A stretch of DNA of 41,825 bases from an uncultured Lachnospiraceae bacterium. GTDB lineage: Bacteria; Bacillota; Clostridia; Lachnospirales; Lachnospiraceae. Positions 1-41,825 of this stretch are shown here, piece after piece. The position numbers were made by a program, and so were the translations under genes. Every line of letters starts with the position of its first letter. Within the stretch, counting starts at the first letter, position 1. The stretch is from the NCBI GenBank assembly GCA_947630005.1, contig CANRGB010000012.1, positions 1 through 41,825 of the forward strand, given 5' to 3'. The notes beneath the pieces are model-generated. The model did not search any database. It was not told the origin of the DNA and saw only the letters and a list, made by a program, of their open reading frames with translations.

Positions 1-122
1 GCATCGGCATCCACTGCCAGGATCGGGTGTTTTCCCATCTCGCACATGCTCTGGATCAGCATGCCGCCGAGTGTCGTCTTGCCCACTCCACCCTTTCCCG
101 CAATTGCAATAATATGTGCCAT
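1..122 (-). CDS. cooC: CooC-type/MinD-like nickel-insertion ATPase, N-terminal fragment cut by window edge
   Basis: Reverse complement from 122 reads MAHIIAIAGKGGVGKTTLGGMLIQSMCEMGKHPILAVDAD, a deviant Walker A (GKGGVGKTT); next gene is CooT-like. Confidence 0.8.
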   Translation of the reverse strand, partial: MAHIIAIAGKGGVGKTTLGGMLIQSMCEMGKHPILAVDAD

Positions 123-370
123 AAAACGGCCCTCCTGACTGTCTGCCGGGCAGTCTGAAGCCCCTGCCCGGCGTAATTGTACTGGTTGCGAAAATCTATG
201 ACAGCGGATATTCCCGGCCGCCGCGCGCAGCTCCCCTGCGCCCTGGCCGCATCCTGCCGCTGCCGTCCTATAACAGGGAAATGATCAGGCAGTCCCCCGC
301 TATATTCAAAAAATTATCGAAAACCATCCGGCGTATTACTGATCTGTCCCATCAATCCTGCCCTGCATGT

Positions 371-553
371 TCAGCAGTTGATTCTGACTACCCCGCCGGT
401 AAGGTCCGCCATTGCAAGCGTACCTTCAATTGTCTTCTGATCCCCGAGCACATCCGTCAGAATAATCTTTCCGTCCCGGACCTCGATTTTGCTGACATAC
501 TCAAGAATCACGCTGTCGGGCTCTGAAGTCCTGTAAGCTGTTGCCAGACACAT
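371..553 (-). CDS. cooT: CooT family nickel-binding protein
   Basis: 60 aa MCLATAYRTSEPDSVILEYVSKIEVRDGKIILTDVLGDQKTIEGTL..., typical CooT length and N-terminal MC; located beside CooC. Confidence 0.8.
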   Translation of the reverse strand: MCLATAYRTSEPDSVILEYVSKIEVRDGKIILTDVLGDQKTIEGTLAMADLTGGVVRINC

Positions 554-766
554 AAACCCTGCACCTCCCTGGCAGAACCGTTCTGCTGCCGTTTTCTTTT
601 CAAAAGCCGCCGGAAAACGGTTCCTGTATTAAACTTTTACTGATTTTGCCTGTTTGCCTGATTTTTTATTTTCTTATCTTCTATCTTCTTTGTTTCTTTA
701 TTTTTACCGGAATTTTATTATTGATTTTTCCGGTTTCTGCTGATTTTCACTGATTCTTATTGATTT

Positions 767-1213
767 TTACTGTTTTTTTACCATGGACAGAGCAAGGCTG
801 AGATAAAGATTCCCTTTCTGAAATTCATCCACCGCCTTCTTGATCTGCTCCGCCGCCTCGGCCTTCCCAGCCTCTCTCAGTTTATCCGCAACCTGATCAA
901 GCTCAGCCGCGTGGTGCTCATTGTGTTTCCACATATAGTCAAGCAGAGCCGTCATCTTGTCCTGGCCTGACGCCTCCGCGCCGGAACCCTGCGCCGCATG
1001 GCTGTGGCCGTGCTCGTGAGCCGCGCATCCGGAGCAGCCGCTCTCGCAGGAATCCTGGCTGCAGCCGTTCTGCTCATGGGTATGCTCATGCTCATCTTCA
1101 TGGCCATGCTCATGACTGTGGGGGTGAGAATGTTCATACGTATGCTGATGTGTATGAGTATGCTCGTGAGAATGCGGACATGGATTGCCGTTTTCATCGT
1201 GAACCAAATGCAT
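767..1213 (-). CDS. Histidine-rich putative metal-binding/storage protein with C-terminal helical domain
   Basis: 148 aa; N-terminal HSHEHTHTHQHTYEHSHPHSHEHGHEDEHEHTH plus Cys cluster, then a conserved-looking helical tail; promoter upstream. Confidence 0.8.
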   Translation of the reverse strand: MHLVHDENGNPCPHSHEHTHTHQHTYEHSHPHSHEHGHEDEHEHTHEQNGCSQDSCESGCSGCAAHEHGHSHAAQGSGAEASGQDKMTALLDYMWKHNEHHAAELDQVADKLREAGKAEAAEQIKKAVDEFQKGNLYLSLALSMVKKQ

Positions 1214-1240
1214 AATCGTCGTCCTTTCGTGAATAAAAGT

Positions 1241-1258
1241 TTGTTAAGAATTTCACAC
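1241..1258. promoter_or_regulatory. Rex-like operator TTGTTAA-GAAT-TTCACAC
   Basis: Match to clostridial Rex consensus form TTGTTAA/TTGTGAA-N4-TTAACAA/TTCACAA; between promoter and start codon. Confidence 0.5.
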
Positions 1259-1286
1259 TGTAAAATCTTCTTTCACATTTGGTGCC

Positions 1287-1315
1287 ATTATAGCACAACT
1301 TGTTTATTCCCACAA
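1287..1315 (-). promoter_or_regulatory. Sigma-A-like promoter for the His-rich gene (TTGTGG-17-TATAAT)
   Basis: Minus strand TTGTGG (1315-1310), 17 bp spacer, TATAAT (1292-1287). Confidence 0.6.
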
Positions 1316-1358
1316 CCACCAATATGTACTTTTTTTAGAACTTTTTTTAAAAACAGAA

Positions 1359-1400
1359 AAAATCCATGGCAAACTATTATGAAAATTTACCATGGATTTT
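1359..1400 (-). terminator. Intrinsic terminator downstream of gpsA
   Basis: AAAATCCATGG...CCATGGATTTT 11 bp stem followed by a T-rich tract on the minus strand. Confidence 0.65.
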
Positions 1401-1426
1401 CTTAACGTTTTTTTAGCGCGAAAAGT

Positions 1427-1444
1427 TTGTTAAGAATTGCACAA
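1427..1444. promoter_or_regulatory. Second Rex-like operator TTGTTAA-GAAT-TGCACAA
   Basis: Near-identical repeat of the 1241-1258 site, including the flank AAAAGT. Confidence 0.45.
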
Positions 1445-1533
1445 TTTAACCTGGCCATTCTGCCGCAGAATATCCCCGCAAACGCAGGCTTATTCCGCCG
1501 GTTTATGTCAAAAATCTCTCCATCCGGGATGCG

Positions 1534-2553
1534 TCATCCGGCAAAATCCCACGGAAGCAGGGAATTTTCAATCTTGGAATCCCGAAGCATCAGTTCCGAT
1601 ACAGCCGCATGCGGGTCCTTTCCCTCAAACAGCACCTGATTCACCTGTTCAATGATCGGCATCTCAATGCCGCATGTCCGTGCGAGCTTTACCGCCGCTC
1701 TTGCCGAATAGACACCCTCGACGACCATGTTGACTTCTTTCATGGCCTCTTCCATTGTGTAACCTTTCCCGAGAAGGATGCCTGCCCGCCGGTTCCTGCT
1801 GTGCATGCTCGCGCAGGTAACGATCAGATCCCCCATACCGGTCAGCCCCGAGAAAGTCTCCTGATGTCCGCCAAGCTTCGTTCCCAGACGCGAGATTTCA
1901 ACCATTCCCCTTGTGATCAGGGCGGCTTTCGCGTTGTCGCCGTATCCCATCCCATCCGCGATTCCGGCGGCCAGCGCGATCACGTTCTTCAGCGCGCCGC
2001 CAAGTTCTATCCCCGTCAGATCCGGGCTGATATATACGCGGAAGCAGGCGCTCATGAACAGCTTCTGCAGATATCTCGCATCCTCCTCCCTGTGCGCCCC
2101 GATCACACAGGTAGTCGGAAGCCCTTTCGCGACCTCCTCCGCATGACTCGGTCCCGAGAGCACCGCGCATACCGTCTCCGGCAGAACCTCCTCCAGAATC
2201 CCGCTCATTGTATGGAGCGTGGACTCTTCAATCCCTTTTGAGGCGCTGACCAGGATCATTCCCGGACGGACATACGGCTTCATCCGCTCTGCCGTCTCTC
2301 TCACGCAGGCGGACGGAACGACGACGACACAGAGGTCCTTTCCTTTCACCGCTTTCTCCAGAGAAGAAGTGACCTCCATCTCCTCCGGAATCGAAATCCC
2401 TTCCAGTTTTGAGTCATGGCGCCGCGTCGCGCGGATCTGCTCTGCCTCGTCCTCTCTGTGTGACCACAAGGTTATCTGATGTCCGTTTTCAAACAGTAAA
2501 AGCGCAAGCGCCGTTCCCCAGCTTCCCGCGCCGATGACACCGATTTCTGCCAT
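1534..2553 (-). CDS. gpsA: NAD(P)H-dependent glycerol-3-phosphate dehydrogenase
   Basis: 339 aa MAEIGVIGAGSWGTALALLL..., full-length GpsA signature. Confidence 0.97.
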   Translation of the reverse strand: MAEIGVIGAGSWGTALALLLFENGHQITLWSHREDEAEQIRATRRHDSKLEGISIPEEMEVTSSLEKAVKGKDLCVVVVPSACVRETAERMKPYVRPGMILVSASKGIEESTLHTMSGILEEVLPETVCAVLSGPSHAEEVAKGLPTTCVIGAHREEDARYLQKLFMSACFRVYISPDLTGIELGGALKNVIALAAGIADGMGYGDNAKAALITRGMVEISRLGTKLGGHQETFSGLTGMGDLIVTCASMHSRNRRAGILLGKGYTMEEAMKEVNMVVEGVYSARAAVKLARTCGIEMPIIEQVNQVLFEGKDPHAAVSELMLRDSKIENSLLPWDFAG

Positions 2554-2576
2554 AGGGCAACGCCTCCTGTAAATAT

Positions 2577-3227
2577 TCAGTCTTTCTTGTTCTCTTTAAA
2601 TAAGTAAGTTTTCCGCTCGCACCCATGAAGCAGGCGGTCAATATTTTCGCGGTGTCTCCAGAACGCGAGAATGGTCAGCGCCGCCGCCACCGCATACATC
2701 TCGTACAGCCGCGGCTGCGTCATCCCCCAGACCCCCATCTGTCCGAAGAGCAGGACCTCGATGAGAAACCCCGTGCAGACAAGCAGAGAGCCGAGCGAAA
2801 CGTAGTGTGTCAGAAGAAACGCGGTGGTGAACGTGACAATCCCAAGCAGCGTCATGACCCAGTTCAGCGCCAGCAGGAGTCCTCCGGTCGCGGCAATGCC
2901 TTTGCCGCCGCGGAATCCCAGATAAAACGGGTAATTGTGTCCGAGTATGGTTCCCGCTCCCGCATAGAGAGACAGAAGCGGCAGGATATCCCCGTACGTC
3001 TTCCGAAACAGAAACTGCACGGTCCAGACGGCAAAAGCACATTTCAGTCCGTCTCCGAAGAAGGTCAGAATCCCCGCTTTTGTTCCCAGCGTCCTGAGCA
3101 TGTTTGTCGTCCCCGCATTGCCGCTTCCATGACTGCGGATATCGATTCCGTGGAGACGTCCGTACAGATAACCGGTCTGAAACAATCCGAACACGTAGCC
3201 AACAGCCAGACATAGCAAACGTACCAT
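2577..3227 (-). CDS. plsY: Acyl-phosphate glycerol-3-phosphate acyltransferase
   Basis: Multi-pass; HGSGNAGTTNMLRTLG and FRGGKGIAATGG motifs. Confidence 0.96.
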   Translation of the reverse strand: MVRLLCLAVGYVFGLFQTGYLYGRLHGIDIRSHGSGNAGTTNMLRTLGTKAGILTFFGDGLKCAFAVWTVQFLFRKTYGDILPLLSLYAGAGTILGHNYPFYLGFRGGKGIAATGGLLLALNWVMTLLGIVTFTTAFLLTHYVSLGSLLVCTGFLIEVLLFGQMGVWGMTQPRLYEMYAVAAALTILAFWRHRENIDRLLHGCERKTYLFKENKKD

Positions 3228-3228
3228 A

Positions 3229-4557
3229 TCAATTCTCCTTATCTCTGCGCTCGCGAATAATAAACTTCAGCGACGTCCCTTTAAATCCGAACGTATCGCG
3301 GATCTTGTTCTCCAGGTATCTCATATAGGAAAAATGCATCAGTCCCTTGTCATTCACAAATATGACGAAAGTCGGCGGCTTTACCGCGGCCTGGGTGATA
3401 TAATACAGCTTCAGCCGTTTTCCCTTATCGGAGGGAGGCTGCTGCATGGCCGCGGCCTCCGCCATGATCTCATTGAGGACGCCGGTAGCGATCCGCATGG
3501 ACTGGTTTGTGATGACCATATCGATCGTCTCAAACAGTCTCGGAAGCCGCTGCCCCGTTTCCGCCGAGATAAAAATAATCTCCGCGTACGGCATATAGGA
3601 AAGCACCGAGCGGATACGTTCCGTATACCGGTAAACTGTCTTGTCGTCTTTTGTAATGGCATCCCATTTGTTGACCGCGATCACGATCCCCTTTCCGCGG
3701 TCATGCGCGATTCCCGCGATCTTCGCGTCCTGCTCCGTCACGCCTTCGACCGCGTCGATCATGATGACGACGACGTCGGCGCGCTCCACGGCCGTCACGG
3801 TCCGGATGATGCTGTACCGCTCCAGTTCTTCTTTTACCTTGCTTTTTCTGCGGAGGCCCGCGGTGTCAATGAACACATACTCCTGCCCGTTCCATTTGAC
3901 GACGGTATCAACCGCGTCCCTTGTCGTTCCCGCGATGCTGGAAACGATCAGGCGGTTTTCCCCGGCCAGCCTGTTGATCAGCGACGATTTGCCGACATTC
4001 GGCTTGCCGACGATCGCGACCCGCGGACGGTCGTCCTCATAATCGTCAATCTCATCCGAATTAAAATGCACCGTCACCGCGTCAAGCATGTCCCCGATCC
4101 CGATTTTGTTGCTCGCGGAGATCGGATGGGGATCGCCGATTCCGAGATTATAAAATTCGTAGACATCCGCCATCATTTTCTGATAGCTGTCCACTTTGTT
4201 CACAACCAGAACGACCGGCTTGTGCGAACGGCGCAGCATATCCGCCACTTTTGAATCCGAATCGGTCAGACCCTGGCGGCAGTCTACAAGAAACAGGATC
4301 ACGTCCGCCGTATCGATCGCGATCTGAGCCTGCTCCCTCATCTGAGACAGAATGACATCGTTCGTATCCGGCTCGATCCCTCCCGTATCAATCAGGGTGA
4401 AATTGATATTCAGCCATTCCACGTCGGCGTAGATCCTGTCTCTTGTCACGCCCGGCGTGTCTTTTACGATCGAGATATTCTGACCCGCCAGCGCGTTGAA
4501 CAGGGTTGATTTCCCCACATTTGGCCTGCCAACGATCGCCACGATTGGTTTGCTCAT
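3229..4557 (-). CDS. der: Ribosome biogenesis GTPase Der (EngA)
   Basis: Two GTPase domains ([24 protein letters not shown]) plus C-terminal KH-like domain. Confidence 0.98.
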
Positions 4558-4602
4558 CTTTTTCCTCCTTCTTTTTGCTTTTTTATCCGATTTTCCCGTT
4601 TG

Positions 4603-4631
4603 ATTTTACATGAATCCGAGTGCTTTGTAAA
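4603..4631 (-). promoter_or_regulatory. Promoter of der operon (TTTACA-17-TAAAAT)
   Basis: Minus strand -35 at 4631-4626, -10 at 4608-4603. Confidence 0.5.
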
Positions 4632-4635
4632 GGGC

Positions 4636-4664
4636 TTGACTCTTTTTCCATGAAATGTTATAAA
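4636..4664 (+). promoter_or_regulatory. Promoter of prs-like gene (TTGACT-17-TATAAA)
   Basis: -35 4636-4641, spacer 17, -10 4659-4664. Confidence 0.6.
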
Positions 4665-4738
4665 TGTAGTATATATATGCGCACTACAATATTTTCACCG
4701 TAATTACCCATCTTTTTACCTTGCACAGGGAGGATCAT

Positions 4739-5917
4739 ATGTCAGATATACTCACTTTGGAGCAGACTCTTCCGGTCGGCCCCTTAAAAATCGCCGTTCT
4801 GGAAGGATGTCGCAAACTGGGCGCAACCGTGGACAGCCACATCGCCGCCATGCGGAGAGATACCGCCCGCCATCTGAAAAATCCGCCGATGGTTTCCGGT
4901 TATCTGGAGGACAGCTATCTTTTAGGCTGCAGCTGCCCGCGGTTCGGTTCAGGCGAGGGCAAAGGGCACATCGACGGCTCCGTGCGCGGGACCGATCTGT
5001 ATATTCTGGTCGATGTCTGTAATTACAGCCTGACCTACACGGTATGCGGATACAGGAACCATATGTCGCCTGACAATCACTATCAGGACCTGAAGCGCAT
5101 CATCTCGGCGGCTACCGGCAAAGCAAAGCGCATCAATGTCGTCATGCCTTTTCTCTATGAAGGCCGCCAGCATAAGAAAAACAAGCGTGAGTCGCTGGAC
5201 TGTTCCATCGCTCTGCAGGAGCTCTCCGATATGGGAGTCTCAAACATCATCACATTCGACGCGCATGACCCGCGCGTTCAGAACGCGATTCCGCTGAAAG
5301 GCTTCGATTCTTTCATGCCTACCTACCAGTTCCTGAAAGCGCTCGTGGACACCGTTCCCGATTTCCGGATCGACCCGAACCATCTGGCCGTCATCAGTCC
5401 GGACGAAGGCGCGATGGAGCGGGCCGTTTACTTCGCGAACATTCTCGGGCTGAGCATGGGCATGTTCTACAAGCGGCGCGACTATACGACGATCGTCAAC
5501 GGAAAGAATCCGATCGTCGCCCACGAATTTCTCGGAGACTCCGTCGAGGACAAGGACGTCATTATTATCGACGACATGATCTCTTCGGGCGGCAGTATGC
5601 TCGATACCGCGCGCCAGTTAAAAGAACGCAGGGCGAAACGCGTGTTTATCTGCACGACGTTCGGACTGTTTACGGACGGCTTCGAGGCATTTGACGATTA
5701 CTATGAGAAAGGATACATCTCGAAAGTCGTCACGACCAACCTGAACTACCGCGCTCCGGAGCTTCTCGCGAAACCCTACTACGCGGAGGCCGATATGTCC
5801 AGATTCCTTGCGATGATCATCGAATGTATGAACCACGACGTGTCCATGAGCAGGATCGAATCCCCCACCGAGAAGATCAACGATCTTCTTGCCTCCTATC
5901 ACGCGATCCGTTCCTGA
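4739..5917 (+). CDS. prs: Ribose-phosphate pyrophosphokinase, divergent long form
   Basis: PRPP-loop-like VIIIDDMISSGGSMLDTA; SD GGGAGG before ATG 4739 (shorter than ORF-track start 4721). Confidence 0.88.
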   Translation: MSDILTLEQTLPVGPLKIAVLEGCRKLGATVDSHIAAMRRDTARHLKNPPMVSGYLEDSYLLGCSCPRFGSGEGKGHIDGSVRGTDLYILVDVCNYSLTYTVCGYRNHMSPDNHYQDLKRIISAATGKAKRINVVMPFLYEGRQHKKNKRESLDCSIALQELSDMGVSNIITFDAHDPRVQNAIPLKGFDSFMPTYQFLKALVDTVPDFRIDPNHLAVISPDEGAMERAVYFANILGLSMGMFYKRRDYTTIVNGKNPIVAHEFLGDSVEDKDVIIIDDMISSGGSMLDTARQLKERRAKRVFICTTFGLFTDGFEAFDDYYEKGYISKVVTTNLNYRAPELLAKPYYAEADMSRFLAMIIECMNHDVSMSRIESPTEKINDLLASYHAIRS

Positions 5918-5966
5918 ACCGTTTCCCGGAAAAAAGAATTCCTTATGCGGACCTGCGCATAAAGGG

Positions 5967-6018
5967 AGCCGCGCGAAGAGCAGACCGAAAAGGTTTTGTT
6001 CTCCGCGCGGCTGTTTTT
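5967..6018 (+). terminator. Intrinsic terminator after prs
   Basis: AGCCGCGCG...CGCGCGGCT stem followed by GTTTTTG. Confidence 0.65.
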
Positions 6019-6043
6019 GTGTGCGGGCCCGCATACCGCCGTC

Positions 6044-7438
6044 TTATTTTCCGTACGCTTTCACATAGACAAACCCTGTGTCATCCCTGTGCATATGGTA
6101 ATCTTCCTCGAGCAGAGCGCGAAGAAGATCATCGCCGCGCGAATCCACCGGCACGATTTTCATACCGAGCGCCTCCTGCGCTTCCTGCAGGGTCACGTCG
6201 TCCAGAAATACATCCTCTCCCATCCGCAGCATGTTCGACGGGATCAGAAGCACGTCTCCGCGCTCCCCGCGCGGAATTTCCCCTGCCTGCCTGATCAGAT
6301 CCTGTCCGGTGATCAGTCCGGACACCGTGATCGTCTCGCCAAAAAAATCATTCCGGATCCTGATCACCCGCACCGAACATCCGGGCCATGCCTCCATAAA
6401 CCGCGCGGCAAGACTGCGGATCATCTCACCGGCGAGGCGGCCCGTGGCGATCGTCACAGTCCTCCGGAGATTCTTCTCATATTCATACTGAGGACTTTTA
6501 ACCCGCTCTTCCAGCGCCCGAACGAACTCCTCCCGCAAAAGCCGCATCATACCCACGCCGTTTTCAAGCTGAATATAACCGTCATAGCGTTCCTCCTCCG
6601 GATACGGCCGCTCTGCCAGGGCGTAAAATTCATCGCTCGCGTGAACGAAGTGCAGGCCGTACCGGTCAAAAAATTCCTTCTGCCGTTTCTCGACCGAATC
6701 TATCACTCGCGCCGCCTCTTCTTTTGTAAACAGTTCCAGCGGATACAGCTTCTCCCGGTATCTCGTGATCCCCGCAGGAACGACCGACACGCTCCGGAGA
6801 AACGGAAGAAATGCCGACAGGTCTTCGATCGTGCGCTCAAGTTCCGCTTCGTCATTGATTCCTCTGCAGAGCACGATCTGTCCGTTCATCTCAATCTGAT
6901 GATCATAAAGCCGCTTCATATAGGAAAGCGAGGAGCCCGCGAAACGATTGCGCAGAATCCGGCACCGAAGTTCCGGATTCGTCGTATGAATCGAAATGTT
7001 GATGGGCGCAAGGTGAAACCGTATGATCCGGTCAATGTCCTTCTCGCTCATATTCGTCAGCGTGACATAATTTCCCTGGAGAAACGACAGTCTGGAATCG
7101 TCATCCTTGAAGTACAGCGTTTCCCGCATGCCGGGCGGCATCTGATCGATAAAGCAGAAGATGCAGCGGTTCCGGCAGGAATGATATTCGCTCATCAGAT
7201 CGTTTTCAAAAACGATACCGAGGTCCTCGTCATACTCCTTTTCGATCTCCAGTTCCCACTGTTCGCCGTCCGGCTTCTCAATAAGCACAGTCAGACACTC
7301 TTCTTTTATCAGGAACCGGTAATCGAACACATCTTCGATCTCCTCATCATTGACCGCAAGCAGGCAGTCTCCCGCCTCCACCTCAAGTTCTTCGGCAATC
7401 GATCCGGGCAGGATCTCTTTAATCAAATGTCCGTTCAT
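6044..7438 (-). CDS. PDZ/radical-SAM-like DUF512 family protein
   Basis: 464 aa; N-terminal PDZ-like GSIAEELEVEAGDCLLAVN, CRNRCIFCFIDQMPPGMRETLYFKDDD cluster. Confidence 0.88.
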   Translation of the reverse strand: MNGHLIKEILPGSIAEELEVEAGDCLLAVNDEEIEDVFDYRFLIKEECLTVLIEKPDGEQWELEIEKEYDEDLGIVFENDLMSEYHSCRNRCIFCFIDQMPPGMRETLYFKDDDSRLSFLQGNYVTLTNMSEKDIDRIIRFHLAPINISIHTTNPELRCRILRNRFAGSSLSYMKRLYDHQIEMNGQIVLCRGINDEAELERTIEDLSAFLPFLRSVSVVPAGITRYREKLYPLELFTKEEAARVIDSVEKRQKEFFDRYGLHFVHASDEFYALAERPYPEEERYDGYIQLENGVGMMRLLREEFVRALEERVKSPQYEYEKNLRRTVTIATGRLAGEMIRSLAARFMEAWPGCSVRVIRIRNDFFGETITVSGLITGQDLIRQAGEIPRGERGDVLLIPSNMLRMGEDVFLDDVTLQEAQEALGMKIVPVDSRGDDLLRALLEEDYHMHRDDTGFVYVKAYGK

Positions 7439-7502
7439 TTATCAGTCCTCCTGTCTAAGTGTTCGCACACACGCCGCGGATACGGCCGGATGCCGGGAAC
7501 GC

Positions 7503-8402
7503 TCAGCTCTTTTTTTCATAGGACAGGAAAGCGGCAAGATTCCCCCGCTTTCCCTGCGAGGCGCGGTGCGAGTAGAGAATATCCGGATTGCAGCAGGTAC
7601 AGACGTCCGTCACAAAAATGCGCTCCGGGCGTATCCCGGCCCGCAGCATATTCTGCCGGCACGCTTCCCACAGATCAAGCTGATATTTCCCGTCCGCCTT
7701 CGCGTCATAAAGCAGCGGCCATATCCGGCGCGGATACTGCTCCCGCACCAGAAGGATCACGTCTTCGCTCACCTCATAGCAGGAACGGCAGATGGAAGGT
7801 CCGACCGCGGCGGTCATCTCTCCGGGATCGCTGCCGTATCTTTCCTGCATTGTTCTGACCGTCACACCCGCGATATCCGACACCGTCCCCCTCCATCCCG
7901 AGTGGGACAGTCCGACGGCGTGATGCACCGGATCCACGAAGAACAGCGGCACGCAGTCCGCGTAAAAAGTCACAAGCACAAGTCCCGGCACATCCGTCAC
8001 AAGTCCGTCCACATCCTGATAATCCCTGTCTGTCACATAACCCTTTCCCCGGTCCTTTTCCGTCACAACGCGGACATGGTTTGTATGGGTCTGATAGGAA
8101 AATACCATATCTTCCGTCGAAAAACCGACGGTCTCCGCGATCCGGCGGTAATTTTCCCTGACGTGTTCCGGATCATCCCCGCGCGAAAAACTCAGATTCA
8201 TGGACGCAAGCGCTCCTGTGCTTACGCCCCCGAGTCTCGTGCTGAATCCGTGAAGAATCCCGGGAATCTTTTCAAGCGCCGGGAACGCCAGAAACGGCAC
8301 TCCTTTTTTTTCAAACAGTTCGACCGTGCGGTCATTTCCCGCGCGGCGCAGCTCTATATCGCGGCAAGTCATGCGATCATCCTGAGTCATAACAGCATCC
8401 AT
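7503..8402 (-). CDS. pgeF: Peptidoglycan editing factor PgeF / multicopper polyphenol oxidase-fold (YfiH) family
   Basis: GFSTRLGGVS, YADCVPLFFVDPVHHAVGLSHSGWRGTV motifs. Confidence 0.93.
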   Translation of the reverse strand: MDAVMTQDDRMTCRDIELRRAGNDRTVELFEKKGVPFLAFPALEKIPGILHGFSTRLGGVSTGALASMNLSFSRGDDPEHVRENYRRIAETVGFSTEDMVFSYQTHTNHVRVVTEKDRGKGYVTDRDYQDVDGLVTDVPGLVLVTFYADCVPLFFVDPVHHAVGLSHSGWRGTVSDIAGVTVRTMQERYGSDPGEMTAAVGPSICRSCYEVSEDVILLVREQYPRRIWPLLYDAKADGKYQLDLWEACRQNMLRAGIRPERIFVTDVCTCCNPDILYSHRASQGKRGNLAAFLSYEKKS

Positions 8403-8440
8403 CCCTTCTGCAGCCGTTTTTCTGTCCGCCGGCGGCGGAT

Positions 8441-8944
8441 TCAGATCTCACGAAACAATTCCTGGACAATTCCCGGATTATAATTCCGGACGCGCTTCAG
8501 CGGGATTTTCGCGGCGCGGAACGCCCTGTCCTTAAACTGATCGCGTTTTTCCGCTTCCTTCGTATCGTGGGAGCGGTCGTCGAGCTCCAGCGCAAACAGC
8601 ACTTCCAGATTTCTGTTACAGATAACAAAGTCCACATGCTTCTGGGAAATCCCCGCGAAATATTTCATGTAGTTTTTTCTGGAAGCGACCTCCATCAGAT
8701 CTTTCAGTCCGACCTTCGGGCAGATCAGAAGATTCCTTTTCTCGGCCTCCCTGCGCAAAAGCAGATAAAACCCGTACTCTCTCTTTGTAAGGATCGGACG
8801 GGCCCGGTAAGGATAACGGCGGATCCCCCGCGCAAACATGCGCACAGTGATCAGCGCAAAAATAAACACCACAACGGCCGCCGCAGCGAGAATAAGCAGT
8901 TTCTCCTGCGAAATGTATTTTACAACCATAATTTTCCTCCCCAT
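8441..8944 (-). CDS. Membrane-anchored DUF2726 protein (putative nuclease-fold)
   Basis: N-terminal TM segment; HVDFVICNRNLEVLFALELDDRSH core. Confidence 0.75.
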   Translation of the reverse strand: MGRKIMVVKYISQEKLLILAAAAVVVFIFALITVRMFARGIRRYPYRARPILTKREYGFYLLLRREAEKRNLLICPKVGLKDLMEVASRKNYMKYFAGISQKHVDFVICNRNLEVLFALELDDRSHDTKEAEKRDQFKDRAFRAAKIPLKRVRNYNPGIVQELFREI

Positions 8945-8977
8945 ACAGACCGGCGGATCAGATGCGCTTCCCGAATC

Positions 8978-9328
8978 TTATCCGGTCTGGAAAGCGTCCC
9001 GGTACAGTACCGTCCGGCCGCCGCACATGGAAACAACGTCGAACCTGCATGGCGCGGACGCATATTCCGCATGCTTCATCAGATAATACTGCGCGCAGCG
9101 GATAATCCGCCGGCGCTTCGCAAAATCCACCGCCTCGGCTCCGCTCCCCATCCGCCCGTCTTTTCTGTATTTCACCTCCAGAAATACAAGATATTCCTGA
9201 TCGAACGCGATAATGTCAATCTCGCCCTGCCTGCATCGGAAATTTCTTTCCAGGATGCGGTACCCCTCTTTTTCAAGAAACGAAGATGCAAGCTGCTCGT
9301 ACTGTTCTCCGGTCTTTCTTCTGTTCAA
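8978..9328 (-). CDS. YraN/UPF0102 family putative endonuclease
   Basis: GEQYEQLASSFLEKEGYRILERNFRCRQGEIDIIAFDQEYLVFLEVKYRK. Confidence 0.92.
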   Translation of the reverse strand: MNRRKTGEQYEQLASSFLEKEGYRILERNFRCRQGEIDIIAFDQEYLVFLEVKYRKDGRMGSGAEAVDFAKRRRIIRCAQYYLMKHAEYASAPCRFDVVSMCGGRTVLYRDAFQTG

Positions 9329-9353
9329 CCAGACGCCCCCCCCGCAGGATCGT

Positions 9354-10121
9354 TCACGGAACCTGACCCACTATGTTTTTCAGAAAACTTCTTCTGTGTA
9401 TCGGTGAGGGACCGTATTTCCGGATAGCCTCGATATGAGCGGCCGAGCCGTAGCCCTTATGCGCCGCGAAGCCATACTGCGGCATTTCCCGGTCATATTC
9501 ACACATGATCCTGTCCCTCGTCACTTTCGCTACCACGCTGGCGGCCGCGATCGAAAGACTCTTCGCGTCCCCCTTGATGATCGGTACCTGCGGAATCGCT
9601 ATATCCGGGATCGTCACCGCGTCATTCAGCAGAATCTGCGGCACGACGCCCAGAGACGCGACCGCTTTTCGCATCGCCTCATACGTCGCCTGCAGAATAT
9701 TGATCTCGTCAATGCGCTCGTGGCCGACAATTCCGACGCCCACCGCGGCCGCCTTCTGATATATCTCGTCATACAGGCTCTCTCTTTTCTGAGCGGAAAG
9801 CTGCTTTGAATCATTCAGATACAGGATCTCGCAGCCGGGCGGCAGGATGACGGCTCCGGCCACGACCGGCCCCGCCAGCGGTCCTCTGCCGGCTTCATCC
9901 ACTCCGCAGATCAGCCCCGCATACCCATATTTTTCTTCATAAACGCGCATGCGCGCAAGCCTTTCCCGCTCTTTTTTCAGTTTTTCCTGTTTTTTCCGAT
10001 ACCGTCCGACCAGTCTGGCAACGCCGCTTCTTTCGTCCTTCTCATACAGTTCAAGCAGCCCGGCCAGTTCGGCCTCCTCTGCCAGTTCCAGCTCCCGGCT
10101 GATATCCGCAATACTTTTCAT
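9354..10121 (-). CDS. rnhB: Ribonuclease HII
   Basis: ICGVDEAGRGPLAGPVVAGAVILPP signature. Confidence 0.96.
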   Translation of the reverse strand: MKSIADISRELELAEEAELAGLLELYEKDERSGVARLVGRYRKKQEKLKKERERLARMRVYEEKYGYAGLICGVDEAGRGPLAGPVVAGAVILPPGCEILYLNDSKQLSAQKRESLYDEIYQKAAAVGVGIVGHERIDEINILQATYEAMRKAVASLGVVPQILLNDAVTIPDIAIPQVPIIKGDAKSLSIAAASVVAKVTRDRIMCEYDREMPQYGFAAHKGYGSAAHIEAIRKYGPSPIHRRSFLKNIVGQVP

Positions 10122-10223
10122 GAATCCTCCTCACCTGACTTTCGCGCAGACAAACGCACCGCGTGAGAAGTCCGCTGCAAACTTTTCAGGCGGTGCGAAT
10201 CCTTTCATTTACGCTCATCTGTG

Positions 10224-10790
10224 TCACAAAAATCCGAAACCGGACAGAGGCCGGATCCTCAGCCAGACTTTTCCGATTATATCGCTGCGTGATATATTCC
10301 CCACGCTCGGCTCCCGGCTGTCGCTGCTGCTGTTCCGGTTGTCTCCGAGGACAAAATACTCGTCCCGTCCCAGCGTGACCGGCTCCAGGGCCAGGCCCGG
10401 ATTGCTGATCTTTCCGTAGCCATAGTCCTCATCCAGCTCCCTGCTGTTGATATAGATCATGCCGTCCTGAATCTGTACGGTTTCCCCGGGAAGTCCGATG
10501 ATACGTCTGATATATAAAGTATCCTCCCGGTATCGGAACGGAAAAACGACAAGATCAAACCGGCCGGGATTCGTAAACCGATACGACAGCTTGTCAATGA
10601 TCAGATCATCTCCGTCATTCAGCGTCGGATACATCGACTCACCGGCAGCCTGTATGTGTTCCCCCGCATATCCGGCCGCAAGCCAGATGCAGACAAACAC
10701 AGCCACAAAATAAAAAATTCCGCCGAACACTTCTCTGACAACAGATTTTTTCCTGACGGCAGCTTTTTTTGCAGTTCTTTTTCTTTTCAC
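10224..10790 (-). CDS. lepB: Signal peptidase I paralog 1
   Basis: GESMYPTLNDGDDLI, YIRRIIGLPGE, GDNRNSSSDSR boxes. Confidence 0.9.
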   Translation of the reverse strand: MKRKRTAKKAAVRKKSVVREVFGGIFYFVAVFVCIWLAAGYAGEHIQAAGESMYPTLNDGDDLIIDKLSYRFTNPGRFDLVVFPFRYREDTLYIRRIIGLPGETVQIQDGMIYINSRELDEDYGYGKISNPGLALEPVTLGRDEYFVLGDNRNSSSDSREPSVGNISRSDIIGKVWLRIRPLSGFGFL

Positions 10791-10817
10791 TGCTGTCCAC
10801 CACTTTCCGCCGTCCTC

Positions 10818-11402
10818 TTACTGATGCTTCAGAAATCCGATATCAGACAAAGGCCAGATGCGCACCCACGCGCGGCCTACAATCTTATCCCTTTTGATGT
10901 TCCCGACAAGCTCGCTGCGGCTGTCCTTGCTGTTGTTGCGGTTGTCCCCCATGACGAAGTATTCATCGTCACCCAGCTTCACAGGCTCAATCGCGCGGCC
11001 GGGATCCTCAATCGTCTCAAGGCCGTAATCTTCCTCCAGAATTTCTCCGTCTATGTAAATATTGCCTTCCAGGTCAATCTGTATTGTCTCGCCCGGCATG
11101 CCAATGATACGTTTGATGAAAAACTTGGAATCGTCATACGGGAACACGATGATATCGAATCGGTCCGGTTCCCCGAAACGATAGGACAGCTTTTCGACGA
11201 TCAGATTGTCCCCGTCATTCAGCGTCGGATTCATGGAGCGTCCGTCCACCAGAGTCCTCTGTCCGACAAAATTCAGGATAAACCAGGTCAGCCCCAGCAC
11301 AACGCCGATATAAACGATCCAGCTTAAGATTTCCTTTGCCATACTGGTCTGTTTCGCTTCCTTTTCCTCTTTCCTCTTGTCATCCTTCAAATCAGCCACC
11401 AC
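10818..11402 (-). CDS. lepB: Signal peptidase I paralog 2
   Basis: GRSMNPTLNDGDNLI, FIKRIIGMPGE, GDNRNNSKDSR. Confidence 0.95.
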   Translation of the reverse strand: MVADLKDDKRKEEKEAKQTSMAKEILSWIVYIGVVLGLTWFILNFVGQRTLVDGRSMNPTLNDGDNLIVEKLSYRFGEPDRFDIIVFPYDDSKFFIKRIIGMPGETIQIDLEGNIYIDGEILEEDYGLETIEDPGRAIEPVKLGDDEYFVMGDNRNNSKDSRSELVGNIKRDKIVGRAWVRIWPLSDIGFLKHQ

Positions 11403-11421
11403 CTTTGTAAAACTTTTTAAA

Positions 11422-12318
11422 TCAAACCTGTTTTTCCGAAACAGGCGCCTCCAGCGTGATCCTTCCGAGGCGGCCGCTCCGAAAATCCTCGATCAGCAGC
11501 TGAGCCGCTTTCTGATAATCCGGCTCCCCGCCCTTTCTGAGACATCCGCGCGCTTTCGCGATATCGGCCAGCACAGCGGCGGAGCCCGGCGTTTCCCCCG
11601 CCTCATTCCCGTCCTGTTCCGGCACGGTTTTCTCGTCAATCTGATAGCGCCCCGCAAGTATCCCCGGGTATTCGGCCGACAGATAGCCGATCAGCCACAG
11701 CGCGAGCTCTTCCGGCTGGAGTATCTCATCACGGATCGCGCCCGTCACGGCCAGTCTCAGACCGACCATCTGATCCTCAAATTTGGGCCAGAGTATGCCC
11801 GGCGTGTCCAGCATCTCCACCTCCCGGTTGAGGCGTATCCACTGCTTTCCTTTCGTCACGCCGGGACGGTTCCCTGTCCTGGCGCATGCTTTCCCCGCGA
11901 ACGTATTGATAAACGTGGACTTTCCCACGTTCGGAATCCCCGTGATCATCGCGCGTACCGGGCGGTTTACGATCCCGCGCCTGCGGTCCCGCTCTTTCTT
12001 TTCCCTGCACGCGGCGTCTATGGCACTGCTGACCGTTTTCATTCCCACTCTGCTCCTCGCGTCCAGAACGGCCGTAAAGCAGCCGCGGTCCCTGAAATAC
12101 TTTTCCCATTCGTCTGTCCTGTCCGCATCCGCGAGATCCGCCTTGTTCAGAAGTACCAGTCTCGCCTTTCCTCTTCCAAGCTCATCGATATCCGGATTGC
12201 GGCTCGACAGGGGAACCCTCGCGTCCACCAGCTCCACTACAAGATCGATCAGTCTGATGTCTTCCTGCATCATGCGCCTGGCCTTTGTCATATGGCCAGG
12301 ATACCATTGATAATTCAT
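11422..12318 (-). CDS. rbgA: Ribosome biogenesis GTPase YlqF/RbgA
   Basis: WYPGHMTKARRMM, circularly permuted GTPase motifs NKADL and GIPNVGKSTFIN. Confidence 0.96.
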   Translation of the reverse strand: MNYQWYPGHMTKARRMMQEDIRLIDLVVELVDARVPLSSRNPDIDELGRGKARLVLLNKADLADADRTDEWEKYFRDRGCFTAVLDARSRVGMKTVSSAIDAACREKKERDRRRGIVNRPVRAMITGIPNVGKSTFINTFAGKACARTGNRPGVTKGKQWIRLNREVEMLDTPGILWPKFEDQMVGLRLAVTGAIRDEILQPEELALWLIGYLSAEYPGILAGRYQIDEKTVPEQDGNEAGETPGSAAVLADIAKARGCLRKGGEPDYQKAAQLLIEDFRSGRLGRITLEAPVSEKQV

Positions 12319-12339
12319 CCGTCACCTCTTTGTCATGCG

Positions 12340-12927
12340 TCAGCCGCGCAGCAGTCTTCTGTTTCTGGCCGGCGACAGAACCATCCATACTTTTCCCTCA
12401 ATATGTTCGATATCCACTGTGCCGACATCGGCAAAGCGGCTGTCTATGCTGTTGTTGCGGTTATCGCCAAGCACGAAATATTCTTTTCTTCCGAGCCGGA
12501 TCTCCTCCGCCGCCATTCCCGGATTCGTAATAGCCGGATAATTCCGATCCTCCATCAGCACCTGGCCGTCAATATACAGGATTCCTTCCTTGATCTGAAC
12601 CGTCTCCCCCGGCAGGCCGACCACGCGCTTGATATTGGAATGTGCCGTTTCGCTGCCGTTCGGCCGGAATGAAATGATATCCCCGCGTTCGGGACGGCCG
12701 ATCTGATAGGAAAAAGTATTGATAAGGACCGTATCTCCTCCCTGCAGGGTCATCTCCATCGACTGTCCGACGTTCGTTCTGGACTGGCCGAAAAAGATCA
12801 CGGCAATGTAGGCAAAGAGAATCGTCACCAGAATCTGAAACGCCCACACCAGAATATTCTTCAGGATTGCGGTCCGGCTTGTGCGGCCCGTATTCCGCTC
12901 GGGCATCCGGGGTCTTTGTCTTTTCAT
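12340..12927 (-). CDS. lepB: Signal peptidase I paralog 3
   Basis: GQSMEMTLQGGDTVLI, NIKRVVGLPGE, GDNRNNSIDSR. Confidence 0.92.
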   Translation of the reverse strand: MKRQRPRMPERNTGRTSRTAILKNILVWAFQILVTILFAYIAVIFFGQSRTNVGQSMEMTLQGGDTVLINTFSYQIGRPERGDIISFRPNGSETAHSNIKRVVGLPGETVQIKEGILYIDGQVLMEDRNYPAITNPGMAAEEIRLGRKEYFVLGDNRNNSIDSRFADVGTVDIEHIEGKVWMVLSPARNRRLLRG

Positions 12928-13035
12928 TATTCCTCTCCATTCTGCCGTCTTTCAGGAAAGCGCAGGCCGCACAGGCCGTCCTCTCTTTTCTGTCTTTCCC
13001 GTTTTTTACCTTTTTTTACCTTCCCGTACGCAAAC

Positions 13036-13065
13036 AGGGACAATATACATGATGTAATTGTCCCT
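13036..13065. terminator. Perfect hairpin between rplS and lepB-3 (attenuator/partial terminator candidate)
   Basis: AGGGACAAT...ATTGTCCCT 9 bp arms; weak T-tract. Confidence 0.4.
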
Positions 13066-13082
13066 GGATACACTCACGCTCA

Positions 13083-13430
13083 CTATTTCACAAGCTCTTT
13101 CACTTTGGCTCTCTTGCCGACGCGTCCCCTCAGATAGGTCAGCTTCGCACGTCTTACTTTACCGCGTCTTACGACCTCAACACGCTCTACGGACGGGGAA
13201 TGGAGCGGCCACGTCTTCTCGACTCCGATTCCGTTTGAATTCTTGCGGACAGTAAATGTAGCCCTTACGCTTCCGCCCTGCTTCTTGAGGACGATTCCCT
13301 CAAATACCTGGATTCTCTCGCGGCTTCCCTCTCTGATCTTCGCGTATACCTTTACCGTATCGCCTACCCGAAACTCGGGAGCCTCAGCTTTCAGCTGCTC
13401 TTCCTCGATTTTTCTGATAATCTCGTTCAT
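13083..13430 (-). CDS. rplS: 50S ribosomal protein L19
   Basis: [14 protein letters not shown]...[13 protein letters not shown]; start at SD-associated ATG 13430, not the longer ORF-track start. Confidence 0.97.
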
Positions 13431-13451
13431 TGTGTTCCTCCTTATATTTTT

Positions 13452-13490
13452 GGATGTTCTTAATACAGCTTCCGTAACAGAGGACCATCC
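13452..13490 (-). promoter_or_regulatory. L19-leader-like structured 5' UTR
   Basis: GGATG...CATCC stem enclosing CTGTTACGGAAGCTGTATTAAG directly upstream of rplS. Confidence 0.4.
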
Positions 13491-13515
13491 CTTTTCCACA
13501 ACGCAAAATATTCTA

Positions 13516-14319
13516 TCATGATTTTTCCATGATTGCAAGAAGTTTTGACAAAAAAACAGCCTGATCCGGCGTGATCTCATCCTCCGCCTGGCCGGATGCC
13601 AGGGCGCGCATATATTTTCTGTCCTTTTTGTCAAAAACGGCCGTCTCCAGCAGTTCCGGCCTGTTCCTTAACGTCCGCAGGATCGACTGCTCCCTTCTCC
13701 AGCGGTCAACATTCGCGTGATGTCCCGACAAAAGCACCGGCGGAACCTTTTTCCCGCGCCAGTCCTCCGGCCGGCTGTACTGCGGATACTCCAGCAGTCC
13801 TCCCTGGAAGCTTTCCGACTGCCCGGATTCCTGGTTGCTCAGAACGCCGGGCACCATGCGGGCGACCGCGTCCATCATGACCAGGACCGGCAGTTCCCCG
13901 CCTGTCAGCACATAATCCCCGATCGAAACGTGATCCGTCACGATTTCCCCGAGAACTCTCTCGTCGATCCCCTCGTAATGACCGCAGAGAAAGACAAGAT
14001 CCTCCTCCAGCGCAAGCTCTTTTGCCATCCGCTGGTCAAACACCCGCCCCTGCGGATTCAGATAGATAACGCGCACCCGCCCGGGCAGTTCTTCTCTGAG
14101 CGATTCCCATGCGCGCATCACCGGCTCCGCCTGCATAACCATGCCCGCGCCGCCTCCGTACGGATAATCGTCGATCCTTCCGTCTCCCCGGAGAGAGAAA
14201 TCGCGGATATTGACTGTGTGAAGCCCAAGAATCCCTTTCTCCATGGCACGGCCGGTTATACTGGTGCCAAACGCGGCCGCAACCATCTCGGGAAACAGCG
14301 TCAGAACATGAAAATTCAT
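13516..14319 (-). CDS. trmD: tRNA (guanine-N1)-methyltransferase
   Basis: [53 protein letters not shown]. Confidence 0.98.
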
Positions 14320-14332
14320 GGAGAAACCTCCT

Positions 14333-14842
14333 TTATTTATCCATACCTTCCAGCAGATGCACCTGCACGGTCCCCGACGCGATATCCACATTCCGCACAC
14401 ACTGGCGGATCGCCGGAATCAGGATCTCTTTCTTTTGAGGTGTATGAACCACATAGACATCGTTCGCTCCGGTCTGAAGGACATCGTCCAGAGTACCAAG
14501 CGGCGTCCCGTCTTCCAGAACAACGGACAGGCCGATCAGATCGGCAATATAGTACTCGTCCTTATTCAGCTTTACGGCGTCTTTGCGCGGGACATAGAGG
14601 TCCTTTCCCCTGTAAGGCTCGACATCCTCAATCCTGTCGTGGCCGCAAAATCTCAGGATCACCATATTTTTAAAGAATTTCACTCCCGCGATCTCCAGTT
14701 CCGTCAGGGCGGAACCATTCTCCAGATAGACCTTTTTCAGTTTTTTAAATTTCGCGGGATCGTCAGTCGTCGGAAAGACTTTGACTTCCCCCTGCAGACC
14801 ATGTGTGCTGGTAATTGTCCCTACTCTGAAATTTTCTGTCAT
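14333..14842 (-). CDS. rimM: Ribosome maturation factor RimM
   Basis: RVGTITSTHGLQGEVKVFPTTDDP; adjacent trmD. Confidence 0.95.
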   Translation of the reverse strand: MTENFRVGTITSTHGLQGEVKVFPTTDDPAKFKKLKKVYLENGSALTELEIAGVKFFKNMVILRFCGHDRIEDVEPYRGKDLYVPRKDAVKLNKDEYYIADLIGLSVVLEDGTPLGTLDDVLQTGANDVYVVHTPQKKEILIPAIRQCVRNVDIASGTVQVHLLEGMDK

Positions 14843-14921
14843 TTCCGCTCCTTCGCGCATACCCCGCCGCTTTGCTGGCAGACGGAGCATTTGGTTCTTG
14901 TCTTTTTGGCCTGTACAGACG

Positions 14922-14950
14922 ATAAGAAGTACGCGCAGCGTACTTCTTAT
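14922..14950. repeat. Perfect 13-bp inverted repeat with 3-nt loop (ATAAGAAGTACGC-GCA-GCGTACTTCTTAT)
   Basis: Read directly; lies between khpA and rimM. Confidence 0.9.
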
Positions 14951-15015
14951 TCTCTCGTTATAATTTTCTCAGAATTCCGTCATAATCAGAGGCGCCGTCA
15001 TGATCCGCCTTTCCG

Positions 15016-15249
15016 CTACAGAATATCCACGATTACTTTTAATTCATCCTTGGACGCTGCGGCTTTTACAACAGACCGAATCGCCTTGGCTATCCTGCCC
15101 TGCTTGCCGATTACTTTTCCCATATCGGAAGGAGCTACTTTAAGTTCCAGAACCAGAGCCTTCCCGCTCTGCTTCTCCGTCACTTCCACTTCATCCGGAT
15201 TATCGACCAGAGACTTTGCAATTATTTCAACTAACTCTTTCATATGCAC
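15016..15249 (-). CDS. khpA: KH-domain RNA-binding protein KhpA (YlqC)
   Basis: MKELVEIIAKSLVDNPDEVEV...GKVIGKQGRIAKAIRSVVKAA. Confidence 0.95.
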   Translation of the reverse strand: MHMKELVEIIAKSLVDNPDEVEVTEKQSGKALVLELKVAPSDMGKVIGKQGRIAKAIRSVVKAAASKDELKVIVDIL

Positions 15250-15258
15250 ACCTCTGCT

Positions 15259-15504
15259 CTATTTTTCAATTCCGGCCACCTTGAAAAGCTTTCCGACTGT
15301 CTCAGTCGGCTGTGCGCCGTTAGCAAGCCACTTCTTAGCCAGTTCCTCGTTAATCTTGAACTCACTCGGATCCGTGTTCGGATTGTATGTTCCGATCTCC
15401 TCGATAAACTTTCCGTCTCTCGGGGCTCTGGAATCCGCTACAACGATTCTATAGAAAGGATTTTTCTTCTTTCCCATTCTTCTCAATCTGATCTTTACTG
15501 CCAC
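15259..15504 (-). CDS. rpsP: 30S ribosomal protein S16
   Basis: [34 protein letters not shown] start at 15504 chosen because GAGGAGGTGA SD overlaps the upstream GTG. Confidence 0.95.
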
Positions 15505-15569
15505 TTTTTTCACCTCCTCAGATAGATTATGATATCGGCGGACCGCAGACTGCCGCGGGAATCCCGCCG

Positions 15570-16919
15570 TTAAAAGGGAAGTTTAAACTTACCTCTTTTA
15601 CCTGTTTTTCCTCCGAACATACCGGAGTACTGCTTCATCATTTTTCTGCTCTGTTCAAACTGCTTCACCAGACGGTTCACTTCCGACAGATCAACGCCGG
15701 CTCCCGCCGCGATCCTTTTCTTTCGCGAAGGATTCAGCAGATCCGGATTGGCGCGCTCCTCCGGCGTCATGGAAAGAATCATCGCCTCGATCTGACCCAT
15801 CTTCTTCTCGTCGATGGAATCCTCAATCTGCTTCATCTGTGAGCCGCCGAAACCGGGGATCATGCTCAGAATACTTGAGATGCCTCCCATATTCTTCATC
15901 TGGTTCATACTCTCAAGATAATCGTCAAACCCGAACTGAGCCTTGCGGAACTTCTGTTCCATGTCGCGGGCCTTTTCCTCATCGATCGCTTCCTGCGCCT
16001 TCTCAATGAGGGACATCACATCTCCCATGCCGAGAATCCGCGACGCCATGCGGTCCGGATAAAACGGTTCCAGATCCGAAAGCTTCTCGCCCATGCCCGC
16101 GTACAGGATCGGCCTGCCGCAGGTCGCCCGGATCGAAAGGGCCGCTCCGCCCCTCGTATCGCCGTCAAGCTTTGTGAGAATGACGCCGTCGATCCCGATC
16201 TTGTCCTGAAACATGGAAGCGACGTTCACCGCGTCCTGACCGGTCATCGCGTCCACGACGAGAACCGTCTGGTCCACTTTGACCTCGCGTTTGATATTCT
16301 GCAGCTCCTGCATCATATCCTCGTCCACATGAAGACGTCCGGCCGTATCAAGCAGAACCACATTCAGATTGTTCCTGCGCGCGTATTCCACCGCTTCGCG
16401 GGCGATCTTTACAGGATCCTCCCTGTCTCCCAGCGAAAAAACCTCGACTCCCTGCTTCTGCCCGTTGATCTCAAGCTGTCTGATGGCGGCGGGACGATAA
16501 ACGTCGCAGGCGGCCAGCAGAGGCTTTCTCCCTTTTGACTTCAGCCTGCCGGCAAGCTTCGCCGCTGTCGTCGTCTTACCGGCTCCCTGCAGACCCGCCA
16601 TCATGATTACCGTGACTTCTCTGCCGGGCTTCAAAGCAATCTCCGTCATCTCGGAACCCATCAGGCTGACCAGCTCGTCATGGACGATCTTGATGACCAT
16701 CTGGCCGGGATTCAGGCCGTTCATGACATCCTGTCCGACCGCCTTTTCCTGCACCGCTTTGATAAACTGTTTTACAACCTTAAAACTGACGTCGGCTTCA
16801 AGCAGCGCCAGCTTAACTTCCTTCAGGGCGGTCTTTACATCCGCCTCCGTCAGCCGTCCCTTGCTCCTCAGATTTTTAAAAACATTCTGAAGCTTCTCGG
16901 ATAAGCTCTCAAACGCCAT
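15570..16919 (-). CDS. ffh: Signal recognition particle protein
   Basis: [25 protein letters not shown]-domain. Confidence 0.98.
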
Positions 16920-16920
16920 T

Positions 16921-17265
16921 TTATAACTCCTCTAAAATACTGTCTGCTATTTGGCACACGCTTTCCGCAAACACCGCGGGATCCGTCTCCTCTTCCCTGC
17001 GGGCCATGGCGCGGATCCGCTCGACTTTTCTCCTGATCCGCAGAAAACGCTCAACCAGATGCAGCTTGGACTCGTAGTCTTCAAGGATCTTATTGCACCG
17101 CTTGATCAGCTCATGGACACCCTGCCGGCTGATCCCAAGATCCTCCGCCGCCTCCGAATATGAAAGATCGTTCAGAACGACTTCCTCATACACGCTCCGC
17201 TGATGTTCCGTCAGCAGTTCCCCGTAAAAATCATACAGAAGCGTCCTCTGAAAAACCTGTTCCAT
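16921..17265 (-). CDS. ylxM: YlxM family DNA-binding protein (SRP operon regulator)
   Basis: LLTEHQRSVYEEVVLNDLSYSEAAEDLGISRQGVHELIKR; adjacent ffh; start trimmed to SD-linked ATG. Confidence 0.93.
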   Translation of the reverse strand: MEQVFQRTLLYDFYGELLTEHQRSVYEEVVLNDLSYSEAAEDLGISRQGVHELIKRCNKILEDYESKLHLVERFLRIRRKVERIRAMARREEETDPAVFAESVCQIADSILEEL

Positions 17266-17281
17266 GTGCATCACCTCGGGT

Positions 17282-17310
17282 ATCATAAACGAAAAAAAAC
17301 ATCTTGTCAA
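17282..17310 (-). promoter_or_regulatory. Promoter of ylxM-ffh operon (TTGACA-17-TATGAT)
   Basis: Minus -35 17310-17305, -10 17287-17282. Confidence 0.7.
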
Positions 17311-17322
17311 GCATTTTTTATT

Positions 17323-17352
17323 GACAGAATTTCATTTTCCTGAAATTCTGTC
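17323..17352. terminator. Perfect 12-bp hairpin downstream of HPr-like gene
   Basis: GACAGAATTTCA-TTTTCC-TGAAATTCTGTC; T-tract weak. Confidence 0.5.
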
Positions 17353-17359
17353 TCATTCC

Positions 17360-17635
17360 TCATACGGCAGGAATCTCATCTGTCAGATTCCTGATCACGC
17401 AGATCATCTTCGTCAGATCCTCTTCCTCGCGCTCGCCTTCACAGCACAGTTCGATCTCCTCTCCGCACCGGATTCCCGCGGAAAGGATATTAAGAAGGCT
17501 CTTCGCATTGATAATATAGCTGCCATAGAGGATCGTCACATGAGAAGAACAGCTTTCTGCCGCATTTGCCACATTCCGTGCCGGATATACATGCAGTCCG
17601 GCCGCATTGGTAATCATCAGTTTCCGGCTGGTCAT
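17360..17635 (-). CDS. HPr-family phosphocarrier-like protein
   Basis: MITNAAGLHVYPARNVANAA...NAKSLLNILSAGIRCGEEIEL; HPr His and Ser-loop equivalents present. Confidence 0.85.
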   Translation of the reverse strand: MTSRKLMITNAAGLHVYPARNVANAAESCSSHVTILYGSYIINAKSLLNILSAGIRCGEEIELCCEGEREEEDLTKMICVIRNLTDEIPAV

Positions 17636-17753
17636 TCACCTCCACCTCATTTCCGGGGTATGCATCCTTCTCTCCCCCGCATAATAACTGTCTCCGCGAC
17701 ACATGGCAAACACCGTTTCTCTTTGTGTATACAGTATACGTAAAACGCCCCAT

Positions 17754-17775
17754 AAAAACCCCACTTCTCAGTGGG
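17754..17775 (-). terminator. Terminator within 5' leader of HPr-like gene
   Basis: Minus CCCACT-GAGA-AGTGGG followed by GTTTTT. Confidence 0.65.
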
Positions 17776-17836
17776 TTCTTCTTGTATTGACCGATACCAT
17801 TTTCCGAAATTGTGCTCATTTGTTTCGCTTGAAGAC

Positions 17837-17865
17837 AGTATACTATAAGAACCCCTATAATTCAA
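17837..17865 (-). promoter_or_regulatory. Promoter TTGAAT-17-TATACT upstream of HPr-like leader
   Basis: Minus -35 17865-17860, -10 17842-17837. Confidence 0.6.
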
Positions 17866-17930
17866 CAATTTTACAGAAAATTCATAATTTTCCGTTTTGG
17901 GCCCTGAGGCAGAATGAGAAAACCTTTCCC

Positions 17931-18076
17931 GCGCGGCCCGCATGCTGCGCCAGCAGCTGATTTTCCTATGCGGACCTGCGCGCAAAAATCGAGCAGGAGG
18001 CGGCTTTTCCTTCTGCTCGCCTGCGCGGCCCGCATGCTGCGCCAGCAGCTGATTTCCTTATGCGGGCCTGCGCATA
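17931..18076. repeat. Composite palindromic repeat locus, module order A-B-A
   Basis: Two ~52-55 nt copies of GCGCGGCCCGCATGCTGCGCCAGCAGCTGATTT.CC..ATGCGG.CCTGCGC flanking CGAGCAGGAGG...CTTCTGCTCG. Confidence 0.9.
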
Positions 18077-18129
18077 AACGAAGGGACCGCCGGAAAGCTC
18101 TCCCGATGCCTTTCCGACAGTCCCCTGAT

Positions 18130-18513
18130 CTACTTGATAAAACGGTCTATCGCCTTGTTCAGCTCCTCGATTGTTTTTCTGTCGCCGGATTCAACCGCGT
18201 CGACCAGACAGTGTTCGATATGATCCTGCAGGATCACCTTGCCGGTATTGTTGATCGCCGCCTTAACCGCCGAGAGCTGCACCAGAACCTCGCTGCAGTC
18301 GCGGCCTTCCTCCACCATCCGCTTGATGGACTGCAGATGGCCGATCACCCGCGACAGGCGGTTCAGTACCGCTTTCGTATGTTCATGCGAATGAGGATGC
18401 GTATGTGTGTGCCCCTGCTCGTTCGTGTGGGAATGCTGTATCACCGTACCGTCCGCAAGCACATGCGTGTGCGCGCTCCCGGCCGCCTCTGTCTCATAAT
18501 TCTCATTTTTCAC
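18130..18513 (-). CDS. CsoR/RcnR (DUF156) metal-sensing repressor with His-rich N-terminal extension
   Basis: HTKAVLNRLSRVIGHLQSIKRMVEEGRDCSEVLVQLSAVKAAINNTGKVILQDHIEHC; upstream HTHTHPHSHEH. Confidence 0.93.
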   Translation of the reverse strand: MKNENYETEAAGSAHTHVLADGTVIQHSHTNEQGHTHTHPHSHEHTKAVLNRLSRVIGHLQSIKRMVEEGRDCSEVLVQLSAVKAAINNTGKVILQDHIEHCLVDAVESGDRKTIEELNKAIDRFIK

Positions 18514-18552
18514 TGTTCCATCCTCCGGTATTCCGTAAACTCAGGGCCGGTA

Positions 18553-21036
18553 TCATTCCTCCTCATTTTCGGGCTCTCCGCCGTGCTCCTTTGCTGTCTT
18601 TTTCGGTTCCCCCGCTCTTTTCCTGCCTCTTTGGACCACTCTTTCCAGCGTCTCCGCCACTTTCCTCCTGCCGCGCTTCCGGGGTTCTTCCGCCGCGGAA
18701 GAATTCTGCTCCTTTGGCTCTTCTTCCTGCTCCGTCTCCTTTTGCACTTCTTTTATCTCCGGCTTCTTTGGCGCTGCCTGCGAAGCAGCGTCCGCCGCGG
18801 TTTTCTTTTCGGATCCGTCCCCGGTTTTCTCCTCGGTTCTCGCGCAGGAAAAAACGGAAATTCCCATCGGCGGTATTTTGACTGTGATGGAATTTTCCCG
18901 GTCGTCGCACACCGCTTTCTTTGACGATTTGACCCGCGTATTCACATTGCCGCCGCCTCCGAACTCCACACTGTCGCTGTTGAATATTTCTTTATATTTC
19001 CCGCTGTACGGGACGCCGATCGGATGTTTTTCGTAGACAAGCGGCGAAAAGTTGCAGATAACAAGAAGATCCTCCTCCGCCTTCGTTCCTCTGCGCATAA
19101 AGACCAGAAGATTCTCATTCGCCGCCATGCTGTTGATCCATTCAAAACCGATCGGCTCGTAATCTCTGCTGTACAGAGCCGGATGGGAACGGTAAAGCTC
19201 CGCTAAAGCCTTCACATAGCGGTTCAGCTGTCTGTGCTCCTCGTACTGAAGCACATCCCACTCGAGCTGCGCCGCCTCGTTCCACTCGGAAAACTGGGCA
19301 AAGTCCTGACCCATAAACAAAAGCTTCTTGCCCGGATGCGTGATCATATAGCCGTAAGCTGCCCGCAGGTTCGCGAACTTCAGCCTGCGCTTGCCCGGCA
19401 TTTTCCCGATCATCGAGCTCTTTCCGTGCACAACCTCATCATGCGACAGCGTGAGGATAAAATTCTCGCTGTACGCGTAGATCATGCTGAACGTCAGCTC
19501 TCCGTGATGATACGAGCGGAAAATCGGATCCAGCTGCATATAGCCGAGGAAATCATTCATCCAGCCCATATTCCACTTAAAATCAAATCCAAGTCCGTCG
19601 TCTTCCACAGGAGCCGTGATCTTCGGCCACGCAGTCGATTCCTCGGCGATCAGAACCGCCCCGTCCTTATCCTTTTTAAAAATGGAATTCAGATGTTTCA
19701 AAAACTCTGCCGCCTCAAGATTCTCATGTCCGCCATACATGTTGGCGACCCACTCGCCGGCATTCTTCCCGTAATCAAGATAGAGCATGGAAGCGACCGC
19801 GTCCATCCGGATCCCGTCCGCGTGAAAAACATTTTTCCAATAGAGCGCATTGGCAATCAGGAAATTCCGGACCTCAGGACGCCCGTAATTGTAGATCAGC
19901 GTTCCCCAGTGCGGGTGCGACCCCTGGCGCGGATCAAGATGTTCGTACAGGCAGGTCCCGTCAAAAGCCGCAAGCCCGTGCGTATCGCGCGGAAAATGCG
20001 CCGGCGCCCAGTCCAGGATCACGCCGATCCCCTGTTCGTGCATGTAATTCATAAAATACATGAAGTCCTGCGGAGAACCGTAGCGTGAAGTCGGTGCGTA
20101 GTAGCCGGTGATCTGATATCCCCAGGAAGCATCAAGCGGATGCTCCATCACGGGCATCAGTTCAATATGCGTATACCCCATTTCCTTTACGTACTCCGCG
20201 ATCATCGGAGCCAGTTCACGGTAATTGTAGAAGGGACGGCCGTCGTCCGGCTTTTTCCAGGAGCCAAGATGCATCTCGTAGATCAGCATCGGGGATTCTT
20301 TGAAATTGATCGTCTTTCTCTTCTCCATCCAGTCCTGGTCCGTCCAGGAAAAGGAGCTCAGATCCGCAACCACCGACGCCGTATTCGGCCTAAGTTCGGC
20401 GCAGTTCGCGTAAGGGTCCGCCTTCAGGTAGGTCAGCCCTCCCTTTGCCTTGATCTCGAATTTATACAGGGCTCCGGCTTTGATTCCCGGAATGAACAGT
20501 TCATAGATCCCGGAATCCCAGAGCCTGCGCATCGGATACCGTCTTCCGTCCCACTGGTTAAAATCCCCGACTACGCTGACGCGCACCGCAAACGGAGCCC
20601 ATACGGCAAAGTGTACTCCCGGCACACCGGAGACTTCCATCGGGTGGGCTCCGAGCTTCCGGTAAATGTCATAGCAGATGCCGGCATTGAATTTTTTCGT
20701 ATCCTTTTGGGAGATCTGCGTCTCAAAACAGTACGGGTCATATTCCTCGCGCGTCACGCCGTTCTTATTTGTAATCTGCAGCGTGTAGACCGGGATCTCC
20801 TGCCCCGGAACAAGCGCCGCAAAATATCCGGCTTCATCCTCTTTCTCCATTGGATACTGCTCTTTACTCTCCAGGAGCCGGACCGAGACTTCTTCCGCGT
20901 CCGGAATAAATGCCTGGATTACTACGCCGTCATCCGTAAGATGCGCGCCCAGAAGCTTCTCCGGATGATCCTCCTCGGAATAAACAATCGCTTCAATACC
21001 TGCCCAGTCCATTAAATTATACAGCTTCTCATCCAT
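18553..21036 (-). CDS. glgB: 1,4-alpha-glucan branching enzyme with charged C-terminal extension
   Basis: GVHFAVWAPFAVRVSVVGDFNQWDGR, HADGIRMDAVASMLYLDY, LSHDEVVHGK. Confidence 0.97.
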   Translation of the reverse strand: MDEKLYNLMDWAGIEAIVYSEEDHPEKLLGAHLTDDGVVIQAFIPDAEEVSVRLLESKEQYPMEKEDEAGYFAALVPGQEIPVYTLQITNKNGVTREEYDPYCFETQISQKDTKKFNAGICYDIYRKLGAHPMEVSGVPGVHFAVWAPFAVRVSVVGDFNQWDGRRYPMRRLWDSGIYELFIPGIKAGALYKFEIKAKGGLTYLKADPYANCAELRPNTASVVADLSSFSWTDQDWMEKRKTINFKESPMLIYEMHLGSWKKPDDGRPFYNYRELAPMIAEYVKEMGYTHIELMPVMEHPLDASWGYQITGYYAPTSRYGSPQDFMYFMNYMHEQGIGVILDWAPAHFPRDTHGLAAFDGTCLYEHLDPRQGSHPHWGTLIYNYGRPEVRNFLIANALYWKNVFHADGIRMDAVASMLYLDYGKNAGEWVANMYGGHENLEAAEFLKHLNSIFKKDKDGAVLIAEESTAWPKITAPVEDDGLGFDFKWNMGWMNDFLGYMQLDPIFRSYHHGELTFSMIYAYSENFILTLSHDEVVHGKSSMIGKMPGKRRLKFANLRAAYGYMITHPGKKLLFMGQDFAQFSEWNEAAQLEWDVLQYEEHRQLNRYVKALAELYRSHPALYSRDYEPIGFEWINSMAANENLLVFMRRGTKAEEDLLVICNFSPLVYEKHPIGVPYSGKYKEIFNSDSVEFGGGGNVNTRVKSSKKAVCDDRENSITVKIPPMGISVFSCARTEEKTGDGSEKKTAADAASQAAPKKPEIKEVQKETEQEEEPKEQNSSAAEEPRKRGRRKVAETLERVVQRGRKRAGEPKKTAKEHGGEPENEEE

Positions 21037-21228
21037 ATGGCATCCCTCCCAGATTTCAGGTACCGCAGGCTGCGGCCGTTCCTGTCGTCCCCGCGCCTCT
21101 TTTGTACCGTCTCATGATCGCATGGCAGCATGATCTCTCCCGCCGCCCGCGGAGGCGGAAGACATCTCCTATCTGATATACCAGTTTACCATTTCAGCCA
21201 TCGAAAAACAAGGACTTTGTAAATCAGA

Positions 21229-22467
21229 TCAGTCCGCAATACTGTGGATGAACAGTCCGCTGCGCAGCTTCGGCTCAAACCAGGTGGATTTGGGAGGCAT
21301 CAGAAGTCCCGCGTCGGACACCCGGAAAAGTTCTCCGATCGAGACAGGACAGACGGAAAATGCCGCGGCCCATCCCTCGTCCACTCTGCGCTCCAGCTCT
21401 ATCATCCCGCGTATCCCTCCGACAAAGTCAATCCGTTCATCGGTTTTGGGATCCCGGATTCCAAGCACCGGAGCAAGCAGTTCCCGCTGAAGCGCCGCCA
21501 CGTCAAGCCCCTCAACCGGGTCATCCATACGGTACGCTTCCTTCAGGACCAGCCGGTACCAGCATCCGCCGAGATACATGCCGAAGCTGCCCTTTGCCGC
21601 CGGTCTGACCGCGTTTTTTTCCTTCGATATCTCAAACTTTTCTCCTGCCAGCCTCAGAAATTCCTCCGCGGTGTGCCCGTTCAGGTCTTTTACGACACGG
21701 TTGTAATCCAGAATCATCAGCTCCTCGTCCGGGAACAGAACCGACAGGAAGCGGTTGAATTCTTCCTCCCCGGTATAATCCGGATGCTCTTTTCTCAGCA
21801 TCACGGCGACACGGACCGCGGAGGCCGCGCGGTGATGGCCGTCCGCTATATAGACATCCTGAATCTCAGCAAACACTTCCCGGATCCTGCCGATCCGGTC
21901 TGAATCCGCTATGATCCATCCTCTGTGGCGTATCCCGTCGGACGCCTCAAAATCAAACAGCGGCGCCGACTGCTTCACCTGCGCCGTCAGCTCCCGGATC
22001 ACCGGGTGAGCGCGGTAGGTGAGGAAAATCGGCCCCGTCTGTGCGCTGCATGCATTTACATGACGCACGCGGTCCTCCTCTTTTTCCGCGCGCGTATTCT
22101 CATGCTTTTTGATCCTGTTTTCCAGATAGTCGTCCACAGACGCGCAGGCTGCCAGCCCGGTCTGCGAACGTCCGTCCATCGTCAGCTCATAAAGATAATA
22201 GCAGGCGGTTTCCTCCTGCATGTAAACGCCATCCCTGAGCTGTCCCCAGAGCAGTTCTCCTGCCTTCCGGTAAACTTCCGGGGCATACATGTCATGCCCC
22301 GGCTCAAACTGCGTTTCCGGGCGGTCAATATTCAAAAAAGACAGTCGGTCTTTCGCCGCCTCCGCGGCCGCCTCCTCCCGATGATAAACGTCATAGGGGA
22401 GAGCGGCCACTCTCTGTACATATTCCGGCGTCGGGCGGATCGCCCGAAACGGTCTGATATCTGCCAT
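21229..22467 (-). CDS. DUF1015 family protein
   Basis: MADIRPFRAIRPTPEYVQRVAALPYDVY; YIADGHHRAASAVRV. Confidence 0.93.
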   Translation of the reverse strand: MADIRPFRAIRPTPEYVQRVAALPYDVYHREEAAAEAAKDRLSFLNIDRPETQFEPGHDMYAPEVYRKAGELLWGQLRDGVYMQEETACYYLYELTMDGRSQTGLAACASVDDYLENRIKKHENTRAEKEEDRVRHVNACSAQTGPIFLTYRAHPVIRELTAQVKQSAPLFDFEASDGIRHRGWIIADSDRIGRIREVFAEIQDVYIADGHHRAASAVRVAVMLRKEHPDYTGEEEFNRFLSVLFPDEELMILDYNRVVKDLNGHTAEEFLRLAGEKFEISKEKNAVRPAAKGSFGMYLGGCWYRLVLKEAYRMDDPVEGLDVAALQRELLAPVLGIRDPKTDERIDFVGGIRGMIELERRVDEGWAAAFSVCPVSIGELFRVSDAGLLMPPKSTWFEPKLRSGLFIHSIAD

Positions 22468-22485
22468 ATCTTCCTCGCTTTGTCT

Positions 22486-23643
22486 CTATTTTATAACACG
22501 GACTTTGATCACGCCCGGCACCGCGCGAAGTTTTTTTACAACCTCCGGCGGCACGGTGTCATCAAGATCAAACAGCGTATAAGCGTATTCGCCTTTGCTC
22601 GTGTTGCTCATGTTCACGATATTCGTATCCTCGAGAAGAGCCGTGAAACGGCTGATCATCTTGCGGATATTCAGATGATAAACCGCAAGGCGCGCCGTGG
22701 TCTGGCATTTTCCGAGATCACAGTTCGGATAATTCACGGAATTGACGATATTTCCGTTTTCAAGGAAATTCTTCAGTTCATTGACTGCCATCACCGCGCA
22801 GTTGTCTTCTGCCTCGGAAGTGGACGCTCCGAGATGCGGCGTGACAATAATCCCTTTCTTTCCAACTGTCAGCGGATTGGGGAAATCACTGACATAGCGG
22901 TGTACTTTTCCCGCCTCTACCGCCGCAAGCACAGCCTCCTCATCCACCAGCAGATCCCTGGCGAAATTCAGGATCACCACGCCGTTTTTCATTTTCGCGA
23001 GGGCATCCGCGTTGATCATCTTCCGCGTCGCGTCCATCAGCGGCACATGGATCGTGATATAATCACAGGTGCGGTAGATCTCATCCACATCGTTGATATG
23101 GTGGATCGCGCGCGACAGACTCCAGGCGGCGTCAACCGAAATGTACGGATCGTACCCGTAGACGTCCATTCCAAAACCGATCGCTGTATTTGCCACCTGC
23201 ACGCCGATTGCTCCGAGACCTATAATGCCGAGTTTCTTCCCCATCAGCTCATGTCCCGCGTATTTCTTTTTCTCCGCCTCTGCTTCCTTGGCAATATTTT
23301 CGTTTCCGGCCTGGCTCATTGTCCAGTTGGCTCCCCCTATGATATCGCGGGCCGCAAACAGCATTCCCGCGAATACCAGCTCCTTAACGCCGTTCGCGTT
23401 GGCTCCCGGCGTGTTAAACACGACGATCCCCTGCTCCGCGCAGCGCTCAAGCGGAATATTATTGACGCCTGCTCCGGCACGGGCGATCGCGTGCAGCGTC
23501 TCCGGAAATTCCATCTCATGCATGACGGCGCTGCGCACCAGAACCACATCCGCCTCATCCATGGATTCAACCTTGCTGTAATCTTCTGAAAATCCACGGA
23601 GACCAACCTCCGAGATCTGATTCAGACACATATATCGATACAT
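22486..23643 (-). CDS. serA: D-3-phosphoglycerate dehydrogenase
   Basis: LGIIGLGAIGVQVANTAIGFGMDVYGYDPY; C-terminal ACT-like; adjacent serC. Confidence 0.94.
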   Translation of the reverse strand: MYRYMCLNQISEVGLRGFSEDYSKVESMDEADVVLVRSAVMHEMEFPETLHAIARAGAGVNNIPLERCAEQGIVVFNTPGANANGVKELVFAGMLFAARDIIGGANWTMSQAGNENIAKEAEAEKKKYAGHELMGKKLGIIGLGAIGVQVANTAIGFGMDVYGYDPYISVDAAWSLSRAIHHINDVDEIYRTCDYITIHVPLMDATRKMINADALAKMKNGVVILNFARDLLVDEEAVLAAVEAGKVHRYVSDFPNPLTVGKKGIIVTPHLGASTSEAEDNCAVMAVNELKNFLENGNIVNSVNYPNCDLGKCQTTARLAVYHLNIRKMISRFTALLEDTNIVNMSNTSKGEYAYTLFDLDDTVPPEVVKKLRAVPGVIKVRVIK

Positions 23644-23645
23644 TT

Positions 23646-24728
23646 TTACAGATTCTCCTCTTCAAATTTTTTCATAAACTCCACAAGCTTCTGCACGCCC
23701 TCAACCGGCATCGCATTGTAAATGCTCGCGCGCATTCCCCCGACTGTTCTGTGTCCTTTCAGATTCAGGAAACCGGCTTTTTCCGCTGCCTTCACAAATT
23801 TCGCATCGAGCTCTTTATCTCCTGTCACAAACGGAACATTCATCAGCGAGCGGTCTTCCTTCACGACCGTCCCATGGAACATTCTGCTCTGATCCAGATA
23901 ATCGTAGAGAATCGCGGCTTTCTTCTCATTGTGCGCCTTCATGCCCGCAAGACCGCCCATCGACTCAATCCACTTGAACACCTTGCCGCAGATATAGATA
24001 CACCAGCAGTTCGGCGTATTGTACATGGAACCATTGTCCGCGTGCGTCTTGTATTTCATCATCGTCGGGGTAAACGGAAGCACATCGTCCGTGATCAGGT
24101 CATCCCGCACAATCGCGATCACCATGCCGGCCGGGCCGACATTTTTCTGAACGCCGCCGTAGATGATTCCATAATCGCTGACATTAACCGGCTCCGAAAG
24201 GAAGCAGGACGATACGTCCGAGACAAGCAGCTTTCCCTTCGTATCCGGCAGCTTCTTGTACTTTGTCCCGTAGATCGTGTTGTTCTCACAGATATAGACG
24301 TAATCCGCATCCGGGCTGACCGGCAGATCACTGCAGTCCGGAATATAGGAAAATGTTTTGTCCTCGCTGGAGGCGATCTTGTTCGCCTTTCCGTACTTCT
24401 GTGCTTCCTGCCATGCCTTCTTTGCCCACTGTCCCGTCACAATATAGTCCGCGACGCGGTTCTTCATCAGGTTCATCGGGATCATCGCGAACTGAAGGCT
24501 TGCCCCTCCCTGAAGAAACAGCACGCGGTAATTATCCGGGATATTCATCAGCTTCCTGAGATCTGCCTCTGTCTCATGAATAATGTCGTCAAACATCGAC
24601 GAGCGGTGGCTCATCTCCATCACAGACATCCCGCATCCGCGGTAGTCCATCATCTCCGCCTGTGCTTCCTGCAGCACTGCTTCCGGCAAAACGGCCGGTC
24701 CGGCGGAAAAATTATAAACCCTTCCCAT
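23646..24728 (-). CDS. serC: Phosphoserine aminotransferase
   Basis: VYNFSAGPAVLPEAVLQEAQAEM; YGGVQKNVGPAGM. Confidence 0.97.
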   Translation of the reverse strand: MGRVYNFSAGPAVLPEAVLQEAQAEMMDYRGCGMSVMEMSHRSSMFDDIIHETEADLRKLMNIPDNYRVLFLQGGASLQFAMIPMNLMKNRVADYIVTGQWAKKAWQEAQKYGKANKIASSEDKTFSYIPDCSDLPVSPDADYVYICENNTIYGTKYKKLPDTKGKLLVSDVSSCFLSEPVNVSDYGIIYGGVQKNVGPAGMVIAIVRDDLITDDVLPFTPTMMKYKTHADNGSMYNTPNCWCIYICGKVFKWIESMGGLAGMKAHNEKKAAILYDYLDQSRMFHGTVVKEDRSLMNVPFVTGDKELDAKFVKAAEKAGFLNLKGHRTVGGMRASIYNAMPVEGVQKLVEFMKKFEEENL

Positions 24729-24879
24729 GGGTAACCCTCCTTATTATGTACAGCGCCCCAAAATCAGCCTGCAATTTGTCCCGATTACTCTCAAGGAAAT
24801 GCAGAAGAAATCTGCACTTCCTAAAGATAAACCGGGACGCCTGCCGCAGCCCTTCTTCGGGATCTGCAAATTTTTGATA

Positions 24880-24908
24880 TTGTAACGTTTTGTTAAAAAA
24901 ATGTCAAG
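24880..24908 (-). promoter_or_regulatory. Promoter of serC operon (TTGACA-17-TACAAT)
   Basis: Minus CCCTTGACATTTTTTTAACAAAACGTTACAAT. Confidence 0.65.
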
Positions 24909-24910
24909 GG

Positions 24911-26587
24911 TTATTCTTCAATATCGTCCTGATCAAAAACCTCCGCGATCGGCTTTCCTGCCGGCACCATCGGAAATACCTTGTCGTCCTGATCGATCAC
25001 GCAGTCGATCACAACCGGTCTGCCAAGTGAAAGCGCCTTTTCAACCGCCGGGGCAAGCTCTTCTTTCTTCGTAACACGGATCCCCGCGGCGCCGAGACCT
25101 TCCGCTACCTTTACAAAGTCCACGCTGTCCTGCAGAATCGTCTGCGCATAGCGCTTTCCGTAAAACAATGTCTGCCACTGACGCACCATACCGAGCACAT
25201 GGTTATTGATGACGATCTCAATGATCGGAATGTTGTAGCGCGCCGCGGTCGCAAGCTCGTTCATGTTCATGCGGAAACAGCCGTCGCCCGCGATGTTGAT
25301 GACCGTCTTGTCCGGGTTCGCCACCTTTGCGCCGATCGCGGCTCCAAGGCCGTATCCCATCGTTCCGAGGCCGCCGGAGCTCAGGAATGTACGCGGAGCC
25401 GAGTACTTATAGTACTGCGCCGCCCACATCTGATGCTGTCCGACATCCGTCACGATGATCGCGTCTCCTTTTGTCTGCCGGTAAACTTCCTCGACGATAT
25501 ACGGTCCCGTCAGCTCTTCCTCATTGTATTTCAGCGGATACTTCTCTTTGAGGGCTTTTACATTCTCGTCCCATTCGTCATGTCTGTGCTCCTCGATCCT
25601 TGCGTTCAGCCGTTTCAGGACTTCCTTCACATCGCCGATGATGCTTGCGTCCACAACAACGTTTTTGTTGATCTCGGCCGGATCGACGTCGATCTGGATG
25701 ATCTTCGCGTTCTTCGCAAAACTTTTTGCCTGTCCGACCACACGGTCGCTGAAACGGGAACCGACTGTGATCAGAAGGTCGCACTGCGTCACGCCGAGGT
25801 TCGCCGCCTTTGTCCCGTGCATGCCAAGCATGCCGCAGTACAGGTCGCTGTTGCCGTTGTAGGCGCCTTTTCCCATCAGGGAATCCGCGACCGGAGCATG
25901 AACCTTGTCAGCAAATTCCTTCAGTTCCTCAGAGGCCCCGGAAATCACCGCGCCGCCGCCGACAAAGATAAACGGCTTTTTACATTTGTTGATCAGTCTG
26001 ACCGCTTTGTCAAGATCCTCCTCGCGGATATATTCCGTGCTGCGCACGATCGGTTCCGGCTTCTGCGGAACATACTCGGCAAACCCCGCGGTCACATCCT
26101 TCGTGATATCGATGAGAACCGGACCCGGCCTGCCTTCCTGCGCGATCTGGAACGCCCAGCGCACAGTATCCGCCAGCTTTTCAACCTCTTTTACAATAAA
26201 GTTATGCTTCGTGATCGGCATTGTGATCCCGGTGATATCGACTTCCTGAAAGCTGTCTTTTCCAAGAAGCGCAACGCCGACGTTTGCGGTGATCGCTATG
26301 ATCGGAACGGAATCCATGTAGGCCGTCGCGATGCCAGTCACAAGGTTGGTGGCACCGGGACCGGAGGTCGCCATACAGACGCCTACTTTGCCTGTGGAGC
26401 GCGCATATCCGTCGGCCGCGTGGGACGCGCCCTGCTCATGCGAGGTCAGGATATGCCTGATTTCGGAAGAATGTTTGTACAGTTCGTCATATATATTGAG
26501 AATCGCTCCTCCCGGATATCCAAAAACAGTATCGACACCCTGCTCCTTCAGACACTCGATAAGGATTTCTGAACCGTTTAATTTCAT
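24911..26587 (-). CDS. ilvB: Acetolactate synthase large subunit
   Basis: ThDP enzyme; GSEILIECLKEQGVDTVFGYPGGAILNIYDEL. Confidence 0.96.
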   Translation of the reverse strand: MKLNGSEILIECLKEQGVDTVFGYPGGAILNIYDELYKHSSEIRHILTSHEQGASHAADGYARSTGKVGVCMATSGPGATNLVTGIATAYMDSVPIIAITANVGVALLGKDSFQEVDITGITMPITKHNFIVKEVEKLADTVRWAFQIAQEGRPGPVLIDITKDVTAGFAEYVPQKPEPIVRSTEYIREEDLDKAVRLINKCKKPFIFVGGGAVISGASEELKEFADKVHAPVADSLMGKGAYNGNSDLYCGMLGMHGTKAANLGVTQCDLLITVGSRFSDRVVGQAKSFAKNAKIIQIDVDPAEINKNVVVDASIIGDVKEVLKRLNARIEEHRHDEWDENVKALKEKYPLKYNEEELTGPYIVEEVYRQTKGDAIIVTDVGQHQMWAAQYYKYSAPRTFLSSGGLGTMGYGLGAAIGAKVANPDKTVINIAGDGCFRMNMNELATAARYNIPIIEIVINNHVLGMVRQWQTLFYGKRYAQTILQDSVDFVKVAEGLGAAGIRVTKKEELAPAVEKALSLGRPVVIDCVIDQDDKVFPMVPAGKPIAEVFDQDDIEE

Positions 26588-26611
26588 ATACTTTTCTCCT
26601 CTCCGCGTAAT

Positions 26612-28285
26612 TTATTTATCGCCCGGCAGCTCAAGGACGGCTCCGCGGTTTCCGGAAGTCACAAGGGCCGCGTATCTCCTGAGATAGCCGCTGGTGATCT
26701 TCGGCTCGCGCGGCTGCCATTTTGCACGGCGCTCGGCAAGTACTTCATCGCTCACCGCAAGATTCAGACTGCAGTTCGGGATATCGATCTGTATCAGATC
26801 TCCTTCTTCCACAAGCGCGATCGGGCCGCCGACCGCCGCTTCCGGCGATACATGTCCGATGGAAGCGCCTCTTGAAGCGCCGCTGAAGCGTCCGTCCGTG
26901 ATCAGAGCCACGCTGTCGCCAAGTCCCATGCCCGCGATCGCGGAGGTCGGATTCAGCATCTCGCGCATACCCGGACCGCCCTTCGGTCCTTCGTAGCGGA
27001 TGACGACGACATCGCCAGGATTAATCTTTCCGCCGAGGATCGCCGCGATCGCGTCCTCCTCACACTCAAAGACACGCGCCGGGCCTTCGTGTACCATCAT
27101 CTCCGGAAGCACCGCCGAGCGCTTCACAACGCCGGAATCCGGCGCGAGATTTCCCTTGAGGATCGCCAGTCCGCCGGTCTCGCTGTACGGATTTTCAACC
27201 GGACGGATCACCTCAGGATTGAGGTTTGCACAGCCGGCAATATTTTCGCCGACCGTCTTTCCGGTCACGGTCATACAGTCAAGGTTCAGCAGATTTTTCT
27301 TTGTCAGCTCATTCATGACCGCGTAGACGCCGCCCGCCTCATTGAGATCTTCCATATAGGTCGGGCCGGCCGGAGCCAGATGGCAGAGGTTCGGCGTGCG
27401 CGCGCTGATCTCATTCGCGATGTCGACATTCAGCTCAACGCCCGCCTCATGCGCGATCGCCGGAAGATGCAGCATGCTGTTTGTCGAGCATCCCAGCGCC
27501 ATATCCACGGTCAGCGCGTTCATAAACGCTTTCTCCGTCATGATATCTCTCGGACGGATATCCTTTTTCAGAAGTTCCATAACCTGCATGCCGGCCATCT
27601 TCGCGAGACGGATTCTCTCAGAGTAGACCGCGGGAATCGTCCCGTTGCCGCGAAGACCCATGCCAAGCACCTCGGTCAGACAGTTCATGCTGTTCGCCGT
27701 GTACATGCCGGAACAGGAACCGCAGGTCGGGCAGACTTTGTTCTCATACTCCATGACTTCCTCGTCGCTCATCTTGCCCGCGACATTCTCCCCAACCGCT
27801 TCAAACATGCTGGAAAGGCTGCGTTTTCTTCCTTTGAGATGACCTGCCAGCATCGGGCCGCCGCTCACAAAGATCGTCGGGATATTCAGTCTCGCCGCCG
27901 CCATCAGAAGTCCCGGAACATTCTTGTCGCAGTTCGGGATCATGACAAGCGCGTCAAACTGATGCGCGATCGCCATACATTCCGTCGAATCCGCGATCAG
28001 ATCGCGCGTCACAAGCGAATATTTCATGCCGACATGCCCCATCGCGATTCCGTCGCAGACCGCGATCGCCGGAAACTCTCTCGGCACGCCGCCGGCCATC
28101 GCCACGCCCAGCTTTACCGCTTCCGTAATCTTATCCAGGTTCATATGACCCGGAACCACTTCATTATAAGAATTCACAATACCGACCAGGGGACGCCTCA
28201 TCTCCTCCTCCGTCAGGCCGAGCGCGTTAAACAGCGAACGGTGCGGAGCCTGCTGGATCCCCTTCTTTACTGCATCACTTTTCAT
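26612..28285 (-). CDS. ilvD: Dihydroxy-acid dehydratase
   Basis: [61 protein letters not shown]. Confidence 0.97.
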
Positions 28286-28417
28286 ACTGTATCTGCCTCC
28301 TTTGTATCTTTAACATGGGAAATTTTCTTTTCAAAACAACATTTAACAAAATTTTAATCCGGACGATTCAAAATGCGCAGCTTCCGTCCTGCTGTTATCA
28401 GGCACAGCGGATATCTT

Positions 28418-29509
28418 TCAGACTCTCTCGGCGATCAGCGTACCCATCTGCACCGTGCCGACCTTCACGCATCCGTCCGACATGATGTCTCCCGTGCGGT
28501 AACCCTCTTTTAACACCTGCTTCACCGCCGCCTCAACCGCGTCGGCCGCCTCATCGAGATCAAGAGAATACCGGAGCATCATCGCCGCCGAAAGAACCGT
28601 GGCGATCGGATTCGCCATGTTTTTTCCCGCGATATCCGGCGCGGAACCGTGGCTCGGCTCGTAAAGGCCGAACTTCGTCTCATTCAGAGAAGCGGACGAC
28701 AGCATGCCGATCGAACCTGTCACCATGCTTGCCTCATCGGAAAGAATATCGCCGAACATATTTTCCGTCAGGATGACGTCAAACTGGGCAGGATCACGGA
28801 CGATCTGCATCGCACAGTTATCCACCAGCATATGGGACAGTTCTACATCCGGATAATCTTTCGCCACTTCCTCCACAACGGTCCTCCACAGCCTTGAGGA
28901 ATCCAGAACATTCGCCTTGTCCACGCTGCAGACCTTATGCCTGCGCTTTCGCGCAATCTCAAAGCCTTTGACCGCAATCCTGCGGATCTCTTCCTCATTG
29001 TATACAAGCGTATCGACCGCTCTGCGCACGCCGTCCTTTTCCTCGGTATACCGCTCTCCGAAATAGAGGCCGCCTGTCAGTTCACGCATGATCATCATGT
29101 CAAATCCGTCCCCGATGATCTCGTCGCGAAGCGGACATGCCGCTCTTAACTCGTCATAGAGATAAGCCGGCCGCAGATTGGCGAACAGATTCAAAGATTT
29201 CCTGATTTTCAGAAGTCCTGCCTCCGGGCGGAGTTCCGGCGCGAGCCTGTACCACGGAGAAGTTTTCGCGTCTCCTCCGATTGATCCCATCAGCACCGCG
29301 TCGCTTGCCTTCGCGGCCGCGATCGTCTCGTCTGTGAGCGGAACTCCATGCACATCGATCGAAGCTCCTCCCATCAGCAGCTCCGTATAATCAAGCTCAA
29401 ATCCATACTTCTTTCCGGCAGCGTCAAGTACTTTGCGCGCCTCCCTGACAATCTCCGGTCCGATCCCGTCTCCCGGAATAACAGCTATCCTGTATCCCAT
29501 CACATTCAT
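28418..29509 (-). CDS. leuB: 3-isopropylmalate dehydrogenase
   Basis: [49 protein letters not shown]. Confidence 0.97.
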
Positions 29510-29544
29510 CCTTTCTTTTCCTTGCTTTAGCGTAAAAAAGCTTT

Positions 29545-29580
29545 ATCCACTATAATAGTGGATTCCTCTGTTTTTTTCAA
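29545..29580 (-). promoter_or_regulatory. leuB promoter (TTGAAA-17-TATTAT) overlapped by inverted repeat ATCCACTA-TAA-TAGTGGAT
   Basis: -35 at 29580-29575; palindrome 29545-29563 contains the -10. Confidence 0.6.
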
Positions 29581-29628
29581 CTGTTAATTTGCAGGAAATT
29601 AAATAAAAGCCTGCGGATATCCGGCAAT

Positions 29629-29697
29629 CGGGCAGGAGGCGGCTTTTCCCTCCTGCCCGCCGCGCGGCCCGCATGCTGCGTGCGGGCCTGCGTATAC
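29629..29697. repeat. Composite repeat locus: module B plus shortened module A
   Basis: CGGGCAGGAGG...CCTCCTGCCCG (11 bp arms) then GGCCCGCA-TGCTGCG-TGCGGGCC. Confidence 0.88.
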
Positions 29698-29702
29698 GAA
29701 AA

Positions 29703-29723
29703 CTGGCGGCCATTGGCCGCCAC
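29703..29723 (-). terminator. Hairpin terminator downstream of yajC
   Basis: TGGCGGCC-ATT-GGCCGCCA followed on minus by GTTTTCG. Confidence 0.5.
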
Positions 29724-29752
29724 TTCGTACTGACACAGATTTTTTTCTTTCA

Positions 29753-30067
29753 TTAAGCCTCTCCGGCTTTCTCCACTTCCGCGATGGCCGTCTTTTTCAT
29801 CGGAATACGGCAGTTTTTGTTGCTTCCGAACTCAACGATGCAGTCCTCATCCGTGATATCGATCACCACACCGTAAAATCCGCTGGTCGTCACGATCGTG
29901 TCACCTACCTCAACGGACGCAATGAGGGCAGCCATTCTCTTCTGCTCTTTTTTCTGCGGACGAATTGCAATAAAATACATCAGGGCGCCAAGAAATACGA
30001 TGTAGATCACCATTGTAATGAGGGGCATCCCGCCTCCCGCACCTTCTGTCATTACATTCATCATCAT
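29753..30067 (-). CDS. yajC: Preprotein translocase subunit YajC
   Basis: TM helix then FIAIRPQKKEQKRMAALIASVEVGDTIVTTSGFYGVV. Confidence 0.95.
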   Translation of the reverse strand: MMMNVMTEGAGGGMPLITMVIYIVFLGALMYFIAIRPQKKEQKRMAALIASVEVGDTIVTTSGFYGVVIDITDEDCIVEFGSNKNCRIPMKKTAIAEVEKAGEA

Positions 30068-30198
30068 CTGCGTTTCCTCCTTCTATTGTGCACAGTCATC
30101 ACGCGCTGTCTCCTCCGCTTCTGCGTCTCGGAACAAGGCCGGAATCAGACCGCGCGTCAGCTGCATAAGTACAATAATACACAATCTGCCTCTTTTCA

Positions 30199-31341
30199 TC
30201 AAGCATTTTTTTCCTGATTTCCAAGATAACGGGCAATTTTTTCGTTTTTAAAGGATTTGTAGCGCCCTTCCTCGATCGCGTCCCGTATTTCCTCCATCAG
30301 ATGATTATAGAAATACAGATTATGCAGGACGCAGAGCCGCATGCCGAGCATTTCCTTCGCCTTCAGCAGATGGCGGATATAAGCGCGGCTGTAATTCCGG
30401 CAGGCCGGACAGCCGCATCCTTCTTCGATCGGCCTGTCGTCCAGCTCATATTTCGCGTTGTACATATTCAGTTTCCCGTCCGATGTATAGACATGGCCGT
30501 GCCGTCCGTTCCGGCTCGGGTACACACAGTCAAAGAAATCCACGCCGCGGTCCACCGCTTCAAGGATATTGACCGGCGTCCCCACTCCCATCAGATACGT
30601 CGGCTTCCCGGACGGAAGGTACGGAACGACCGCGTCCAGAATGCGGTACATCTCTTCGTGCGTTTCTCCGACCGCGAGACCTCCGATCGCATAGCCGTCC
30701 AGATCCAGATCCGCGATGCGCTTTGCATGCTCGATCCGGATATCGTCATAGACCGCTCCCTGATTGATCCCAAACAAAAGCTGGTGCGGATTGATCGTAT
30801 CTTCCAGCCCGTTCAGCCTGCGCATCTCTTCTTTGCAGCGGACGAGCCAGCGGGCTGTGCGGTCCACGGAATTCTGCACGTACTCCCGCTCCGCCACGCT
30901 CGAAGGACATTCGTCGAAAGCCATCGCCACCGTTGAGGCAAGATTCGACTGGATCTGCATGCTCTGCTCCGGCCCCATGAAAATCTTCCGCCCGTCCACA
31001 TGCGACTGGAAATACACGCCTTCCTCCCTGATCTTCCGCAGATTCGCGAGCGAGAATACCTGGAAGCCGCCGGAATCCGTCAGGATCGGCCTGTCCCAGT
31101 TCATGAACCGGTGCAGCCCTCCCAGCTTTTTTACAATCTGATCCCCGGGCCTCACATGCAGATGATACGTGTTGGAGAGCTCAATCTGCGTTCCGATCTC
31201 ATGCAGGTCCGTCGTCGCTACCGCGCCCTTGATCGCGGCCGCCGTGCCGACATTCATAAATACCGGCGTCTGCACCGTGCCGTGAACCGTCTCAAATACG
31301 GCACGTTTCGCCATGCCGTCGCGTTTTATGATTTTATACAT
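30199..31341 (-). CDS. tgt: tRNA-guanine (queuine) transglycosylase
   Basis: MYKIIKRDGMAKRAVFETVHGTVQTPVFMNVGT; LTDSGGFQVFSL; zinc motif CGCPAC. Confidence 0.97.
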   Translation of the reverse strand: MYKIIKRDGMAKRAVFETVHGTVQTPVFMNVGTAAAIKGAVATTDLHEIGTQIELSNTYHLHVRPGDQIVKKLGGLHRFMNWDRPILTDSGGFQVFSLANLRKIREEGVYFQSHVDGRKIFMGPEQSMQIQSNLASTVAMAFDECPSSVAEREYVQNSVDRTARWLVRCKEEMRRLNGLEDTINPHQLLFGINQGAVYDDIRIEHAKRIADLDLDGYAIGGLAVGETHEEMYRILDAVVPYLPSGKPTYLMGVGTPVNILEAVDRGVDFFDCVYPSRNGRHGHVYTSDGKLNMYNAKYELDDRPIEEGCGCPACRNYSRAYIRHLLKAKEMLGMRLCVLHNLYFYNHLMEEIRDAIEEGRYKSFKNEKIARYLGNQEKNA

Positions 31342-31367
31342 AAAATTCTCCCTGTCTTCGTATTTTA

Positions 31368-31457
31368 GGGAACGACAAAACGATTTTCGTTTCGCTCGTT
31401 CCCTGCGCCGAATTTGCGCCGCTTGGGCGGCATTTTTCCGCTTCAAATTCGTGCGCA
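31368..31457 (-). promoter_or_regulatory. Structured 5' leader of tgt (two compound hairpins)
   Basis: GGGAACGA..AAACGA-TTT-TCGTTT..TCGTTCCC and TGCGCCGAATTTG...CAAATTCG(T)GCGCA. Confidence 0.6.
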
Positions 31458-31478
31458 TCTCCACTTTGTACTTCTGGC

Positions 31479-31507
31479 ATGTTATCATAAACGTGGAAGA
31501 TTTTCAA
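31479..31507 (-). promoter_or_regulatory. tgt promoter (TTGAAA-17-TAACAT)
   Basis: Minus -35 31507-31502, -10 31484-31479. Confidence 0.5.
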
Positions 31508-31760
31508 GCGGCGCCTGATTCTGCCGGACGGATGCGGGCAAAACCGTGTGCATCATTTTTGAGCGATTCCTTAACATCTGCGGTTTTTCTGCTTTTTTCG
31601 CCAGAGTCTCCCCGTTTTTGTGAAAATTTACTCTGACTTCTCTTTCTTTTCTTATTTTTTCAGTAAAATAAGCTACATATATTTTTATTAAATCCCGTAC
31701 CTGTCCGGATGCAGTGTCCGTCCGCGGACAGGCAGACAAAATCTGCCGTACGCAATCCAT

Positions 31761-31789
31761 TTGAAAAATTTCGACAAATGTTTTATACT
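31761..31789 (+). promoter_or_regulatory. Promoter of activase gene (TTGAAA-17-TATACT)
   Basis: -35 31761-31766, -10 31784-31789. Confidence 0.65.
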
Positions 31790-31854
31790 AGGGGCTGAGA
31801 TTCACATATTTCTGATTTAAAAAGGAGGCGCAGACTATTTCTGCACAAACATAT

Positions 31855-34800
31855 ATGGAGACAACATCAACACACACGCTTGGAATCGACATCGGTTCCA
31901 CCACAGTTAAGATTGCTGTCCTTGGCCCGAAGCAGGAGCTTCTGTTCTCCGATTATAAAAGACATTACGCGAATATCCAGGAAACGCTCGGCACTCTGAT
32001 CGGCAGGGCACTGGATCTTCTCGGAGATCTCAGCATATCTCCCGTGATCACGGGGTCCGGCGGTCTGACGCTTGCCAACCACCTTGAAGTTCCGTTCGTC
32101 CAGGAAGTCATCGCGGTGGCGTCCTCTCTGCAGCATTTCGCGCCGCAGACGGACGTCGCGATCGAACTTGGCGGCGAAGACGCCAAGATCATTTATTTTG
32201 AAGGCGGAAGCGTAGAACAGCGCATGAACGGAATCTGTGCCGGCGGTACCGGCTCATTTATCGACCAGATGGCTTCTCTGCTGCAGACGGACGCGTCAGG
32301 ACTGAACGACTATGCCCGGCATTATACTTCGCTCTACTCGATCGCCGCGCGCTGCGGCGTGTTCGCGAAGTCGGACATCCAGCCTCTGATCAACGAGGGC
32401 GCGACGAAGGAAGATCTCTCCGCATCCATTTTTCAGGCTGTCGTCAACCAGACGATCAGCGGACTCGCCTGCGGCAAGCCGATCCGCGGCCATGTCGCGT
32501 TTCTCGGAGGCCCGCTGCACTTTCTGCTGGAACTGAGAGAGGCATTTATCCGCACGCTGAAGCTGGACGAGGAACACGCGATCGTCCCGGAAAATTCCCA
32601 TCTGTTCGCGGCGATCGGCTCCGCCCTTAACGCGAAGCCCGGATCATCCACCACGCTCGGCAGGATGATGGAAAAACTCTCGTCGGCCATCCACATGGAA
32701 TTTGAGGTTGCGCGCATGGAGCCGCTTTTTGCCTCGCAGCAGGATTATGACCTGTTTCTCGCGCGCCAGCACTGCAACGTCGTGCGGACCTCCGACCTCT
32801 CTTCCTACCGCGGAAACTGCTATCTCGGCATCGACGCCGGCTCCACGACGACAAAAGCCGCCCTTATTTCTGAGGATGGCTCGCTGCTGTACTCTTTTTA
32901 CAGCAACAACAACGGCAGTCCGCTGCGCACGACGATCCGCGCGATGCAGGAGATCTACAGTGTTCTCCCGAAAGAAGCCCGGATTGTCTGGTCCTGCTCG
33001 ACCGGTTACGGGGAGGCGCTGATCAAAGCCGCCCTTCTGCTCGATGAGGGAGAGGTGGAGACCGTCTCGCACTATTACGCCGCGTCCTTTTTTGACCCGG
33101 AGGTGGACTGCATCCTCGACATCGGCGGCCAGGACATGAAATGCATCAAAATCAAGAACCATACGGTCGACAGCGTCCAGCTCAATGAGGCGTGCTCTTC
33201 CGGCTGCGGTTCCTTCATCGAAACGTTCGCCAAATCCCTGAACTACTCGGTGGAAGATTTCGCGAAGGCTGCTCTGTTCGCGCAGCATCCGATCGACCTT
33301 GGCACCCGCTGCACCGTATTTATGAATTCAAAAGTCAAGCAGGCGCAGAAGGAAGGAGCCGAGGTCTCCGATATCTCCGCGGGCCTCGCCTATTCCGTCA
33401 TCAAAAACGCGCTGTACAAAGTAATCAAGGTGTCCGACGCTTCCGAGCTGGGACGCCATATCGTCGTTCAGGGCGGAACCTTCTACAATGACGCCGTTCT
33501 GCGGAGTTTTGAAAAGATTGCAGGCTGTGAGGCAATCCGCCCCGATATCGCCGGGATCATGGGCGCTTTCGGCGCGGCTCTGATCGCGCGCGAACGCTAC
33601 CACTATCAGGAAGACGCGCAGACTACAATGCTCTCGATCGACCGCATCAATGCCCTGGAGTTTACAACGACAATGGCAAAGTGCAAAGGCTGCACAAACC
33701 AGTGCCGCCTCACGATCAACCGCTTCTCCGGCGGCCGGCAGTATGTCAGCGGCAACCGCTGTGAGCGCGGCATCGGCAAGGAGCGCAACAAAGAGAAGAT
33801 TCCGAATCTGTTCGAGTTCAAGAACAAACTGCTGTTTTCCTACGAGCCGCTTCCTGAGGACGAAGCGGTCCGCGGTATTGTCGGCATCCCGCGCGTGCTG
33901 AACATGTATGAGAATTACCCGTTCTGGTTCCGGTTTTTTACCGAACTGAAATACCGGGTCATCCTTTCCCCGGCCTCCACGCGGAAAATCTATGAACTCG
34001 GAATCGAATCCATCCCGAGCGAATCGGAATGTTATCCGGCCAAGCTCGCGCACGGCCATGTCGAATGGCTGATCCGAAAAGGCATCAAATATATTTTCTA
34101 TCCGTGCATTCCCTACGAGCGCACGGAATTTAGCGACGCGCCGAACCACTACAACTGCCCGATCGTCACCTCCTACGCGGAAAACATCAAGAACAATGTG
34201 GAATCTCTGCGCACGGAGCACATACGCTTTGAAAATCCGTTTGTCGCGTTCACGAATCTTGAGACCGTGACAAAACGTCTGAAAGAATGTTTCAGCGAAA
34301 TTCCGGCGGAAGAGGTCGAGCAGGCCGCAAAGGCCGGCTGGGATGAGCTGGCCGGGGCACGGCAGGCGATGTATGAGAAAGGGCAGGAAACACTGCGGTA
34401 CCTCGAGGAAACCGGAAGACACGGAATTGTACTTGCCGGAAGGCCGTACCACATCGATTCCGAGATCAATCACGGCATCCCGGAACTGATCAATTCCTAT
34501 GGGCTTGCCGTGCTGACGGAGGATTCAATCTCCCAACTCAATCCGGTCGAACGGCCGCTGATCGTCATGGATCAGTGGATGTACCACAGCAGGCTGTACG
34601 GCGCCGCCAACTACGTCAAGACGCGGAACGATCTCGATCTGATTCAGCTCAATTCCTTCGGCTGCGGTCTGGACGCGGTGACGACCGACGCGGTCAGCGA
34701 CATTCTGAATCAGTCCGGTAAGATCTACACCTGCCTGAAGATCGACGAGGTGAACAATCTCGGAGCGGCGCGTATCCGTATCCGCTCTCTGATCGCCGCG

Positions 34801-36123
34801 ATCCGCGTGCGGGAAAAGAATGAAGGAACCGAGCGTACAATCCGTCCGGCCAATATCGAGCGCGTGGTCTTTACCAAAGAAATGCGCAGAAATTACACGA
34901 TTCTCTGCCCGCAGATGTCGCCGATCCATTTTAAGGTGCTCCAGGCGGCCATGAACGCCTCCGGCTATCATATCGAGGTTCTGCCGAACGATAACCGCCA
35001 GGCCGTCGATGTCGGGCTGAAATACGTAAACAACGACGCCTGCTACCCGTCCCTGATCGTCATCGGACAGGTCATGGACGCTCTGCTCTCCGGCCGCTAT
35101 GATCTCAATCATACCGCCGTGATCATGACGCAGACCGGCGGAGGCTGCCGTGCCTCCAACTATATCGGGTTTATCCGGCGTGCGCTCCGCAAAGCGGGGA
35201 TGGAACAGATTCCGGTAATTTCTCTGAATCTGAGCGGCCTCGAAAAAAATCCGGGCTTCACGCTCAGCTTCCAGATGGCGAAGCGCGCCATGTTCGCTCT
35301 CGTCTTCGGAGACATCTTCATGCGCTGCCTGTACCGGATGCGTCCTTACGAAAAAGTACCCGGTTCCGCGGACAGACTGTTTCATACGTGGGAGGAACAC
35401 TGCTGTAAATTTGTTGCCGGAAAGCCTTCCTACGGAGAATTCAAGAAGATGTGCCGGGAGATCATTCATGATTTTGACACCCTTCCGATCACAGATGAGA
35501 AAAAACCGCGCGTCGGCATCGTCGGAGAAATTCTCGTGAAATTCCTGCCCGCCGCGAACAATCATCTCGTAGAACTTCTTGAGTCGGAAGGCGCGGAGGC
35601 TGTCGTGCCTGACCTGATGGACTTCCTGCTCTACTGCTTCTACAATCAGAATTTCAAGTCCAGCTATCTCGGGACAAAAAAGAGTTCCGCCACAGTCGCC
35701 AATTTCGGCATTTACGTGCTGGAAAAACTGCGTCAGACCGCCGCGGAGGAATTTGAAAAAAGCGTTCATTTTGATCCGCCGTCCCACATTGATCAGCTTG
35801 GCACCATGGCAAAGGACATCGTCTCCCTGGGCAACCAGACCGGCGAGGGATGGTTCCTGACCGGAGAAATGCTCGAACTGATCCATTCCGGGGTCAGCAA
35901 CATCGTATGCACGCAGCCGTTTGCCTGTCTGCCCAATCACGTTGTAGGAAAAGGCGTTATCAAGGAGCTTCGGCGCCAGTACCCGCTCTCGAACATCGTC
36001 GCGATCGATTACGATCCCGGCGCAAGCGAGGTCAATCAGCTCAACCGCATCAAGCTGATGCTCTCGACCGCGATGAAAAATCTGGAAAAAACAGACAGCA
36101 GAGAAGCCGTAAATCAGCAATAA
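31855..36123 (+). CDS. Acyl-CoA dehydratase activase-type fusion protein (two BcrAD/BadFG ATPase domains + DUF2229/HgdB-like)
   Basis: [16 protein letters not shown] and [16 protein letters not shown]; two Cys-containing [13 protein letters not shown] / [13 protein letters not shown] motifs; [15 protein letters not shown]. Confidence 0.93.
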
Positions 36124-36151
36124 GTCAAAAGAATCCTGACAAAAATTTCAT

Positions 36152-36188
36152 AAAAAATCTCCTGTCATCCATCTGACAGGAGATTTTT
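36152..36188. terminator. Bidirectional intrinsic terminator
   Basis: AAAAATCTCCTGTCA-TCCATC-TGACAGGAGATTTTT between convergent genes. Confidence 0.85.
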
Positions 36189-36205
36189 ATCTTACAGATT
36201 CGGTT

Positions 36206-37270
36206 TTACAGGTCCAGCTTCAGATCATTTTCCTTAATCCATCCGATTTTACGCAGCGGAACCGCGATCAGCTGTGTCAGCACAGCCGGAAGCACAAAGC
36301 AGATCAGCAGCAGTCCGACCCAGTCCCAGGCGGTGATCGCCGCTTTCGCTCCGCTTGCTACATCGCTGACCCATCCGGTATAGACGCCGATCTGACCGAC
36401 AAGTCCGCAGGTTCCCATACCCGAGGATACCGCCGCCCCGTTCATCTGCATCCGGAACACGCAGGTTGCGATCGGCCCCGTAATCGCGGACGCGGCTGTC
36501 GGCGGAATCCATATCTTGGGATTGCGGATGATGTTCGCCATCTGAAGCATCGAGGTTCCGATTCCCTGCGCGAAAAAGCCGCCCCATTTGTTTTCTTTAA
36601 AGCTCATGACCGCGAAGCCGATCATCTGCGCACAGCAGCCCGCGACAGCGGCTCCGCCGGCCAGTCCGGTCAGCCCGAGAGCCGCGCAGATCGCCGCGCT
36701 GCTGATCGGAAGCGTCAGCGCGACGCCGACGATCACGGAGACCAGAATTCCCATGAAAAACGGCTGAAGATCCGTCGCCCACATGATCGCGTTTCCGACG
36801 GAACTTGCGGCAGCCCCGATTGCCGGAGCAAATGCCATCGAGAACAGCACGCCGACGGCGATCGTCACGCTCGGCGTCACAATAATGTCAACCTTTGTCT
36901 CCTTCGAAACGATCTTTCCGCATTCACAGGCGATGATCGCCACCACGTAAACCGCGAGCGGTCCGCCCGCTCCGCCAAGCTTATTGGCCGCGCTTCCCAC
37001 CGCGATCAGAGAAAACAGCACCAGCTGAGGCGCCTGGAGCGCGTAGCCGATCGCGACGGCCATCGCCGGCCCGGTCACGTCCTTGGCATACGTTCCGATC
37101 TGTACAAGAACATCAATCCCGGTCTGCTCCCCCAGCGTACTCAGGATCGTCCCGATCAGCAGGGAAGCAAACAATCCCTGCGCCATCGCTCCCAGCGCGT
37201 CGATTCCGTAACGGCTGGCCGACAATACCACGTTTTTTCGTTTCAGGAAATTTTTTATCTGTCCGCTCAT
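36206..37270 (-). CDS. PTS EIIC_2-like membrane permease
   Basis: Polytopic 354 aa; RYGIDALGAMAQGLFASLLIGTI...GGAGGPLAVYV. Confidence 0.82.
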   Translation of the reverse strand: MSGQIKNFLKRKNVVLSASRYGIDALGAMAQGLFASLLIGTILSTLGEQTGIDVLVQIGTYAKDVTGPAMAVAIGYALQAPQLVLFSLIAVGSAANKLGGAGGPLAVYVVAIIACECGKIVSKETKVDIIVTPSVTIAVGVLFSMAFAPAIGAAASSVGNAIMWATDLQPFFMGILVSVIVGVALTLPISSAAICAALGLTGLAGGAAVAGCCAQMIGFAVMSFKENKWGGFFAQGIGTSMLQMANIIRNPKIWIPPTAASAITGPIATCVFRMQMNGAAVSSGMGTCGLVGQIGVYTGWVSDVASGAKAAITAWDWVGLLLICFVLPAVLTQLIAVPLRKIGWIKENDLKLDL

Positions 37271-37386
37271 CTGTCTCTATCTCCATTCTTTGTCATAATT
37301 TCGCAAACCGTTTTCCAGGCCAATCCGCTTTCCCATAGAAAACCGCAAAACACAGGACCTGGCGGTTTTTGTTTCCCGGACAATCG

Positions 37387-38061
37387 TCACACATCCTCAA
37401 TCTGCCAGTCAATCGGTTCCAGCCCGTTCTGCACGAGAAATTTATTCGTCCGCGAGAACGGCCGGCTTCCGAAAAATCCCCGGTATGCCGACAGAGGACT
37501 TGGATGCGGCGCCTCAAGGATCAGATGTTTCGGGTTGTTAAGCATCGCTTTTTTGGCCTGCGCCGGCTTTCCCCACAGAATAAACGCGATCGGGCGGTCC
37601 TGCTCGTTAAGAATGCGGATCGCGGCGTCCGTAAATTCCTCCCATCCGATCCCCCGGTGCGAATTTGCCTGATGCGCGCGCACGGTCAGCACCGTGTTCA
37701 GAAGCAGAACGCCCTGGCTGGCCCATTTTGTCAGGCAGCCGTTGTTCGGAATTTTACAGCCGCAGTCTTCGTGCAGCTCCCGGTATATATTTACAAGCGA
37801 CGGCGGAATCTCCACATCCGGCTTCACCGAAAAGCAAAGCCCGTGCGCCTGCCCCGGCTCATGATAGGGATCCTGCCCCAGGATCACAACCTTCACATTT
37901 GCCAGCGGCGTAAACGCAAACGCGTTAAAAATATCGTCCGCCGGCGGATAAATCACTTTCGACCGGTATTCTTCATTTACCGTTTTGTACAGTTTCGCGT
38001 AATAAGGCTTTCCGAACTCCGGTTTGAGCGGGGCAAGCCAGTCATTTGAAATAGGCGGCAT
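37387..38061 (-). CDS. ung: Uracil-DNA glycosylase
   Basis: VVILGQDPYHEPGQAHGLCFSV; HPSPLSAYRGFFGSRPFSRTN. Confidence 0.97.
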   Translation of the reverse strand: MPPISNDWLAPLKPEFGKPYYAKLYKTVNEEYRSKVIYPPADDIFNAFAFTPLANVKVVILGQDPYHEPGQAHGLCFSVKPDVEIPPSLVNIYRELHEDCGCKIPNNGCLTKWASQGVLLLNTVLTVRAHQANSHRGIGWEEFTDAAIRILNEQDRPIAFILWGKPAQAKKAMLNNPKHLILEAPHPSPLSAYRGFFGSRPFSRTNKFLVQNGLEPIDWQIEDV

Positions 38062-38150
38062 AGATTCTCCCTCCTTCGATTCTCCTTTGTTTCCCGTAAT
38101 TCTTCTGTAATTCTTCCCGTTGTACCGTTCCTCTCTGACGCCTCCTGCCT

Positions 38151-38912
38151 TCACAGCCGCACTGACACGCCGCGTTTTTGCAGATACTCTTTGACCTGCC
38201 GGATTTCCAGCTCCTTGTAATGAAACAGCGAAGCCGCGAGCGCCGCGTCGGCTTTGCCTTCTGTCAGCGCATCATAAAAATGCTCCATCGCTCCCGCGCC
38301 CCCGGAGGCGATCACCGGAATCGGCACCCGCTCCGCGATCGTTCTCGTCAGCTCAAGATCATACCCGTCTTTTGTCCCGTCGCAGTCCATACTTGTCAGA
38401 AGAATTTCGCCTGCGCCGAGGGAAGCGGCCTTTACCGCCCACTCGACAGCATCGATCCCCATATCGACGCGTCCGCCGTTTTTATAGATGTTCCATCCGC
38501 TGCCGTCCCTGCGGCGTTTCGCATCGATCGCGACGACGACGCACTGGCTTCCGAACTTTTCCGCGGCCTGCGAGATCAGCGGAGGATTCATGATTGCGGC
38601 GGAGTTGACGGAAATCTTGTCCGCCCCTTCGCGCAGAAGCATCCTGAAATCATCCACCGTACGGATTCCGCCTCCTACCGTGAACGGAATAAATACGGTT
38701 TCCGCAACGCGCCTGACCATGTCCACAACCGTCTTTCGGGCATCCGAGGAGGCCGTGATATCAAGAAAGACCAGTTCGTCCGCTCCGGCCTTGTCATATG
38801 CGGCCGCAATCTCGACAGGATCGCCCGCGTCACGCAGATTTACAAAATTAACGCCTTTCACGACACGACCCGCATGGACATCCAGGCATGGAATAATTCT
38901 CTTCGTGAACAT
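38151..38912 (-). CDS. hisF: Imidazole glycerol phosphate synthase subunit HisF
   Basis: [34 protein letters not shown]. Confidence 0.98.
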
Positions 38913-38913
38913 A

Positions 38914-39534
38914 TCAGCGGCCCTCCTTTACAATCCTGATAAAATTCTTCAATATGGAAAGTCCGACCGCACCGCTCTTCTCCGGATGGAACTGGCACGC
39001 GAAAATATTCCCCTGCTCTATGGAGGCGTGTATTTTTACTCCGTAATCCGCTGACGCTTTCACGATTGTCTCGTCCGCCGCCTTCAAATAATAGGAATGT
39101 ACAAAATAGACGTACGCGCCCTCCGGAATTCCCTCAAAAAGTCTTCCTAGGTGATCATACCGCAGCGAATTCCATCCCATGTGCGGAATCTTCCGTTCTC
39201 CGCCGCCCGGAATCCTTAAGATTTCCCCTTTACATATGCCAAGCCCGTCCGCTCCGGGCGATTCATCACTTCGCTCGAACAAAAGCTGCAGACCGAGACA
39301 GATCCCGAGGAACGGAATTTCCCGCGCGGCAGCTTTCCGGATTACACTCACCAGACCATACTGACGCAGCTTTTCCATCGCGTCTCCAAAAGCCCCGACA
39401 CCGGGAAGAATCAGCCCGTCCGCATGCAGAATCGTCTCCGCGTCCCTTGTGACAACTGCCTCCTCTCCCAGAAAAGCCAGCGCTTTTTCCACGCTCCGCA
39501 GATTTCCCGCGTCGTAATCGATTACTCCTATCAT
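38914..39534 (-). CDS. hisH: Imidazole glycerol phosphate synthase subunit HisH
   Basis: [41 protein letters not shown]. Confidence 0.98.
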
Positions 39535-39670
39535 ACCAATATGCTCCTCATCATTGTATCGTTTAAAATTTTCTCCCGTGAAGAACTACACGCTAACTAA
39601 TTTACCACAATATAGGCCTTCATACAAGAAAATTTCTGAAAGACAGGAATTTTTTTGTTTTCTGATAAAA

Positions 39671-39704
39671 ACAGACTGCCCGGATAAAATCCGCCGCAGT
39701 CTGT
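39671..39704 (-). terminator. Terminator downstream of PRTase-like gene
   Basis: Minus ACAGACTG CGGC GGAT TTT ATCC GGG CAGTCTGT followed by TTTT. Confidence 0.75.
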
Positions 39705-39838
39705 CTCCCGCATAATTATTCTGTTATTTCGTACTTGTTCCGTTCTTCTCTATATCCGATATCCGCATTCTGCGCTGGTTCCATAAATTCAGGCGCTTCG
39801 TCCGCCGCCTTATAGACAGTCCGGACAGCCCGCGGCTG

Positions 39839-40480
39839 TTACAGTCTTGAATAACCGTAGCTGTTTACGATCGCGTCAATCTTCTGCTTTCTCGCGCACA
39901 GCGGGCACTGATTGAACTCATAAGTCTGATAATCACGAAGATCCTCGCTGCTGAAAATGGAATTGATATCCATGCCGCCGACGTTCTGGATCGCGCTGAA
40001 AATTGCGGAAATGCCCTCTACAATGCCGCCGTAATACTTCACGCAGGACACCGCCCTCTCAATTGTACGTCCTGTCGTCGCGGAAGCAAGAAGCAGCAGA
40101 CAGTGCTTCCCATAGATCATCGTCTGCATATTGTCACGGAAAATGAGCTGTCCGCCCGGATCGATCTCAGGCGTGACAACATACATCGTATGATGCTGGT
40201 TCATAGACATAACGCCGGACTCGGTAAGCGCGTCAGCCAGATAAGCACCGATCACCTGGCACCCGTCCAGACAGATAATCGTATCGATATATGTGCTCAG
40301 AGAGTAATTTCTCGCAAGCGTCTGTGCAGCGGCTTCCGCCTCACTCTTCCTTGATTTCATAATGGTCAGGTCAACATAATAGTTGATATGAGAGTGATTC
40401 GTCGCAAAATGTCCCGGGATAACACGCAAAGCAACATTCTTGTTGGCATGTGACTGAATCTTTTTCATTCTGTTTTCCAT
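39839..40480 (-). CDS. Orotate phosphoribosyltransferase-like (PRTase-fold) protein
   Basis: HSHINYYVDLTIMKSRKSEAE, DTIICLDGCQVIGAYLADAL, CLLLLASATTGRTIERAV. Confidence 0.72.
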   Translation of the reverse strand: MENRMKKIQSHANKNVALRVIPGHFATNHSHINYYVDLTIMKSRKSEAEAAAQTLARNYSLSTYIDTIICLDGCQVIGAYLADALTESGVMSMNQHHTMYVVTPEIDPGGQLIFRDNMQTMIYGKHCLLLLASATTGRTIERAVSCVKYYGGIVEGISAIFSAIQNVGGMDINSIFSSEDLRDYQTYEFNQCPLCARKQKIDAIVNSYGYSRL

Positions 40481-40518
40481 AAGAATACCTCCAACATATT
40501 TTAACGGAATTTTAACGA

Positions 40519-40577
40519 TAACAAACGTTATCTATGACTTATGTCTATCATACACAACAACCTGTTTTTTTTCAAGA
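40519..40577 (-). promoter_or_regulatory. Promoter TTGAAA-17-TATGAT plus downstream palindrome GATAAC-AAAC-GTTATC
   Basis: -35 40577-40572, -10 40554-40549; palindrome 40519-40534. Confidence 0.6.
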
Positions 40578-40753
40578 CTTTTTTAGTCTTTTCGCACAGC
40601 TTTTTCCCCGTATTGACCGTTTGTATGAGAAAATATACATAAATTCCCGCCATCTGCACGATTTCTCTTATAAAAATCCGTTTCCGGCGCTTTGGGGGAG
40701 CCGAAAATTGGCCGCACATACGGCTCGTCTTTGCCGGATATTCCGATTGACAT

Positions 40754-41508
40754 TCAGACTGACAGGCAGAATTCAATCGGAGAACATTCAATTGAAATTC
40801 CGCGTTTTCCCAGCTCCGAAGCCGTCTGGGGAAGACGGCTGTGAACACGGATCAGCTCCGCTTTCTGATTAAAATAAGCAGCCTTTTCAAACGGCCAGCG
40901 GATCACCTGCGGGTATTCAAAACCAACTCCCAGTTCCAGGATGCAGAGCCTTCGGTTCAGCGTGCAGGACAGCCATCGGTTGTAGCTCTGCCATTGATCA
41001 AGATAACCTTTCTCAAGATATCCCTCCTCCGATTTAACATGAAACTGCAGCGGACTGCCGCAGATCGGACACACCGCGTGCGCTTTCAGAATCTGTTCTA
41101 TACTTTCAGGATCTTCTCTCTGTGTCCCGGGAAGCTTTCGTATTTCCTCCAGAACTTTTTCGCGCACCGGGGCCGCCTCTACGATATGCTCCCGGCACTG
41201 CATCTTTTCCATACTGCCGCAGGGCGCAACGACAAGATCCCGCTCAAATCCGCCCCGGTACACCAGATCATCCGTATTCAGCGTGACTACAAAATACGGC
41301 TTTGCCCCTGCCAGCTCTCGCAGCCTTTTATAAGCGCCGATCACCTTGTCCGTATCCGCAAGAGAGTGATAATACGCGCTCACCGCATAGGGAAGCGCCC
41401 TGCCATCAAGCTTCATCTCCGGTATTTTCGGTCTGAATTCCTCTCCGATTCCGATCAGTATCATTTCCGCTTTTTTAACCTTTTCCGCAATCTCAGAATA
41501 TCTCATTT
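40754..41508 (-). CDS. Sirtuin-like (Sir2-fold) protein, catalytically divergent
   Basis: FVVTLNTDDLVYRGGF, VVAPCGSMEKMQC, CPICGSPLQF; SD GGAGGACAAAATG sets start at 41508. Confidence 0.65.
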
Positions 41509-41528
41509 TGTCCTCCATATACATTCCT

Positions 41529-41640
41529 CCGCATGCGGGCCTGACTGACTGATCGAGCAGGAGCTGCCTTTCCTCCTGCTCGCACGCGCGGCCCGCATGC
41601 TGCGCCAGCAGCTATTTTCCATATGCGGGCCTGTGCATAA
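41529..41640. repeat. Composite repeat locus: partial A, B, complete A
   Basis: CCGCATGCGGGCCTG; CGAGCAGGAG...CTCCTGCTCG; GGCCCGCATGCTGCGCCAGCAGCTATTTTCCATATGCGGGCC. Confidence 0.9.
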
Positions 41641-41681
41641 AAAAAACTGTCAACCGCTTCTACACAGTGACAGTTTATCAT
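41641..41681 (-). terminator. rRNA operon terminator
   Basis: Minus AAACTGTCACTGTGTAGAAGCGGTTGACAGTTTTTTTT. Confidence 0.8.
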
Positions 41682-41770
41682 TTCTACAGCCGCATATACA
41701 ATTACATACCTTCAAAACCACATACAGATCAACACCCGTTCTTTTTTTCCTTACAAACCCGCCCGTATCG

Positions 41771-41825
41771 GACAAGCCTGCGACCTATTAGTAGCAGTCA
41801 GCTCCATGCATTGCTGCACTTCCAC
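41771..41825 (-). rRNA. rrl: 23S rRNA 3' end (partial)
   Basis: Minus strand GTGGAAGTGCAGCAATGCATGGAGCTGACTGCTACTAATAGGTCG, conserved 23S 3' terminus. Confidence 0.93.

Follow-up and report, generated by a model that had tools for sequence, protein, structure and literature searches.

The insertion sites of group IIC introns lie immediately downstream of Rho-independent terminators (PMC8919778; PMC4424553), and a published IIC retrohoming substrate is composed of a stem-loop followed by TTTTTTAT and a run of T residues (PMC7161350). Bacterial group II introns without an ORF rely on the protein of a related intron in trans (PMC4424553). The group III introns of euglenid chloroplasts are approximately 90–120 nt long, at times contain only DI and DVI motifs, and are believed to rely on trans-acting machinery (PMC4424553). 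The repeat described here was found in an uncultured Lachnospiraceae bacterium and is read, with moderate confidence, as a non-autonomous, SINE-like mobile element of approximately 86 nt that is related to group IIC introns and uses the same kind of target.

The source genome is a 3.2 Mb metagenome-assembled genome (MAG) that is 82.8% complete, and the window is the whole 41,825-nt stretch of its DNA that was analysed. The repeat unit is a tandem of two modules, A and B, of approximately 86 nt, and the minus strand is its natural strand in the window. Read on that strand, a terminator hairpin and a T-tract are followed by GCGCAGGCCCGCATAAGGAAATCAGCTGCTGGCGCAGCATGCGGGCCGCGC, which is module A, and then by AGGCGAGCAGGAGG-loop-CCTCCTGCTCGAT, which is module B. 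The copies in the window and their surroundings are as follows.

17988..18073, minus strand: full A-B unit, with A at 18023-18073 and B at 17988-18022 (R1 model, 109.8 bits; fold); its 5' end abuts the terminator T-tract
17928..17981, minus strand: further tandem copy, cut short on the right and left with module A only (R1 match at 17914-17981; left-intact blastn match)
18083..18124, minus strand: intrinsic-terminator-like hairpin, then TTCGTTTAT, the insertion target (fold of 18020-18130, minus strand)
18130-18513, minus strand: CsoR-like gene (Pfam PF02583), whose 3' end bears the hairpin at 18083..18124
29627..29693, minus strand: A-B unit in which A has lost its inner hairpin (R1 model, 56.9 bits; B at 29627-29660)
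29704..29722, minus strand: terminator hairpin and GTTTTCGTAT, target of the unit at 29627 (terminator scan)
29753-30067, minus strand: yajC (Pfam YajC), upstream of the terminator at 29704..29722
41552..41636, minus strand: full A-B unit past the terminator of the 23S rRNA gene end (R1 model, 93.3 bits)
41645..41675, minus strand: hairpin, T8 and AT, separating the unit from the 23S rRNA end (from the sequence)
41768-41825, minus strand: 3' end of the LSU rRNA gene, inside which the contig stops
41524..41543, minus strand: second A copy, right-truncated (CAGGCCCGCATGCGGAGGAA; from the sequence)
5936..5958, minus strand: right-truncated copy on the minus side of a bidirectional terminator (left-intact blastn match; sequence)
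5968..6011, no strand assigned: bidirectional terminator hairpin (fold of 5940-6040, z -9.0)
4721-5917, plus strand, and 6044-7438, minus strand: convergent genes flanking the terminator at 5968..6011
6020..6034, plus strand: degenerate left-end copy (TGTGCGGGCCCGCAT) on the plus side of the same terminator (sequence; pattern match)

The hairpins at 18083..18124 and 41645..41675 were not listed by the consensus terminator scan. A first-pass annotation of this DNA had named four repeat loci, and all of them were found at or near the places it gave. Its A-B-A arrangement at 17931-18076 is a real locus that consists of one full A-B unit and a right-truncated second unit, and its half element at 5943-6033 does hold the repeat, in the form of two truncated copies on opposite strands that flank the bidirectional terminator. 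The copy that it placed at 29629 is present, with the inner hairpin of A missing, and the truncated A at 41524-41543 lies beyond the loci that it named. The window also contains a minus-strand cluster of three genes of the signal peptidase I-like type (PF10502), at 10224-10790, 10818-11402 and 12340-12927.

The repeat family is real and widespread. Searching the genome and its relatives with the R1 structure model yielded many further copies, with at least 150 A-B units matched in the MAG itself, where arrays of several tandem units are present. The core of A, at two mismatches or fewer, has 112 matches in the genome compared with 2 for the reversed pattern, and 4 matches in the window compared with 0.19 expected. 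The R1 model also matched 33 of the 47 genomes of the genus, at 3 to at least 95 copies per matching genome, and at least 22 of 250 genomes drawn from the family, with 17 candidates per genome scored. The repeat is present in approximately 20 other Lachnospiraceae genera, and the length of the unit across the family ranges from 75 to 124 nt. The closest named relatives are uncultured gut Lachnospiraceae, and a search of the vicinity of leuB in 80 named relatives gave no units, and the repeat therefore has no established host that is both cultured and named. The phage, plasmid and viral collections searched held no true match to the repeat, the Rfam search returned no family at the element, and the unit of approximately 86 nt has no coding capacity.

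Module A is predicted to fold into an outer stem of 4 + 9 bp that bulges out a single A and is stacked with an inner 5 bp hairpin, in agreement with the fold proposed by the first-pass annotation. Each copy of A, as well as the longer units, folds better than nearly all dinucleotide-preserving shuffles. The structure of the repeat is under selection, with the letters of the stems changing while the pairing is kept, and the compensated arm differences that had been noticed earlier hold up on both scales at which they were counted. Compensation is modest among 34 distinct units of the source genome (12 double-change cells versus 4.6 when shuffled) and strong across the genus. The genus alignment was built with the structure model and is hence biased towards that structure; 95.7% of its cells are paired, double-change cells number 137 versus 40±4 when shuffled, and covariation is 0.386 versus 0.145, with slid controls that collapse. 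The printed unit sequences, inspected by eye, show the same kept pairing. Constant while the stems vary are the 5' GYRCAG, the internal-loop RGGAA and the CGCGC that closes A, together with GCGAGYAGG...CTACTCGAT around B.

The junctions follow the pattern …TTTTAT/GCGCAG…CTACTCGAT/Y (slashes mark the ends of the element), in one orientation and right after a terminator hairpin and T-tract. The element starts exactly at the end of the T-tract (usually ...TTAT/) and without exception on the same strand as the transcript that is terminated; its 3' end is ...CTACTCGAT/, followed by T or C. Of 47 elements, 45 have a pyrimidine following CGAT. Among 81 first units, which are the best-scoring loci and not a random sample, a strong stem ends 2–14 nt upstream in 78%, against a background of 17% for randomly chosen sites and 22% for TTTAT sites, and the junction reads AT in 86% and TAT in 72%. 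Several of the sites with a weak stem (uncounted) are, by our reading on inspection, terminators with longer loops. The nearest upstream ORF, by simple ORF calling, shares the strand of the unit in 65 of 90 cases. The position of the units relative to gene ends is directly after the terminators of genes, which in the window are yajC, the gene for the CsoR-like protein and the 23S rRNA gene, at its end; units were also found behind rRNA and tRNA genes, and the same target and orientation pattern is seen in the approximately 20 other genera. An extra small hairpin module like TCACAGGAAATTTCGTCCTGTGA lies past the CGAT end at loci of two genomes, G006 (L119, L121, L126) and G046 (L144, L145).

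The first-pass annotation had likened the repeat to the BIMEs of enterobacteria and had suggested a RAYT-like transposase as its mobiliser. High copy number, palindromic modules and intergenic position would suit a REP/BIME family of this kind, but the units form direct tandem arrays of a single orientation, locked to terminators, with no alternating inverted REPs, and the consensus of 34 units has no GTAG (or CGTC) tag at the foot of the hairpin. A search of the 82.8% complete source genome for Y1_Tnp (PF01797) found none, and within the genus the domain does not track the repeat, which occurs in 18 of 25 Y1-positive and 15 of 22 Y1-negative genomes. The family is not a BIME, and mobilisation of a REP/BIME family by RAYT is extremely improbable. 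Remnants of one ordinary IS end are excluded, since the unit lacks terminal inverted repeats and many genera conserve A-B in its entirety.

The repeat has also been mobile recently. In G050, a nearly complete genome of another genus, 100% identical 89-nt copies are present at four distinct unrelated loci, with the paired contig ends of one locus counted once, and a fifth locus holds a copy with one base changed; each copy lies behind a different terminator, and one of them is past a tRNA gene. The site at the yajC terminator is empty in G006 and G046, which are 84–89% identical across the region, and the terminator there ends in CGTAT. The left junction of this empty site is exact (CGTAT/), the right junction is blurred by 14 extra bases and a small deletion, and no target-site duplication is seen at this one site (CGTAT/AGGC versus CGTAT-element-...AGGC). 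Some insertions are common to G006 and G046 and others differ. Together, the identical copies at unrelated loci of G050 and the empty site in G006 and G046 indicate that the repeat moves or recently moved, and the earlier description of a dispersed, intergenic, structure-conserved family that behaves like mobile DNA is supported.

A structure strongly conserved over many genera, with a strict position that extends to sites behind rRNA and tRNA genes, could also belong to an RNA or DNA element that is useful to the host past terminators, as a back-up terminator or insulator, and is spread by gene conversion. This explanation is quite unlikely, however, as presence at orthologous loci of near relatives is patchy, the identical copies of G050 lie past unrelated genes with unrelated flanks, copy number varies from 0 to at least 95 inside one genus, and truncated and decayed copies are common. 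Truncated copies identified by blastn are left-intact in 12 cases versus right-intact in 4, the latter being mostly internal deletions. Truncation is therefore mostly of the right (3') end, which is the opposite polarity to ordinary target-primed reverse transcription, where 5' truncation results; selection for retention of the terminator could explain this bias. Two recent-looking copies in G050 (L324, L328) have an intact left junction and stop after approximately 30–37 nt of the element. At the L134/L148 pair (G006/G046) and at other flanks, degraded ends of units remain beside terminators where the full unit is gone. A longer, autonomous version was sought in G050, and full or truncated copies were all that was found there.

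The terminator target of the repeat directed the search to group IIC introns. In the genus, G016 carries eight identical 1911-nt IIC introns after a hairpin and T-rich tail, in the same orientation as the units. These introns end in ...CACCGCCTCCTACTCGAT/T, and other IIC introns of the genus end in ...CCCCCTATCCGAT. Module B is a predicted hairpin that stops 2 nt short of the unit's 3' end, and at the sequence level its terminal sequence is that of IIC domain VI, alternative tails included. The tails of IIC introns are CTACTCGAT, CTACCCGAT (from IMG/VR copies) and CTATCCGAT, and among 64 element tails CTACTCGAT occurs 26 times, CTGCTCGAT 19 times, CTGCCCGAT 7 times and CTATCCGAT 3 times. In the unit variant with an A at the branch position, the terminal ACCGCCTCCTACTCGATT is identical to the G016 intron end over 18 nt, which was reached in 0 of 200 shuffles. 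The +1 base after the IIC introns listed is a pyrimidine, as it is in the elements. At L269 a unit lies directly behind the 3' end of a IIC intron in the same way that units follow units, the sole such case among the IS200 and group II RT loci that were scanned for units. The link to group IIC introns is drawn from target, orientation, 3' tail and +1 base combined. The tail also occurs outside class C: non-IIC group II introns of the genus (L271, L272, L275, L276, L282) end in CTACTCGA, mostly CTACTCGAC.

Other features of the unit differ from those of group IIC introns. The 5' end is GYRCAG, unlike the GUGYG of group IIC introns, and a comparison of module A with two IIC introns gave no significant similarity. 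The branch-site A, a free bulge in domain VI, is in the element opposite a C, in a pair with U or exchanged for G, and G occupies the branch position in the commonest tails of the source genome. Domain V and the ribozyme core are missing from the 86-nt unit, and without domain V the element cannot catalyse anything alone; the Rfam group II search of the window gave no match. A 13-nt match of A to a IIC intron falls, by position, inside the RT-coding part and was unconvincing. An EBS1-like pairing of the A loop with the target was tested and is unsupported. Ordinary group IIC introns that had decayed by loss of their middle would leave remnants with the same site, orientation and 3' tail, but they would not account for a module A unlike the IIC 5' end, for the conservation of A-B as one unit with compensatory changes in approximately 20 genera, or for the identical full units that spread as such in G050. 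Such an origin is very unlikely.

No group II RT was found in the source genome, which is 82.8% complete; multi-copy introns are frequently absent from MAGs. Across the genus, a clear group II RT is no predictor of the repeat, which is present in 10 of 14 genomes with such an RT versus 23 of 33 without, and G016 has 11 RT matches and zero R1 matches. Loss of the helper intron from lineages after the spread of the repeat could account for this pattern. The lack of an RT in the source genome and a truncation polarity unlike that of target-primed reverse transcription would suit a DNA-level element, on which a recombinase or a HUH-type single-strand transposase acts through the hairpin and T-tract, with the likeness to domain VI arising by convergence. 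IS200/IS605-type cleavage would also yield TTAT/ and CGAT/ junctions without target duplication. An unrelated DNA mechanism of this sort is the main rival to the SINE-like, IIC-related reading, although it is itself unlikely. Y1_Tnp is missing here and untracked in the genus, the genes adjoining the units include no recurrent transposase ORF, and the 18-nt tail identity, the common tail variants and the +1 pyrimidine are left unexplained.

As its tail matches that of a class of mobile group II introns, the repeat may be a stripped-down hitch-hiker that is mobilised in trans by group IIC intron machinery. Under the preferred, SINE-like and IIC-related reading, the element RNA would be produced by read-through or from a neighbouring promoter, and in this RNA B would pose as a mimic of domain VI and A as a 5' structural domain. 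A full-length IIC intron RNP (maturase/RT, with or without the ribozyme core) would then insert the element into hairpin-plus-T-tract DNA, through either reverse splicing or target-primed reverse transcription. Repeated insertion would build the tandem arrays, as B plus CGAT would imitate a terminator site and take the next copy. The element and the IIC intron would be the bacterial counterpart of a SINE on a LINE. A more tentative extension is that RNAs of approximately 86 nt, made up of a 5' domain and domain VI and lacking the core, are spliced or reverse-spliced in trans by a IIC ribozyme/RT across many Lachnospiraceae genera. On this view, equally speculative, such coreless RNAs would be bacterial analogues of SINEs or of the euglenid group III introns.

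To our knowledge, SINE-like elements that live on a retroelement are not known in bacteria, and we know of group II introns reduced to their ends only from euglenid plastids. No described equivalent was found in the open-access full-text literature searched or in Rfam, which is no proof of novelty. If the proposed reading is true, trans-catalysis by group II introns becomes testable in gut bacteria, and many intergenic repeats of Lachnospiraceae have a clear origin. Transcript-end mapping in Lachnospiraceae would need to separate the units from the terminators that precede them.

Compared with known systems, the element shares with REP, BIME and REPIN sequences a short palindromic form, high copy number, extragenic position and kept structure, whereas its units follow terminators as direct tandems of a single orientation, without the GTAG tag or a RAYT. 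Like MITEs it is short, non-autonomous and dispersed; it differs from them in having no terminal inverted repeats (GCGCAG... compared with the reverse-complemented end ATCGAG...) and no target-site duplication at the one empty site. The element length of 75–124 nt and the DVI-like module B would roughly fit the group III introns, in which case A would have to correspond to DI; those introns interrupt chloroplast genes and are spliced, whereas the bacterial elements lie after terminators. Group IIC introns differ in that the element is approximately 86 nt long with no domain V, ribozyme core or RT gene, in that its 5' end and module A are unmatched, and in that its branch A is unbulged. Both are found after intrinsic terminators in sense orientation with a T-rich 5' flank and a +1 pyrimidine, and both have a 3' end of ...CCTACTCGAT reached through a terminal hairpin and ending in AY. 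The ORF-less group II introns retain the whole ribozyme, which the element does not, and the element resembles them in its proposed dependence on the protein of a related intron in trans.
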